NCBI GenBank assembly: GCA_030682385.1
Contig: JAUXOG010000077.1
Coordinates: 1-55,772, forward strand
DNA from: Bacteroidota bacterium
GTDB lineage: Bacteria; Bacteroidota; Ignavibacteria; UBA10030; BY39
Direction of reading: 5' to 3'
DNA length: 55,772 bases
The notes beneath the pieces were generated by a model. The model had not been told where the DNA came from, searched no databases, and saw nothing but the letters and a program-made list of their open reading frames with translations. Shown here piece after piece: positions 1 through 55,772 of the stretch. Position numbers and translations under genes: made by a program. Position 1 is the stretch's first letter, and each line of letters starts with the position of its first letter.

Positions 1-166
1 GGATCGCCAACGATGGAGTGAATACAAAACAAAAACAATATCCAACGGGGTAAATATTGAAGTAATTTTCCACTGTTATCAGCACACATAGAAATTAAAT
101 GGTGAATAATGAAAAAAATATAAGAGTGCTGCATTGCGGAAAACAGGAGAAAGATCGCTATAAACT
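1..166. other. window edge, no supported gene
   Basis: No gene can be supported here. One plus-strand frame is open from base 2 to a TAG at 89-91 (29 codons) and could be the tail of a gene entering from the left, but nothing in its translation is recognisable and other frames close earlier. The rest is AT-rich intergenic sequence leading into the hairpin at 167. Confidence 0.3.
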
Positions 167-195
167 AAGAAGCCCTTTCGGTGAAAGGGCTTCTT
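167..195. terminator. 13-bp hairpin, likely terminator of the minus-strand regulator operon
   Basis: Perfect inverted repeat AAGAAGCCCTTTC / GAAAGGGCTTCTT around a 3-base loop. It lies 15 bp beyond the stop of the minus-strand regulator gene. The run of T after the stem is weak on either strand, so it may act mostly by stem stability and serve both directions. Confidence 0.7.
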
Positions 196-210
196 AAATT
201 TACGATTGTA

Positions 211-1239
211 TTAGCGTATCCGTGAACTCGGAACACCTAATCTTTTTAGTTTATACCGGAGAGTTTGTTCGGTCATACCTAAAAAATGAGCCGCTTTCGA
301 TTGGTTGAAACCGAATTTTCCGAGTGCCCGTTCGATAATACCTTTTTCGATAACATCCAAAGAATTATCGAGTATAAATTCTTGATCGCTTTCGATATTG
401 TTGAGCATTTTAACGACTTCAGTTTTCTCATCTAAGAGTTCCTGAGGTAGTGTAAATCTTCCACCGCTTGAGAAGAGAACCGATTTATCAATTACTGCCT
501 TCAGCTCTCGTATATTTTCTTTCCACGGTTGTCTTACTAAAACTTCGATGGCGTTAACATCGATAGCCAAATCGCCGATACCAAGTTCCTGGCAAATTTC
601 ATTCGTATAATACTTCACTAAAACTGGAATATCTTCAGGACGTTCACGCAAAGGAGCAACCTCGATTTTTTCAAATTCAGAAAATTTATTGAGCAATCCT
701 TCTAATATTTTATGTCTCTCAAATAACTCTTTCGGCGAAGCTTTCATGGTAATAATCAGGCGGATATCCACCGGTTCAGCATGATCGCTGCCATAGCGCC
801 TTGTAACCCTTTCGTTCATAAAAGACAAAATTTTCATCTGGTTACGGAAGCTTGCCTCTTCAATTTCTTCGATTAACACTGTTCCGTGATTTGCAATCTC
901 AAAAAGCCCACGCTTGCTTGACGTACTAACAGCACCCTTAGTTCCTGAATCGAAACCAAAGAGCACCGCTTCTAATTCTCTGTCATCAAGGACAGACAAA
1001 TTCAAAGAAGCAAAAGGCAATTGCTCATCGTCCTGTTTACACAGTGCATAAATATTCTTGGCTATAGCCCCTTTACCCACACCCGGTTCACCAATAATAA
1101 TAATATCGCGTCTCGTTTTGGAAAGCCGTGAAATTTGTTTGAGAAGTTGTTCGACTGCCCTGCTCTTACCAATGATTGGATATTCCATCTTCTCAGTTGA
1201 TTTTTCTTCAGCTGTTTTTGTTGTTTTCTCTTTTTCCAT
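211..1239 (-). CDS. NtrC/PspF-like AAA+ transcriptional regulator without receiver domain, degenerate GAFTGA
   Basis: 342-residue DNA-binding regulator made of an AAA+ domain and a C-terminal Fis-type helix-turn-helix (last ~40 residues), with no receiver, GAF or PAS input domain, as in PspF. Walker A GEPGVGKG lies at about residues 50-57 and the Walker B-like segment is VLIEEIEE (about 121-128) in place of the usual LFLDE. The loop that should read GAFTGA and touch sigma-54 reads GTKGAV. The sensor II region ENIREL is kept. I chose ATG at 1239: an upstream in-frame GTG at 1248 overlaps the GGAG Shine-Dalgarno of that ATG. It follows the 8-TM membrane protein gene by about 40 bp and is probably co-transcribed with it. 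Family assignment is firm; activation of sigma-54 promoters is doubtful. Confidence 0.9.
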   Translation of the reverse strand: MEKEKTTKTAEEKSTEKMEYPIIGKSRAVEQLLKQISRLSKTRRDIIIIGEPGVGKGAIAKNIYALCKQDDEQLPFASLNLSVLDDRELEAVLFGFDSGTKGAVSTSSKRGLFEIANHGTVLIEEIEEASFRNQMKILSFMNERVTRRYGSDHAEPVDIRLIITMKASPKELFERHKILEGLLNKFSEFEKIEVAPLRERPEDIPVLVKYYTNEICQELGIGDLAIDVNAIEVLVRQPWKENIRELKAVIDKSVLFSSGGRFTLPQELLDEKTEVVKMLNNIESDQEFILDNSLDVIEKGIIERALGKFGFNQSKAAHFLGMTEQTLRYKLKRLGVPSSRIR

Positions 1240-1281
1240 AGTCTCCACTCTTTATTTAATTGTTTATATAAATTTTTGTTT

Positions 1282-2427
1282 TCATCTTTGCTCAAACAAC
1301 CTGCCTTTCAAATCTTTTGAGCTTGTAAAATTCTTCAATATATATTTGTCTATACCATCCATCCATCTTGTAATTTTTTCAGGATTTGTTTGTATCTCAA
1401 CTTCGTAAAACTCGCCTACTACCGATTTGATAAATTTCAAGCGAGCATAAAAGAAAATTACAAGCGCAGCAAAAAACCCTGCTGAAAAATACTGACCTAT
1501 GCCAAATAATTCCATATAACCTGCAAATTCTACGCTTTTTATAACAGCCCACTGGTGAAAAATATCTAAACTAAATATTACCAAAAAAACATACATCATT
1601 TTATCTATATAAGCACCTTGCGGTGGATCTTTCGCATATTGGTATCCGCAATATAACAAAATAAATAGAATAACAAAAACATCCATATAAATTATTTTAA
1701 AATAAAATGGCTGGTACAACAGAACCAACGAGCCATCATTTTTCGTATATGGGAGTAGTTTTTCAATTTGTTTTATATTGGCTTCAGCATAAAGCTGACC
1801 TACAACCTCGCCATCACTTATTGCAGGGAGTGTTACAAGTGCTGCGATTTCGGTTGCATTTGGTTCCCGATTATATTGGTTTATAAACTCTTCCCTTGTA
1901 TCTCTTATAATTCTATATTTTTGTATATTCTCTGTTGTGTAGATATATGGCTTCCCTACTGATTGGGGATTTTCTAAAAAAGGGTGATAATAGAAAAACG
2001 CAACCCCTAATACCACAGCAGCAGTAGCAAGATATTTTTGATAAATTTTAAAATTGTGGAATAACAAATCAAAGACTAAATAAGCAATTGCAAATGCCAA
2101 TGTTGTACTTAAAAATATATAAAGGTATTGGAATATGTAAACTGCACTAAATGCAGAATCAAAGAATAGATTGAAAAAGCCAAAATAATTAAAGATATAT
2201 AAAAAGGAATTGACGAAAAATAATGTAAAATTCAAAAATATAAATTTATGTTTCCTTGTCGGTTCATTAATAACGATAAATAAAGAAAAATAAAATAATA
2301 GAACCTGTATAGAAAGAGAAATTAGAATTGGAATTTCAGGAATACTCGCTTCTAAGAAAACAAAGCCGATAGCAAATAGAGACAGTGTTGCTATCCATAA
2401 TGTTAGAACTTTTTTTACCTGTTTCAT
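1282..2427 (-). CDS. 8-TM integral membrane protein, possible sensor
   Basis: 381-residue protein that I do not recognise. About eight hydrophobic helices are visible: five in the first ~150 residues, then a polar loop of ~75 residues (about 150-225), then three more. A ~60-residue cytoplasmic-looking tail follows, containing FYEVEIQTNPEKITRWMDGI. This layout resembles membrane input modules of sensor proteins, but no kinase or output domain is present. It sits directly upstream of the receiver-less AAA+ regulator in one probable operon, which makes it a candidate partner that transmits a signal to it. The start is ATG at 2427: a longer TTG-initiated frame from 2493 runs through the -35 and -10 boxes of a very good promoter and is therefore untranslated. 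Confidence 0.8.
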   Translation of the reverse strand: MKQVKKVLTLWIATLSLFAIGFVFLEASIPEIPILISLSIQVLLFYFSLFIVINEPTRKHKFIFLNFTLFFVNSFLYIFNYFGFFNLFFDSAFSAVYIFQYLYIFLSTTLAFAIAYLVFDLLFHNFKIYQKYLATAAVVLGVAFFYYHPFLENPQSVGKPYIYTTENIQKYRIIRDTREEFINQYNREPNATEIAALVTLPAISDGEVVGQLYAEANIKQIEKLLPYTKNDGSLVLLYQPFYFKIIYMDVFVILFILLYCGYQYAKDPPQGAYIDKMMYVFLVIFSLDIFHQWAVIKSVEFAGYMELFGIGQYFSAGFFAALVIFFYARLKFIKSVVGEFYEVEIQTNPEKITRWMDGIDKYILKNFTSSKDLKGRLFEQR

Positions 2428-2452
2428 AATTATCTTTTTATTTCTTGTGTTC

Positions 2453-2481
2453 AATATAATGAATAAAAGAGTAGGTGTCAA
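2453..2481 (-). promoter_or_regulatory. sigma-70-type promoter for the membrane protein/regulator operon
   Basis: Minus strand: TTGACA at 2476-2481, a 17-bp spacer and TATATT at 2453-2458. The predicted transcription start near 2446 gives a leader of about 18 bases before ATG 2427. Confidence 0.8.
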
Positions 2482-2512
2482 GTATTTTCGCAATTATTTT
2501 TTTATAAAATCA

Positions 2513-2536
2513 TTTAGTGTGATGCAAATCACTAAA
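2513..2536. promoter_or_regulatory. CRP/FNR-type operator in divergent intergenic region
   Basis: The sequence contains TGTGA-N6-TCACT (2518-2533), close to the CRP consensus TGTGA-N6-TCACA. It is also a perfect 7-bp dyad TTTAGTG / CACTAAA (2513-2519, 2530-2536). The centre lies about 80 bp upstream of the predicted start of the minus-strand operon, a usual distance for class I activation, and about 145 bp before the start codon of the repeat protein on the plus strand. Which regulator binds is unknown. Confidence 0.55.
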
Positions 2537-2669
2537 ATTAACACTGTTTTTTAAATCTTTTTTTTATCAAAAAAGTTGCGAAATTCCCTATATATTATTA
2601 AATTTTCATCAGAAAATTTGATTAGCATTTAACTTTAAAACAAAAAAATACACCAAAAGGAGATAAAAC

Positions 2670-2924
2670 ATGTTAACGAACCTTAAAAACAACCGGAATT
2701 TTAAACGTATCAGTTCTGTAATTCTTACATTAGCTATAGTATTAACTATAAATGGAGCTATTTCTTTCGCTGCGGGAGATACAAATAAAGCCACATCCCT
2801 TTATTCTATACCGAGAGACACGCCTCAGCCCAAAGCTACAGCCCTTTATTCGATACCGAAAAATACACCTCGACCCAAAGCTATAGCCCTTTATTCTATA
2901 CCGAAAGATACGCCTCAACCATAA
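2670..2924 (+). CDS. small secreted protein of three tandem 15-residue repeats
   Basis: 84-residue protein that I do not recognise. Residues 1 to about 34 form a signal peptide (basic start, hydrophobic core ending ISFAA). The rest is a short linker and three tandem copies of a 15-residue unit running exactly to the C-terminus (40-54, 55-69, 70-84). The consensus is K-A-T-A-L-Y-S-I-P-K-D-T-P-Q-P, with small changes. There is no cysteine, so it is neither disulfide-bonded nor a lipoprotein. An AAGGAG Shine-Dalgarno at 2657-2662 precedes the ATG with good spacing, and a strong terminator follows, so it is probably a single-gene transcript. The design resembles multicopy peptide precursors or proline-rich surface peptides. 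No function can be assigned from sequence. Confidence 0.75.
   Translation: MLTNLKNNRNFKRISSVILTLAIVLTINGAISFAAGDTNKATSLYSIPRDTPQPKATALYSIPKNTPRPKAIALYSIPKDTPQP
2787..2921 (+). repeat. three tandem 45-bp coding repeats
   Basis: Units at 2787-2831, 2832-2876 and 2877-2921, each encoding one 15-residue LYSIP peptide unit. The nucleotide copies differ at several positions, many of them silent, which suggests the peptide is under selection and the duplication is not very recent. Confidence 0.9.
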
Positions 2925-2946
2925 CTACAAACAAACTTGTTTTATC

Positions 2947-2990
2947 AGGACTTTGCCCCGCCCTGCGGGGCAAAGTCCTATTTTATTTCA
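2947..2990 (+). terminator. strong Rho-independent terminator
   Basis: 15-bp perfect stem AGGACTTTGCCCCGC / GCGGGGCAAAGTCCT with a CCT loop (2947-2979), followed by ATTTTATTT. It ends the transcript of the repeat protein and separates it from the M50 protease gene. Confidence 0.92.
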
Positions 2991-2993
2991 TCC

Positions 2994-3023
2994 AAATATT
3001 TGTTATTTTGAAAACAAATATTT
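2994..3023. repeat. inverted repeat upstream of the M50 protease gene
   Basis: Perfect 11-bp arms AAATATTTGTT / AACAAATATTT with an 8-base spacer. It is AT-only apart from one G/C pair per arm and lies just before, or within, the true 5' end of the protease gene. It could be an operator or a leader hairpin that hides a start site. Confidence 0.6.
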
Positions 3024-3104
3024 CAATACACATCTATCAAAAATTATTTACTACATAGTTTACTTTTTATAACCACTTTTTTTACAACAACGCTTGCCGG
3101 GGTA

Positions 3105-3956
3105 ATGTGGTTAAATCAAGATCCGTTTGATTTAAGCAATTTTTATACTGGGCTTCATTACTCAATCCCTCTTTTAGTTATACTCGCTGCACACGAGTTC
3201 GGCCATTATTTCGCAGCAAAATATCATAAAATTGAAACAACGCTGCCATACTTTATTCCAATCCCTCCTTTCTTGTTCAACCCTTTCGGCACAATGGGGG
3301 CGGTCATAAAAATTAAATCTCCCATCCCAACAAAAAAAGCCCTCTTCGATATCGGAAGTGCCGGACCGATTGCCGGTTTTATTGTTACAATTATAATTTT
3401 GATTTATGGATTAGTAAATTTACCACCTATTACATATCTATTTCAAATACATCCGGAATACGCGCTGAACGGAACGATTCCAACCAAAGGACTTTCATTT
3501 GGACACTCAATCCTGACATACACGATTCAGTCCCTATCAAATGATGCCGGTAACTTTCCCCCGATGAACGAAATTTACCACTATCCGTATCTTTGCGTAG
3601 CTTGGTTTGGTCTTTTTATTACAGCACTAAACTTAATTCCGGTCGGTCAACTCGATGGTGGGCATATTTTATACGCATTAATTGGAAAACATCAAGGGAT
3701 ATTTTCACGCATCTTTTTCGCTGCAATAATCATTATCGGTTTAACCAGCTTTATTCCTGATATGGGCTTCCACGCAGGAACTGTCGGATGGTTAGTTTTT
3801 GCCATTATACTTTTTTTCCTTATTAAACTTGACCATCCACCAATTTATGACGACACCCCTTTAGATCATAAAAGAAAAATCATCGGTTGGTTGGCTATTC
3901 TTATTTTTATTATTGCCTTCACACCAATTCCTTTTTATGAGTTGATTCCTTCATAA
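3105..3956 (+). CDS. M50-family site-2-type intramembrane metalloprotease (N-terminus probably incomplete)
   Basis: Polytopic membrane zinc protease of the SpoIVFB/RseP/Eep superfamily that cleaves membrane-embedded substrates. The zinc site HEFGH is at residues 30-34 and the second metal-binding motif N-L-I-P-V-G-Q-L-D-G-G-H at about 176-187. There are six or so hydrophobic segments and no PDZ domain. The frame stays open upstream of this first ATG back to a stop at 3009-3011, and that stretch encodes a typical first helix of the family (LLFITTFFTTTLAG) but has no ATG, GTG or TTG. Either an ATA/ATC/ATT start is used, or the frame is joined from a TTG at 3008 by a 1-base slip in an A5 run (3039-3043). 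The family call is firm; the start is not. Confidence 0.9.
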   Translation: MWLNQDPFDLSNFYTGLHYSIPLLVILAAHEFGHYFAAKYHKIETTLPYFIPIPPFLFNPFGTMGAVIKIKSPIPTKKALFDIGSAGPIAGFIVTIIILIYGLVNLPPITYLFQIHPEYALNGTIPTKGLSFGHSILTYTIQSLSNDAGNFPPMNEIYHYPYLCVAWFGLFITALNLIPVGQLDGGHILYALIGKHQGIFSRIFFAAIIIIGLTSFIPDMGFHAGTVGWLVFAIILFFLIKLDHPPIYDDTPLDHKRKIIGWLAILIFIIAFTPIPFYELIPS

Positions 3957-3957
3957 A

Positions 3958-3986
3958 TTGACTTTTACTCTGTGATTTTGTAGTTT
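3958..3986 (+). promoter_or_regulatory. probable promoter of the envelope operon
   Basis: TTGACT (3958-3963), 17-bp spacer, TAGTTT (3981-3986). It lies between the protease stop and the lipoprotein start at 4002, so the leader would be about 10 bases. Confidence 0.5.
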
Positions 3987-4001
3987 ACTTCAACATTTAA
4001 T

Positions 4002-4841
4002 ATGCAAAGATATTTATTTCTAATAATTCTAATAATTCCATTGCTTTCTGCATGTGATAATGATAAATATGGATCATTCGATATCAGTTTATCAGTCCCT
4101 TTCATTTCACAAGCAAAGTTAGCATACTATAACATAGATTCTGATACGATCAAACCGGGGAATCAATTCTCATTAGCCGATACCATAACAATACAAAACC
4201 GGGTATCAGCACATATTTCCGACAAGGATGGTTTGATTGATTTAAAGAACGTTAAATTTATCATTTACCTCCCCGAAAGTAATAAGCCGGTCAGTCAAGG
4301 GTATCTATACGATAATGGACAAGAAGCCGATTCTATAGCCGGTGATGGAATTTTTTCCGGCGTAATTTCTTTTAAAATTTCACGCGTCATAGTTGGTAAT
4401 TTCATTGTTGAACTTCAAGCTGAGGATAAAAGCCAATTATTAAGTAACGTATTCTCGACATCCTTTAGAATCAGCAGAATGGGAAAACCCCCTATTATTT
4501 TCGATTTAAAAGCTCCTGAAAACACCACACTTCCTACATTGGGCGAAAAAGTTATCCTAATGAGTGTTGCCGCCTTTGATACTAACGGCTACAATGATAT
4601 TAAGGAAGTTTATTTCCGAAGCCTAGATTCGTCAGACCCTACACGAAAATTCTTCCTATTAGATAACGGTAACATTTCCACGAGTGGTGATTCCATTGCG
4701 AACGACGGAATCTTTTCAATTTTAGTAAAGCTTCCTTTTAACATGACACCTAAGTCATACCGCTTTGAGTTTGAAGCCAAGGATTATACCGAATTATTAA
4801 GCAACAAAATTCTTCACACATTAACTGTTACTCAACCTTGA
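4002..4841 (+). CDS. lipoprotein with two Ig-like/Ca-site-like repeats
   Basis: 279-residue exported lipoprotein; the signal peptide ends in the lipobox LSAC (Cys at about residue 18). The body has two copies of a beta-rich domain of roughly 110-120 residues, each with a similar acidic loop: D-N-G-x-x-x-D-S-I-A-G-D-G-I-F-S in the first and D-N-G-N-x-S-x-x-G-D-S-I-A-N-D-G-I-F-S in the second. Such D-rich loops often bind calcium. No enzyme motif is visible. It is the first gene of an envelope operon and its stop overlaps the TTG start of the propeller gene, suggesting translational coupling. Likely an envelope structural or adaptor protein. Confidence 0.75.
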   Translation: MQRYLFLIILIIPLLSACDNDKYGSFDISLSVPFISQAKLAYYNIDSDTIKPGNQFSLADTITIQNRVSAHISDKDGLIDLKNVKFIIYLPESNKPVSQGYLYDNGQEADSIAGDGIFSGVISFKISRVIVGNFIVELQAEDKSQLLSNVFSTSFRISRMGKPPIIFDLKAPENTTLPTLGEKVILMSVAAFDTNGYNDIKEVYFRSLDSSDPTRKFFLLDNGNISTSGDSIANDGIFSILVKLPFNMTPKSYRFEFEAKDYTELLSNKILHTLTVTQP

Positions 4842-6370
4842 AAAACATCAATCTCATTTTATATATTTTCATATTTATTTTGGGAATCCATTCGCTCAAC
4901 TCCCAAACAATTTATCCTAAATATTTTCAACTCGAAAATAATTCGACCGAACAAACCCAACCCCCTAGTAACAGCGTATCGCAGATTGCTGTAGCGGATT
5001 CAATTTTTTGGATCGGGACGAGCAGCGGATTAGCTAAATCTACGAACCTCGGTAACAGTTGGTCTGCATACAATCAATTTTTAGAATTCCCCCACCCCGG
5101 TATTTACTCTCTAAATGTTGAAAGAGATACTATATGGACTTCAACAGGATATACCAAGAAAAAGGATAACGAGAAAATCGCTACCGGTGGCGGCTATACA
5201 TTTTCGACCAACAGCGGCTTGAGTTGGAATTACGTAAATCAAACTTTAGATTCGAGAGGCGATTCAACAATTGTTTACGGAATAAATAACATCCGAATTC
5301 TCCCTGTTATTGTTCCCGAACAAAATGTAACTTACGATATCTCCCTCGCTCCCGGCAAAGTTTGGATTGCAAGCTGGGCAAGCGGACTCAGATATACTAC
5401 TAATAATGGAATCAATTGGAATCGAGTTGTTCTACCACCTGATAACATGAGCAGTATTAAGCCAACTGATACTCTAAATTTTTATTACGACCCACGTAAA
5501 AATAATAACTTCCTTGCCTTCTCAGTTTTGGCAATCGATAACGATACAATTTGGTGTGGAACTGCCGGCGGAATTAATAAATCGACCGACGGCGGAATCA
5601 GTTGGCGAAGATTCACATCGCAGAATCAAGATTCCCCGATTCTAGGTAATTGGGTTATCACTATCAAAGCTCAGCGATACCAAAACAAAGTAAGAATTTG
5701 GACTACTAATTGGTTGGCAGGCACTAATGAAACGAACGGCGTTAGTTACAGCGATGATGGCGGTAATAGTTGGATAAATATCTTAAAAGGAATAAAAGCT
5801 TATGATTTTGCTTTTAAAGATTCCATCGCTTACATCGCCACCGAGCAAGGAATTTATAGAACGGATGACGGCGGCAAAACTTTAAACCGCTCATATCTGA
5901 TTACGGAACCTCAGAACCGGCAAGCCATTACATCTTCCTCCGTATTTTCAGTTGGAGTTATTGGCGATAATGTTTTAATAGGTACCGGCGATGGTATGGC
6001 GATAACATCTGATAATGAAGAAAATACTTTTGGCGCCCAATGGAAAATCTTAAGAAAATATGAACCCATCGGAACCAAATTTCTTTCATACGCTTATCCG
6101 AATCCCTTTGCAGCAAGGTCTGAATTCACGCGAATTCATTACAGCACTTATGGAAGTAATGCGGTTGTCTCTATCGAAATTTTTGATTTCGGTATGAATC
6201 GAGTGCGCACTTTGATCCAAAATGCTAACAGATCGGGTGTAACCGAATATGACGAAATTTGGGATGGAAAAAATGATGACGGTAATTATGTCGCTAATGG
6301 AGTCTATTTTTACAGAGTCCAGATAAATAACACCGAACCGATTTGGGCAAAAATAATGGTTTTACAATAA
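4838..6370 (+). CDS. secreted Asp-box (BNR-like) propeller with FlgD-like C-terminal domain
   Basis: 510-residue exported protein with a TTG start overlapping the preceding stop; signal peptide of about 22 residues ending NSQ. Residues ~40-400 carry repeated Asp-box motifs, for example STDGGISW, SDDGGNSW, TNNGINW and TNSGLSW, which mark a sialidase/Vps10-like beta-propeller. The last ~95 residues are a FlgD-like Ig domain: YPNPF at its start, WDGKNDDGNYVANGVYFYR near its end. In FCB bacteria this type of terminal domain is common on proteins exported through the outer membrane and can serve as a secretion signal. The two following genes encode PorV-like barrels, a family linked to that export. 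No catalytic residues were identified, so substrate or binding role is unknown. Confidence 0.82.
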   Translation: MKNINLILYIFIFILGIHSLNSQTIYPKYFQLENNSTEQTQPPSNSVSQIAVADSIFWIGTSSGLAKSTNLGNSWSAYNQFLEFPHPGIYSLNVERDTIWTSTGYTKKKDNEKIATGGGYTFSTNSGLSWNYVNQTLDSRGDSTIVYGINNIRILPVIVPEQNVTYDISLAPGKVWIASWASGLRYTTNNGINWNRVVLPPDNMSSIKPTDTLNFYYDPRKNNNFLAFSVLAIDNDTIWCGTAGGINKSTDGGISWRRFTSQNQDSPILGNWVITIKAQRYQNKVRIWTTNWLAGTNETNGVSYSDDGGNSWINILKGIKAYDFAFKDSIAYIATEQGIYRTDDGGKTLNRSYLITEPQNRQAITSSSVFSVGVIGDNVLIGTGDGMAITSDNEENTFGAQWKILRKYEPIGTKFLSYAYPNPFAARSEFTRIHYSTYGSNAVVSIEIFDFGMNRVRTLIQNANRSGVTEYDEIWDGKNDDGNYVANGVYFYRVQINNTEPIWAKIMVLQ

Positions 6371-6376
6371 TTGATT

Positions 6377-7327
6377 ATGAAAAATTTTACAAAAATAGGG
6401 GTTAGTATCATCCTTTTGCTGAATTGGTCAATACTTGAAGCTCAAATTGGTGGTACAGCCGGTTCGTTTGCCAGAATGGGTTTTGGGGCAAGAGGTATGA
6501 GTATGGGTAATGCAGTCTCTGCAATTACTACCGGCGATATTAACTCATACTATAATCCTGCTCTGATTCCTTTTGCCGAACATAGAACTGCAAGTATTAC
6601 ATACTCGTTTTTGTCGTTCGATAGATATCTAAATTTTTTGAGCTACGGACAAGCAGTCCAACCGACTGCAGGAATTTCATTTGGCATTATCAATGCAGGT
6701 GTAGGTGATATTGAGGAACGAAATTCGGATGGAATAAAAATAAGAACAATTTCCACTTCCGAAAATATGTTCTTTCTATCATTCGCGAACCGTATCCATA
6801 ATAATGTATCGATAGGTGTCTCGGTAAAGATGTTTTATCATAAATTGTACGAAGAAGTCAGTTCTACAACGGTCGGTTTTGATATTGGTATGTTAATACA
6901 AGCTGCTAAAAATATCTCAGTTGGTATCACACTCCAGGATATTAACTCTAAATACAAATGGGATACAAATCCAATTTATGGACGTGGGCGCCAGACCGAC
7001 GATGTATTCCCAATCCTTCGCCGTATTTCGGTAGCTTACCAACTCCCGAACAGTTTAGGGATAGTCGCCGCTGAATTCGAAAATTCTTCTGTAAAAACAA
7101 ATCACTTGCGTTTTGGAACTGAAATTATTTTGCATCCTTCTTTTATAATCCGAACCGGTGTCGATAGATGGAATTTGAGTAATAACTACTCAGGTCTGAA
7201 ACCGACTTTCGGATATTCTATTCAAGGCGATTTCGATGGCTGGACTCCGGCTCTCGATTATAGTTACGTTATAGAACCATTCGCAACCAACAACATGCAC
7301 ATAATCACTTTATCAATAAAATTTTAA
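6377..7327 (+). CDS. PorV/PorQ-like (UPF0164) outer-membrane beta-barrel protein
   Basis: 316-residue predicted barrel. Signal peptide ends ILEAQ. The mature start has the family features GTAGSFARMGFGARGMSMGN followed by a NPAL-type motif (YYNPALIP), typical of FadL-like PorV/UPF0164 proteins. Alternating hydrophobic strands run to the end and the last residue is Phe, as expected for assembly by the BAM complex. An in-frame TTG two codons upstream exists, but ATG at 6377 is the better start. PorV proteins act as shuttle or scaffold in type IX-like export; here the role probably concerns the FlgD-domain protein encoded just upstream. No core secretion genes lie nearby. Confidence 0.82.
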   Translation: MKNFTKIGVSIILLLNWSILEAQIGGTAGSFARMGFGARGMSMGNAVSAITTGDINSYYNPALIPFAEHRTASITYSFLSFDRYLNFLSYGQAVQPTAGISFGIINAGVGDIEERNSDGIKIRTISTSENMFFLSFANRIHNNVSIGVSVKMFYHKLYEEVSSTTVGFDIGMLIQAAKNISVGITLQDINSKYKWDTNPIYGRGRQTDDVFPILRRISVAYQLPNSLGIVAAEFENSSVKTNHLRFGTEIILHPSFIIRTGVDRWNLSNNYSGLKPTFGYSIQGDFDGWTPALDYSYVIEPFATNNMHIITLSIKF

Positions 7328-7330
7328 TTT

Positions 7331-8224
7331 ATGAAACCGATATTTATTTTTTTAATTCTCATATTTTTAATTCAAACTGCTTATCCACAACCCGGGACTA
7401 CCGGTTTGTCGTTTTTGAAAACCGGAATAAGTCCAAGAGCAATTGCGATGGGAGATGTATATCCAATCGAGAAAGCCGACCCTGCAGCAGTTTATTATAA
7501 TTCTGCGTTTTTGTCGCTTACGAATCAGACACAAGTAGTTTTTGTTCATAGAGAATGGATAAAAGATACACGAACTGAGTTTTTAGGATTTTCCACTATG
7601 TTGGATAACTTCCGGTTCGCATTTGGTGTCAATTCAACGAGCATAATCGACATTGAACAAAGAACTATTCCCGGCGATCCAGAGGGAACTTTCACTTCGC
7701 GCAACGCAGCATTAAGTTTTACAACCGCTTATCTTCTTAACAATCTGAACTTCGGTATAAGTGGAAAATACTTATATGAAAAAATATTAATCGACGAAGC
7801 GTCGGGTTATGCATTCGATTTGGGTTTACTTTACAAAGATTTGTATGGATTCAACTTGGGGTTTTCAGTTAGCAACTTAGGATCAATGAACAAACTCCGG
7901 AATGAATCATCTACCCTGCCTGTAATTTCTCGATTTGGTGTTAGTCGCATAATTGATTTTGAAAACTTTGATGCGTTAATAATTCCTGCTGCTGATTTCG
8001 TTACAATTACTAATGAGAAAAAAAGCCACCTCCATTTAGGAATCGAGATGACATATAAAAATACGGTTTCAATCCGCACCGGAATACGGACAGGTTATGA
8101 GGCAAGTTTTTTCACTGCGGGAGTTGGTGCACGATATAGTATATTGGCTTTCGATTACGCATTTGCCCCTTTTATGTATGAATTAGGACCGACCCATAGT
8201 TTTTCGATTTCAATCATATTATGA
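7331..8224 (+). CDS. second PorV/PorQ-like (UPF0164) barrel protein
   Basis: 297-residue predicted barrel, paralogous to the preceding gene product and starting 3 bp after it. Signal peptide ends AYPQP; then GTTGLSFLKTGISPRAIAMGD and the aligned YYNSAFLS motif where family members have NPA. Strands alternate to a C-terminal SISIIL. Its stop overlaps the next ATG (ATGA). Two tandem copies of this family in one operon suggest distinct clients or a heteromeric arrangement. The assignment rests on fold-family features, not on an experimentally known member. Confidence 0.8.
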   Translation: MKPIFIFLILIFLIQTAYPQPGTTGLSFLKTGISPRAIAMGDVYPIEKADPAAVYYNSAFLSLTNQTQVVFVHREWIKDTRTEFLGFSTMLDNFRFAFGVNSTSIIDIEQRTIPGDPEGTFTSRNAALSFTTAYLLNNLNFGISGKYLYEKILIDEASGYAFDLGLLYKDLYGFNLGFSVSNLGSMNKLRNESSTLPVISRFGVSRIIDFENFDALIIPAADFVTITNEKKSHLHLGIEMTYKNTVSIRTGIRTGYEASFFTAGVGARYSILAFDYAFAPFMYELGPTHSFSISIIL

Positions 8225-8727
8225 GCCGTTTATCAAAATATATAATTCCAATTCTGATGTTATTTGCACTTGCATTATATGCTTTTTATCCCGGAAGTAC
8301 AGCTAACAAATTCGGATGGAACACATTTAGCGCTGGCATTGAAAAAGCTAAAAAAGAAAATAAGAAAATATTTATAGATGTATATGCCGATTGGTGCAAG
8401 TGGTGCAAAAAAATGGATGCCGAAGTCTATGCTAATCCTGATATTCAAAAATATCTGAAAGAGAAATTTATTCCGATTAAGTTTAATGGTGAGGCAACCA
8501 CAAAAATTACGTACAATGGTGAGAAATTTACTCATGCCGAATTAACACAGGCATTCGGAATAAGCGGATTCCCTGCTACCGTGTTTATGAAGCCCGATGG
8601 CGAACCTATTTCAGTATTACCGGGTTATCATAACCCCGATGAATTTTTAAAAATCCTAAAATTTATAGGCGACGACCATTACCTCAATTCGTCATACGAA
8701 GAGTATTTGAAGAAGAAGAAGTATTGA
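8221..8727 (+). CDS. membrane-anchored thioredoxin-fold protein (CKWC)
   Basis: 168-residue periplasm-facing thioredoxin with an N-terminal signal anchor (residues ~6-23). The active site W-C-K-W-C has Cys59 and Cys62; a cis-proline follows in GFPATVF. Length and the FIDVYADWCKWCKKM pattern are like DsbD-gamma/SoxW-type proteins, which reduce or exchange disulfides in exported proteins. It overlaps the PorV-like gene by 4 bp and closes the operon, so it probably helps folding of the co-expressed envelope proteins. A hairpin terminator follows. Confidence 0.85.
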   Translation: MSRLSKYIIPILMLFALALYAFYPGSTANKFGWNTFSAGIEKAKKENKKIFIDVYADWCKWCKKMDAEVYANPDIQKYLKEKFIPIKFNGEATTKITYNGEKFTHAELTQAFGISGFPATVFMKPDGEPISVLPGYHNPDEFLKILKFIGDDHYLNSSYEEYLKKKKY

Positions 8728-8739
8728 ATCATTAATCCC

Positions 8740-8779
8740 TGCCCGCTATATTGAAACCGTTATGGCAGGCGGGCATTTT
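8740..8779. terminator. hairpin terminator between convergent genes
   Basis: TGCCCGC (8740-8746) pairs with GCGGGCA (8769-8775) across a 22-base loop and is followed by TTTT on the plus strand. It lies between the thioredoxin gene and convergent hpnE. Confidence 0.55.
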
Positions 8780-8781
8780 CC

Positions 8782-8802
8782 CATTGAATCATTGATTCAA
8801 TG
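8782..8802. repeat. 10-bp perfect palindrome
   Basis: CATTGAATCA and TGATTCAATG around a single T. On the minus strand it sits about 20 bp past the hpnE stop and may be a terminator stem. The arm sequence TTGAATCATT also occurs at about 8724. Confidence 0.5.
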
Positions 8803-8820
8803 ATTTAATGAACCGATGAA

Positions 8821-10155
8821 TCAATTAATGGCTATTAACTCAGCACACTTAAACCCGCTTTGAATTGCTCCCTCGATTGTTGCTGGTAAGCCGGTATTCG
8901 TCCAATCGCCGGCTAAATAAAAATTCTTTATCGGCGTTTCGGGATTCGGGCGTATGCTTTCAACTTCGTTTGTGGCTGAATAAGTAGCTCGTTTTTCTTT
9001 TATAACTATCGCATTTGTGAGCTGTGCGTTTCGGCATTCTGGAAATACTTCCTTTAATTCTCCGACAGCCATTTTCACTAACTCATCTTTTGTTAAATGA
9101 ATTTCATCTCCTGCCCCACTGATGACCGCAGAGATATAGTTTTCCGGCTTTGTTGCATCTCCCGTTATCCTCCGTCTGTTAAAAACCCATTGCAGATTTC
9201 GTTTTATCAATCCAACAAATTCGATATCCATCACTTTTCTATCGAACCACAAATTTATTGAAATTATTGGCGACGATTCAAATAGATTTAGCTCATTGAA
9301 CATAATATGATTCAAATAACTTTTCGGTATCAGTTGAGCTACATTGTAATACGGCACCGAACTGATAACATACTTCGACTTTATCTTTTTTCCTGCATCT
9401 ACCCCAACCGCTGTCCCATCTGAAACGATGATTGATTTTACTTTCGCATTCGTTATTACTTCCGCTTTATTTTTCTTCAGCAAGTCAACAGCCTCTTCAA
9501 CATATAGTTTTGTCTGCCCGACAGATGGAATTAAAACATCAGCATCACTCTTTTTAGCTAAAAAAGTATTCTTCAACGAACGTGCAAATAATAAAGCAGA
9601 AGCCCGGCCCGGTATCTCGTTCATCACTGAAATTACAATCGGATACCAAAAGCATTGTTTGGCTTCCTCGCTCTGGTTCAAACTATCAAGCCACGATTCG
9701 ACAGATAACAGAGAAAGTTTTCTCTCCAGCTTTTCGTTCCATCGTTTTAATTCTAACCCAACTCTTAATAATTTATTCCTTTCGCGAAAAGAGAGTATTT
9801 TGTAATTCAACATTGCTGCTGTAATATCGAACGGCTTGGGAAGATTTGATATCTCGAAAGTATGCAAACCTTTTTGCGGATGGTGAAAATATAAGCGGGG
9901 TTTACTTTGTCGCTTCAGGAAATGCTTCGTCCCGATTAAGTCCAAATATTTTAACGTGTTGTGATAAGCTCCCACAAGTATATGTTGTCCGTTATCGACT
10001 TCATCGCCTGTTTTGGGATCAGTGAACGAGTAAGTGCGACCGCCTAATATGGATTTTTGTTCGAGTAAAACGACTTTTGCGCCGGATAAGGAAAGTTTTG
10101 TTGCGGCAGCCAAACCGCTTAATCCCCCTCCAATTACAATTACATCGGCTGTCAT
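8821..10155 (-). CDS. hpnE: hydroxysqualene dehydroxylase HpnE
   Basis: 444-residue FAD-dependent amine-oxidase-type flavoprotein. It reduces hydroxysqualene to squalene, the last of the three HpnC-D-E steps that make squalene from farnesyl diphosphate. The dinucleotide-binding GGGLSGLAAA is at residues ~9-18, followed by E-Q-K-S and a GGRTYSF signature. The C-terminal FAD motif reads LAGDWTNTGLPATIEGAIQSG (about 410-435). It overlaps hpnD by 4 bp (ATGA). The conserved gene order C-D-E distinguishes it from carotenoid desaturases of the same fold. Confidence 0.92.
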   Translation of the reverse strand: MTADVIVIGGGLSGLAAATKLSLSGAKVVLLEQKSILGGRTYSFTDPKTGDEVDNGQHILVGAYHNTLKYLDLIGTKHFLKRQSKPRLYFHHPQKGLHTFEISNLPKPFDITAAMLNYKILSFRERNKLLRVGLELKRWNEKLERKLSLLSVESWLDSLNQSEEAKQCFWYPIVISVMNEIPGRASALLFARSLKNTFLAKKSDADVLIPSVGQTKLYVEEAVDLLKKNKAEVITNAKVKSIIVSDGTAVGVDAGKKIKSKYVISSVPYYNVAQLIPKSYLNHIMFNELNLFESSPIISINLWFDRKVMDIEFVGLIKRNLQWVFNRRRITGDATKPENYISAVISGAGDEIHLTKDELVKMAVGELKEVFPECRNAQLTNAIVIKEKRATYSATNEVESIRPNPETPIKNFYLAGDWTNTGLPATIEGAIQSGFKCAELIAIN

Positions 10156-11000
10156 ACAGTTTTCAGCAGGCGAAGTTTAACCCAATATTTGATTGCGATC
10201 ATAAGTTGTAAATACCGGGGTAACTTTAAACTCTTTTTGTAAACATTATAACGATTTGCTTTGATTCGAAGAAGAGTATGATAATAAATCCGCTCCATAA
10301 TTTTTGGTGCGAATAAAAATCGTTTGTCTTCGGGTTGCAGCGAGTTTTGTGCAGTTCGATAATACTCTTCAGCACGTTTTGTTTCAAACTCCATCAGATT
10401 GATAAAGTTCGAGTTGTATTCGTTGTTTAATATATTTTCTTCCGTGTATCCGAAACGTTTTAAGTCCTCTTGTGGAATATAAATCCGGTTTATCTTCGCA
10501 TCGGCTTTAATATCGCGAAGAATGTTTGTAAGCTGTAAAGCTATTCCTAAATTTTCAGCATACTTTTCCACCCGCTCGTTAGTAGGTCCGAATATTTTTA
10601 TACTCATCAAACCAACAGTCGAGGCGACTAAATAGCAGTATTTTTTTAATTGCCCAAAATTCTCAATACGTGTTTGGGTTAAATCCATCTCAACACCTTG
10701 AATAAGTTCATAAAAATGTTGAGTAGGTATATTAAACTTTTTTGTAACTTCAGCGAGTTGATTAAGGATAGCGAACCGGGATTCGCCTCTTAAAGCTTTA
10801 CCGAGTTCGATTCGCCATTTGCGTAAAAATATTGTTTTTTTATCTCTATCGGCTTCGCTATCAACTATATCATCGGTAGTGCGGCAAAAAGCATAAACAG
10901 TATTGAGTGCGTTACGTTGGTCTTTAGGAAGAAACGAGAAAGAATATAAGAAACTCGATTGACTGCCTCGTGTAATTATCGCCGTTAAGTCAGATCCCAT
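10152..11000 (-). CDS. hpnD: presqualene diphosphate synthase HpnD
   Basis: 282-residue head-to-head prenyl synthase condensing two farnesyl diphosphates to presqualene diphosphate. Both aspartate-rich motifs are seen: D-D-I-V-D at 43-47 and the region RDIKAD at about 162-167, followed by NRIYIPQEDL. It has a strong Shine-Dalgarno (GAGGAG, 4 bases before ATG) lying inside the end of hpnC, with which it overlaps by 16 bp. By sequence alone it could also be a phytoene/dehydrosqualene synthase; context with hpnC and hpnE decides. Confidence 0.92.
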   Translation of the reverse strand: MGSDLTAIITRGSQSSFLYSFSFLPKDQRNALNTVYAFCRTTDDIVDSEADRDKKTIFLRKWRIELGKALRGESRFAILNQLAEVTKKFNIPTQHFYELIQGVEMDLTQTRIENFGQLKKYCYLVASTVGLMSIKIFGPTNERVEKYAENLGIALQLTNILRDIKADAKINRIYIPQEDLKRFGYTEENILNNEYNSNFINLMEFETKRAEEYYRTAQNSLQPEDKRFLFAPKIMERIYYHTLLRIKANRYNVYKKSLKLPRYLQLMIAIKYWVKLRLLKTV

Positions 11001-11899
11001 AAACTCCTCTTTCTGTATTTTGATATATCGTTGTAAAACAAGCCGCGTAAAAATATCACCACTTTATTCAATGAACTTAATTTAACATGCTTTGAAAACA
11101 CGTTATATTTTCTTTTTTCTATTTTATTGAGCATCGATATTCCACCAAACCAAACTAATTTCAATTCTAATTGTAAATCTTTATCAACTAAAAGGGGGAG
11201 TGTTGCCCCTTCGTAATAGAGTGATCGTGTCCTTTCGATTTGGTGTTTCATTAATTTTTTATACGCATCGTTATAAATGTGTTTCGTCAGTTCGTTTACA
11301 CTATATCCGAAACTATGAATCTCGTCTTCTGGAATATAAATCCTATTTTTTTGTAAATCAACCTTTACATCCTGATAAAAATTTGTTAGCTGCAGTGCGG
11401 TGCAAATTTTATCCGACAGCTTAAAATAATCTTCATCTTTATAACCAAAAATCATCAATACTAACCTCCCCACCGGATTAGCGGAATATTTGCAATAATC
11501 CAACAGTTCATTAAAATTCTTATAACTATTTTTTTGAACGTCCTGCTTGAAAGCTTTCAACAAATCGGATAACGGTTGAATTGGAATCGATAATTTAGAA
11601 ACAGTTTCGTGCAGTGCAATAAAAATCGGATGTTCGGCTTTGCCTTGATAGCATTCTTTTAATTGAAATTCCCACTCATCTAATTTTTGCAATCGTGTTT
11701 CCGGATCTAGTGAATCTTCATCTGCAAAATCGTCGGCAGTGCGAGCAAAAGCATAGATACTTTGAATGTAGGGTCTTTTTTCGGCTGGCAGAAAAAGCGA
11801 AGCAACAGGGAAGTTCTCGTAGTGCTTTAGAGTAACGTCAGCGACATAAGCAAACGCTTCGTCGGCGGTATATCGGGTTTTGATTATATTTTTTGTCAT
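10985..11899 (-). CDS. hpnC: hydroxysqualene synthase HpnC
   Basis: 304-residue squalene/phytoene-synthase-fold enzyme converting presqualene diphosphate to hydroxysqualene. First Asp-rich motif A-D-D-F-A-D-E-D at about 55-62; second NFYQDVKVD at about 173-181. The SANPVGR segment after CKY is typical of HpnC. ATG at 11899 is preferred over a TTG four codons earlier. It is the first gene of hpnC-D-E, and no squalene-hopene cyclase gene lies in the window. Confidence 0.92.
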   Translation of the reverse strand: MTKNIIKTRYTADEAFAYVADVTLKHYENFPVASLFLPAEKRPYIQSIYAFARTADDFADEDSLDPETRLQKLDEWEFQLKECYQGKAEHPIFIALHETVSKLSIPIQPLSDLLKAFKQDVQKNSYKNFNELLDYCKYSANPVGRLVLMIFGYKDEDYFKLSDKICTALQLTNFYQDVKVDLQKNRIYIPEDEIHSFGYSVNELTKHIYNDAYKKLMKHQIERTRSLYYEGATLPLLVDKDLQLELKLVWFGGISMLNKIEKRKYNVFSKHVKLSSLNKVVIFLRGLFYNDISKYRKRSLWDLT

Positions 11900-11910
11900 A
11901 ATGTATGCCA

Positions 11911-11939
11911 AACATAAGAAACTTACAGAAGAAAGGCAA
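11911..11939 (-). promoter_or_regulatory. possible hpnC promoter
   Basis: Minus strand TTGCCT (11934-11939), 17-bp spacer, TATGTT (11911-11916). The predicted start is only about 5 bases before the hpnC ATG, so the leader would be very short. Confidence 0.35.
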
Positions 11940-11949
11940 TTCCGAATCC

Positions 11950-11978
11950 TTGCATTTTTAACGGAATATTTCTATATT
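11950..11978 (+). promoter_or_regulatory. tRNA promoter
   Basis: TTGCAT (11950-11955), 17-bp spacer, TATATT (11973-11978). Initiation near 11985 would leave a leader of about 8 bases before the tRNA, as expected for a tRNA gene. Confidence 0.75.
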
Positions 11979-11992
11979 TTGAGCGTAAAAAT

Positions 11993-12066
11993 GGCGGGAT
12001 AGCTCAGCTGGTTAGAGCGTCGGAATCATAATCCGTAGGTCGTGGGTTCGAATCCCTCTCCCGCTA
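11993..12066 (+). tRNA. tRNA-Met (anticodon CAT, elongator type)
   Basis: 74 bases with acceptor GGCGGGA / TCCCGCT (one G1:U72 wobble), D arm GCTC/GAGC, anticodon loop ATCATAA, T loop TTCGAAT and discriminator A; CCA is not encoded. Two U:U oppositions appear, at about 27:43 in the anticodon stem and 50:64 in the T stem. The G1:U72 pair and GAGCGT context resemble bacterial elongator tRNA-Met. A tRNA-Ile(CAT), the lysidine-modified species, cannot be fully excluded because tilS follows immediately. Confidence 0.9.
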
Positions 12067-12081
12067 CTGATTCATAAATTG

Positions 12082-12129
12082 CCTTTCAGTCGCTTTGAAT
12101 TTCAGAAGGAGGCTGAGAGGGTTTTTTTT
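12082..12129 (+). terminator. tRNA terminator
   Basis: CCTTTCAG (12082-12089) pairs with CTGAGAGG (12113-12120, one G:U) and is followed by G and eight T. It ends the tRNA transcript and rules out translation from the upstream TTG in the tilS frame. Confidence 0.75.
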
Positions 12130-12156
12130 AACTATAATATTGAATCTTTTAAAATA

Positions 12157-13551
12157 ATGCAATCAAATAGTCAATTCATAGAATCGATGAACCAATTCAT
12201 CCTTGCAAATCAATTAATGCGGCAGGGAGAAAAGATTATCGTGGCTGTAAGCGGTGGTATCGATTCAACAGTTCTTTTAGATACTCTCTACAAACTTAAA
12301 GACAGGTGGAAATTATCATTAGCTCTTATCCATCTCAACCATCAATTGCGAGGAAGAGAATCGGATGAGGATGAAGATTTTGTTCGCCAGATAGGCAAGA
12401 ATTATGGAATCGACTGTTACATCGAAAGGGTAAACACAACATTGGTTGCTGAAAGTAAGAAGCTATCGCTTCAAGAGGCTGCCCGCAATTTACGATATAA
12501 TTTTTTTTCAAAGGTTCGCGCATCGAGCGGTTTTTCAAAAATCGCTGTTGGGCATAACGCCGACGACAATGCAGAAACAATGTTGATTAATATTTTCAGA
12601 GGCGCCGGTGTTCATGGATTAACCGGTATTCCGGTTTCACGCGCAGATAACGGTGTAATACGTCCGCTGCTGTTCGCATCACGGTTGGATATCGAAACTT
12701 ACGCTTTAGAAAATCGAATTCCTTACCGCGTCGATTCTTCAAATTTAAAAACCGATTATTTAAGAAATTATATCCGGCTCAAGCTGCTACCAACGATACG
12801 CGAAAATATTAATCCGAACATTTCAGCTACTTTAGGAAGAACAGGAATTCTATTTTCAGAGCTTGAAGATTTTTTAGCTGAAGAAGTGCGCCGCCAACTC
12901 CCTGAGATAATTATTCAGAAGTTAGAAGATGAAGAAATCGTAATTGATTTAGATAAACTCCACAGCAAACCTGCATTTTTACAAGAACATTTCTTAAATA
13001 AGATCGCAAAAGATTTTACTCAAGCTGATATAAGTTTTACTACAATTCGTGCGATACATAAAACAACAAAATCGGAAACCGGGACAGCTTGTTCAATAAA
13101 ATCGGATATTGTTTTCTACAAAGATAGAAACAGAGGCGTTTTCAAACATATAAGACAGCCTAAACCGTTCAGATATGAAATTCAGATAAACAACAGCTAC
13201 GATTTAGATAAGTATTACTTTTCATCGGAGTTTGTTGATGAAGCAAAATTCGATAAAAATCCTGCTATCGAATTTATTGATGCCGATTTACTTTCCGATA
13301 AATTAATTTTAAGGAACTGGCGTGAAGGCGACTGGTTCCTCCCTTTCGGAATGAAAGGGAAGAAAAAAATAAGCGATTTTTTTATCGACGAAAAAATTCC
13401 GATATTTAAAAAGAATTCGATTCCAATTCTCGAATCTAATGGCGATATTATTTGGGTATGTGGTTTGCGATTAGATGACAGATTTAGGATAACAGATTCA
13501 TCGAAGAGAATACTAAAACTTACATTCAATATTAAAAATAATCCAACATGA
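12157..13551 (+). CDS. tilS: tRNA(Ile)-lysidine synthase TilS
   Basis: 464-residue PP-loop ATPase that converts C34 of tRNA-Ile(CAT) to lysidine so it reads AUA and is charged with Ile instead of Met; cytosolic and essential in most bacteria. The ATP pyrophosphatase motif S-G-G-I-D-S is at 32-37, the GHNADDNAETMLINIFRGAG region follows, and the C-terminal substrate-binding domain contains NWREGDWFLPFGMKGKKK. ATG at 12157 matches the usual TilS N-terminus; the frame extends upstream to TTG 12079, but that part is a tRNA terminator. It overlaps hpt by 4 bp. The order tilS-hpt-ftsH is widely conserved. Confidence 0.95.
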   Translation: MQSNSQFIESMNQFILANQLMRQGEKIIVAVSGGIDSTVLLDTLYKLKDRWKLSLALIHLNHQLRGRESDEDEDFVRQIGKNYGIDCYIERVNTTLVAESKKLSLQEAARNLRYNFFSKVRASSGFSKIAVGHNADDNAETMLINIFRGAGVHGLTGIPVSRADNGVIRPLLFASRLDIETYALENRIPYRVDSSNLKTDYLRNYIRLKLLPTIRENINPNISATLGRTGILFSELEDFLAEEVRRQLPEIIIQKLEDEEIVIDLDKLHSKPAFLQEHFLNKIAKDFTQADISFTTIRAIHKTTKSETGTACSIKSDIVFYKDRNRGVFKHIRQPKPFRYEIQINNSYDLDKYYFSSEFVDEAKFDKNPAIEFIDADLLSDKLILRNWREGDWFLPFGMKGKKKISDFFIDEKIPIFKKNSIPILESNGDIIWVCGLRLDDRFRITDSSKRILKLTFNIKNNPT

Positions 13552-14096
13552 AAAAAGAGTTTACAATCAACAACGACCGGTTTAAGTTGTTTATTTCAGA
13601 AGCAAGACTGAAGAAGAGAATATCGCAGCTCGCAAAGAAAATAAGTAAAGATTATAAAGGCAGCATTCCAATTTTTATAGGCGTTTTAAATGGGTCCTTT
13701 ATCTTCTTCTCCGACTTGGTCCGCCAACTTAGCATTGATTGTGAAGTCGATTTTCTGAAACTATCCAGCTACGGTGATGCCAAGATAAGTTCAGGGAATA
13801 TAAAAATGCTAAAGGAATTGAACTGTCAGATTGAAGGCAGAGATATAATTATCGTTGAGGATATTGTAGATTCCGGTTTGTCTATCGACTTTATTAAAAA
13901 TTTAATTCATAAACAAAATCCGAAGACTCTGAAAGTCGTAACGCTGTTGCTAAAAAAGGATGTCGCAAGAATAAATTTTTCAATCGATTATGTAGGTTTT
14001 AAAATTCCTTCCTACTTCGTAGTCGGTTATGGACTCGATTATGCACAACGGATCAGACATTTACGAGCAATTTATAAATTAGCAGAAAATAAATAA
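13548..14096 (+). CDS. hpt: hypoxanthine phosphoribosyltransferase
   Basis: 182-residue purine-salvage enzyme making IMP/GMP from hypoxanthine/guanine and PRPP. The PRPP-binding motif V-E-D-I-V-D-S-G-L-S is at 103-112; the GVLNGSFIFFSDL loop (~45-57) and the flexible-loop region near LSSYGDA are as in the family, and length is normal. The start overlaps the tilS stop (ATGA) and ftsH begins 1 bp after its stop, so the three are translationally coupled. Confidence 0.95.
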   Translation: MKKEFTINNDRFKLFISEARLKKRISQLAKKISKDYKGSIPIFIGVLNGSFIFFSDLVRQLSIDCEVDFLKLSSYGDAKISSGNIKMLKELNCQIEGRDIIIVEDIVDSGLSIDFIKNLIHKQNPKTLKVVTLLLKKDVARINFSIDYVGFKIPSYFVVGYGLDYAQRIRHLRAIYKLAENK

Positions 14097-14097
14097 T

Positions 14098-16104
14098 ATG
14101 GAATACAAAAATCCAAAAAAACAAAATAAATTAAAACCCGGTAAAAATCCTAAAGGTGGGGATGATTTCAATTGGGACAAATTAGGTCGCGTGTTTTTAA
14201 CTTGGTTAGGGATACTTGTTACAATCTTCCTCATCATGGCTATTGCCAAAACCACAGGAACCAAAGAATTCGAACTCGCTTATCCCGATTATTTAGAACT
14301 TTTAAGACAAAAGGAGATTAAAGAAGCATCTCTCAATAGATCGGATTACAACCATTATACGTTACATGGAGTCCTTAAAAGAGAAAGATCTCTAAAACTC
14401 GCAGATGGTAAACATTCGTTGGTACTAAATTTCTGGACTAATCTTCCTTATCTTGAAAAAGAAACAATCGATTCTTTGAATGCTGCCGGTATCGCATATA
14501 AAATAGAGCGGGACGATAGTACATGGACGAATGCTCTAATAACCATACTTCCTTGGATTTTGATATTGGGTGTTTGGTTATTTTTTATGAGGCGAATGCA
14601 AGGAGGAGGAGGACCGAAAGGCATTTTTTCGTTCGGTAAAAGTAAAGCTAAAATGCTTACGAGTGAACAGCAGCGCTTCACATTTCAAGATGTAGCCGGT
14701 GCTGACGAAGCTAAAGTTGAACTTCAGGAAGTAATAGAATTTTTGAAAGAACCTTCTAAGTTTCAAAAGTTAGGTGGAAAAATTCCGCGAGGTGTTTTAC
14801 TGCTTGGACCTCCGGGCACCGGAAAAACTTTATTAGCACGCGCAGTTGCCGGCGAAGCTGGCGTTCCGTTCTTTACAATTTCAGGTGCCGATTTCGTGGA
14901 AATGTTCGTAGGTGTAGGTGCAAGCCGAGTGCGCGACTTGTTTGAAACGGGCAAAAAAAGCGCACCTTGCATAATATTTATTGATGAAATTGATGCAGTC
15001 GGTCGTCATCGCGGAGCCGGTTTAGGTGGTGGACACGACGAACGCGAACAAACATTGAATGCTCTGCTCGTCGAGATGGATGGATTCGAACAAAACAGCG
15101 GTGTTATTATTATAGCTGCTACTAACAGACCCGATGTCCTTGATCCCGCTTTGATGAGACCCGGACGTTTCGATCGATTAGTTGTTGTCGATCGACCTGA
15201 CGTGAAGGGACGCGAAGGAATTTTAAAAGTCCATACACGAAAAATTCCCTTAGCCGAAGATGTTCACCTCGATGTGCTGGCGAAAGGAACGCCCGGACTT
15301 GCAGGGGCAGAGTTAGCAAATCTTGTTAATGAAGCTGCATTATTAGCTGCCCGGCAAAATTCACAATCTGTTACTATGCGTCACTTCGAAGAAGCAAAAG
15401 ATAAAGTGATGATGGGAACCGAACGTAAAAGCATGATAATCAGCGATACCGAGAAAAAAATAACTGCTTACCACGAGTCAGGACATGTGTTAGTTGCTAA
15501 AATGATTCCCGAAGCCGACCCTGTGCATAAAGTAACAATAATTCCGCGTGGAAGAGCTTTAGGTTTAACTACATATCTTCCTATTGATGAAAAACATACA
15601 TACTCCAAAGATTATCTTATGGCTATGATCACTTATGCACTCGGTGGTCGAGCAGCCGAAAAAATTGTATTTAATAAACTTACTACAGGAGCTGGCAATG
15701 ATATCGAACGAGCGACCTCTATGAGTCGAAAAATGGTTTGCGAATGGGGTATGAGCGATGTTTTAGGACCTCTAAATTATGGACAGAAGGAAGAAGAAAT
15801 ATTCCTCGGACGTGAGATAACGAGGTCAAAAAATTATTCTGAAGCCACAGCAGTTGCAATTGATCAAGAGATTAAAAAAATTGTTGATGCTTGCATGTTA
15901 CGTTCTGAGGAACTTATCAATAGTAATCTTGATAAGCTACACGTAATAGCAGCGGCTTTGCTTGAGCGCGAAATTTTAGACGGGAATGAAATCGATATTT
16001 TGATTCGTGGCGAAAATTTACCACCTGTCGAGAACAATCACACTGCGGAAAAACCGCAGGAAGCAACCTCGCCACAAGATGCAGAGTCCGGCGATAAAAA
16101 GTAG
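14098..16104 (+). CDS. ftsH: ATP-dependent zinc metalloprotease FtsH
   Basis: 668-residue membrane-anchored AAA+ protease that degrades unneeded membrane proteins and short-lived regulators. Two TM helices (about 32-50 and 146-164) flank a small periplasmic domain. Walker A GPPGTGKT is at 237-244, Walker B IIFIDEID at about 292-299, the second region of homology near [20 protein letters not shown], and the zinc site H-E-S-G-H at 459-463. The C-terminus is an acidic/low-complexity tail. Length is normal. The next gene starts right at its stop codon. Confidence 0.97.
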
Positions 16105-16764
16105 ATGTTCGATAATATTCAAAATATTGAAAAGAATTATAAAATAGAATTTATAAGGAAAAGCATTCATTTCTGTTCTCTTTCAATCCCTGTTGTTTAT
16201 TTTTTCATAGATAAAATAACAACGCTGAGCATATTGATTCCAATTACAGCATTGTTTGTGGTATTCGATTTAGCGAGATATTATTATCAGCCGGCTGCAA
16301 AACTGTTTTATAAGTATTTCGGTTGGCTCCTCCGCAATTACGAAATAGATAACAAACGAAAACGACTCAATGGCGCTTCGAATATTTTAATTTCTGCTGT
16401 AATTTGTGTAATTATTTTCCCGAAAATTATTACCGTTACTGCCTTCGCGGTTTTAATAATTTCTGATTCTTTAGCCGCCTTAATAGGAAGGCGATTCGGG
16501 AAGCGAAAGTTTTTTAAGAAAAGCCTTGAAGGAAGCCTGGCTTTTATAGGCGGCGGTTTCCTTGTAATCCTGTTAACACCAAAAGTCGATTATTTTTATG
16601 CTGAATATTTAATAGCAGCATTTGCAGTAGTAGTTGCAGCTTTTTTTGAAGCAGCTTCCACAGTTATCGACGATAATTTTACAGTACCAATAAGCATTGG
16701 TTTTGTAATGTGGCTGCTCTATTTACTATTCTTACCAACATTCAACCTTTATATAATTGGATAA
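16105..16764 (+). CDS. dolichol/phytol-kinase-like CTP-dependent lipid kinase family membrane protein
   Basis: 219-residue integral membrane protein with about six to seven TM helices. It has features of the SEC59/DGK1/VTE5 family, which phosphorylates polyprenols, phytol or diacylglycerol using CTP. Visible motifs are RKSIHF near the N-terminus, a basic loop NKRKRLNGAS, ISDSLAALIGRRFGKRKF, and KSLEGSLAFIGGG followed by AAFFEAAS. It abuts ftsH with no gap, so it is likely co-translated with it. The substrate is unknown: undecaprenol recycling or salvage of an isoprenoid alcohol are possibilities, the latter suggestive given the squalene genes nearby, but this is inference. Confidence 0.75.
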   Translation: MFDNIQNIEKNYKIEFIRKSIHFCSLSIPVVYFFIDKITTLSILIPITALFVVFDLARYYYQPAAKLFYKYFGWLLRNYEIDNKRKRLNGASNILISAVICVIIFPKIITVTAFAVLIISDSLAALIGRRFGKRKFFKKSLEGSLAFIGGGFLVILLTPKVDYFYAEYLIAAFAVVVAAFFEAASTVIDDNFTVPISIGFVMWLLYLLFLPTFNLYIIG

Positions 16765-16767
16765 TCT

Positions 16768-17238
16768 ATGAAAGTATATTTATCGGGCGGTATGGAATAC
16801 GCCGACGGCGAAGGATTTCAGTGGAGGCAGGAACTCCAAACCTGGATTGAACAAAACCTCAAACATAAATGCTTTAATCCTAATCATGAAAGTAATATAT
16901 TTTTCGATACGCACTATCCTTCAGTAAATTTCCGGGATTTAAAAATACATGATATCGACCTATACAAAACGATAGCTACAAAATTAGTTGAGATAGACAG
17001 CGATGAAATTGCCAAGAACACAGATTATTTAATATGCTATTGGGATAACGGAGCAGCAAAAGGGGCGGGAACAAAGGGCGAATTAACGATGGCTAAATTC
17101 TTTGGGAAACCTGTTTATTTAGTTACCTCTTTTCAATTATCAGATATCCCAGGTTGGATTTTGGGCTGCACCACAAAATTCTTTTGTAGCTTTGATGAAT
17201 TAAAAACCTACCTCTCGAAACTGTATATTACTAAATAA
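16768..17238 (+). CDS. nucleoside 2-deoxyribosyltransferase-like protein
   Basis: 156-residue Rossmann-like protein of the nucleoside 2-deoxyribosyltransferase / DUF4406-like group. It begins MKVYLSGGM, carries DIDLY and NTDYLICYWDNGAAKGAG, then TKGELTMAKFFGKPVYLV, where Glu of GEL is at the place of the catalytic or ribose-binding acid in that superfamily. Enzymes of this family exchange or hydrolyse bases on deoxynucleosides; specificity cannot be read here. It is the last gene of the tilS-hpt-ftsH run and overlaps the convergent gene by 8 bp. A link to hpt (nucleotide salvage) is plausible. Confidence 0.7.
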   Translation: MKVYLSGGMEYADGEGFQWRQELQTWIEQNLKHKCFNPNHESNIFFDTHYPSVNFRDLKIHDIDLYKTIATKLVEIDSDEIAKNTDYLICYWDNGAAKGAGTKGELTMAKFFGKPVYLVTSFQLSDIPGWILGCTTKFFCSFDELKTYLSKLYITK

Positions 17239-18463
17239 CTGATTTGCTCCTGAATATTTTTGTATAATCAAAGAAATAAATTACTACAACCGATAATATT
17301 AAAGGTACAATCGGGACCGAATATCTTGCCCATCCTATGATAAACGAATGTACTACAGAAAAATACAATATCATCCAGATAAGAGGAATAACAGTGGATA
17401 ATTCCTTCCATATTCGCTTTAAACCGAAAATAAATAGAATCAATAAAGGGAATTGAATGAGAGCCAGAAAAATTGATTTAACGGGAGATTCGCTTAAATA
17501 CCAAAAAGTAATTGAATTAATTAAAGTCCGCCATAACAAATAATGAGGCTTCTTTAAATTTTCATCAATAAAATTTACAACGAGTATTTTATCACCAACT
17601 GCATCTTGGGGAGAAGCGCTAGTACCCTTTAGAATATGAGTCATTTTCACATCTCCAATGTACCATGAGGACATATTTGATAAAGGGTCTTTCAACCAAT
17701 TATTTGCCAGGGCATCGCCTTGAATTAAATTCAATCCTAATGATGTGTGCACAGGAACAATTTCATTAGATACAATATAATTCCTGTATGTCCATGGAAG
17801 AATTATTAAATATGCTGTTATTAATGTAACTAATCCGAAAATAATACCCCTCTTCCTCCATTTGAAATAAAATAAAAACAATAGTAAGATGGGAAAAACT
17901 ATTAATATAGATTTTGTTAAAATAGTCAACCCTAAAATAATACCTAAAATAATTGTTCCAGGTAAACTTAACTTATGATATACTCTTATTAAAATATAAG
18001 CTGTAAGTGTAATAAGAAAAGTATGAGTTGTCTCAATCCATACACGCGATGTATACCAGATGAACATAGGATGTAACGTATAAAATATTTGGGCATAGAC
18101 TGCCGTCCTACTACTCGAGACATACTTGACGATAAAAAATACAAGCAGACCTGTTGCCGCAAAAAGGATCGCTTGGAATATTTGAACAACTCTATAATCT
18201 GTTGTTCCGGTGACAGTAAATAGTAAAGCGATCATATATGGATAAACTGGTCCCCTATCAACAGTTGGCTTATCGACATCGGAATATATATAACCGTTAC
18301 CAGCAAATATATTTTTACTCAAGTCTCCGTTTTTATCAGGGTCGATATTTAAATTCAGCGGTTGCTGAATTATCGGAAAAATTATGAGTGAAAATATTAA
18401 AGCAAGCACAACCGCAAATAAGGCGATTATTGTCGAAATATTTTTAATCTCGTAGATCTTCAT
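17231..18463 (-). CDS. glycosyltransferase family 39/ArnT-like membrane protein
   Basis: 410-residue polytopic membrane protein of the GT-C/GT39 (dolichyl-phosphate-mannose-mannosyltransferase, ArnT) type, which moves sugars from lipid carriers to acceptors on the outer face of the inner membrane. After TM1 a loop has the acidic pair D-V-D before a PVYP-like motif (RGPVYPYMIALL), typical for this group. About 10-11 TM helices follow. ATG at 18463 is preferred over a TTG four codons earlier. It is 18 bp downstream of the Fe-S protein gene. The acceptor is unknown. Confidence 0.8.
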   Translation of the reverse strand: MKIYEIKNISTIIALFAVVLALIFSLIIFPIIQQPLNLNIDPDKNGDLSKNIFAGNGYIYSDVDKPTVDRGPVYPYMIALLFTVTGTTDYRVVQIFQAILFAATGLLVFFIVKYVSSSRTAVYAQIFYTLHPMFIWYTSRVWIETTHTFLITLTAYILIRVYHKLSLPGTIILGIILGLTILTKSILIVFPILLLFLFYFKWRKRGIIFGLVTLITAYLIILPWTYRNYIVSNEIVPVHTSLGLNLIQGDALANNWLKDPLSNMSSWYIGDVKMTHILKGTSASPQDAVGDKILVVNFIDENLKKPHYLLWRTLINSITFWYLSESPVKSIFLALIQFPLLILFIFGLKRIWKELSTVIPLIWMILYFSVVHSFIIGWARYSVPIVPLILSVVVIYFFDYTKIFRSKSVI

Positions 18464-18481
18464 TCTAAGCTTCAAAAAGAA

Positions 18482-20491
18482 TTACTGATCAATTGCTTCA
18501 GCTACTAATTCTGCAATATCTTTTACAGCTACTTTATCTGCGGCTTCCTTGTCTTTCACGCCGTCGGTGAGCATAGTTAAGCAGAAAGGACAAGCTGTGC
18601 CAATAACATCCGGGTTGAGTGCGAGTGCTTCTTCAGTCCGTTCGAGGTTCATGCGTTTCCCGATATTTTCTTCCATGAACATTCTTGATCCTCCGGCTCC
18701 GCAGCAGAATCCTTTGTCTTTCGACCTTTTCATTTCCAAACATTTTTCCCCCGTTATATTTTCTATAACTTCTCGGGGTGAATCGTACACATCATTATAC
18801 CTGCCTAAATAACACGAATCGTGGTAGGTAATTTTCTGGGAAACATTTATCGACACGCGAATTTTCTTATTTTTTATCAGATTTAAAATAAAATCGGTGT
18901 GGTGGATAACTTCGTAGTTACCGCCAAACTGAGGATACTCGTTCTTAAGTGCATTAAGACAGTGTGGACAGGAGGTTACAATTTTCCGGATGTTGTATTT
19001 ATTCAGCGTAGTTACATTATCGTTGATGAGCATTTGGGCAAGATACTCGTTGCCTGCTCTGCGTGCTGAGTCGCCGGTACATTTTTCCTCGTTGCCTAAG
19101 ATTGCAAATTTCACATCGGCTTTCTGCAATATTTTCACAATTGCTCGTGTAACTTTTTTAGCCCGATCATCGAATGCACCAGCACAACCCACCCAGAACA
19201 ATATTTCAGCATCCTGAGTTTGCGAAATCACAGGAACATCCAAACCTTCAGCCCAGTCAGCCCTTGAGGCAGAACTGAATGCCCATGGAGTATAATATCG
19301 TTCGAGATTTTGAAAAGTAACTTGCAATTCTTTTGGAAAACGCGACTCGTTCAACACCAAATATCGCCTCATTTCAATAATCGAATCGACATGCTCGATC
19401 ATCACGGGACATTCTTCCATACAAGCCATACAGGTTGTGCAAGCCCATAATTCATCTTCTGTAATATAATCATCCACTAATTTATTTTTTAGTACATGTT
19501 TCTGTGCAGGTTGTGATTCATCTGAATTTTCTGATCTAATGTTTTTAGGAAGTGCAGCACCTTTTTCATAAATACGGTGGCGCATATCTTCGAATATTTT
19601 ACGTGGCGATAACGGCTTCCCTGTTATGTTAGCAGGACATACCGCAACACATCTGCCGCATTCAGTACAAGTGTAACTATCTAAAAGTTGTTTCCAGGTA
19701 AAATCTTCAACATCTGAAGCACCGAATTTTGTTAATGTTTCGTCGCTTAAATTTATTGTTTTAAGTGTTCCCTTTGGTGTCAACTTAGAAAAATAAACGT
19801 TCGGTATCGAGGTCAACACATGTAAATGCTTGGAATAAGGAAGATAATTTAGAAATAAAAGAACCAAACCGACGTGTATCCACCAAAAGATATGATAAAA
19901 TATTGTCAGCGTTTCGATTCCAAATGAAGAAAAGAGAGGCACTAAGTTAGCTGAAACAATATTAGCAGATGAAACTGATTGGTGCATCAACATTTTTGTT
20001 GCACTTTGGCCGTACATCGAAAGCATAATAAACAGAATCATTGTTAAAATGAAGTAAGCCTCTGCGGATGAATGATTTTCGAAACGTTTTGGTCTCAAAA
20101 CAATTCGGCGAAAGAAAGCATATAAGATGGATACAACGACCAAAAGAGCAAATAATTCCTGCAGGAAAATTAGTGGAGAATGAAGCGAACCTAAAAAAGC
20201 GAACGAAAATTCGGAATAAAGCCCCTCGCCAATAGATTCGATAATTGCGCTGAACAAAACTACAAAACCCCAGAAAATAAAAAAGTGCATTAAGCCCGCT
20301 AATGGTTCTCGGAGTAGTTTGGTTTGACCAAAAGCAACTACTAATACTCGCTTGAGTCGTTGGAACGGTTTGTCAATTCTATTCTCTGCACGCCCTAATT
20401 TTAAATACGAGATTAATCGTCTCACATTATAAATGAAAAAAGAAATCGAAATTATTAAAACAAAAATGAATACAATATTTTGTGTAGTCAT
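18482..20491 (-). CDS. ETF:(methyl)menaquinone oxidoreductase-like membrane Fe-S protein
   Basis: 669-residue membrane protein joining a NarI-like cytochrome-b-type N-terminus (about five to six TM helices, residues 5-215, with histidines in helices) to a cytoplasmic HdrC/HdrD-like part. Two 4Fe-4S ferredoxin motifs are at Cys275/278/281/285 and Cys351/354/357/361. Two CCG-type domains follow; the first has ECT-type variation (EEKCTGD) and the second the canonical GFCCGAGGSRMF. This architecture matches proteins that pass electrons from EtfAB (fatty-acid oxidation) to membrane quinones. No etfAB genes are in the window. It is probably co-transcribed with the PhzF and YjbQ genes. Confidence 0.85.
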   Translation of the reverse strand: MTTQNIVFIFVLIISISFFIYNVRRLISYLKLGRAENRIDKPFQRLKRVLVVAFGQTKLLREPLAGLMHFFIFWGFVVLFSAIIESIGEGLYSEFSFAFLGSLHSPLIFLQELFALLVVVSILYAFFRRIVLRPKRFENHSSAEAYFILTMILFIMLSMYGQSATKMLMHQSVSSANIVSANLVPLFSSFGIETLTIFYHIFWWIHVGLVLLFLNYLPYSKHLHVLTSIPNVYFSKLTPKGTLKTINLSDETLTKFGASDVEDFTWKQLLDSYTCTECGRCVAVCPANITGKPLSPRKIFEDMRHRIYEKGAALPKNIRSENSDESQPAQKHVLKNKLVDDYITEDELWACTTCMACMEECPVMIEHVDSIIEMRRYLVLNESRFPKELQVTFQNLERYYTPWAFSSASRADWAEGLDVPVISQTQDAEILFWVGCAGAFDDRAKKVTRAIVKILQKADVKFAILGNEEKCTGDSARRAGNEYLAQMLINDNVTTLNKYNIRKIVTSCPHCLNALKNEYPQFGGNYEVIHHTDFILNLIKNKKIRVSINVSQKITYHDSCYLGRYNDVYDSPREVIENITGEKCLEMKRSKDKGFCCGAGGSRMFMEENIGKRMNLERTEEALALNPDVIGTACPFCLTMLTDGVKDKEAADKVAVKDIAELVAEAIDQ

Positions 20492-20500
20492 ATATTATTT

Positions 20501-21418
20501 CTATTGTTTATTTGGAATAAGTATATCGGTCTCGAAGACAGTTACCGCATAACCACCGATTTTTATCGATTGGACTTTATTATTTTCTACTGACAAAGTA
20601 ACATTTATTCTCCCTTTTCTGCCGAGCACATCTCCCTGCTCAGCTATATAGGTAGCCACACCATTAACGGGTGCCAACAAATTATTTTCAAAAAGAAAAA
20701 CTGCTAATGGTCCGTGTGCCGAACCGGTTACCGGGTCTTCCTGTATTCCTTCGTTTGGAGCAAAAAACCGTAAATGTACCAACGATTCCCGGTCAATCGT
20801 TTCTTGCGTAAATACACAGATTCCCTGCAAATTCCGTTGATTTAAGAAATTAGTTACGGCAAAATAATTTGGCTTAATGCTATATAATACATGCAACCTT
20901 CTTATCGGTACGATAAGATACTCGGATCGGAGAATTAATATTTTAGGATCTACATCACTAATATTAAGGTTTAAGATTCTAATAATATCTAATTTTTGGG
21001 CTTGATAGCGCTCGAATTTAGTTGGAACGATTAAACCCAAATTTATACCAATTTTTTCTTCTGATTTAATAACTTCGACGGGAAGAATTCCTGATTTTGT
21101 TTCAACCTGGAAATTATAAGTTCCGTGCTTTTCCATCCCGTACAAACCATCTTCCGCGAGCGAATGAAAAGCCGCAATTGTTGCATGTCCGCAAAGTGGT
21201 ACTTCAATGAGAGGAGTAAACCAGCGCAGCTGTAAATCGGCTCCCTGAACAGTCGGAGGTAAAACGAAAGCTGTCTCCGATAGATTCATTTCGCGTGCTA
21301 TACTTTGCATTTGCCTTGAATCAAGTTTACTAGCATCGTTTACTACGGCTGCCGGGTTTCCCTGAAAAGGAGTTGTTGTGAATGCGTCAATTTGTTTGAT
21401 ATGTATTCTATTTAACAT
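20501..21418 (-). CDS. PhzF-family isomerase/epimerase-like protein
   Basis: 305-residue member of the PhzF/diaminopimelate-epimerase-like fold. Visible signatures: QIDAFTTTPFQGNPAAVV at the N-terminus, NLSETAFV with the usual active-site Glu, PLCGHATIA, and EDPVTGSAHGPLA near the C-terminus. There is a 9-bp gap to the Fe-S gene and 7 bp from yjbQ. There are no phenazine genes around it, so the substrate is unknown; most stand-alone homologs are uncharacterised. Confidence 0.9.
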   Translation of the reverse strand: MLNRIHIKQIDAFTTTPFQGNPAAVVNDASKLDSRQMQSIAREMNLSETAFVLPPTVQGADLQLRWFTPLIEVPLCGHATIAAFHSLAEDGLYGMEKHGTYNFQVETKSGILPVEVIKSEEKIGINLGLIVPTKFERYQAQKLDIIRILNLNISDVDPKILILRSEYLIVPIRRLHVLYSIKPNYFAVTNFLNQRNLQGICVFTQETIDRESLVHLRFFAPNEGIQEDPVTGSAHGPLAVFLFENNLLAPVNGVATYIAEQGDVLGRKGRINVTLSVENNKVQSIKIGGYAVTVFETDILIPNKQ

Positions 21419-21425
21419 TAATAAT

Positions 21426-21845
21426 TTATACTCCTAATATTTTGCAAATTATTTTACGTTGGCGGGGACGATTGTCGAAGTCGATTAAAACTACTTGCTG
21501 CCATACTCCTAGCTGAGTCGCCCCATCTTCTATCGGAATTGTCAACGAAGTTCCGAGTAGAGTAGATCGTACGTGAGCGTACCCATTTCCGTCCTGCCAG
21601 GTATCGTCGTGATGGTATCGGTGTTTCGCTGAGGCTATTTTTTCGAAAGTTTCAGGTAAATCTTTTAGTAAACCGGGCTCATATTCCATTGTGCTTAAAC
21701 CGGCAGTTGAACCAACAACGAATAAATTCACTATCCCATTCTTGATACCGGATTTATTAACGACTGAATTTATCTTTTCTGAAATGTTAATAATATCAGT
21801 ATTCCCTTTTGTTGGTATTTCGATATGTTCAGATATTACTTTCAT
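21426..21845 (-). CDS. yjbQ: YjbQ/UPF0047 family protein
   Basis: 139-residue single-domain protein of the YjbQ family, members of which show weak thiamine-phosphate-synthase activity; the cellular role is unclear. Conserved features: FVVGSTAGLSTMEYEPGL, the His/Asp cluster KHRYHHDDTWQDGNGYAHVRS, and GATQLGVWQQVVLIDFDNRPR at the C-terminus. Normal length. Its 5' end overlaps the preceding gene by 17 bp. Confidence 0.93.
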   Translation of the reverse strand: MKVISEHIEIPTKGNTDIINISEKINSVVNKSGIKNGIVNLFVVGSTAGLSTMEYEPGLLKDLPETFEKIASAKHRYHHDDTWQDGNGYAHVRSTLLGTSLTIPIEDGATQLGVWQQVVLIDFDNRPRQRKIICKILGV

Positions 21846-22686
21846 ATAACTTTACCACTTTTAATATGGTTTTGTCTTTTATGTGATACAGAAAATTTAT
21901 TTTTACAAAATATTTTGGAATAACCGGCATATTCACCGATGATACTATTTTATCTTTATAAAGAATTGTATGTTTATTACTTAAAACATAAATGAACTCA
22001 TCATACATTGGTGTTGAGGCCTCAGTCAGTACTTTCCTGCTATATCCTATAACATTTACATCATTCTCAACATCTGTGAATACTTCTACCGGATCTGCGA
22101 TATCATCTTTTTTATTTTGTTTTTTTATAAATCTATGAACAGTTTTGTTTTGTAACTCATTTATCGAAAATTCAAATGGTGTTTGATAATAGAGCCGCTC
22201 ATTATTTTTCAATTCTTTTGATGTACTTATGAATTCATCTTCGTTTAACTCACAGAGGGTATCGCCGGTTAAGAGGTTAAGTTTTAATTTTTGTGTAGCA
22301 GCAAAACTGTTTCTTGATGCAATTAAATAATTGTTTCCGGATGATATAAAAATCAATTCGTCGTTGCTCCATAATGTTTTGCCGGTATTGATATCAACCG
22401 CTATAATTTTTTTGTGAGCTGGTAAATCGGGTCTCTCATACTCATGTAAAATTACAACATCACCGAAAATCCCCTCGATACCAATCCACCAAGTTTGGGA
22501 TAGCTGAATATTATCCCATTTGGATAGTCCGGTTACAGCATTAACACAATGATAAGAAACCACCTTGTCGGTAACGTTCCTGACTTCAGTGATAATGCAA
22601 TTTTGATGATTGGGAAATACACGCCAAATTGGGTGTAAAAAATTGATTTCCCACTCGACTTTCGTTTTATTTTTTTTAAATATCAA
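21829..22686 (-). CDS. PQQ-propeller-like protein, possibly DUF4905
   Basis: 285-residue beta-rich protein without signal peptide or TM segment. It has propeller-like strand units, including AVDINTGKTLW which resembles a PQQ/quinoprotein repeat, and a second LNLLTGDTLCE. It resembles the Bacteroidota family called DUF4905; I hold that tentatively. The only reasonable start is TTG at 22686 (no ATG in the first ~200 residues). The gene overlaps yjbQ by 17 bp and leads the five-gene operon. Function unknown. Confidence 0.65.
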   Translation of the reverse strand: MIFKKNKTKVEWEINFLHPIWRVFPNHQNCIITEVRNVTDKVVSYHCVNAVTGLSKWDNIQLSQTWWIGIEGIFGDVVILHEYERPDLPAHKKIIAVDINTGKTLWSNDELIFISSGNNYLIASRNSFAATQKLKLNLLTGDTLCELNEDEFISTSKELKNNERLYYQTPFEFSINELQNKTVHRFIKKQNKKDDIADPVEVFTDVENDVNVIGYSRKVLTEASTPMYDEFIYVLSNKHTILYKDKIVSSVNMPVIPKYFVKINFLYHIKDKTILKVVKLYESNI

Positions 22687-22722
22687 AAGTTACCATATCA
22701 TAATTCGTTAAAAATATGGTAT

Positions 22723-22751
22723 AAGATAACAATCTCGACTTACATTATCAA
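22723..22751 (-). promoter_or_regulatory. possible promoter of the 22686-17231 operon
   Basis: Minus strand TTGATA (22746-22751), 17-bp spacer, TATCTT (22723-22728), placed between rdgB and the next operon. A dyad TACCATAT / ATATGGTA (about 22691-22722) lies just downstream. Confidence 0.35.
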
Positions 22752-23338
22752 GTATAATTTTTGATAATTGGTTTTATTAGACTGAATGCACGCCCCCTGT
22801 GGCTTATTGAATTCTTAACCTCTTGTGTTAATTCAGCAAAAGTTTGCTGATAACCATCAGGTATAAAAAGCGGGTCATACCCAAAACCTCCACTGCCTCG
22901 TAATTCATTAATTATTCTCCCTGTGCAAAATCCTTCGACAATGTGTTCGGTTTCAAAAGTTTTAAATACAACAACACAACGGAAACGAGCTTTCTTTTCA
23001 TCATCATGATAATTTTCCAAAAACTTCAAAAGTTTTTGATTATTCTTCTGATGGTCCTTCGGTTCACCGGCAAAACGTGCTGAGTAAACTCCCGGTTGCA
23101 TATTTAGTGCATGAACTTCCAATCCGGAATCGTCGCTCAAAACCGGCACTTGCAAAATATTAAAAACTTCGCGTGCTTTTTTGAGTGCATTTTCTTCAAA
23201 TGTCTTCCCATCTTCTATAATTTCAGGAATCTCCGGATAATCTTTTAAACTTTTCAAATCAAGATTAAGATCAGATAATATCTCTTTAATCTCCCGCAAC
23301 TTTCCTTCGTTATTACTTGCAACAACTAACGATTTCAT
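22748..23338 (-). CDS. rdgB: XTP/dITP diphosphatase (RdgB/HAM1)
   Basis: 196-residue house-cleaning nucleotidase that hydrolyses dITP, XTP and related non-canonical nucleotides to monophosphates. Signatures: ASNNEGKLREIKEIL at the N-terminus, VLSDDSGLEVHAL, GGFGYDPLFIP and SHRGRAF at the C-terminus. ATG at 23338 matches the family start and lies 4 bp after the radA stop; a longer frame from 23365 lies inside radA. It is the last gene of the long amidohydrolase-to-rdgB run. Confidence 0.95.
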   Translation of the reverse strand: MKSLVVASNNEGKLREIKEILSDLNLDLKSLKDYPEIPEIIEDGKTFEENALKKAREVFNILQVPVLSDDSGLEVHALNMQPGVYSARFAGEPKDHQKNNQKLLKFLENYHDDEKKARFRCVVVFKTFETEHIVEGFCTGRIINELRGSGGFGYDPLFIPDGYQQTFAELTQEVKNSISHRGRAFSLIKPIIKNYT

Positions 23339-23342
23339 AAAT

Positions 23343-24695
23343 TTAAAGCAATTTTTCCAATGCATCGTTGATCGTCTCTACACCGATGATCTCGAGGTTA
23401 GAATTTTTATAAAAATTTTTCATATTATTTTTGGGAATGATAATTTTGTTGAATCCTAATTTATCAGCTTCCTGGATTCTTCGTTCGGGTTGGCTGACAG
23501 TTCGTATCTCGCCACCTAATCCGACTTCTCCGACGGCTATCGTTTTTGAATCAACTGGTATATCACGTAAACTCGAAACAATCGAAGCAGCGATACCAAG
23601 ATCGACCGCAGGTTCATCTGTTCGTAAACCGCCTGCGATATTCACAAAAACATCATGATTTGAAAGTTGAACACCCACCCGTTTTTCGAGCACGGCTAAT
23701 AGCAATCCCAATCTCCGGTAATCAATACCTGTTGTATTGCGCTGAGGCATTCCATAATTCGTTGGCGAAACAAGAGCTTGCACTTCGATCAACAAAGGAC
23801 GTGTTCCTTCAATACTTGCGACAACGGTTGAGCCGGATGCACCAAATATCCTTTCCGATAAAAATACTTCCGATGGATTTTTTACTTCGCATAATCCGGT
23901 ATCGTGCATTTCAAAAATTCCTATTTCATTTGTTGAACCAAACCGGTTTTTAATACACCTTAGTATTCGATAAGCGTGATGTCGCTCCCCTTCGAATTGC
24001 AGAACAGTATCCACCATGTGTTCTATTACTTTTGGTCCGGCAATGATTCCTTCTTTCGTAACGTGCCCGATTAAAAATATTGGGATATTACTTCCCTTCG
24101 CCATACGCTGTAACATTGCCGTGCATTCACGAACTTGACCAACACTTCCGGGAGAACTTTCCAACTCGCTTCGATACATTGTTTGAATCGAATCAACAAT
24201 GAGAACATCAGGTTTTTGGTGTGCTACAACATTCACAACTTTTTCGAGGTCGGTTTCAGCCATTGGGAAAATAGAATCAGCAGATTGTACTTTGAGACGT
24301 TCAGATCGAAGTTTTAACTGTTGCAACGATTCTTCACCTGTTACATAAAGAATAATTTTATCGCCGATACTATCAGCAATCTGCAGCATCAGTGTAGATT
24401 TTCCGATACCGGGATCGCCACCAATTAAAGTTACCGACCCGTGCACAATACCGCCACCCAACACCCTGTTGAACTCATTCATCGTCGTTATAATTCGGGG
24501 TTCTTCTGCAGTTTTCACACCGGAAAGGGGTATAACATCAAATTTTTCTTTCTTTGAACTTTTTATACCCCTTGAGGTCTTGAAAATCTCTTCAACAAAA
24601 GTGTTCCATTCCTCGCAATTCGGGCATTTGCCAAGCCAACGGGGCGATTCGTAACCACACGATTGGCAAACATATTTTAAATGGGTTTTCGGCAT
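23343..24695 (-). CDS. radA: DNA repair protein RadA
   Basis: 450-residue RecA-like helicase that promotes branch migration in recombination. It has a zinc finger at Cys10/13/24/27, Walker A G-D-P-G-I-G-K-S at about 93-100, the RadA-specific K-N-R-F-G at 249-253, and a C-terminal Lon-protease-like domain lacking the catalytic pair. Normal length. It begins 2 bp after nadK ends. Confidence 0.96.
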   Translation of the reverse strand: MPKTHLKYVCQSCGYESPRWLGKCPNCEEWNTFVEEIFKTSRGIKSSKKEKFDVIPLSGVKTAEEPRIITTMNEFNRVLGGGIVHGSVTLIGGDPGIGKSTLMLQIADSIGDKIILYVTGEESLQQLKLRSERLKVQSADSIFPMAETDLEKVVNVVAHQKPDVLIVDSIQTMYRSELESSPGSVGQVRECTAMLQRMAKGSNIPIFLIGHVTKEGIIAGPKVIEHMVDTVLQFEGERHHAYRILRCIKNRFGSTNEIGIFEMHDTGLCEVKNPSEVFLSERIFGASGSTVVASIEGTRPLLIEVQALVSPTNYGMPQRNTTGIDYRRLGLLLAVLEKRVGVQLSNHDVFVNIAGGLRTDEPAVDLGIAASIVSSLRDIPVDSKTIAVGEVGLGGEIRTVSQPERRIQEADKLGFNKIIIPKNNMKNFYKNSNLEIIGVETINDALEKLL

Positions 24696-24697
24696 TT

Positions 24698-25576
24698 TTA
24701 TTTACCTGTTCTAATATCTCTTCCCCAAAGTAATTTTGTACGCAGTAGTTCGAAATACGAATGCTCTTTCCTCTTTATCAACTTTACCTGATAACTGGCT
24801 CTGCGAATGATAAACTCGACGGGGGTTTTGAAAAATGCTTCCTCCTGCCCATCAGCTGAAAGATGTATTGGAACATCGGTTTTTACGATTACTTTTATAA
24901 TACTATTATCCGGCACAACGACTGGTCGCGCGGTCAATGTATGTGCAGCGATGGGAGTAATTACGAAAACATCAGTGCCGGGAGTTACAACCGGACCTCC
25001 TGCTGCAAGCGAGTAAGCTGTGGAACCGGTTGGCGTTGTGATTATCAATCCATCGGCAGAGTATCGAACTAAAAATTGTCTATTCACATAAGTTTCCAGC
25101 TCGATAACCCGCTTATAATTTCCTCTATCAATCACAATATCATTCAACCCATAATATTTTTTCTTCTTTACATTTGAAGATGCTTCTAATACTATACGGT
25201 TTTCGATCAGATAATTATGATCGATAATCGATTGTATACTTTTTTTCATTTCGGTTATTGTAACATCGGCAAGGAAACCAAGTTTTCCTAAATTAATTCC
25301 GAGAATCGGAGTTTGATGTTTGCCGACAATCCGCGCCGCAGCGAGCATAGTTCCGTCACCACCAAATGCAATCAAAACATCGCAATTAGCCGGTAGCGAT
25401 TTGGATGATGCAACATTACTTTCTTTAAGATTGTAACGTTTGAGCTTACCAAGTAATGCAACTACATCATCACTCACAACAAAATCGATTTTCTTTTCAC
25501 GAAAATATGAAATCAAATCGATAACAACTTCGGGTAAAGTTGGTTTATGAATATTACCGATAATTCCAAATTTCAT
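24698..25576 (-). CDS. nadK: NAD kinase
   Basis: 292-residue cytosolic enzyme phosphorylating NAD to NADP. The G-G-D-G-T motif is at 72-76, followed by GINLGKLGFLADV and the glycine-rich TPTGSTAYSLAAGGPVVTP region. Normal length, ATG start. It lies between the DUF1844 gene (17 bp) and radA (2 bp). Confidence 0.95.
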   Translation of the reverse strand: MKFGIIGNIHKPTLPEVVIDLISYFREKKIDFVVSDDVVALLGKLKRYNLKESNVASSKSLPANCDVLIAFGGDGTMLAAARIVGKHQTPILGINLGKLGFLADVTITEMKKSIQSIIDHNYLIENRIVLEASSNVKKKKYYGLNDIVIDRGNYKRVIELETYVNRQFLVRYSADGLIITTPTGSTAYSLAAGGPVVTPGTDVFVITPIAAHTLTARPVVVPDNSIIKVIVKTDVPIHLSADGQEEAFFKTPVEFIIRRASYQVKLIKRKEHSYFELLRTKLLWGRDIRTGK

Positions 25577-25593
25577 TGTTGATCCTTTATGTA

Positions 25594-25872
25594 TCAGTTT
25601 ACTTTTGGTTCTTTAGCGACTTCGTCCACGTAATTTAATTTTAATTCTTTGAGCACTTCAACAAACATCCGGTTCTCATTTTCTGAAAGATTATTTTTCA
25701 TTTTTTGGAATAACATATCTAAAATATCAATCGAAGTCTGTGCCATTTCGAGATTTTTTTCTACTTTATCAGTTATCGGGTTTTTCAATTTTCCCATCTG
25801 TTGAAGGGCTGCTGTTTGAAACATTAGGATTACGTGTGTTAGCAATATTTCGTTTTTTTCAGGTTGGCTCAT
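25594..25872 (-). CDS. DUF1844 family small protein
   Basis: 92-residue helical cytosolic protein of the DUF1844 family (THVILMFQTAALQQMGKLKNP near the N-terminus). It is often found beside translation or cofactor genes, but its function is unknown. It overlaps the GT2 gene by 4 bp (ATGA), so its translation is coupled. Confidence 0.85.
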   Translation of the reverse strand: MSQPEKNEILLTHVILMFQTAALQQMGKLKNPITDKVEKNLEMAQTSIDILDMLFQKMKNNLSENENRMFVEVLKELKLNYVDEVAKEPKVN

Positions 25873-26651
25873 AATAATTCCTTTTTATTAGTTTTCGATA
25901 ATTTGATTTCCCACAATTTTGCATATTTCGTAAAAACGTAAGCTGACGAGAGGACGGAGAGTATGAAACCGTGCAAGCCATCTAAGAAGCCCCGTTTTAA
26001 AATAAACATTTTGAAGAAAGTATAAATAGGTTTAATAAATAAGTGCCACACTCGAAAGTCTGTTCCTTTTTCTTCTAAATCGTCGGCAGCAAGCGAGGTA
26101 TATTTATTAAACTTGTTAAAATAATGTAACAGATTATCGTCGGTAAAATGAAGCAGGTCGTGCTTTAAAGTTCCGGTTTCACCGACAAGTTCAAATCTTT
26201 CGTGAACGCGTGATTTGCTGAAAGTTCCGGAATCTTTCCGGAAAAGCCGCACTACATATCCCGGATACCAGCCACAATGTTTTATCCATTTGCCCAAAAA
26301 ATAAGCTCGCCGGGCAACTTTATATCCTGTGTAACGCTTGCTCCTATCATTTATTACCGCTATGATTTCATTTTTAAGTTCCGGTGTAACCCGCTCATCC
26401 GCATCTATTGATAATATCCAATCGTACGAGGTATTCTGTACTGCATAAATTTTTGCTTCTGAGTAGCCTTTCCACTCTTGCAAAAATATTTTGGATGTGT
26501 ATTGTTTTGCTATTTCAATAGTTCTATCTGTGCTAAACGAATCGACCATAATAATTTCATCAGCCCATGCAACGGATTTTAAGCATTCTTCGATATTTCT
26601 TTCCTCGTTGAACGATATTACACACACAGATATTTTTGATTTATTATCCAT
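25869..26651 (-). CDS. glycosyltransferase family 2, WaaE/KdtX-like
   Basis: 260-residue GT-A-fold transferase. The N-terminal ISVCVISFNEERNIEECL and DEIIMVDSFSTDRT, then LSIDADERVT (the DxD metal site), plus GYKVARRAYFLGKWIKHCGWYPGYVVRLF, are characteristic of the WaaE/KdtX subgroup that adds glucose to the LPS inner-core heptose or similar core sugars. A hydrophobic C-terminal stretch probably contacts the membrane. It overlaps the O-antigen-ligase-like gene by 8 bp. Confidence 0.87.
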   Translation of the reverse strand: MDNKSKISVCVISFNEERNIEECLKSVAWADEIIMVDSFSTDRTIEIAKQYTSKIFLQEWKGYSEAKIYAVQNTSYDWILSIDADERVTPELKNEIIAVINDRSKRYTGYKVARRAYFLGKWIKHCGWYPGYVVRLFRKDSGTFSKSRVHERFELVGETGTLKHDLLHFTDDNLLHYFNKFNKYTSLAADDLEEKGTDFRVWHLFIKPIYTFFKMFILKRGFLDGLHGFILSVLSSAYVFTKYAKLWEIKLSKTNKKELL

Positions 26652-27813
26652 TCGATAACCTATACTTGCTGATCAATGCCAATATAGAAAGTAAATAAAT
26701 AAACAGCAACGAGATAATAGGGTTCGATAAAAAACCGCCAGCTATAGTCGACACATAAAAACCAACCATTGCCAATAATATTCCCCATGTGATATTTTTC
26801 AGATTACTATTGATATGTTTTGTATTTAGAATTTTTATAATCGAAGAAAATATAACAACTGCAAGGTAAATAAATATTATTAAACCTACAACTCCGCACT
26901 CCATATACATTTGCAAAAAATCGTTGTGCCAGTTACTGATTCCTTTATCAATTAAGTCATTTTTAAATGGAAATATTAAAGTAAAAGTATCAAGCCCGAA
27001 ACCAAAGATAATCTTCTCATCCCAAATTTTAATAGCTCCTTGCCAGAGTGTTGCTCGTTCACTTGTGTGCGATAATGGATTCAGAAGTGTGGAGGCTCGC
27101 TGCAAAACGCTTGGAAATATTATCAGCATTAATCCAGCCGCAGTAACAGCCGCTATTAATACACGTCGATTTTTGAAAATACCATACACCAAAATAAGAA
27201 CCGCTGTCGCAAGCCAATGTATCCGGTTAAAAGTAAACATCAGAGCAATCATTGTTAATGTAATGGCAATGATGAAAAACCATCTCTTCGGGAATATCTC
27301 CTTCTGTTGGTTTAGAGCTAAAATTACTCCGATCAGTACCGTAACATACATCCCGAAAGTATAATAACCTGACGTTGTTGACGAAGCACGGCTCTCAAAA
27401 CCAAAACCGTATTTTGCTATTCCGATAATTGAAGCTGCAATTCCAGCAACTACAAACACTTTTATCATTACGTTATTTCTAAAATCATCTTGTATATTGA
27501 TGTTGTTTGTGAAGAAAAAGAATAAGAAATAAAAAATTATTTCTGTCCATATAGCCGGTGTACTCACTTCGTGATTTATCGAAAATAGAATCCCTGATAA
27601 CCTCGAAGCGATGAAGAGTAAAACCGGAATATCCAGCGGGGTAGTTTCGATTTTATAATTTTTATTTTTAAAAAGTTTGATTAACCATAAAACAATCAGT
27701 AGCAAAGAAACAATTTGTACTACTGCTATTGACAGTATTAATGAAGCAAGAAATAATAATATCCCCCACCAAATTATTTTATCTATCGATATAATTGATT
27801 CTTGCTTTAGCAT
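26644..27813 (-). CDS. O-antigen ligase-like membrane protein
   Basis: 389-residue polytopic inner-membrane protein (about 11-12 helices) with a long periplasmic loop near residues 240-300 containing SHTSERATLWQGA and WHNDFLQMYMECG, the pattern of the WaaL/Wzy-C family that joins polysaccharide to lipid A-core. It sits between two glycosyltransferase genes with 7-8 bp overlaps, consistent with LPS assembly. Wzy-type polymerase cannot be distinguished from ligase by sequence alone. Confidence 0.82.
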   Translation of the reverse strand: MLKQESIISIDKIIWWGILLFLASLILSIAVVQIVSLLLIVLWLIKLFKNKNYKIETTPLDIPVLLFIASRLSGILFSINHEVSTPAIWTEIIFYFLFFFFTNNINIQDDFRNNVMIKVFVVAGIAASIIGIAKYGFGFESRASSTTSGYYTFGMYVTVLIGVILALNQQKEIFPKRWFFIIAITLTMIALMFTFNRIHWLATAVLILVYGIFKNRRVLIAAVTAAGLMLIIFPSVLQRASTLLNPLSHTSERATLWQGAIKIWDEKIIFGFGLDTFTLIFPFKNDLIDKGISNWHNDFLQMYMECGVVGLIIFIYLAVVIFSSIIKILNTKHINSNLKNITWGILLAMVGFYVSTIAGGFLSNPIISLLFIYLLSILALISKYRLSNG

Positions 27814-28619
27814 TTATTTTCTAAACCGTTTAAACATACAGGGGAATTTCTCTGTTTTGTATCGTTATAAATCTTCCAATTATCCGTTAATTCCATCGTT
27901 TTTTGATGATATAAGTGATATAAGATAGCATAATTCCGAACAGATTTAAATTTAACTCCAAGCAAACTCAATCTAAATTCAACATCACTATCCTCCCCTA
28001 ATCCAGGTCCTTCATATCTCTCATCGAAACCATTAATTTCTTCTATCAACGATTTCTCAATTGAAAAATTAGAACCCAAAATCCTTGCCTGTTTCTTGCG
28101 ATGAATATTCAGTAATAATCTATTTCGGATTCCATCTTCCAAACGCGATGCTCTGCCCTTTAATGCATCCAACAATAATCGTAAACTATATTTTTCTACT
28201 TTACCATTTTGAACATCATTTAATGATAGGATGTCTGTAAATCTTTTACTAAGCATAACGCGACTTCCGCAAAGAACTGAGTTATGCTCTTTTTCTTCGA
28301 TATGCGATTCAATAAATTTTTTATGAGGGATACAATCGCCATCAATGAATATTAAATAATCGGAAGTCGATGACTTAATTGCTTCGTTTAATATTTTATT
28401 TTTGCGGAATCCTGAATCCTCCTGCCAAATATGTTTAAGCTCATAACGAAAATCTTTTCTGTAATTTTCAATAAATTGCTTCATCTCAATCCCTGATCCG
28501 TCGTCGGCAATTATTATTTCAAACCGTTTATAAGTTTGTCGGTTTATACCTGCCAAAACTAATTCGAATTCACGTATTTTATTATAAACCGATATTATTA
28601 ACGAAGCATCGGGTTTCAT
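27807..28619 (-). CDS. glycosyltransferase family 2 with galactosyltransferase-like C-terminus
   Basis: 270-residue GT-A transferase: LIISVYNKIREFELVLAGIN, then IIADDGSG and LIFIDGDCIPH (metal-binding D-x-D), and a C-terminal region NGFDERYEGPGLGEDSDVEFR like the beta-1,4-galactosyltransferase-type extension of bacterial capsule and LPS enzymes. It starts 1 bp from the leuS stop and overlaps the ligase-like gene by 7 bp. Sugar specificity unknown. Confidence 0.87.
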   Translation of the reverse strand: MKPDASLIISVYNKIREFELVLAGINRQTYKRFEIIIADDGSGIEMKQFIENYRKDFRYELKHIWQEDSGFRKNKILNEAIKSSTSDYLIFIDGDCIPHKKFIESHIEEKEHNSVLCGSRVMLSKRFTDILSLNDVQNGKVEKYSLRLLLDALKGRASRLEDGIRNRLLLNIHRKKQARILGSNFSIEKSLIEEINGFDERYEGPGLGEDSDVEFRLSLLGVKFKSVRNYAILYHLYHQKTMELTDNWKIYNDTKQRNSPVCLNGLENKC

Positions 28620-31142
28620 CTATTTTACTACAATATTAAACAGTTTATTCTTTACGAAAATTGTTTTGACGATGGTTTTACCTTCAAGATGCTTTTTAAC
28701 CGATTCATTCTCGAAAGCTAATTTTTTTACTTCTTCTTCGACTGAGTCGCGAGAAAGTGGCAGTTTTGCTCTTATTTTTCCGCTGACTTGAACAACCATT
28801 TCAATTGTATCCACACGAGTTTTAGAGTCATCGAATTTGGACCAAGCCTCGTACGCCAATGATTTTTTTGACCCAAGTTTTTCCCAAATTTCTTCTGCAA
28901 TATGTGGAGCAAATGGCGACAGCAACAAGACGAACGGCTTCAGTGCAGCGATTGGTTTTACTTCTAAATTTAAAAATTCGTTCACAAAAATCATCATCTG
29001 CGAAATTGCTGTATTAAAATTCATCGTCTCAATATCCGAGGTTACCTTCTTAATTGTCTGATGCAAAATTCGTTCTTGGTCAACAGTCAATGGAACATCT
29101 TGAATCGATGAGTTTATTTTCCCATCTTCATCAACGAACATCCTCCAAACACGATTCAAAAAACGGAAAACACCCTCAACACCTTTTGTTGACCATGGTT
29201 TAGTATCTTCGAGTGGACCCATAAACATTTCAAATAACCGTAGAGCATCGGCACCATATTCAATTACAACATCATCAGGGTTAACAACATTTCCCATTGA
29301 TTTCGACATTTTTTGACCGTCTTCGCCTAAAATCAGTCCCTGATTCACAAGTCGTTGGAATGGTTCCTTTGTTGAGACATAACCCAAATCGAAAAGTGTT
29401 TTGTGCCAGAATCGTGAGTATAGCAAATGAAGAACAGCATGCTCGGCGCCACCTACATATAAATCAACAGGCATCCAATATTTTTGTTTTTCTGAAGAAC
29501 AAAGTTCATTATTATTCTGCGTATCTAAATAGCGGAGGTAGTACCAACAAGAACCAGCCCATTGAGGCATTGTGTGAGTTTCTCGGCGATATTTTTTACC
29601 GGTTTTTGGATCAGTATAGTTTAACCATTTTTCGATTGTTGCCAACGGCGATTCACCGGTACCACTCGGTTTGTACGACTCGACATCCGGTAACAAAATC
29701 GGCAACTCGGTTTCTGAAAGCGCTATCGCCGTTCCGTCATCATCATAAACTAACGGGAAGGGTTCGCCCCAATATCGCTGACGTGAAAATAACCAATCGC
29801 GCAATTTGTAATTTATTTTACGCTTCCCAATTTTCTTTTCTTCTAACCACTGAATAATTTTATCTTTCGACTGCTTGGTAGGAAGATTATCAATCGAAAT
29901 TTCATCGTTCGAAGAATTTATCGCTATTCCTTCCCCCTCGTATGCTGCTTTTTTATAATCACCTCCTGAAACAACTTCCACAATTGGCAGGTGATAAGTT
30001 TTAGCAAAATCGTGGTCGCGCTGGTCGTGACCGGGCACAGCCATTATGGCACCCGTTCCGTAGGAAATCAAAACATAATCGGCAATCCAGATAGGAATTT
30101 CTTTTTTTGTAGCCGGGTTGAGGGCATAACCACCTGTAAATACTCCGGTTTTATTTTTTTCTAACGCTGTCCGTTCAATTTCACTTTTTAATGCTGCTTG
30201 ATTACGGTATTCTTCAACATCCTCGAAATATTCGGCCGTTGTAACTTTTTCTACTAATTTATGTTCGGGAGCTAACACGATATATGTAGAGCCGAAGAGT
30301 GTGTCGGGACGAGTTGTAAAAACACGAATCGTTTCCTGCGTATCCGTGATTTTAAATTCGATTTCAGCCCCTTCCGATTTTCCTATCCAGTTACGCTGCA
30401 TCTCTTTAATACTTTGAGGCCAATCAAGTTCATCCAAGTCGTTTTCGAGACGATCGGCGTAAGCGGTAATACGCAACATCCACTGACGCATCATTTTACG
30501 TTCGACTTTGTATCCTTTTTCGACCCACTCGTCAACTTCCTCATTAGCTAACACAGTTCCTAATTCGCCGCACCAATTCACCGGCATTTCAGCAAGGTAA
30601 GCGAGTCGGTGTTTTGAAATAAAGTCGTACTTCTCTTTTTCGTTCAGTCCGTCGGGTATCGGAAGTTCAGAAATCGGGCGTGCTTTGCAGGCTTTCTTAT
30701 CAAACCACGAATTATATATTTTCAAAAATATCCATTGCGTCCACTTGTAATATTTTGGATCCGTGGTATTAACCTCACGCGACCAATCGTAGGATAAACC
30801 CAACATTTTAATCTGTCGTTTGAATGTAGAAATATTCTGTTGTGTAGTGATACTCGGATGGATACCGGTTTGCATTGCGTATCTTTCCGCCGGTAATCCG
30901 AAAGCATCCCAGCCCATCGGATGGAGTACATTAAAACCGTTCATCCGTTTGTAACGCGAAATGATATCCGTTGCAGTATAACCTTCGGGATGCCCAACGT
31001 GTAAACCGGCTCCGGATGGATACGGGAACATATCGAGAATATAATATTTTGGTTTAACGGAATCCTCTACAACTTTGAAAGTGTTATTTTCATCCCAATA
31101 TTGCTGCCACTTCTTTTCTATTTTATCAAAAGGATAACTCAT
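28620..31142 (-). CDS. leuS: leucyl-tRNA synthetase
   Basis: 840-residue class I aminoacyl-tRNA synthetase. HIGH-like H-V-G-H is at 48-51 within [15 protein letters not shown]; the CP1 editing domain contains [23 protein letters not shown] occurs in [12 protein letters not shown] at about residue 600. Length is normal. It is in the middle of the ten-gene run, overlapping the amidohydrolase gene by 17 bp and abutting the GT2 gene. Confidence 0.97.
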
Positions 31143-32805
31143 ATACTATTTTTCCACCTATTAAAGTCATAATAATTTCCGTATTTAAAATTTTGTTCGC
31201 GGGTATAGTCATAATGTCTTGAGAGAGAATTGTTAAATCGGCATACTTACCCGCTTCGATTGTACCTTTCTCCTTTTCTTTAAACGCGGCATACGCAGCC
31301 CAAGTTGTATATGACTTCAATGCTTCTTCCCGCGACATACATTCTTCGGTATGCCATCCTCCTTCGGGTTTTCCATCTTGATCCATTCGGGTTACCGCAG
31401 CATAAAATCCCCAGAGAGGTTGCATAATGTCGTTTGGGAAATCTGAACCAGCCGGAATGATTGAGCCGGAATTTATCAGAGATTTCCAAGCATAAGCTCC
31501 TTTAACTCGATCGGTGCCTAACCTTGCCTCTGCCCAATCCATATCCGATGTTGAGTGAATTGGCTGCATACTTGGCAATACATTTAATTTTTTAAATCGA
31601 GAAATATCTTCCGGTAATAGAACCTGTGCGTGTTCAATTCTAAAACGATAATCTTTTTTATTCTCAGTTCCAAGTATTTTTTCGTACATGTTCAACACAA
31701 CATGATTGGCACGGTCGCCGATAGCATGAGTGCAAACCTGAAAATTCTTTTTGATGGCTTGACGAGTTACTGCTTCCATTGTAGAATCATCGAGTAAAGT
31801 AAGTCCACGGTTTCCCGGATCGTCAGAATAATTTTCGACAAGAGCAGCGCCCCGTGAACCGAGAGCTCCATCGGCATACATCTTCACAGCGCGGATTGTT
31901 AACATACCGTTGCCATAATTCAGCAATGGACCTCGTTCACTGAATTCGTTCCAGGTTTGGCTTGGTGCATCTACTGCACCGTAAATTCGGATAGAGAGTT
32001 TCTGCTCGTCCGCTAATTTTTTGTACACTCGAATCGTTTGCGAGTTTAAACCCATATCGTGCACTTCGGTTAAACCTGCTTTTATACATTCATCAGCAGC
32101 GAGTAAAATACAATGTTCAACCTCAGCATCGGCCGGGGGAGGAACAATTTTTTCAACTAACTCGGTTGCCTTGTCTATAAACACACCTGTGGGATTGCCG
32201 GAATTATCACGAATTATTTTTCCACCGGGAGGATCAATTGTTGCCGATGTTATCCCTGCCATTTCAAGCGTTTTTGAATTCACCCAAATTGCATGTCCAT
32301 CGATACGCCCTAAAATTACAGGGTTAGAGGGAGCGGCTTTATCTAATAAATTTTTAGTCGGGAATTTTTTATCGCTCCAAAGAGTTTGGTCCCACCCTCT
32401 GCCGTAAATCCACTCACCTGCAGGAATTGTTTTCGATTTTTCTTTTACCTTCTCGGCAATCTCGTTTGCCGATGTTATTCCGGCAAGCATCAACGAATTA
32501 AGCATCTGTCCAAAACCAAACATGTGTGCGTGTGCATCAATAAGTCCAGGAATAACTACACTTCCTTTTAAATCGATTATTTTTTCAGCATTATACCGGT
32601 CTTTTAATTCGCTTGAGTTGCCAACAGCAATTATGTACCCTTCTTTAATTGCCAACGCTTCGGCAATCGGTTGGGAGTTGTCGAGTGTATAAATTTTACC
32701 ATTGATTAATAAGAGATCTGCTTTATTCTCCATAATAAATATCAAATATATTACAATAAAAAGAGCAACAGCGAATAAAAACAATAATGCAATTTTATAT
32801 TTCAT
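31126..32805 (-). CDS. membrane-anchored amidohydrolase (YtcJ/NfdA-like)
   Basis: 559-residue amidohydrolase-superfamily enzyme of the YtcJ type. The metal-binding H-A-H is at 92-94 in [13 protein letters not shown]; later [12 protein letters not shown] and RIEHAQVL give further ligands, and [18 protein letters not shown] is typical. The catalytic body is preceded by a hydrophobic N-terminus (residues 4-24) that looks like a signal anchor without a lipobox or clear cleavage site, so it is probably tethered on the periplasmic side. An internal ATG at residue 25 would give a cytosolic form. Substrate unknown. Confidence 0.88.
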
Positions 32806-32828
32806 AATTCCGAAAAGGTTTCTAAATT

Positions 32829-32855
32829 TTGACTTAATATAAAAAGATTAGTCAA
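32829..32855 (-). terminator. possible weak terminator after the ATPase gene
   Basis: TTGACTTAAT / ATTAGTCAA imperfect dyad with one bulge overlapping the ATPase stop codon; the following minus-strand sequence is AAATT and not a T run, so this is weak. Confidence 0.3.
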
Positions 32856-34396
32856 GAAATACTAACGGTTTTTTTCTTTCTTGAGACGATACCCAAACCG
32901 CTTTTGTATAAAGGGGGAATAGTAAACTTCAAACACGCATCTACATTTTTATTGCCGATAGGCTGAAGCAAACCTGTTTCATAAATCGCACGAACTGCGT
33001 TAGCTCCTGAAGGTGTTAAGCCGTTAAACATGGCGTAGAGTTCTTCCCTGCTTATGAAGGTTTTAGTAAGTCCTTTGAATTGATCGAAATGGTTTTTTAG
33101 GTGTGGAAATTCAGAGTATAAAAAAGTATCGCATCTATATTTAGAAACTTCTAAAAAAGCTTCTTTGATTGCTTCGACACTCAACATATTCTGAGAATTT
33201 TGTTCAGATACTCCATCGTCAGTGTGAGATGAAAGTGATTTATTAATTTCTCTTTGTTTTATGACCGCTTGATTGCCTAAGTGAATAAATTCTCGCGGAT
33301 ACAGCATGCCTAAACCATCTATCATACGTTTCATTATCCATTTATGACTTGGAATTGTATTACTTGTCTGACCATTTATATTTAAATTAAATATCAAATG
33401 AAATACTTTTTTCATTAGCTCATCACTGGCTGAAATAACTTTGGCAACGTCTAAATTTTCATTCAATATTTTTTCACAGTATGCCCTGACTACACGATCA
33501 TGGACAGCGCGGGCGACTAATAATTTTATTATCAAATTATCAGCCCACTTCAATTCAACCGTAAGTGAAACGAGATGTGATTTATTAACAATTTGCAGTT
33601 CTTTGTAAATGTCAGTCCGTAAAAATACTTTAAGATTTATATTCGAAAATCTGTTGCTATATTCGATTAATAACTGAATTAGAGCAGTTATTGCCTTTTC
33701 TCTCCGTTCAAGATTATCTAAATATAACAGATCTATTTGGTCGGCTAAAATCCATGCGAGGCAATTTGTTTCTTTCAGAACTTTATCAACCAAATCGAGT
33801 AAGGAAATTATATTTAAAGCAGTTTTGCCTTTGTATGTTTTAGTGGTTGATAAATTTGATTGATGCAGAAAAAGTAATTCTTTTATTTTTCTATTCACAC
33901 GACCGATGTAATCGTCGTGCCGATATAAACCGATTTCAGAGAGGAGACTTATGATTGTGTTGTAATTAGATTTGAGAGAATCGGACTTACTTGAATTAAC
34001 TCGTGAACGCATTCTTGGGCAGGTAGCGATATTAGCGGCAGTTTTTAAACCAAAATATAGTTGCCAGAAATATTTAAAGTCGTCGATTGTTTGGGGATTG
34101 ATTTCTTGAATTTCAGAGTAACTTATATACTCGTCGCTGTGCAAGCCGTATGCTGGTATGCTATATATTTCCGTGAAAGAATTATGGAGCAGCGGAGTCA
34201 ACCGGTAAATGTCTTGCGAGAGGAGACGAAAAAAAGCGCTTTTACCCGAGCCTTTACCACCCAATAGCAATGTATGGCGTGGCTGTAAAGTCTGTTTGAA
34301 TAAATCAGTCCCGATAAAGCAGTTCGATAATTTATCGTCGGACTCGGCATCTACTTTTCCGAAAGATAAATTCGATAATATCTGATGGGTGTCCAT
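32852..34396 (-). CDS. P-loop ATPase of the Sll1717 type
   Basis: 514-residue predicted NTPase resembling the family named after cyanobacterial Sll1717. The N-terminus LSFGKVDAESDDKLSNCFIG is followed by Walker A G-G-K-G-S-G-K-S (46-53). A Walker B-like strand WILADQIDLLYL lies at about 215-226, then a helical middle region and a winged-helix-like C-terminus. There are no membrane segments. Such STAND-like proteins often occur in defence islands and are usually uncharacterised. Here it is 14 bp downstream of the HIT gene, in a housekeeping operon with no nuclease or methylase beside it. Function not known. Confidence 0.72.
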   Translation of the reverse strand: MDTHQILSNLSFGKVDAESDDKLSNCFIGTDLFKQTLQPRHTLLLGGKGSGKSAFFRLLSQDIYRLTPLLHNSFTEIYSIPAYGLHSDEYISYSEIQEINPQTIDDFKYFWQLYFGLKTAANIATCPRMRSRVNSSKSDSLKSNYNTIISLLSEIGLYRHDDYIGRVNRKIKELLFLHQSNLSTTKTYKGKTALNIISLLDLVDKVLKETNCLAWILADQIDLLYLDNLERREKAITALIQLLIEYSNRFSNINLKVFLRTDIYKELQIVNKSHLVSLTVELKWADNLIIKLLVARAVHDRVVRAYCEKILNENLDVAKVISASDELMKKVFHLIFNLNINGQTSNTIPSHKWIMKRMIDGLGMLYPREFIHLGNQAVIKQREINKSLSSHTDDGVSEQNSQNMLSVEAIKEAFLEVSKYRCDTFLYSEFPHLKNHFDQFKGLTKTFISREELYAMFNGLTPSGANAVRAIYETGLLQPIGNKNVDACLKFTIPPLYKSGLGIVSRKKKTVSIS

Positions 34397-34410
34397 TGAT
34401 TCAAATCAAA

Positions 34411-34896
34411 TTATTTTATTGCTTTTCGCAATCTAAATAAAGTCTCCTTAATATCTTCTGAGATAAGTTTTGTATCTGCTAATACGGGCATAAAATTCGT
34501 ATCACCGTTCCATCGTGGAACTATGTGAAAATGGATATGATCATCGATACCCGCCCCTGCGCTCCTGCCCACATTAGAGCCGATATTAAAACCATCAGGT
34601 TTCATGATCTCGGTTAGCGAAACCGTCATCCGTTTTAAGAGGCCGAAAATTTCCAATGATTCTTCATTCGAGAAAGAATCCAAATTACCGATGTGTCTGA
34701 AAGGTACAACCATCAAATGACCGCTGTTGTATGGATACAAATTCATAATTACATAACAATGGATGCCGCGTGTAACTATCAAATTTTTATCGTCGTCATT
34801 CTCCTGAAATGCTTTGCAGAGGATGCATTCTCCACTCGATTGCTCTGAAAACGATGCAATGTATTTTGAACGCCACGGAGAATACATCCTTTCCAT
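34411..34896 (-). CDS. HIT-family nucleotide hydrolase/phosphorylase
   Basis: 161-residue histidine-triad protein. The catalytic H-x-H-x-H is at 120-124 in DDHIHFHIVPRW; Cys24 and Cys27 plus His68 form the probable zinc site of the AP4A-phosphorylase-like branch. Length fits that branch. It lies 8 bp downstream of the EF-G-like gene. Likely hydrolyses dinucleoside polyphosphates or adenylated compounds. Confidence 0.92.
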   Translation of the reverse strand: MERMYSPWRSKYIASFSEQSSGECILCKAFQENDDDKNLIVTRGIHCYVIMNLYPYNSGHLMVVPFRHIGNLDSFSNEESLEIFGLLKRMTVSLTEIMKPDGFNIGSNVGRSAGAGIDDHIHFHIVPRWNGDTNFMPVLADTKLISEDIKETLFRLRKAIK

Positions 34897-34904
34897 AAAA
34901 AATA

Positions 34905-37001
34905 TTATTCCTCTTCTTCAGTTTTACTCTTTTCGTAATCAGCAATTATTTTATCCATAATTTCTCGTGGCACTTCTTCATAGAACGAGAATTTTTGTTT
35001 ATGGATACCACGACCTTGAGTCATCGATCGGAGAGTTGTTGAATATCTGAAAAGTTCCTTCAACGGTACGAGTGCTTTTATAACTTGATTATGTGAAAGA
35101 GCCTCCATACCAAGAATTTTTCCTCTGCGGCTCGAAATATCGCCCATTACGTCGCCCATATAATCTTCGGGAACAGTTACTTCAATTTCGTAAATTGGTT
35201 CTAACAAAATTGGTTTAGCTTCTTTAAAACCTTTTTTGAAACCCATCCGTCCTGCAATTTTAAATGAATGTTCATCAGAATCTACCGAGTGCGCCGAACC
35301 GTAGAACAGAGTAACTTTTACGTCAATAACTTTGCATCCGGCTACTACGCCTCCCACCATTGCTTCTACGACACCTTTTTCAACAGCAGGTATGAAACGG
35401 CCTGGGACTACTCCGCCGACGATTGCATCTACAAATTCGAAACCTTCGCCTCTTGGTTTAGGTTCAATTTTAAGAAATACATGCCCAAATTGTCCACGTC
35501 CACCGCTTTGCTTTTTGTGCTTGTATTCCATTTCTTTACATACACCTTTAATAGTTTCACGGTAAGGAAGTTTCGGTTCAACCAAGTCAACATCAACACC
35601 AAAACGGGCTTTTAATCTTTGTGCAATAATAGTTAAATGTAACTCTCCTTGTCCGCTTACAACTGTTTGCCGCAATTCAGGATCAACTTTAACAATAAAA
35701 GTTAAATCTTCAGCATGCAATGTATGCAATCCGTTTGCAACTTTATCTTCATCACCTTTCGCTTTCGAAACTATCGCCATGCTTATTACAGGTTCAGGAA
35801 ATATAATTGCAGGAATCGTTATTAGTGCCGATTTACTGCTTAATGTGTTGTTTGTATGAGTGTCTTTAAGTTTCACCGCAGTGCCAATATCGCCGGCGAA
35901 TAATTTTCCAGTTTCCTTCCGTTCTCTACCGTTTAAAATATATATCTGACTCAGCCTTTCAGATTTACCATTTGTTTGATTGATAAGATCGAGTCCGGAA
36001 AATATTGAGCCCGAATAAACCTTAAAAAAAGACATCTCCCCTAAATGCGATTCAGCCAGAGTTTTAAAAATAAACATTACTGGAGTTCCAGTCGAATCAC
36101 ATTTTAAATCTTGTGTATTTGATGTCCCTGATACTACAGCTACTTTAGAACCCATATCAACAGGATTGGGGCAGTAGTCAACGATAAAATCCAAGCACGA
36201 TGCGATTCCAATTAAATGCGTACCCGCTGAACACAAGATCGGGAAAATTTTCCGCAGTCGAATAGCTGACTTTAAACCCGTAACGATTTCGGATTCAGTT
36301 AATGTACCGTTTTCGAAAAAATTATTTATAAGCGTTTCATCCGATTCGGCAATTTTTTCGATTAATTGAGTGCGCAACTCTTGGGCTTTGGTCAACAATT
36401 CAGAAGGGATATCCGATTCAGTATATTTTCCCTTTCCGTCGCGATTATATTTTAGAACTTTCATTCTAAGAACATCAACAATTTCTTCGAAGCCCAACCC
36501 CTGCCGAACGGGAAATTGGATAGGCATAACATCGTTACCGAATCTTTCTTTTGCTGCGCTTACAGTTTTTTCGAAATCTGCATTCTCGTTATCCAGTTTA
36601 TTAATTAAAAATACAGCAGCGTTCTTGTATTCTTTTGTATATTCCCATACAATTTCAGAACCTACCTCAACACCTTCGGCTGCCTTCAAAAACATTAAAG
36701 CTGTATCAGTTACAGAAAGAGCACATTTTACTTCTCCGGTAAAATCCGAATAACCGGGTGTATCTAAAATATTTATTTTGTTATTCTTCCATTCGCAATG
36801 CAGCATGGATGTGCTGATTGAAATTTTTCGTTCGATTTCATCAGGTTGGAAATCTGAAATTGTATTTGAATCTTCAACTTTGCCAATTCGGTTAGTAGCA
36901 CCTGATGTATAAAGTAATGCTTCCGAAAACGAGGTCTTACCGGAATGTCCATGCCCGATTAAGGAAATATTTCGAATGTGTTCCGAGGTAAACTCCTTCA
37001 T
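34905..37001 (-). CDS. EF-G-like translational GTPase (paralog, not canonical FusA)
   Basis: 698-residue GTPase with full EF-G domain order. G1 reads G-H-G-H-S-G-K-T (16-23) in place of the usual GHVDHGKT/GHIDAGKT; the switch I segment reads ERKISIS where canonical EF-G has ERGITI; G3 is DTPGYSDF and G4 NKLD. The C-terminal domains IV and V are complete (GGRGQFGHVFLKIEP and PLKELFRYSTTLRSMTQGRG). This matches the EF-G-like/EF-G2 subfamily. Its neighbours are a HIT protein and DUF948/YtxH stress proteins, not rpsL/rpsG/tuf, which supports a specialised role such as recycling or stress translation. Confidence 0.88.
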   Translation of the reverse strand: MKEFTSEHIRNISLIGHGHSGKTSFSEALLYTSGATNRIGKVEDSNTISDFQPDEIERKISISTSMLHCEWKNNKINILDTPGYSDFTGEVKCALSVTDTALMFLKAAEGVEVGSEIVWEYTKEYKNAAVFLINKLDNENADFEKTVSAAKERFGNDVMPIQFPVRQGLGFEEIVDVLRMKVLKYNRDGKGKYTESDIPSELLTKAQELRTQLIEKIAESDETLINNFFENGTLTESEIVTGLKSAIRLRKIFPILCSAGTHLIGIASCLDFIVDYCPNPVDMGSKVAVVSGTSNTQDLKCDSTGTPVMFIFKTLAESHLGEMSFFKVYSGSIFSGLDLINQTNGKSERLSQIYILNGRERKETGKLFAGDIGTAVKLKDTHTNNTLSSKSALITIPAIIFPEPVISMAIVSKAKGDEDKVANGLHTLHAEDLTFIVKVDPELRQTVVSGQGELHLTIIAQRLKARFGVDVDLVEPKLPYRETIKGVCKEMEYKHKKQSGGRGQFGHVFLKIEPKPRGEGFEFVDAIVGGVVPGRFIPAVEKGVVEAMVGGVVAGCKVIDVKVTLFYGSAHSVDSDEHSFKIAGRMGFKKGFKEAKPILLEPIYEIEVTVPEDYMGDVMGDISSRRGKILGMEALSHNQVIKALVPLKELFRYSTTLRSMTQGRGIHKQKFSFYEEVPREIMDKIIADYEKSKTEEEE

Positions 37002-37059
37002 AACGCTTTATATTCTCCTATGGATAAAATGATTTAAATTATTTTTATTGATTATCAGC

Positions 37060-37446
37060 TTAATTTTTTAAACGTTCGATAAAAGCCCGAACTCCTTTTA
37101 CAATAGCGCCAAAGAAAGAAACAGCATCAAGAACCGGTTCTTCTATTCTTCTTTGAATTCTTTGTTCAAAGGCAACAACGTCGTCGGCAATTTTTTTAAT
37201 AGAATTGATTGAATAGATTACTCCGTCAATCTGCTTCTCGATGTTTTCTGTAACTTGATCTATCCTTTGGGCTGTTTTAGATAAGTTCTCAAATACAGGA
37301 GTGGCTTTTGAGGTGATTTGGTTGATATCCTTTTCGATATTGCAAAAGGAAGAAGTGATTTTTTTTATCGCAAATATCAAATAAATAGATAATATTGATA
37401 CGCATAAAAGAGCAATTATTTGAACAAAGGTTAATAAGGTTTCCAC
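37060..37446 (-). CDS. DUF948 family membrane-anchored coiled-coil protein
   Basis: 128-residue protein with one N-terminal TM helix (about 5-27) and a coiled-coil body rich in E, I, K and Q, of the DUF948 type. It uses a GTG start, decided by an AAGGAG Shine-Dalgarno 8-9 bases upstream. It follows the YtxH gene by 26 bp, a common pairing. General-stress or envelope role suspected; mechanism unknown. Confidence 0.83.
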   Translation of the reverse strand: METLLTFVQIIALLCVSILSIYLIFAIKKITSSFCNIEKDINQITSKATPVFENLSKTAQRIDQVTENIEKQIDGVIYSINSIKKIADDVVAFEQRIQRRIEEPVLDAVSFFGAIVKGVRAFIERLKN

Positions 37447-37472
37447 ATCAATTTCTCCTTGAGTGTTCTTTA

Positions 37473-37856
37473 TTATGAACGTTCTTTTTTATATGTTTCA
37501 ACTCCTGCGTGCACTGCATCTTTAATTCGCTTTCCTTCATCGGTAGCTTTTTCACGAACTTGAGACACAATTTTTTCGGCGTCGCCTAAAATCTCTTCAG
37601 CTTTTTTCTTTGCGTCGGTGATTATAGCTTCCGATTGCTTCTTTCCCTCTCTAATCAAAAATAATGCTTTTTCTTTTGCAATTTTCAGATACTCTTCAGC
37701 ATCCTGTTTTAAATCGGTAGCTTTTTGTTTAATATCTTGTCTGAGTTCTTTACCCGGTTTTGGGGCGTAAAGCAGAGCCACTATTGCTCCGATAACACTA
37801 CCGGCTAAAAAGCCCATTAAAAAACCTTTTGCCATTTTGTTGTCTTCCGTTGCCAT
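37473..37856 (-). CDS. YtxH domain protein
   Basis: 127-residue protein: KGFLMGFLAGSVIGAIVALLYAPKPGKELRQ gives the glycine-rich TM helix and conserved LYAPKPGKELR motif of YtxH proteins, followed by a long Lys/Glu helix. Good GGAG Shine-Dalgarno before ATG. First gene of the ytxH-DUF948-EF-G-HIT-ATPase run. Stress-associated small membrane protein family, function not defined. Confidence 0.88.
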   Translation of the reverse strand: MATEDNKMAKGFLMGFLAGSVIGAIVALLYAPKPGKELRQDIKQKATDLKQDAEEYLKIAKEKALFLIREGKKQSEAIITDAKKKAEEILGDAEKIVSQVREKATDEGKRIKDAVHAGVETYKKERS

Positions 37857-37961
37857 AACATCTCCTTTTAATATTGTTTTAAGGTGTTGTTAATTGTGTA
37901 GGAAATTACGAAGTTAATGCCTAAAAAGCAAGAAAAACGTAAACTGAAGTCAACAAATTAT

Positions 37962-37990
37962 TTGTTTTTTAGCCAAATATGTAATATAAT
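37962..37990 (+). promoter_or_regulatory. promoter of the 10-TM protein gene
   Basis: TTGTTT (37962-37967), 17-bp spacer, TATAAT (37985-37990). Initiation near 37997 gives a leader of about 30 bases before ATG 38027. Confidence 0.6.
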
Positions 37991-38026
37991 TAACAAAAAT
38001 TATTAACAATACTCCTTTTTACTATT

Positions 38027-39133
38027 ATGTGGAAAACAACTGATGGCAGTACCGGAAGATTAATTCAGCTTTGTCTGGGTTATTTCTTCTTTTATTTAAT
38101 CTTTGGCACGACTGTTAAATATTTTACCGACTACCTGGTACAACAGATGACTGACCCTGCTACATTTAAGGCAATGCAAGTCAGAATGAATATGGAATTC
38201 TTAGTTTACAGTACGATGGGTGGAAATTTAATTTGCCTATTGATTGTGTTAGTATTTCGATGGTACAAACTAAAATCTAATTATTCAATTCAAGCAGCAG
38301 GTGTGAAATACCCGGTTGAATTTTTATACATAATACCATCAGGAATAATGACAGCAGTAATAATACCGACCACCACCCTAATGTTCACACTACCAATATC
38401 AATTATGGTGGCGATGGTTATAATGCGTGGCAGTATAATTGTAATTTCACGAATAATAGATGCCATACAGATTAAACAGAAAATTTTGAAAAGGAAGGTT
38501 TACATTCAGGAAGAAATTGCAGTTTTATTTGCAATATTGGCTGTGAGTGTTCATTTATTTTACGATCGTGGGAATTCAAGTTTTGATTTTATTACCTATA
38601 CTCCAGCTATGATAATTTTAGGAAGCTATTTAGTGGCTTATTCAATTCGGCTTTATATAATGAATTATTATAAAAACACGAGGGGCAAAGGAGTACCTCA
38701 GGACAACAAGGGCTTTTTTGCTATCGAGCAAATTTCAGCCGGGATCACGGTGTTGATTGTCGGATTTATATTGTTTAACATCAGCGATCCTGAATCTTAT
38801 CAGGTTAAACTTTTCCAAGAAGCGTTGACGCAACCAACTTATCTTTGGGGATGGGAAATTATCGCAGGCACTGTGTTCGGTGTCGTTGCATTCTTTTCGG
38901 TGTTTTTATTTATGTTCAAAGGTCGAACCGCCACTTTCGCCGGTTTAGTAAACCGCTTAACTTCGTTAATTGCAGGGACTGGTGCAACTTTAGTTTTCTA
39001 CTACATTTTTGGAGGTAAATTCCCGAAAAACTCCGATTGGATATCGTTAGGCTTTATACTCGTTGCAGTGGTTTTCTTAACAATCGCCGAGAAGAGGCGG
39101 ACTGCTGAATTGAAAGCTGAGCATGTGATATAA
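38027..39133 (+). CDS. 10-TM membrane protein, possibly DMT/EamA-like transporter
   Basis: 368-residue protein with about ten hydrophobic helices spread evenly along it, the count and spacing of the drug/metabolite transporter fold (5+5 helices). It ends with a basic tail AEKRRTAELK. No signature motif identifies the substrate, and the match to EamA repeats is structural and not clear at residue level. It is an isolated plus-strand gene with its own promoter, ended by a terminator shared with a convergent gene. Confidence 0.65.
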   Translation: MWKTTDGSTGRLIQLCLGYFFFYLIFGTTVKYFTDYLVQQMTDPATFKAMQVRMNMEFLVYSTMGGNLICLLIVLVFRWYKLKSNYSIQAAGVKYPVEFLYIIPSGIMTAVIIPTTTLMFTLPISIMVAMVIMRGSIIVISRIIDAIQIKQKILKRKVYIQEEIAVLFAILAVSVHLFYDRGNSSFDFITYTPAMIILGSYLVAYSIRLYIMNYYKNTRGKGVPQDNKGFFAIEQISAGITVLIVGFILFNISDPESYQVKLFQEALTQPTYLWGWEIIAGTVFGVVAFFSVFLFMFKGRTATFAGLVNRLTSLIAGTGATLVFYYIFGGKFPKNSDWISLGFILVAVVFLTIAEKRRTAELKAEHVI

Positions 39134-39140
39134 TAATGAA

Positions 39141-39198
39141 TAATGAATTTCGAATGGCGAAGTCGCCCCGATAGAATCGGGGCAAAATTCATAATTCG
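39141..39198. repeat. nested palindromes, REP-like intergenic element
   Basis: Inner hairpin GCCCCGAT / ATCGGGGC with AGA loop (39165-39183) overlaps a second hairpin GGCGA-AG-TCGCC (39156-39167), so the two exclude each other. Imperfect outer arms TAATGAATTTCG and CAAAATTCATAA enclose them. The GC-rich core in AT-rich surroundings resembles a repetitive extragenic palindrome. Only one copy is evident in this window. Confidence 0.5.
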
Positions 39199-39222
39199 AT
39201 ATTCTTCTAGTATTTATAAAAG

Positions 39223-39261
39223 AAAACCGCTAAGGTGTTAATGTCTTAGCGGTTTTTATTT
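39223..39261. terminator. bidirectional Rho-independent terminator
   Basis: 12-bp stem AAAACCGCTAAG / CTTAGCGGTTTT (39223-39234, 39245-39256) with a 10-base loop; T-rich exits on both strands. It serves the convergent 10-TM and P-loop genes. Confidence 0.88.
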
Positions 39262-39276
39262 TTAAAATAATTCTTT

Positions 39277-39993
39277 TTATTTGTTCTTAATATTCCACAA
39301 CTTCGAAGTAGCTCGTTCTAACTCTGCTCCAATTAATTTTGGATCGAGAGTTTTTTCGGGTTCATTCTGAAACACTGCATAAGGAACCTTGACCCCTTTT
39401 ACTTCGATGTAGTCCGGGTCCTTTGCTTCTAACTTATCCCAGTCGTTCACCTTGTAATAAAATTCCATTTTCTCGTCTGGTAACGAATGGTGCAAAATCG
39501 AATGTTCAAGTCCCTTCCGTGCTCGGCGTTGGTTTTTTCGAACTGATTCCTCGTAAGAAACCTTAATATAAACTAACACAGCGTTCTTCAATATATTTTC
39601 ATCTAAGTAACTTAATGCTTCATAAATTCCATTTTCGCCTCCGCGGGCAAATTCTATCAATGTAGTCATGTTGTCATGATAATTCGCATCACGGGCTAAT
39701 TTTTTACGGTATTCTAAGTTAATCCGCTCAATATATAAATTCCAAATAAAGTGTTCTTTGAACCAATATTTTTCATCAGTCCACACTCTCGGCTTCCCAT
39801 GCTTTGTCAGAATATCATCAACCTCAAAGGTTTCCCAAACATAAACAAAATCATCCAACTCTTCAAAGTTAGCAATATGTAAACGATCCAATCGTTCATT
39901 CGCATCGCTGTGTTTCAGATAATCTATTACTTCCGATTTACCTGCAGCGGGTCTTCCAATAATTATCACAATCGGAAAATTATTTTTTCCCAT
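39277..39993 (-). CDS. unrecognised P-loop kinase-like protein
   Basis: 238-residue cytosolic protein. Walker A G-R-P-A-A-G-K-S is at 13-20, in a fold resembling small kinases (adenylylsulfate/zeta-toxin/ATPase kinases). Further conserved-looking stretches: KPRVWTDEKYWFKEHFIWNLY, TLIEFARGGENGIYEALSYL (a possible Walker B strand followed by a glycine turn), and a basic lid RKNQRRARKGLEHS. I cannot name the family or substrate. Its stop lies about 20 bp from the shared terminator and about 35 bp separate it from the 5'-nucleotidase-like gene. Confidence 0.65.
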   Translation of the reverse strand: MGKNNFPIVIIIGRPAAGKSEVIDYLKHSDANERLDRLHIANFEELDDFVYVWETFEVDDILTKHGKPRVWTDEKYWFKEHFIWNLYIERINLEYRKKLARDANYHDNMTTLIEFARGGENGIYEALSYLDENILKNAVLVYIKVSYEESVRKNQRRARKGLEHSILHHSLPDEKMEFYYKVNDWDKLEAKDPDYIEVKGVKVPYAVFQNEPEKTLDPKLIGAELERATSKLWNIKNK

Positions 39994-40029
39994 AATTATA
40001 TTTTGCCTTTCATCATTGTATTTTTATTT

Positions 40030-41526
40030 TTACTTAATTTCTTCAATTCGATTTTCTATTTTGGAATCAATTTCTTTCGTGTTGAGCACTACTTTTCGAA
40101 CTTCATCAAAAACAGTCATGTTCAACTGAATTGCGTTGTTAATTTCTAATCCGAGGTAGCGTTTTGCTTCACCTATAAAGTAATCACTGGCAGCAGCACT
40201 GTAGATTCGATCATCTTCTATTGGTTTTCCTTGAATATCTAATTTTAGAATTTCGATATCGCCCTCTTTTTTTGTCCATTGGCATTTGATGCCTGAAAAT
40301 TGGATGGGCGATTTATCTTTGATGTAATATTTCACTATCGATTTTATTTGCTGTCCGCTCAATTGGAAAGTTGTTAAAATATTATAAAAGGGAAGCACCT
40401 CGAATAAATCTTTTTTGCTCATCTTCCCTGCGGGTAAATCTCTTCTAATGCCGTGATTATTCATAAATGCAATATCAGTTTTTGCTGCAATCCGCTGTGC
40501 ATCTGTGATGAAATTCCCGATGCCGCTTTCGCCGCCGCCCCGTTTCCAGTCCGATTTTAATATTCCAATAATTTCGCTGTAATCTTTTTCTATCGTAATC
40601 TGCATCGAATCGACCAGACTCGAAAGCTGATTCTTGGGTCTATCTGCCCGGAACCAAAGTGGAATCAACTTGCCGTTGAAGCTTGTTACTTTATCGTTTT
40701 CGATAAATAATTCCAATTCGCCTAAGTTTTCGTTGTTACCACCGGCTTGTGCAATTATTACATCGTTAATTAATTTTGGTTTAGTTAAGCGGGTGTGCGA
40801 ATGTGCGCCTATGATTACATCTAATCCACGAACATTGACTGCCAAAACTGAATCGTCGTACACACCCTGGTGAGTTAATGCAATAATCAAATCTGTTTTG
40901 GTATCAATTTCGTTTATATATTTTTGTAACGTCTCAATCGGCGAAAGAACACGAATGCCAACCAAATTGTTTTGATTGACTAATCCGTATAAGTCCTGCG
41001 ACATAATTCCGATAATCCCGATTTTAATACCGGTTTTATCAACGATGATGTAAGGTAAATTATTCAGATGATTCTTTCCCTCGTTATTTACCAAGTTTGC
41101 CGATACTGTTGGGAACTTTGCAATTTTAGTTAACTTAACAAAGTTGTCCTGTGAAATATCAAAATCATGATTACCCGGGCACCAAACTTCGTATCCTATC
41201 ATGTTCATCATTTCGAAAAGAGCACCGCCTAATGCACCTTTGTATTTGTACTCAGTAATAGGGTTTCCAGTCATCACATCACCGGCATCTAACAGCAAAA
41301 CATTTTTTACTCTTTTGATACTGTCGGCAACGAAATATAACTCGTTGAAACCGCCGATTTGTGGTTTCGGATTGTCTCGTACCCAAGCGGCTTCATGTGG
41401 AAGAAAGTTTGAGTGAATATCGTTCGTGTGAAGAATTGTTAAAGCTTTTGGCTGCGAACAGGAAGAATAGAAAAATATAGCCATCGATAACGATAGCATA
41501 AATAAATAAATTTTGGCTTTATACAT
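40030..41526 (-). CDS. 5'-nucleotidase/UshA-like lipoprotein
   Basis: 498-residue exported metallophosphoesterase. The signal peptide ends with a lipobox-like YSSC, so a lipoprotein is likely. N-terminal calcineurin-like domain: H-T-N-D-I-H-S, DAGDVMTG, GNHDFD and GAHSHTR give the two-metal site. The C-terminal 5'-nucleotidase domain contains NNHGIRRDLPAG and VLPFYNILTTFQLSG. It likely hydrolyses extracellular nucleotides or sugar nucleotides for salvage. ATG at 41526 is chosen; an upstream frame start at 41562 lies within a terminator stem. Confidence 0.9.
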   Translation of the reverse strand: MYKAKIYLFMLSLSMAIFFYSSCSQPKALTILHTNDIHSNFLPHEAAWVRDNPKPQIGGFNELYFVADSIKRVKNVLLLDAGDVMTGNPITEYKYKGALGGALFEMMNMIGYEVWCPGNHDFDISQDNFVKLTKIAKFPTVSANLVNNEGKNHLNNLPYIIVDKTGIKIGIIGIMSQDLYGLVNQNNLVGIRVLSPIETLQKYINEIDTKTDLIIALTHQGVYDDSVLAVNVRGLDVIIGAHSHTRLTKPKLINDVIIAQAGGNNENLGELELFIENDKVTSFNGKLIPLWFRADRPKNQLSSLVDSMQITIEKDYSEIIGILKSDWKRGGGESGIGNFITDAQRIAAKTDIAFMNNHGIRRDLPAGKMSKKDLFEVLPFYNILTTFQLSGQQIKSIVKYYIKDKSPIQFSGIKCQWTKKEGDIEILKLDIQGKPIEDDRIYSAAASDYFIGEAKRYLGLEINNAIQLNMTVFDEVRKVVLNTKEIDSKIENRIEEIK

Positions 41527-41552
41527 TTTATTAACCAGTATTTTTAAATATA

Positions 41553-41580
41553 GAAAAACCAATCTTTTTTACAGATTGGC
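41553..41580 (-). terminator. Rho-independent terminator
   Basis: Minus strand CCAATCT / AGATTGG, 7-bp stem with a 7-base loop (stem 41559-41579), followed by TTTTTC. It separates the mS38-like ORF from the 5'-nucleotidase-like gene. Confidence 0.75.
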
Positions 41581-41613
41581 TTTCACGAATTAGTCATTTA
41601 TAGTAGATATATG

Positions 41614-41709
41614 TTAACGAATCTTCTTCTTATGTCGGTTCTTTCGCAAACGTTTTTTTCGTTTGTGAGTCGACATTTTATGACGTTTTCTTTTTTTACC
41701 ACAAGGCAT
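41614..41709 (-). CDS. 31-residue AURKAIP1/COX24 (mS38)-like basic protein
   Basis: Very small gene encoding a highly basic peptide that begins MPCGKKRKRHKMSTHK and continues with RKKRLRKNRHKKK. Over half of the residues are Lys, Arg or His. It matches the short bacterial proteins of FCB genomes annotated as AURKAIP1/COX24 domain, related to mitochondrial ribosomal protein mS38, so ribosome association is likely. ATG start with an AAAGGAATAAT stretch just upstream. It lies 24 bp after the TPR gene and is followed by a terminator. Confidence 0.85.
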   Translation of the reverse strand: MPCGKKRKRHKMSTHKRKKRLRKNRHKKKIR

Positions 41710-41733
41710 GTATTATTCCTTTAAATTATAGTG

Positions 41734-42339
41734 TTAATTAATTAAATGTTGTTGTAAAATTTGTTTCGCTTTTTCAGCGACCGAAGATGTAGAATCAAGT
41801 GCTATACATTTGTTGAACCAAAAAGCGGCTTTTTCAGAATTTCCATTTTGCCAATTTACGATGCCCAAATTAAAATGTCCCAAAACATGTTTGGGAGAAT
41901 ATTTTAGGGCTTCTTGCATTGTGCTTATCGCAGTATCGAAATATTCTTTCTGTTTTAATGTATCCTCGTAAGCCATCTGATAATAGCTAACACCGAGATC
42001 GATGCGTGCATCAGCATTTTTCGGGTTATGGAGTAAATACTCATTGTAAGTTTCGATAGATTTGAAGAGGTTACCGCTATCTTGATAAAGATGTGCCAGA
42101 TTCAACAACGATTCGATGTCTGATGGATTCTCTTTGATTACTTTTTCGAGTCGGACAATTTCAGCCTTCATACTTTCCATTTGAGCGACGTCGTGCGAAT
42201 GCTGTTCATCTTCGTTATGAACGGACCCTTCATGTTCTGTGGATTGTTGAGGTGCAGCAGGTTGACGTGTAAGATATACTATCAATGCAATTGATGCAAT
42301 TATTGCTGCTATCGCAAATAAGTGTTTTGAATTTTTCAT
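41734..42339 (-). CDS. membrane-anchored TPR protein
   Basis: 201-residue protein with one N-terminal TM helix (about 7-25), a His/Glu-rich linker (EHEGSVHNEDEQHSHD, possibly metal-binding) and three to four TPR units: LNLAHLYQDSGNLFKSIETY, IDLGVSYYQMAYED and FNLGIVNWQNGNSEKAAFWF. Probably periplasmic scaffold. The ATG at 42339 follows a TTG codon that is less likely the start. It is 12 bp from HU. Confidence 0.82.
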   Translation of the reverse strand: MKNSKHLFAIAAIIASIALIVYLTRQPAAPQQSTEHEGSVHNEDEQHSHDVAQMESMKAEIVRLEKVIKENPSDIESLLNLAHLYQDSGNLFKSIETYNEYLLHNPKNADARIDLGVSYYQMAYEDTLKQKEYFDTAISTMQEALKYSPKHVLGHFNLGIVNWQNGNSEKAAFWFNKCIALDSTSSVAEKAKQILQQHLIN

Positions 42340-42351
42340 CAATTATTACTT

Positions 42352-42669
42352 TTAAGGTTCAGTACGGCCCCAATTAGGTTGTGTTCTCTTTAAATTTTCG
42401 TTTACATTGGATTTCAATTCTTTTGAAACTTTAAAAAGTGGAACAAAATGTTCGTCAACCTGAACCTGTGCACCGGTTCGAGGATTGCGTGCCATCCGTC
42501 CTTTTCGCTTTTTCACTTTAAAACTTCCGAAGCCGCGAATTTCAATATTTTTGCCTTCTTTCAAGGCGTTAATTACGGTGGATATAAATCCATCTACTAC
42601 TGCTTCAGTTTCGACTTTCGTGAGTCCGGTCGCTGAAGCAATTACATCAACAATATCAGCTTTAGTCAA
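42352..42669 (-). CDS. HU/IHF family DNA-binding protein
   Basis: 105-residue nucleoid protein: MTKADIVDVIASATGL, then EIRGFGSFKVKKRKGRMARNPRTG, the arm sequence with the NPRTG intercalation motif. The C-terminal tail (about 15 residues past the usual end) is longer than typical. It starts with TTG, decided by GGAGG seven bases upstream; an ATG nearby is out of frame. HU versus IHF subunit cannot be told. Confidence 0.94.
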   Translation of the reverse strand: MTKADIVDVIASATGLTKVETEAVVDGFISTVINALKEGKNIEIRGFGSFKVKKRKGRMARNPRTGAQVQVDEHFVPLFKVSKELKSNVNENLKRTQPNWGRTEP

Positions 42670-42695
42670 TTGTTTCCTCCATAAGTTAATGTTCC

Positions 42696-43601
42696 TTAGG
42701 GGTTAATTAATTTATATTGTAAAATTGGGTGTTTAAATATTTCGTCTTTCAGATTAAAGAAATCGCCAAGTTTTGTTTCGCCCAAAAAACGATCTACAAA
42801 GGTTTTCCGTTTAACTTCTTTTACTACTGCCGGTTCGCCTTTTATACCGGCTAATTCTGCTGCAATTTTCAGTGCATCTTCATAAGTCCCGAGTGTATCG
42901 ACGAGCTTCATTTCTAATGCTGCTTTACCGGTAAAAACCCGACCATCAGCATACTCGATTGCTTTTTTTCTATCCAACTTACGTTCGCTGCCGACTATAT
43001 CAATAAATTGCAAATGCACATCGTCCATCAGATTTTGGAAGTATTGTTTATCTTCTTTTGTCATTTCACGGAATGGATTACCTGAATCCTTGTACTTCCC
43101 CGACTTAACCGTATTCATTTCTATTCCAAGTTTTTGAAACAACGGATCCATTCTGAGAAACTGTGAAATAACGCCGATGCTTCCTGTCAATGTTCCTGGA
43201 TTTGCTACGATTAAGTTTGCACCACAAGCAACATAATATCCACCGCTTGCAGCAACCGAACCCATCGACACAACAACCGGTTTACCCGATTCACGTGTTT
43301 GTTTTACTTCGTTGTAGATTTCATGACTGGCAACAACACCACCACCAGGCGAATCAACTCTGAATAATACAGCTTTTATCGATTTGTCTTTCCGATACTT
43401 CTTAAATAGTTTTACAATTTTTTCAGACTCTACAATTACACCTTTTAATTCGATCAGTGCAATTTTTTCGCCTTTACCGGAAATATATTCGATATCTTCT
43501 TCTTGTTCAACAAAAAAAGAAGAAATCAAAAAGAAAATTCCGGCACTTATAACTAACAACACTACAATAATACCAAAAAACCATTTTGAAGATTTATTCA
43601 T
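42696..43601 (-). CDS. sppA: signal peptide peptidase SppA (short form)
   Basis: 301-residue membrane-bound serine protease that degrades cleaved signal peptides. One N-terminal TM helix (7-29), SPGGGVVASHEIY, catalytic Ser119 in SVAASGGYYVA, and the general-base Lys in NTVKSGKYKDSGNPFR (about 167-171). Single-domain length as in Bacillus SppA. Neighbour of HU and a CNNM gene. Confidence 0.94.
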   Translation of the reverse strand: MNKSSKWFFGIIVVLLVISAGIFFLISSFFVEQEEDIEYISGKGEKIALIELKGVIVESEKIVKLFKKYRKDKSIKAVLFRVDSPGGGVVASHEIYNEVKQTRESGKPVVVSMGSVAASGGYYVACGANLIVANPGTLTGSIGVISQFLRMDPLFQKLGIEMNTVKSGKYKDSGNPFREMTKEDKQYFQNLMDDVHLQFIDIVGSERKLDRKKAIEYADGRVFTGKAALEMKLVDTLGTYEDALKIAAELAGIKGEPAVVKEVKRKTFVDRFLGETKLGDFFNLKDEIFKHPILQYKLINP

Positions 43602-43653
43602 TCCTATAACCTATTGATTTTGCATATAATTATACGAAATCTATGAATGAAAG

Positions 43654-44919
43654 TCAAACAACAATAATTTTTATTTTTTGTACTCGGTTGTGTTTAACTT
43701 CTTCAACTTGAAAAACAAAACCCATATATACAAACTTATCATTACGTTTTGGGACTCTACCCGCAAGATGAAGTACTAATCCTCCCACCGTCGTATATTC
43801 AGCATTTTCATCAATAATCTTGATGTTTAATCTCTTTTCGACATCCTTCAATAGAACCGTTCCTTCAACAAGACAAGTTTTACTATCAATAATTTTAATT
43901 AGTTTAGATTCGGTAGTGAGAAGAGAATCTCCCGAAATGCAATTTAGTATTTCTTGTAATGTAACCATACCGACAGTTCCCCCATGCTCATCAACTACGA
44001 TTGCCACATTAATTTTTGTGGATTGAAATTCTTTGAGTAACTCGATTACATTTTTTGTTTCCGGGATATAAAGTGGCTTTCTCAGCAGCGGAAGTATATA
44101 CTCGGTATCGAATTCGGGTATAGTTCGTTCAACTTTTAATATATCTTTTGAATAGATAACTCCCACAATATCATCTATGCTGGTTTTATACACTGGAATG
44201 TATAAGCTGTTTGCAATCCGGATTACCTCTTTTAGTTTACTGAGAGTGGCGTGGATACCGATGGAAACTACATTCATTCTCGGTACTAATATATCTTTTG
44301 CATTAAGAAAAGATAGTTCACCTATTCGGTGAAATAATTGTTTTATCGGTTCATCGATTTCACCTTGTTGATTCACAATCTCAGTTAGCTGTTTCAAGTC
44401 ATCTTCAGTTATAACCCGACTTTTTCTTTGATAATTTAGAAATGATTTAATATGCTGCATTAAATATTCAAAGATTTTTGAAAAGGGGGAAAGTATAAAA
44501 GTAAAAAAGGAAATTGGGATTGCCGCAAACCTAGCATATTGTAGTGTATATTTTCTGGCAATTACTTTAGGAGTTATTTCTCCGAAAATTAAGATAACGA
44601 GCGTTACAAAAACAATTTCAATCAGAAGCACAATTATTTTATCGGATTGAAAGTATTGTATTATTTGGATTGTTAAGATTGCTGCCACCACTGCAGCAGA
44701 TACATTCACTAAAGTATTACAAATCAAGATTGTGATAAGCAGCTGCGAAGGGTTTTTTAGTAAATTTAGAAGACGACGATTTATAAAATTTTTGGGAGCG
44801 ATATTTACGATATCTTTATTTTTTAAAGAAAATAAAGCTACCTCGCTCCCCGAAAAAAAAGAGGATGCGATAATTAGAAGAAAGAATAGAATGCCGTATG
44901 TTACAATTTCAAGAAACAA
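43654..44919 (-). CDS. CNNM/CorC (hemolysin C-like) transporter-associated protein
   Basis: 421-residue inner-membrane protein: DUF21/CNNM transmembrane domain (about 1-150, with SSFFSGSEVALFSLK), a CBS-pair module (about 200-320, including AIVVDEHGGTVGMVTLQEIL) and a C-terminal CorC/HlyC domain. Family members are linked to magnesium/cobalt efflux. The start must be TTG at 44919, 6 bp after the ssb stop, because the frame is closed directly upstream and there is no nearby ATG. Confidence 0.9.
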   Translation of the reverse strand: MFLEIVTYGILFFLLIIASSFFSGSEVALFSLKNKDIVNIAPKNFINRRLLNLLKNPSQLLITILICNTLVNVSAAVVAAILTIQIIQYFQSDKIIVLLIEIVFVTLVILIFGEITPKVIARKYTLQYARFAAIPISFFTFILSPFSKIFEYLMQHIKSFLNYQRKSRVITEDDLKQLTEIVNQQGEIDEPIKQLFHRIGELSFLNAKDILVPRMNVVSIGIHATLSKLKEVIRIANSLYIPVYKTSIDDIVGVIYSKDILKVERTIPEFDTEYILPLLRKPLYIPETKNVIELLKEFQSTKINVAIVVDEHGGTVGMVTLQEILNCISGDSLLTTESKLIKIIDSKTCLVEGTVLLKDVEKRLNIKIIDENAEYTTVGGLVLHLAGRVPKRNDKFVYMGFVFQVEEVKHNRVQKIKIIVV

Positions 44920-44925
44920 ATATTA

Positions 44926-45351
44926 TCAGAATGGCAAATCATCATCTTGTTGACCCGATGGAGGTACAATACCGGTTTCTTCTTTTGATTCAGTTGTAGA
45001 AGTCGAGGTTCCCCTTCCCCCGCCAAGCATAATCAAATTATCGGCATAAATTTCTGTAACATATTTCTTTTTTCCATCTTTATCATCATAACTGCGTGTT
45101 CGTATATTTCCTTCAATATATACCTTTTGTCCTTTTTTTAGCCATTCTCCACAAACTTCAGCTAATTTATTCCACGCTATGATATTATGCCATTCGGTTC
45201 TTTCTTGCACTGCCCCTTCAGTATTTTTCCAACTGTCTGTTGTAGCAATGGAAAATGAAGCAACGGCAGTTCCGTTTGCTGTGTATCGTAGCTCAGGATC
45301 TTTTCCAAGATTTCCGATGAGCATTACTTTATTTAAACTTTTTGATGCCAT
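44926..45351 (-). CDS. ssb: single-stranded DNA-binding protein
   Basis: 141-residue OB-fold protein coating ssDNA: NKVMLIGNLGKDPELRYTANGTAVASFSIAT at the N-terminus, WHNIIAWNKLAEVC, a G/S/T-rich linker, and the acidic C-terminal tip D-D-D-L-P-F that recruits partner proteins. Normal length. Situated between NHL propeller and CNNM genes. Confidence 0.96.
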   Translation of the reverse strand: MASKSLNKVMLIGNLGKDPELRYTANGTAVASFSIATTDSWKNTEGAVQERTEWHNIIAWNKLAEVCGEWLKKGQKVYIEGNIRTRSYDDKDGKKKYVTEIYADNLIMLGGGRGTSTSTTESKEETGIVPPSGQQDDDLPF

Positions 45352-45375
45352 AATTTTTCTCTCTGTTTGTTAATG

Positions 45376-46248
45376 TTATTTGGATAAAAATAAATTTGTC
45401 GGACAGACCAATATCATTTTATTAGTTAATAAATGCAGTCTATTTTGAAATATTTTCACATCGGCAATTCGATTTGATGATAGTAATTGAAAATATTCTG
45501 CAATATTAATTTTGTTCAGCTGTTCGCCCATGTGATTTATTATAATCATTTCGTCGCCTATAACAATATAAATTTCTTTTTCGGATAAACAAAAAGCACG
45601 AACCGATTGGGGAGGTTCCAACTGAAGTGAGTGTAAAAATGTACCCCAACTATCATAAACGGATATTTTATTCGATTCTAAAACATACAATTTATCGTCG
45701 TTCGTTATAGCAATTTGAATGGGATGGGGTACTAACCGATAATCCCCGATTATCCTAACATCTTTAATCTGAAGCCCGTCGAAAGTAATTTTCATAATAT
45801 TCTTATTTTCAGAATCGTAAAAATATAGATTCGAAAACCTATCGACAGCTAAAAAAGAAGGCCGCCCAAAGTGAATATTAGTGGATTGAAAAGACTCGCC
45901 GGATAATGAACTGATAAATTCTAAATTACGATTAAATCTTTGGATGCGATTATTGTAATAATCAGAGACGAATATATTCAATCCATAAGAAGCATCAACT
46001 GCCACTGGTGTATCGAAATTTAACTGTCCCCAACCAATGCCTCCTATTTCTTTTTGAAATTGATTTTGTGAATTAAATTTAAAAAGTTTATGGTTTTCTT
46101 TATCAAGAATATAAGTATTACCTTCGTAATCCAAAGAAAATACTGACGATTCAGAGACCAATGTATCTATCTGAAAATATGAATAACTAGAATCCTGGAT
46201 GTACGAAAATGGATACAAGAAAGATAATAAAATAGAATAGAATATCAT
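45376..46248 (-). CDS. NHL-repeat beta-propeller protein, exported
   Basis: 290-residue protein with a short signal-peptide-like N-terminus (FYSILLSFLYPFSYI) and about six NHL blades, for example GIGWGQLNFDTPVAVDASYG and NIFVSDYYNNRIQRFNRNLE. NHL propellers bind partners or ligands; no enzyme residues noted. ATG 46248 is chosen; the longer TTG-initiated frame from 46287 runs through a terminator. Confidence 0.82.
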   Translation of the reverse strand: MIFYSILLSFLYPFSYIQDSSYSYFQIDTLVSESSVFSLDYEGNTYILDKENHKLFKFNSQNQFQKEIGGIGWGQLNFDTPVAVDASYGLNIFVSDYYNNRIQRFNRNLEFISSLSGESFQSTNIHFGRPSFLAVDRFSNLYFYDSENKNIMKITFDGLQIKDVRIIGDYRLVPHPIQIAITNDDKLYVLESNKISVYDSWGTFLHSLQLEPPQSVRAFCLSEKEIYIVIGDEMIIINHMGEQLNKINIAEYFQLLSSNRIADVKIFQNRLHLLTNKMILVCPTNLFLSK

Positions 46249-46273
46249 TTCGTCAATCTGTGTAAAATATAAA

Positions 46274-46301
46274 AGGGTTGTTCTCAAAAAAGAACAACCC
46301 T
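46274..46301 (-). terminator. Rho-independent terminator
   Basis: 11-bp stem AGGGTTGTTCT / AGAACAACCCT with a 6-base loop; on the minus strand followed by TTTTATATTTT. It ends the TonB receptor-to-PorV-like run. Confidence 0.9.
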
Positions 46302-46320
46302 ACTACCTTAAATTACTAAA

Positions 46321-47361
46321 TTAAAAACCTATCATCACAGAAAACCATTGATTACCGGAAAAGAAAGTAGTAGAACGATATGCATAATCTACAGACATTT
46401 CAACTCCACTAATAGTATATCGAACACCGGCACCAAAGGTGGGTCCAAAAATATTTTCAAATTCCGAGGGAACACCTTGAGCATAGGAATAACCACCTCT
46501 TATAAAAAATAAATTATTATAAGCATATTCAACACCAAAGCGATACTCATCATTTGAATAGTTATTGTTTATAAAAGTAGTGCTCATCTCTACTAAGTGT
46601 TCTGCCATTAGTGGATATTTGTACGCAAGACCTAATTCTAAAGTTGTAGGCATACCGAATCCGGCAGTTCTAAGTCGCATTGGTTGAGTCGGAAATCCGG
46701 TGTTCTGATTTGGGTCATCAACAAATCTGTCAAAATCTGAACCATCAAAACTAATTTCTGATCCCAAGTTTTTGAGTGCCACGCCGAAGTTGAATCCTGT
46801 TTCACCAGCTTTGTATTGTAATCCTAGATCGAATGCAAACGCTGTTGCTGATACGCGGGTAATAGATTCATGAACCATCTTGATATTTGTTCCAAAATGA
46901 ATTCTATCGGTCATTCTCCGAGAATAAGTTAAACCGATCGTTAGAAATGTTGGTGAGTAAGTAATACCAGTTCCTTCCGGTCTATCAATTGTAGTTTCTT
47001 CGATTTTTCCAAAAGAGAGAGTTTTTAAACTAACGCCGAGATGGCCTAAATCTTCCATATTTGCAGAAACCGCTAAATAATTAACGCCGATATCTGCAAT
47101 GTATGATAAATTCGAGAACATAACCTGAGCGCTAAGATTGCTCCTTGATAAACCAGCAGGATTCCAGTGTATTGCATCTAACCCATGGGCAGTGGCTAAA
47201 ATCGATCCACTCATCCCCACACCGGTTGACCCTACGGGAATTAGTAATTCGGTAGCTCCAGCAGTTCCGCGGCGATTAGGTGAACCTGCAAAACTATCGA
47301 ATGTGAATGATATAATAATAGCTACAACTAATATTATGTTTAATAATTTCAATCTTTTCAT
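46321..47361 (-). CDS. PorV/UPF0164-like outer-membrane barrel protein (third copy)
   Basis: 346-residue predicted barrel with signal peptide ending DSFAG, then RGTAGATELLIPVGSTGVGMSGS and the family HWNPAGLSR motif. Strands alternate to a C-terminal FSVMIGF ending in Phe. It is more divergent than the two copies at 6377-8224. It lies 24 bp downstream of the 1160-residue secreted protein, suggesting it helps export or anchor that protein. Confidence 0.85.
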   Translation of the reverse strand: MKRLKLLNIILVVAIIISFTFDSFAGSPNRRGTAGATELLIPVGSTGVGMSGSILATAHGLDAIHWNPAGLSRSNLSAQVMFSNLSYIADIGVNYLAVSANMEDLGHLGVSLKTLSFGKIEETTIDRPEGTGITYSPTFLTIGLTYSRRMTDRIHFGTNIKMVHESITRVSATAFAFDLGLQYKAGETGFNFGVALKNLGSEISFDGSDFDRFVDDPNQNTGFPTQPMRLRTAGFGMPTTLELGLAYKYPLMAEHLVEMSTTFINNNYSNDEYRFGVEYAYNNLFFIRGGYSYAQGVPSEFENIFGPTFGAGVRYTISGVEMSVDYAYRSTTFFSGNQWFSVMIGF

Positions 47362-47385
47362 GACTTTTTTCCTTATACTTTCATT

Positions 47386-50300
47386 TTAGAATGTGTCAAG
47401 TCGTTCTTCTTGTATGAATATAGCAAACTTCAACACCTTTTCACCGATTTTCACTTCCCTCCCATGCTCGTCAAGTCCGTATCCATCAATATGAGCAATG
47501 TACATTCCACTTGCTACAGGAATATTTGCGTGATTTTTGAGATTCCAACGTGTAGAGCTGTTATCCATTTGTCCTTGGTAGTCGTGATTTACAACTGCTA
47601 CCATATCGCCCGCTAAATTAAAGATTCTAATTTTGCATTGAGTTGGTAAATTAGTAAATGTTACATAATTATCAAATGGATCAGCCTGCAATTGATGCGA
47701 CGCATAGTACGGATTTGGAACAATTTTAATTTTGCGCATCTCGTCACGCTGTTTCGCGATTTCTGAAAAGCCTACTTGTGGAGCTTTAACTTCGAACTCA
47801 AAAACTTTGTCTGTATTTAAAGCATAGTTAGGCCGGATGGCGATAACATCTCCATCAGCAAAATTTGATTGTTCATTTACTTTGCGCATTACTATAATGT
47901 ACATTAAAGGCAAATTTTTAAACTCGAAATCTTTGTAATCTCTATCTTTTTTAGTGTACTCTGGTTTCGCAGTATCTGAGTAAGAAGAGCGGAATACCAA
48001 AATTACTTCATCACCTTCAGAATGATTTTCACCGGTATAGGGAGAAGGAGCCCATCTCGCGTCAATTTTACCCCTGTTAACGTGAACTATGCTATCTCTA
48101 CCAAAAATATCCTTTCGTATTACGCGCATTGAGTCATTTCGTTCTACTATTGCAACATCCAATTGTCGTGGTTTCCCATCTCCATATAACGAATCAACTT
48201 CCCATACTGTAAATGGTACAACATAACCACTGTCCTGAATACCCATTCTGTATTGTTGGAAATCTTGATATAAATAGCCGAATCCCGTATAATCTACTAA
48301 ATATGGTATAAATTCTGAATGAATCGGGCCTCTTATCGGCCTAATCTCAAAACCAGTGACATATCTATATGCTTTTTGTGTATTTGTTTTTGAAAAACGA
48401 ATTTCAACACGCCGTAAGCTATCCGGGCGTAAACCTGTAATTGCGTTTGTGTATCTACTCATTTTTGGATATGAAACAACACCAGTTACAGGTATTCGTC
48501 GAGTTGGTGTAATTTGTATTGAAGCTAATGTATCATCCATCGGGAGTCCTCTCAAACCTGTAAACCAACGTTTACCTTTGTACGAAAAGCCAGATGGTAC
48601 CTGAAAACGCCGCCTGACTCCGATAGGCAGGTTTTGTACAACAGGCATAACATTAGATACTATCGGATAATCAGCATCTCCCTTAAAATTATTATAATTT
48701 GCAATTACAGTATCAACTACTTCATTATTTGAATTCAATTCAAGTAGTGACCAAGAAGTTACATTTAATGTATTTGATGGGTCATTACCTTGTAATGTAA
48801 TTCGATACTTCTTATTTTCAGTTCGCCACGGATCAACAACTTTCACTTGAACTGCATCGTCATAATTTTTAAGAGATTTCCACTTATCATGAGGAATAAC
48901 AGAACCATAATCGTTACCACTTGGAAACTCAGTCCCGAGAACCGGATTTTTGGGAATAATTGTAACTACATTTTTCGGTGATTCTAATATTATCAATCCG
49001 CTTAAGTCTTTAATTCTTGCTGAATCTGAAGGGTTATAATTAGAATCAACTGCAGAGGCAGTAATGATGAAGTGATAAGGTCTTCCCGGTATAAATGGTT
49101 TCGAATTGATTCGATCCTCTGTTAAAACGAGTTGATCTATTATACCTTCAAAATCACCTTCCCAAATAGTGGCGAGGACGGGATCGTCAACTCCTGGGAA
49201 TATAACAAAATCTTTCACTTTCGACGAATCACCTTTTTGATAGTATGTTCCAAGTTTTTCAGTACGTGCACCAGGTCTTAGAAGTGGATCGTTAGTTTGA
49301 TAAATAGTAAACGCATTAAATTTCCAGACAGTGTTAAAGAATTTTTCATCCGGGTTCCTGAAGGTTCTTGATTTTTTGTCTTTGTCCCATGATAAAATTA
49401 TTTTTCCATCAATCCAACTGTGTTCAACTTTAGGGCTCGGTGGAGCAGGAGGTAACTTAAAATTATTGTTAAATAATATTTGCGACATATCGGCATAGGT
49501 GCGTAATACGCTAATACTATTTAAGTTATTAGAGCCTCTTCCAACAATTATACCTATTACTACTTGTTGTGTATCACCAGGCATAATTGTGAAAGGACCA
49601 GCCGGTAAAGTAAATCTAACATCAGAGGGTTGCAGTAAGTCTGAGTAGGTACAACCTGTGTTTGTAACTGGGTCTCCGGCGAACATAAAATAAGTTGTAT
49701 CACCTTCACATACCCATCGTCTGCCAGTACGAGTTAGACCTTGCATAACATTGTATGAGTGTATAAAATTATCAGGATCGTACCAATCAGGATTCGTGCA
49801 GCCACCTTGTCCAGGGTTACAATAGAAATTAAAACCATTTAAATTCAAATTTTTATAACCTGGTATCAAATTCCCCGACCATTTAGCAGTATCAGTTAAA
49901 TTATCTGTTTTAAAACGAGGTCCTTGAAAATATTTATATCCAACAGCCGGAGGAGCTGTTCCATAACCCGCATCAGTATTAGTACCATTATAAACATAAC
50001 CTAAATTTCGTTTTTCTTTTGTTTTAAGATTGAAGATTGTTGTATCGACGCCTGAAGCATCATCAAAAGCATCTCCCATATCTGGATCAGACCATATTAC
50101 CAAATAAGCAGAATCCCAAGGAGCGTTACTTTTGTTAATAACTTCAAACTTCATAAATTGCATTTGACCGAACGGTCCTGCACGATTATAAGCCCAAGAT
50201 GTCTGCCGGATTTCAGCACCTAATGGTTTACTTCTTCCCCATCTCCATGTATGAAAGGCTTCATCGGCGTCATTGTAAACCGCAAACATCAACATATCCG

Positions 50301-50868
50301 GGTAAACTATTTGGTCTCCCCAGACTAATGCTGGTTTATCTACATTTGGATTATATATACCATCTTTGTCAACATCGTGAAAAGGTGCGCCGTCTTCAGC
50401 AGGCCATTCCGCATAATCGGCACTCGTGCGAGGAGAATCTTCGTTAGGACGCACCTGATAATATCGATATTTCGGGCGGGTAAAATCGTCAGCAGTACCA
50501 TCTGGTAAAATTATACCAGGACGCAACTCTGAATTAAAATGACCTACTGTTGCAACTCTGATATCCTTTTTTGTTGTGTCTTCAGGGTTAACTACTCTCG
50601 CTCCAATCCACATTGATGAAGAAAAAATAGCGTGAACTTTACTGCCTTTAGGCCACTCAAAGCCAGGACCAGTAGTTTTGTGGTCGCTATAAAACTCACC
50701 ATCATTTCGAAACCAAGCATTAATGGTATTAATATCCATAGCTTTTCGTTCGATAATCATTGGCTTGTGTGGTCCTAGAGCAGCTTTTCTAGAAGATTCA
50801 ATATCCAATGAATATCCCAATGAGAAGGACAAAGCAAATAGAAACACCAATAAAAATTTTATTTTCAT
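47386..50868 (-). CDS. 1160-residue secreted protein with C-terminal FlgD/type-IX-like domain
   Basis: Large exported protein: signal peptide of ~20 residues ending SLGYS, then a long beta-rich body with no domain I can name. Notable are repeated Asp/Gly-rich segments such as DVDKDGIYNPNVDK (EF-hand/dockerin-like Ca site) and tracts with WSDPDMGDAFDD. The last ~90 residues (from PNPYYASH to the end) form a FlgD-like domain with KIRIFNLAGDMV and SGMYIAHIDG, followed by a short tail ending LDTF. Preceded by the TonB-dependent receptor gene (26 bp) and followed by a PorV-like barrel. Function unknown; surface or outer-membrane-associated location is inferred. Confidence 0.82.
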   Translation of the reverse strand: MKIKFLLVFLFALSFSLGYSLDIESSRKAALGPHKPMIIERKAMDINTINAWFRNDGEFYSDHKTTGPGFEWPKGSKVHAIFSSSMWIGARVVNPEDTTKKDIRVATVGHFNSELRPGIILPDGTADDFTRPKYRYYQVRPNEDSPRTSADYAEWPAEDGAPFHDVDKDGIYNPNVDKPALVWGDQIVYPDMLMFAVYNDADEAFHTWRWGRSKPLGAEIRQTSWAYNRAGPFGQMQFMKFEVINKSNAPWDSAYLVIWSDPDMGDAFDDASGVDTTIFNLKTKEKRNLGYVYNGTNTDAGYGTAPPAVGYKYFQGPRFKTDNLTDTAKWSGNLIPGYKNLNLNGFNFYCNPGQGGCTNPDWYDPDNFIHSYNVMQGLTRTGRRWVCEGDTTYFMFAGDPVTNTGCTYSDLLQPSDVRFTLPAGPFTIMPGDTQQVVIGIIVGRGSNNLNSISVLRTYADMSQILFNNNFKLPPAPPSPKVEHSWIDGKIILSWDKDKKSRTFRNPDEKFFNTVWKFNAFTIYQTNDPLLRPGARTEKLGTYYQKGDSSKVKDFVIFPGVDDPVLATIWEGDFEGIIDQLVLTEDRINSKPFIPGRPYHFIITASAVDSNYNPSDSARIKDLSGLIILESPKNVVTIIPKNPVLGTEFPSGNDYGSVIPHDKWKSLKNYDDAVQVKVVDPWRTENKKYRITLQGNDPSNTLNVTSWSLLELNSNNEVVDTVIANYNNFKGDADYPIVSNVMPVVQNLPIGVRRRFQVPSGFSYKGKRWFTGLRGLPMDDTLASIQITPTRRIPVTGVVSYPKMSRYTNAITGLRPDSLRRVEIRFSKTNTQKAYRYVTGFEIRPIRGPIHSEFIPYLVDYTGFGYLYQDFQQYRMGIQDSGYVVPFTVWEVDSLYGDGKPRQLDVAIVERNDSMRVIRKDIFGRDSIVHVNRGKIDARWAPSPYTGENHSEGDEVILVFRSSYSDTAKPEYTKKDRDYKDFEFKNLPLMYIIVMRKVNEQSNFADGDVIAIRPNYALNTDKVFEFEVKAPQVGFSEIAKQRDEMRKIKIVPNPYYASHQLQADPFDNYVTFTNLPTQCKIRIFNLAGDMVAVVNHDYQGQMDNSSTRWNLKNHANIPVASGMYIAHIDGYGLDEHGREVKIGEKVLKFAIFIQEERLDTF

Positions 50869-50894
50869 AGTAATAAACTCCTTAAAAATTTTGA

Positions 50895-53800
50895 TTAAAA
50901 TTCTAAAATAAGTCCAAATCTGACTTGCCGAGGTGCACCTACATAGCCCGGTTGCATCTCGTACATATTATATATTCCGGTGAAAACAGGTACTTCATCA
51001 GCTCTATCTTGTTCGATCATTCTCTGGATTGTTGCTTTGAAATCCGGGGTTTGAGTATATCCAGTTTGATCAGGTTGACCTGAACCAGGCCATACGCTAG
51101 CAATATTTTTTCTGTCTAATAGATTCAATATTAATATATAAGTATTCAACCTCATATTGGAAACAGGTAATTCGAAAGTTTTATCAATTCGGTAATCGAA
51201 CCTAAAATTCCAATCACTGTAATTAGCGTTAATTGTTGATTGAGGTTTTATTCGCGAGTCGGTTGGTGGAATACTTGGATCATTTAGTGTATAGGGCCTA
51301 CCGCTGTTACTTCTGAATAATAAATTCATACCGAGTTGATTTAAAAATACATTATCCATTTTTCCGAAACGGTAATCTAATGTCGCAGCAATTGTGTGAC
51401 GCTGATCGAAATCGAGTGGGGATTCAAATTTTGGAGCTCTTGCATTCAACCAAAGAATTGTGCCTAACGTGCCGGGATCGGAACCTGTACCTGTTGCATA
51501 CGACAATGTATAGTTTACAGAAGCAGCTAAATTATTCCAACGCCTTGAATCAAATGAAAGATCAAATCCGCGTACAGTCGAGTAATCACCATTTTGAAGA
51601 GTTGAGAAGGTCGTATTGTTCCAACGTGATTCAATGACACCTAATTGAATAAGTCCAGTAATTTCTTTATAGTAAGCTGTAACATTTAAGCTTGCTACTT
51701 CACCTAATTGCTGACGAATACCTAATTCGTATTGAGTAGTTTTTTGAGGTCGTAATCGCGGATTATTTATTGAAAAATAGCCGGGGGCTAAATACCATTC
51801 GCGCAACCTGTCAGAACTCATGTAAAGGTTCGAAAGTGGGGGCATCTGTGCGAATGTCCCATATTGCGCAAAAAATACCATTCTTTCAGAAACGGGGAAA
51901 GAGAAGCCTAACCTTGGGCTGAATATCAGGAATGGCTTTGATTCTTCAAAACTGTCGTCCTCAATTTTGTTTGGATTTCCCCAACCATCTGCTGGAACTG
52001 ATTTATTTGGAAACAATCGCTTAAAGTTTTCTGGTGATCCATATTGTGTAGTATTTTTACTATTAGCAACATCGTATAAATCTTTTAATACATCCGTGTT
52101 AGAATCCCAATAATCAAATCTGAGTCCGGCATTTACAATAAAATCTTGGTATTCCATTTTATCTTGTAAATACAAGGCGGCAAAGACAGGTTCTTTGGGA
52201 CCTTCACTCCGTTCACTCTTATTGTAGCCATCATAATCAACTTCCCGACCGAAATAATCATAACCATAAGTATTGATACCTCGTGATGCATATTCTTTAA
52301 GGACGTAAGATTTTTGTGCTTCTGTTAATTGATCATACAACCCATTCCGTAACGTATCAATTATACCCGGTCGCAATAAAGCTAAACTAAGAGGCCCTAT
52401 TGCATAAGCGCGCAATTGATGGATTTTATACTCACCACCTAATTTAATTTCGTGTTCACCCAATTGATGAGTTACGTTTGCGTTAAATTGCCAAAATGTT
52501 GTTTTATTAAATCCATATCCATTATACACCCGACCTGGATAAGCAAACATCCCTAAATATATATCCATTGGAATTCTTGATGCTCTCAACTGGCTGGGAT
52601 CTACCCCCGGAGGAAAGTAATTGAAGAAGAGGGGATTTTTTGCAGGGTCTCCGTAATCAAATACTCTATTTTCATGGACAGGATCCATGTAATCAGAATA
52701 AGTATAGAAATAACTTCCTTGAACTTCCGCAAATGTCTTAGGTTGCGGTGCCCAGGTAACTCGTAAAGTATATTGGTCGTTGACTGAATTTGTCATTGGA
52801 TTGTGGAACGCATTCATCAAAGTATAGCTGAACACCCTTGAACGAGCCCACGTTCTCGAGGATATACCACCCAAATTAATACGGAAGTCTCCTAAATTAG
52901 CAGTTAGTTTTTCGTTCCAAGCAAGACGGAGCGAAGCACCATCGGGCATTTGACCAGGTCGTGCTAAATTCCAATTCGGTTGATCTAATAATAATTCTTT
53001 TGCTCGTTTATCAATTTCTTCACTCGGCAGTTTGGGTAGTCTTTGAAGACCTTCTTGAATATAATTTACTGTTACTTCCTTAAATTTGGGCCAAATACTG
53101 TTAGAAAGGTCACTTAGTCTTTCAGAGTTAAAACTTGGATTTGGATCCCTGTTAAATGTATATTCAAATGAACCAAAAAATTGTAAAATATTTTTATTAG
53201 AGGGAATAACCGGTCCGCCAAATGCTAAATTATACAATTGGTATCCATTGTTTCGCCACCCTTGTACTCCATCGCCCAGAAATCCGTCTGTTACATATTC
53301 GAAACTACCGAAATAATTTGGTTTTCCAGATTTAGTAGAGACGTTAACAATACCACTCATTACGTTTCCATATTCGGCACTGTAACCACCGGTCATCACT
53401 ATCATTTCTTGAATTGCTCTTTGACTGACAAAAGCAGTTGAGCCACCTGTTAAAGGATTATTCGTCCAAACACCATCAACAATGTAACCGGTTTCTTCGG
53501 AACGTCCGCCACGGATATTAAGTTCGCCGCCTCTTTCACCCTGAACAACACCTGCCGTAGTGGCTGCCATTTCCCTAATACCACGTACCGGCATTAATTG
53601 AATTTGCTCTGAGGTTACAACACGAACAGTCCCAGTCTGGTCTTTGGGTATTATGGGCCGCTCCGCTGAAATCACAACTTCCTTGAGTTCCACAGCTTCG
53701 GAACTCATTTCAATGTTTTGAGTCGTCGTAAAACTTACCATCGATTTCAAATTTTTCACTGTAACTTCCCGGTAACCTACATATCGTACAATTAAATTAT

Positions 53801-54017
53801 AAGTACCGACAGGCACATTTAACATTACGTAATTTCCATCTACATCGGTAACAGTTCCAAGCGTTGTGCCTTCGAGCATAACGTTAACACCGATGAGAAC
53901 TTCGCGCGACTCTTTATCTATAATTTTACCATTTATCTTACCTGTTGTTTGAGCAAAACTTATGGATACAACTACAAAGAGCAAAATAAAAAGAAATAGT
54001 AACTTTTTAATAATCAT
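50895..54017 (-). CDS. TonB-dependent outer-membrane receptor
   Basis: 1040-residue receptor for active import across the outer membrane. Signal peptide (about 1-22), carboxypeptidase-regulatory-like domain (about 27-110, with GKIIDKESREVLIGVNVMLE), plug domain (GGELNIRGGRSEETGYIVDG, about 165-184) and a 22-stranded barrel ending RFGLILEF. It resembles the Chlorobi/Ignavibacteria receptor group with the regulatory domain but no SusD partner gene is present. The ligand is unknown. It has a strong promoter, a leader of about 140 bases and an AGGAGGAG Shine-Dalgarno. Confidence 0.92.
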   Translation of the reverse strand: MIIKKLLFLFILLFVVVSISFAQTTGKINGKIIDKESREVLIGVNVMLEGTTLGTVTDVDGNYVMLNVPVGTYNLIVRYVGYREVTVKNLKSMVSFTTTQNIEMSSEAVELKEVVISAERPIIPKDQTGTVRVVTSEQIQLMPVRGIREMAATTAGVVQGERGGELNIRGGRSEETGYIVDGVWTNNPLTGGSTAFVSQRAIQEMIVMTGGYSAEYGNVMSGIVNVSTKSGKPNYFGSFEYVTDGFLGDGVQGWRNNGYQLYNLAFGGPVIPSNKNILQFFGSFEYTFNRDPNPSFNSERLSDLSNSIWPKFKEVTVNYIQEGLQRLPKLPSEEIDKRAKELLLDQPNWNLARPGQMPDGASLRLAWNEKLTANLGDFRINLGGISSRTWARSRVFSYTLMNAFHNPMTNSVNDQYTLRVTWAPQPKTFAEVQGSYFYTYSDYMDPVHENRVFDYGDPAKNPLFFNYFPPGVDPSQLRASRIPMDIYLGMFAYPGRVYNGYGFNKTTFWQFNANVTHQLGEHEIKLGGEYKIHQLRAYAIGPLSLALLRPGIIDTLRNGLYDQLTEAQKSYVLKEYASRGINTYGYDYFGREVDYDGYNKSERSEGPKEPVFAALYLQDKMEYQDFIVNAGLRFDYWDSNTDVLKDLYDVANSKNTTQYGSPENFKRLFPNKSVPADGWGNPNKIEDDSFEESKPFLIFSPRLGFSFPVSERMVFFAQYGTFAQMPPLSNLYMSSDRLREWYLAPGYFSINNPRLRPQKTTQYELGIRQQLGEVASLNVTAYYKEITGLIQLGVIESRWNNTTFSTLQNGDYSTVRGFDLSFDSRRWNNLAASVNYTLSYATGTGSDPGTLGTILWLNARAPKFESPLDFDQRHTIAATLDYRFGKMDNVFLNQLGMNLLFRSNSGRPYTLNDPSIPPTDSRIKPQSTINANYSDWNFRFDYRIDKTFELPVSNMRLNTYILILNLLDRKNIASVWPGSGQPDQTGYTQTPDFKATIQRMIEQDRADEVPVFTGIYNMYEMQPGYVGAPRQVRFGLILEF

Positions 54018-54165
54018 AACTCCTCCTAATATAGGATAAATTTAACATATTAATTTTTTTCTGATATTTAATTTATAAGAAATAACTTTAGATCAGTACT
54101 GGAAGTAACAAGCGACTGAATTAAACAACAATAAATTATAGTTTTATGTAAAAAAAACCTAAGAG

Positions 54166-54194
54166 AATATAAGGAATATCCCGATGGTTGTCAA
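54166..54194 (-). promoter_or_regulatory. strong sigma-70 promoter of the receptor operon
   Basis: Minus strand TTGACA (54189-54194), 17-bp spacer, TATATT (54166-54171). Predicted start near 54159, giving a ~140-base AT-rich leader before ATG 54017. No known riboswitch fold was seen in that leader. The rest of the 254-bp gap to the next gene holds only short dyads. Confidence 0.8.
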
Positions 54195-54271
54195 GTGCAT
54201 GTAAATATTTTTGAAAAAAATAAGAACAGCGAAATAATTTCAGAATGATGCTTTCTCAATCGATTAAAACA

Positions 54272-55772
54272 TCAAAACGAGATGAAGTTCGCTAATATTT
54301 TATACGCCCCCTCCTGTATGTTCAATAATTGATACTGTAATGCCATATTCACATAAATAACTGTGCCTTTTAAATACTTTTGGGTTACTATAAGGGGTGT
54401 TTTGTTGATTGATGATATTATCGGAATTTCTATTTCTTTTGTTAATGTAATACTTACTTCGTTTGAAGTTCGAGCGTAAATCCAATTTTCAAAATCCTCA
54501 TCGGTTATTTTATTAGGTATATTTAATATTCTATGGTTAGAATCTATTATAACGGGTGAGTTTTCATCATAAATGAACGACCGGGTTAATTTTATATCGC
54601 TTAACAGTTTCGATGAATCCCAAAAACTATTATCCTGAGATAACACAATTAGGTTTCCACCCGCAGCCACAAAGGGTTCAATTAAATTCTTAAAAGATTT
54701 CAGTTTATCTGTAGAATTTCTATCAATAACTATTACATCTAAATTATTTACATAGGTTTGTAATAAGTTCATGTCGTTCAGTTCTACAAATTTTACATTA
54801 AGTCTTTGTAATGTTAATTTAGTTATCGAATTCGTCTGTGAAGATATCAACCCTACTCTTTTCGTGTGCTCAACTGAAACATCATACCTACGGGCAACAA
54901 AATTAGCTACAGCTTCACCACCGATTTTTAATTTCAAGAGATTATCGCCAACCTGAATCCCCTGTTTAAAAAATAAATTCAATGTATCTAAATACTCAGC
55001 TCCTTTATAACTAAGCTTCACATTTATAGTATCGGAACTTACTAATGCGCTATCAGATACTGTAACATAGTCTGCAAATCCATCTCTCGAATGATTGGTC
55101 AAACGGAAGATAAGTTTTTCATTTTCTTCGTTAGCTAACGGAGCAAATACAACCGGTGTTAATATTTCTGCTGTAAAGCGAGGTGCATAATCAAAATGAA
55201 TAATTTGCCTGTGAACAAAACTCTCTTCCTTAACATTCGAAGAATGAATTACAAAAAAGTAAAATGGATTTTTAAGATAGGTTTTATCCAAATTATAAAT
55301 CTCGTAAGGATAACTGTATACGAGATTTGCAGGAGATAGAATGCGATACTCCTCCCCTAACATTAATGCGTGTCTCTTTTGATTACTTTCGTTGATAACC
55401 CAATCCTCATCTACGCCAGGGAAGAATAGCTCTGTAGTCCCATTTTTAGATAAACCAGATATAGAATCTACCCGCAAGATAGTTAATTGGCGATTGGTTA
55501 AAATTGTTTCGCTGATTGTATAATATAGTTTTACACCTAATAATGAATTTCTAATTTTATCTAAATTGATTTTCCAATTCAAGAATATTTTGTATTCTTG
55601 TTGAGTAAGGTTCATCCGGTACGATAAATATGTATTTACGGAATCCGATAATTTTGATAAATATTTTAATACAAATTTTTGGTTTTTCAATACCGCGTTT
55701 GCTAAATTATCTATATCTTTCTTGAACTTCTTCAGCTTTTTCGTATCATAACTTGGGATACCGGCAATTATA
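54272..55772 (-). CDS. partial gene, possible C-terminal part of a PIG-L-type or related secreted esterase/deacetylase
   Basis: The reading frame is open through the right edge of the window, so this is the 3' part of a longer gene and the TTG at 55690 is not a real start. About 500 residues are seen. The first ~110 are charged and helical. Then comes a beta-rich region. The last ~220 residues look like a Rossmann/GATase-like fold: RVGLISSQTNS, then DVIVIDRNST and AAGGNLIVLSQD. This order resembles the C-terminal region of large Bacteroidota PIG-L-family deacetylases, but the catalytic N-terminus is outside the window, so the call is tentative. Confidence 0.55.
   Translation of the reverse strand, partial: IIAGIPSYDTKKLKKFKKDIDNLANAVLKNQKFVLKYLSKLSDSVNTYLSYRMNLTQQEYKIFLNWKINLDKIRNSLLGVKLYYTISETILTNRQLTILRVDSISGLSKNGTTELFFPGVDEDWVINESNQKRHALMLGEEYRILSPANLVYSYPYEIYNLDKTYLKNPFYFFVIHSSNVKEESFVHRQIIHFDYAPRFTAEILTPVVFAPLANEENEKLIFRLTNHSRDGFADYVTVSDSALVSSDTINVKLSYKGAEYLDTLNLFFKQGIQVGDNLLKLKIGGEAVANFVARRYDVSVEHTKRVGLISSQTNSITKLTLQRLNVKFVELNDMNLLQTYVNNLDVIVIDRNSTDKLKSFKNLIEPFVAAGGNLIVLSQDNSFWDSSKLLSDIKLTRSFIYDENSPVIIDSNHRILNIPNKITDEDFENWIYARTSNEVSITLTKEIEIPIISSINKTPLIVTQKYLKGTVIYVNMALQYQLLNIQEGAYKILANFISF

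Follow-up and report, generated by a model that had tools for sequence, protein, structure and literature searches.

The open reading frame at 2670-2924 of the window, by which we mean the whole stretch of 55,772 nucleotides analysed here, probably encodes a multi-copy secreted precursor of a signal peptide, which would be sensed by the membrane protein encoded divergently from it and relayed to the adjacent regulator. The precursor and its conserved gene module are well supported. All our evidence is genomic: it provides the precursor, its selection regime, the module and the duplication of this module, whereas the sites of cleavage, the passage of the peptide beyond the outer membrane, ligand-receptor binding and regulatory output are inferred, in the absence of expression, processing or binding data. 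The contig comes from an Ignavibacteria-type genome, and its module-bearing relatives are MAGs whose titles read Ignavibacteriae, Ignavibacteria, Chlorobi or Bacteroidetes. The elements of the precursor gene are the following:

2518-2533, + strand: CRP/FNR-like dyad TGTGATGCAAATCACT in the divergent promoter region (match to TGTGA-N6-TCACA)
2657-2662, + strand: strong ribosome binding site AAGGAG (sequence; AAGGAGAT is kept in the alignment of upstream regions)
2670-2924, + strand: multi-copy secreted peptide precursor, 84 residues (84-codon open reading frame and its translation; profile homologues)
2670-2771, + strand: signal-peptide region, 34 residues, with an Asn in its hydrophobic core and ending in ISFA (14-member alignment)
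2787-2831, + strand: peptide unit 1, KATSLYSIPRDTPQP (DNA repeat and repeat scoring)
2832-2876, + strand: peptide unit 2, KATALYSIPKNTPRP (DNA repeat and repeat scoring)
2877-2921, + strand: peptide unit 3, KAIALYSIPKDTPQP, with the stop codon directly 3' (DNA repeat and repeat scoring)
2947-2979, + strand: intrinsic terminator of the precursor gene (15-pair stem with 10 GC pairs, then ATTTTATTTC)

The precursor thus reads MLTNLKNNRNFKRISSVILTLAIVLTINGAISFA, AGDTN, KATSLYSIPRDTPQP, KATALYSIPKNTPRP, KAIALYSIPKDTPQP and stop, the unit boundaries being assigned by eye. At the DNA level the copies start at 2787, 2832 and 2877, with a 45-nucleotide spacing and 80-86% identity, and the mature part obtained a repeat score of 21, against a maximum of 11 over 20,000 shuffles. 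The three tandem 15-residue units ending at the C-terminus, which an earlier note on this DNA had proposed, are borne out by the translation, the spacing and this score, and its description of each unit as starting with Lys and carrying LYSIP is exact. In the 14 aligned members, residues N28 and S32 of the signal region are invariant and I31 is kept in at least 90%; cleavage of the signal is inferred after A34. Because a strong ribosome binding site is found 5' of the gene and a strong terminator 3' of it, the precursor is probably expressed as a separate transcript. The dyad matches TGTGA-N6-TCACA at 9 of 10 positions, a score equalled by 2 of 200 shuffles, and a GTGA-N6-TCAC dyad of the CRP/FNR type is also conserved in the divergent promoter region of other f1/f2 genomes. 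Beside it, in the region corresponding to 2485-2600 of the window, a TGTCAAG-N5-TCGCAA element is conserved in the f1/f2 genomes.

Homologues were detected by a protein search over 60 relatives and then by running a profile against 98 genomes of the order. The single window protein had no match when compared to contigs, and whole-genome and profile searches were needed. Precursor homologues were recovered in 40 of the 98 genomes, in five families. The earlier note had suggested looking in related genomes for the signal peptide together with the repeats and for variation in copy number; the latter does vary, from 1 to 9 units per precursor. The signal region is conserved across the family and its hydrophobic-core Asn is invariant in the aligned members, while the repeat unit differs between genera and is near-identical within one gene. 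Units are 12-15 residues long and proline-rich, and many fit the pattern [S/A]-G-x4-P-D-S-P-[R/K]-P. Examples are arrays with four copies of SGIPILPDSPKP, STVPLLPDSPRP or SGVAHMPDSPRP, three of TAATYMYPKDTPKP, seven of ASGTTSNPLPPPP and nine of SGGPIAPSDIPRP. Units were counted with exact regex patterns, which could hide diverged copies; since what remains as linkers and tails is short, few copies should have been missed. Members found in another order of the class have one unit and a charged tail (ASGNSMLPDSPDP). Copy number thus runs from 1 to 9 with these single-unit members included, and the single unit is the functional element. The precursor falls in no Pfam or NCBIfam family, as the earlier note had supposed when it could name none, and neither does the membrane protein; the Pfam matches of the precursor to HTH_psq and FH1 are weak, below cut-off or limited to a single member, and reflect composition.

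Some loci depart from the one-gene arrangement. One genome (G013) contains a second small, unrelated-looking gene with one copy of the array unit SGVMNIPDPPRP. At two loci (L065 and L093) the precursor genes are tandemly duplicated, and in G050 one of two duplicated precursors has a changed unit (SGPTAPPPPIP versus SGPTAPEPPRP).

Of the 41 multi-copy genes, 33 encode units that do not differ in a single amino acid. Pooled over these 41 genes, the between-copy pS was 0.50 and the pN 0.025, a ratio of 0.05. Copies that differ at about half of their synonymous sites and yet give identical peptides indicate selection on the single peptide; as far as codon comparisons can tell, it is selection that keeps the individual copies identical. 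Recent DNA duplication or gene conversion was rejected as the cause of this identity, since either would erase the synonymous differences too. Judged on the same comparisons, the family has cleaner members than the window, whose own three copies differ: they are less uniform (pS 0.35, pN 0.11, pN/pS about 0.3), with NG86 dN/dS of about 0.2-0.3 (0.13/0.61, 0.09/0.48 and 0.10/0.31). At these values the observation that the nucleotide copies had diverged at silent sites while the peptide stayed similar still stands, and a dN/dS near 1 between repeats, named beforehand as a possible refutation, is not what we find.

These figures also bear on two simpler explanations. That the locus would be a mere DNA- or RNA-level repeat, or a spurious open reading frame, finds some support in the tandem 45-nucleotide DNA repeats and can practically be dismissed: the copies differ at synonymous sites with the peptide kept, a pN/pS of 0.05 contradicts it, and reading frame, start and stop are conserved in 40 genomes. 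A small proline-rich repeat protein with a structural role at the cell surface would likewise be secreted, proline-rich and repetitive; it is nevertheless very improbable given the tiny size of the protein, the single-copy members, the near-perfect copy identity under selection and the obligate association with a membrane protein and a regulator described below. The proline-rich surface peptide that the earlier note had kept as an alternative accounts less well for the signal region, the variation in copy number, the change of unit between genera with identity of the copies within a gene, and the linkers and array ends described next.

The arrays themselves contain clues to processing. In several genomes nothing separates the signal sequence from the first unit (AISYA/SGIPILPDSPKP, LISFA/STIPLLPDSPKP), which makes the unit boundary visible, as in AISYA/SGIPILPDSPKP/K/SGIPILPDSPKP. 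Most linkers consist of one K alone or of a short stretch with K/R as its last residue (K/R is last in 77 of 105), and the end of the array coincides exactly with the stop codon in 32 of 43 arrays. When K/R occurs within units it precedes Pro in 46 of 52 cases, a context resistant to trypsin-like cleavage, although this count is largely that of the conserved PRP/PKP ending. In family f4 the linkers end in L, I or F and not in K/R (TL, AL, ETFI, SKTF), so that one protease cannot explain all members and the f4 protease must differ. An export signal, tandem near-identical short peptides and cleavable linkers, as expected of a multi-copy secreted precursor, are all present. The idea of a multicopy peptide precursor is therefore upheld by the conserved signal region, the 1-9 copies, the K/R linkers and the arrays usually ending at the stop, and by a unit that changes between genera and remains identical within a gene despite synonymous divergence; its pheromone function is inferred.

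The precursor gene belongs to a conserved neighbourhood, which could not be seen in the earlier note, nor could the single-copy members. In the window its other genes are:

211-1248, - strand: AAA+/Fis-HTH regulator, after the membrane-protein gene on the same strand (Pfam Sigma54_activat and HTH_8)
1282-2427, - strand: candidate peptide receptor, a 381-residue membrane protein with eight helices (synteny, co-occurrence, AlphaFold and positive-inside topology)
3105-3956, + strand: M50 (site-2 protease) gene, downstream, a possible processing enzyme, the link not being shown (Pfam Peptidase_M50, 3.8e-20)

In 38 loci the precursor is divergent to a membrane protein of about 380 residues, which is followed by an AAA+/Fis-type regulator. 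The membrane protein is present in all 40 precursor genomes and absent in 53 of the 58 genomes without precursor, the five exceptions corresponding to contig-edge, partial or paralogue-only matches (Fisher p 2e-22, with no correction for phylogeny and ignoring the shared location). The M50 gene is a conserved neighbour in 35 loci. It persists with its own neighbour in five genomes in which no regulator or membrane protein lies beside them (G006, G007, G014, G027 and G037), from which we delimit the module to precursor, membrane protein and regulator. This retention where the module is missing weakens a dedicated role of the M50 protein; based on adjacency only, it is a possible maturation enzyme of the precursor. 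A sixth apparently module-less genome, G017, has a contig that begins inside a precursor array. Some apparent absences are thus assembly breaks and, contigs often breaking at repeat arrays, the absence of the module is overestimated in fragmented MAGs. Contig ends at or near the array or the membrane-protein gene are common (positions 1-190 of L198; L173, L174, L204-L206). As to absence in close relatives, which the earlier note would have taken as a refutation, the precursor is present in two genomes of the same family; in G001, the sole other genome of the same genus, no precursor, membrane protein or M50 gene was detectable. At 4002-8224 of the window lies a block of secretion-related genes, encoding a choice_anch_X protein, a FlgD_ig/T9SS-tail protein and two PorV/TraF_2-like outer-membrane proteins, and this block adjoins the module across much of the order.

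The module has also been duplicated. Each of four paralogues of the membrane protein (L166, TM 2177-3244; L169; L170; L171) faces a divergent gene of its own for a small secreted proline-rich protein, with one C-terminal proline-rich stretch such as DPFPPPPPPPQPVK or DPTEPPPPPPPPIK, and the paralogues keep the adjacent regulator gene. We consider this repeated pairing of a paralogue with a secreted protein as the best evidence for a putative ligand-receptor relation, for which no binding data exist. Beside four other paralogues, of family f6 (L162, L163, L164 and L165), no precursor was visible; they may be orphan or eavesdropping receptors. These four adjoin a regulator where the contig allows. 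In L167 and L168 two membrane-protein paralogues are found in tandem beside one regulator.

The composition of the module and of the units was weighed against another function, that of a multi-copy proline-rich bacteriocin or antimicrobial (an apidaecin-like precursor), with the membrane protein providing immunity or target recognition. Multiple copies, proline-rich units containing PRP and fast divergence between lineages would suit such a peptide. We hold it to be unlikely because typical units are near neutral by inspection (SGVPVIPDSPRP has one Arg and one Asp), most having one Arg/Lys and often one acidic residue, and are not strongly cationic. Moreover, no transporter and, beyond generic AAA+/HTH matches, no PADLOC defence gene was identified in the module, in which the partner of the membrane protein is a regulator of transcription.

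The membrane protein could start further upstream, as a longer TTG-start open reading frame would reach 2493. In AlphaFold models of two members (pLDDT 83 and 87) the protein has eight membrane helices, the fifth and sixth of which flank an extracytoplasmic domain; loops on the inner side are marked by basic residues, in agreement with a positive-inside topology. This topology places outside the extracytoplasmic domain, which is less conserved than the remainder of the protein, and inside most of the invariant residues, found in a cytoplasmic loop (DPPQGAY) and in the tail (GEFYE..RWRD). No Pfam 7TM family was detected in 23 members at E up to 1, no PDB entry matched by sequence, and a sample of 395 genomes spanning the phylum gave no relative outside the class. 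The protein is not a histidine kinase of the Agr/ComD type, having no Pfam domain and a tail of about 50 residues. Helices 2-8 aligned to GPCRs with Z values of up to 14.5 in one model (227 residues aligned, rmsd 4.4) and up to 14.8 in the other (212 residues aligned, rmsd 3.5). The structural matches listed were all GPCRs or a designed GPCR-like fold, with an orientation consistent with GPCRs. The candidates had been chosen by Foldseek, whose E values for the GPCR-like matches, 0.19 and 0.056, fall short of significance, and helical bundles can reach such Z values by chance. A GPCR-like arrangement of helices 2-8 is thus only suggested by the models.

We also compared the distances between peptides with those between partner proteins. 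Peptide distance was correlated with that of the helical part when the regulator was controlled for (r 0.27, p 0.0045, n 35), most strongly for helices 1-2 (r 0.34, p 0.0005, n 35). The large extracytoplasmic domain, for which covariation had been expected beforehand, did not covary (r 0.10, p 0.17), so that the site at which the peptide would bind is unknown. The apparent covariation is modest, and it comes from partial Mantel tests, which can be liberal, on several segments.

The regulator is PspF-like and contains the sigma-54 activator domains (PF00158, 4e-31; PF02954, 2e-13). The GAFTGA motif, which makes the sigma-54 contact (PMC7175178), is absent in 45 of 45 aligned sequences of the regulator family, its place being taken for example by GTKGAV in the window or by GVEGLP elsewhere, and Walker B is mostly EE, not DE, in the same alignment. 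Action through sigma-54 was considered for the regulator and rejected: although RpoN is present in the genome, GAFTGA is missing and no exact match to the -24/-12 consensus was found in the genome. It is known that bEBPs without GAFTGA regulate sigma-70 promoters (PMC10274813), and the regulator, its output being inferred, probably acts at ordinary rather than sigma-54 promoters. Like the GAFTGA-less NtrC of Caulobacter and Rhodobacter and VspR, it combines an AAA+ domain and an HTH without the sigma-54-contacting motif; unlike them, it has no receiver domain, is paired with a membrane protein and has an EE Walker B in most members.

We propose that the precursor would be exported by Sec and that cleavage of its post-signal part at single basic residues, in the window lineage Lys, would yield identical or near-identical proline-rich peptides of 12-15 residues, approximately ATSLYSIPRDTPQP for the window. 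The peptide would bind to the extracytoplasmic face of the divergent eight-helix membrane protein and so be sensed by it, and the conserved cytoplasmic loop and tail of this protein would then control the adjacent AAA+/Fis-type regulator. Multiple copies would raise the yield per translation, and the change of unit between lineages would provide specificity. Several points count against a signal: passage of a peptide of about 1.3 kDa across the outer membrane is not shown and action in the periplasm only is possible, the f6 paralogues have no visible precursor, the f4 linkers lack K/R and the extracytoplasmic domain does not covary. The peptide might accordingly stay in the periplasm and report to the cell itself on secretion, periplasmic proteolysis or outer-membrane integrity, rather than to other cells. 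We judge this rather doubtful, though not negligible: the envelope is Gram-negative, no exporter gene is seen beside the precursor, and an M50 protease and T9SS/outer-membrane-type genes adjoin it, but the lineage-specific joint change of all copies better fits the specificity of a signal, and a generic sensor would not need such change.

What is known of multi-copy pheromone precursors comes chiefly from Bacillota and fungi. Fungal alpha-factor-type precursors have a signal sequence, tandem identical peptides that are species-specific, basic-residue separators and a multi-helix membrane receptor. The system described here resembles them, with their G-protein-coupled receptors, by its tandem species-specific peptides and its multi-helix membrane protein; it differs in being bacterial, in linkers that are usually a single K/R and in an output that would be the neighbouring transcription regulator and not a G protein. 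No sequence relation to the fungal system was detectable in Pfam and PDB searches. Like the RRNPPA systems of Bacillota (Rap-Phr, PlcR-PapR, NprR-NprX, AimR-AimP), it has a short Sec-exported propeptide encoded beside a receptor gene. RRNPPA propeptides may carry the mature peptide as many as six times (PMC9765709), and tandem propeptide units are processed by extracellular proteases (PMC11343458). RRNPPA receptors are cytoplasmic TPR proteins and their peptides are re-imported, whereas the present module has a polytopic membrane protein and an AAA+/Fis regulator, units of 12-15 residues and multiple identical copies as the rule. No TPR receptor was found beside the precursor, whose neighbours in the window are the AAA+/HTH, membrane-protein and M50 genes, as at other loci. 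S2Ps (M50) mature peptide pheromones in Gram-positives (PMC10202637), and as in the Eep/site-2-protease-dependent sex pheromones of Enterococcus and relatives an M50 gene adjoins the precursor gene; those pheromones derive from lipoprotein signal peptides, whereas the present peptide lies downstream of the signal peptide, and here genomes that lack the module still retain the M50 gene. The present system therefore works like known multi-copy propeptides without being a member of them, since its receptor and regulator families and its lineage are others. Our literature search found no described system of this kind in the open literature and no peptide pheromone described for the Ignavibacteria-type lineage.

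That a receptor of GPCR-like architecture senses a species-specific multi-copy peptide and signals without a kinase straight to an AAA+/Fis regulator remains a tentative idea, for which we see less than even chances. If true, both the receptor class and the signalling logic would be undescribed in bacteria; a GPCR-like bacterial peptide receptor, which is not shown, would be categorically new, and a membrane protein without known family whose models resemble GPCRs would bear on the origin of such receptors. The module forms a compact, testable set of ligand, receptor and regulator with dozens of natural ligand variants, in which specificity and coevolution could be studied directly.
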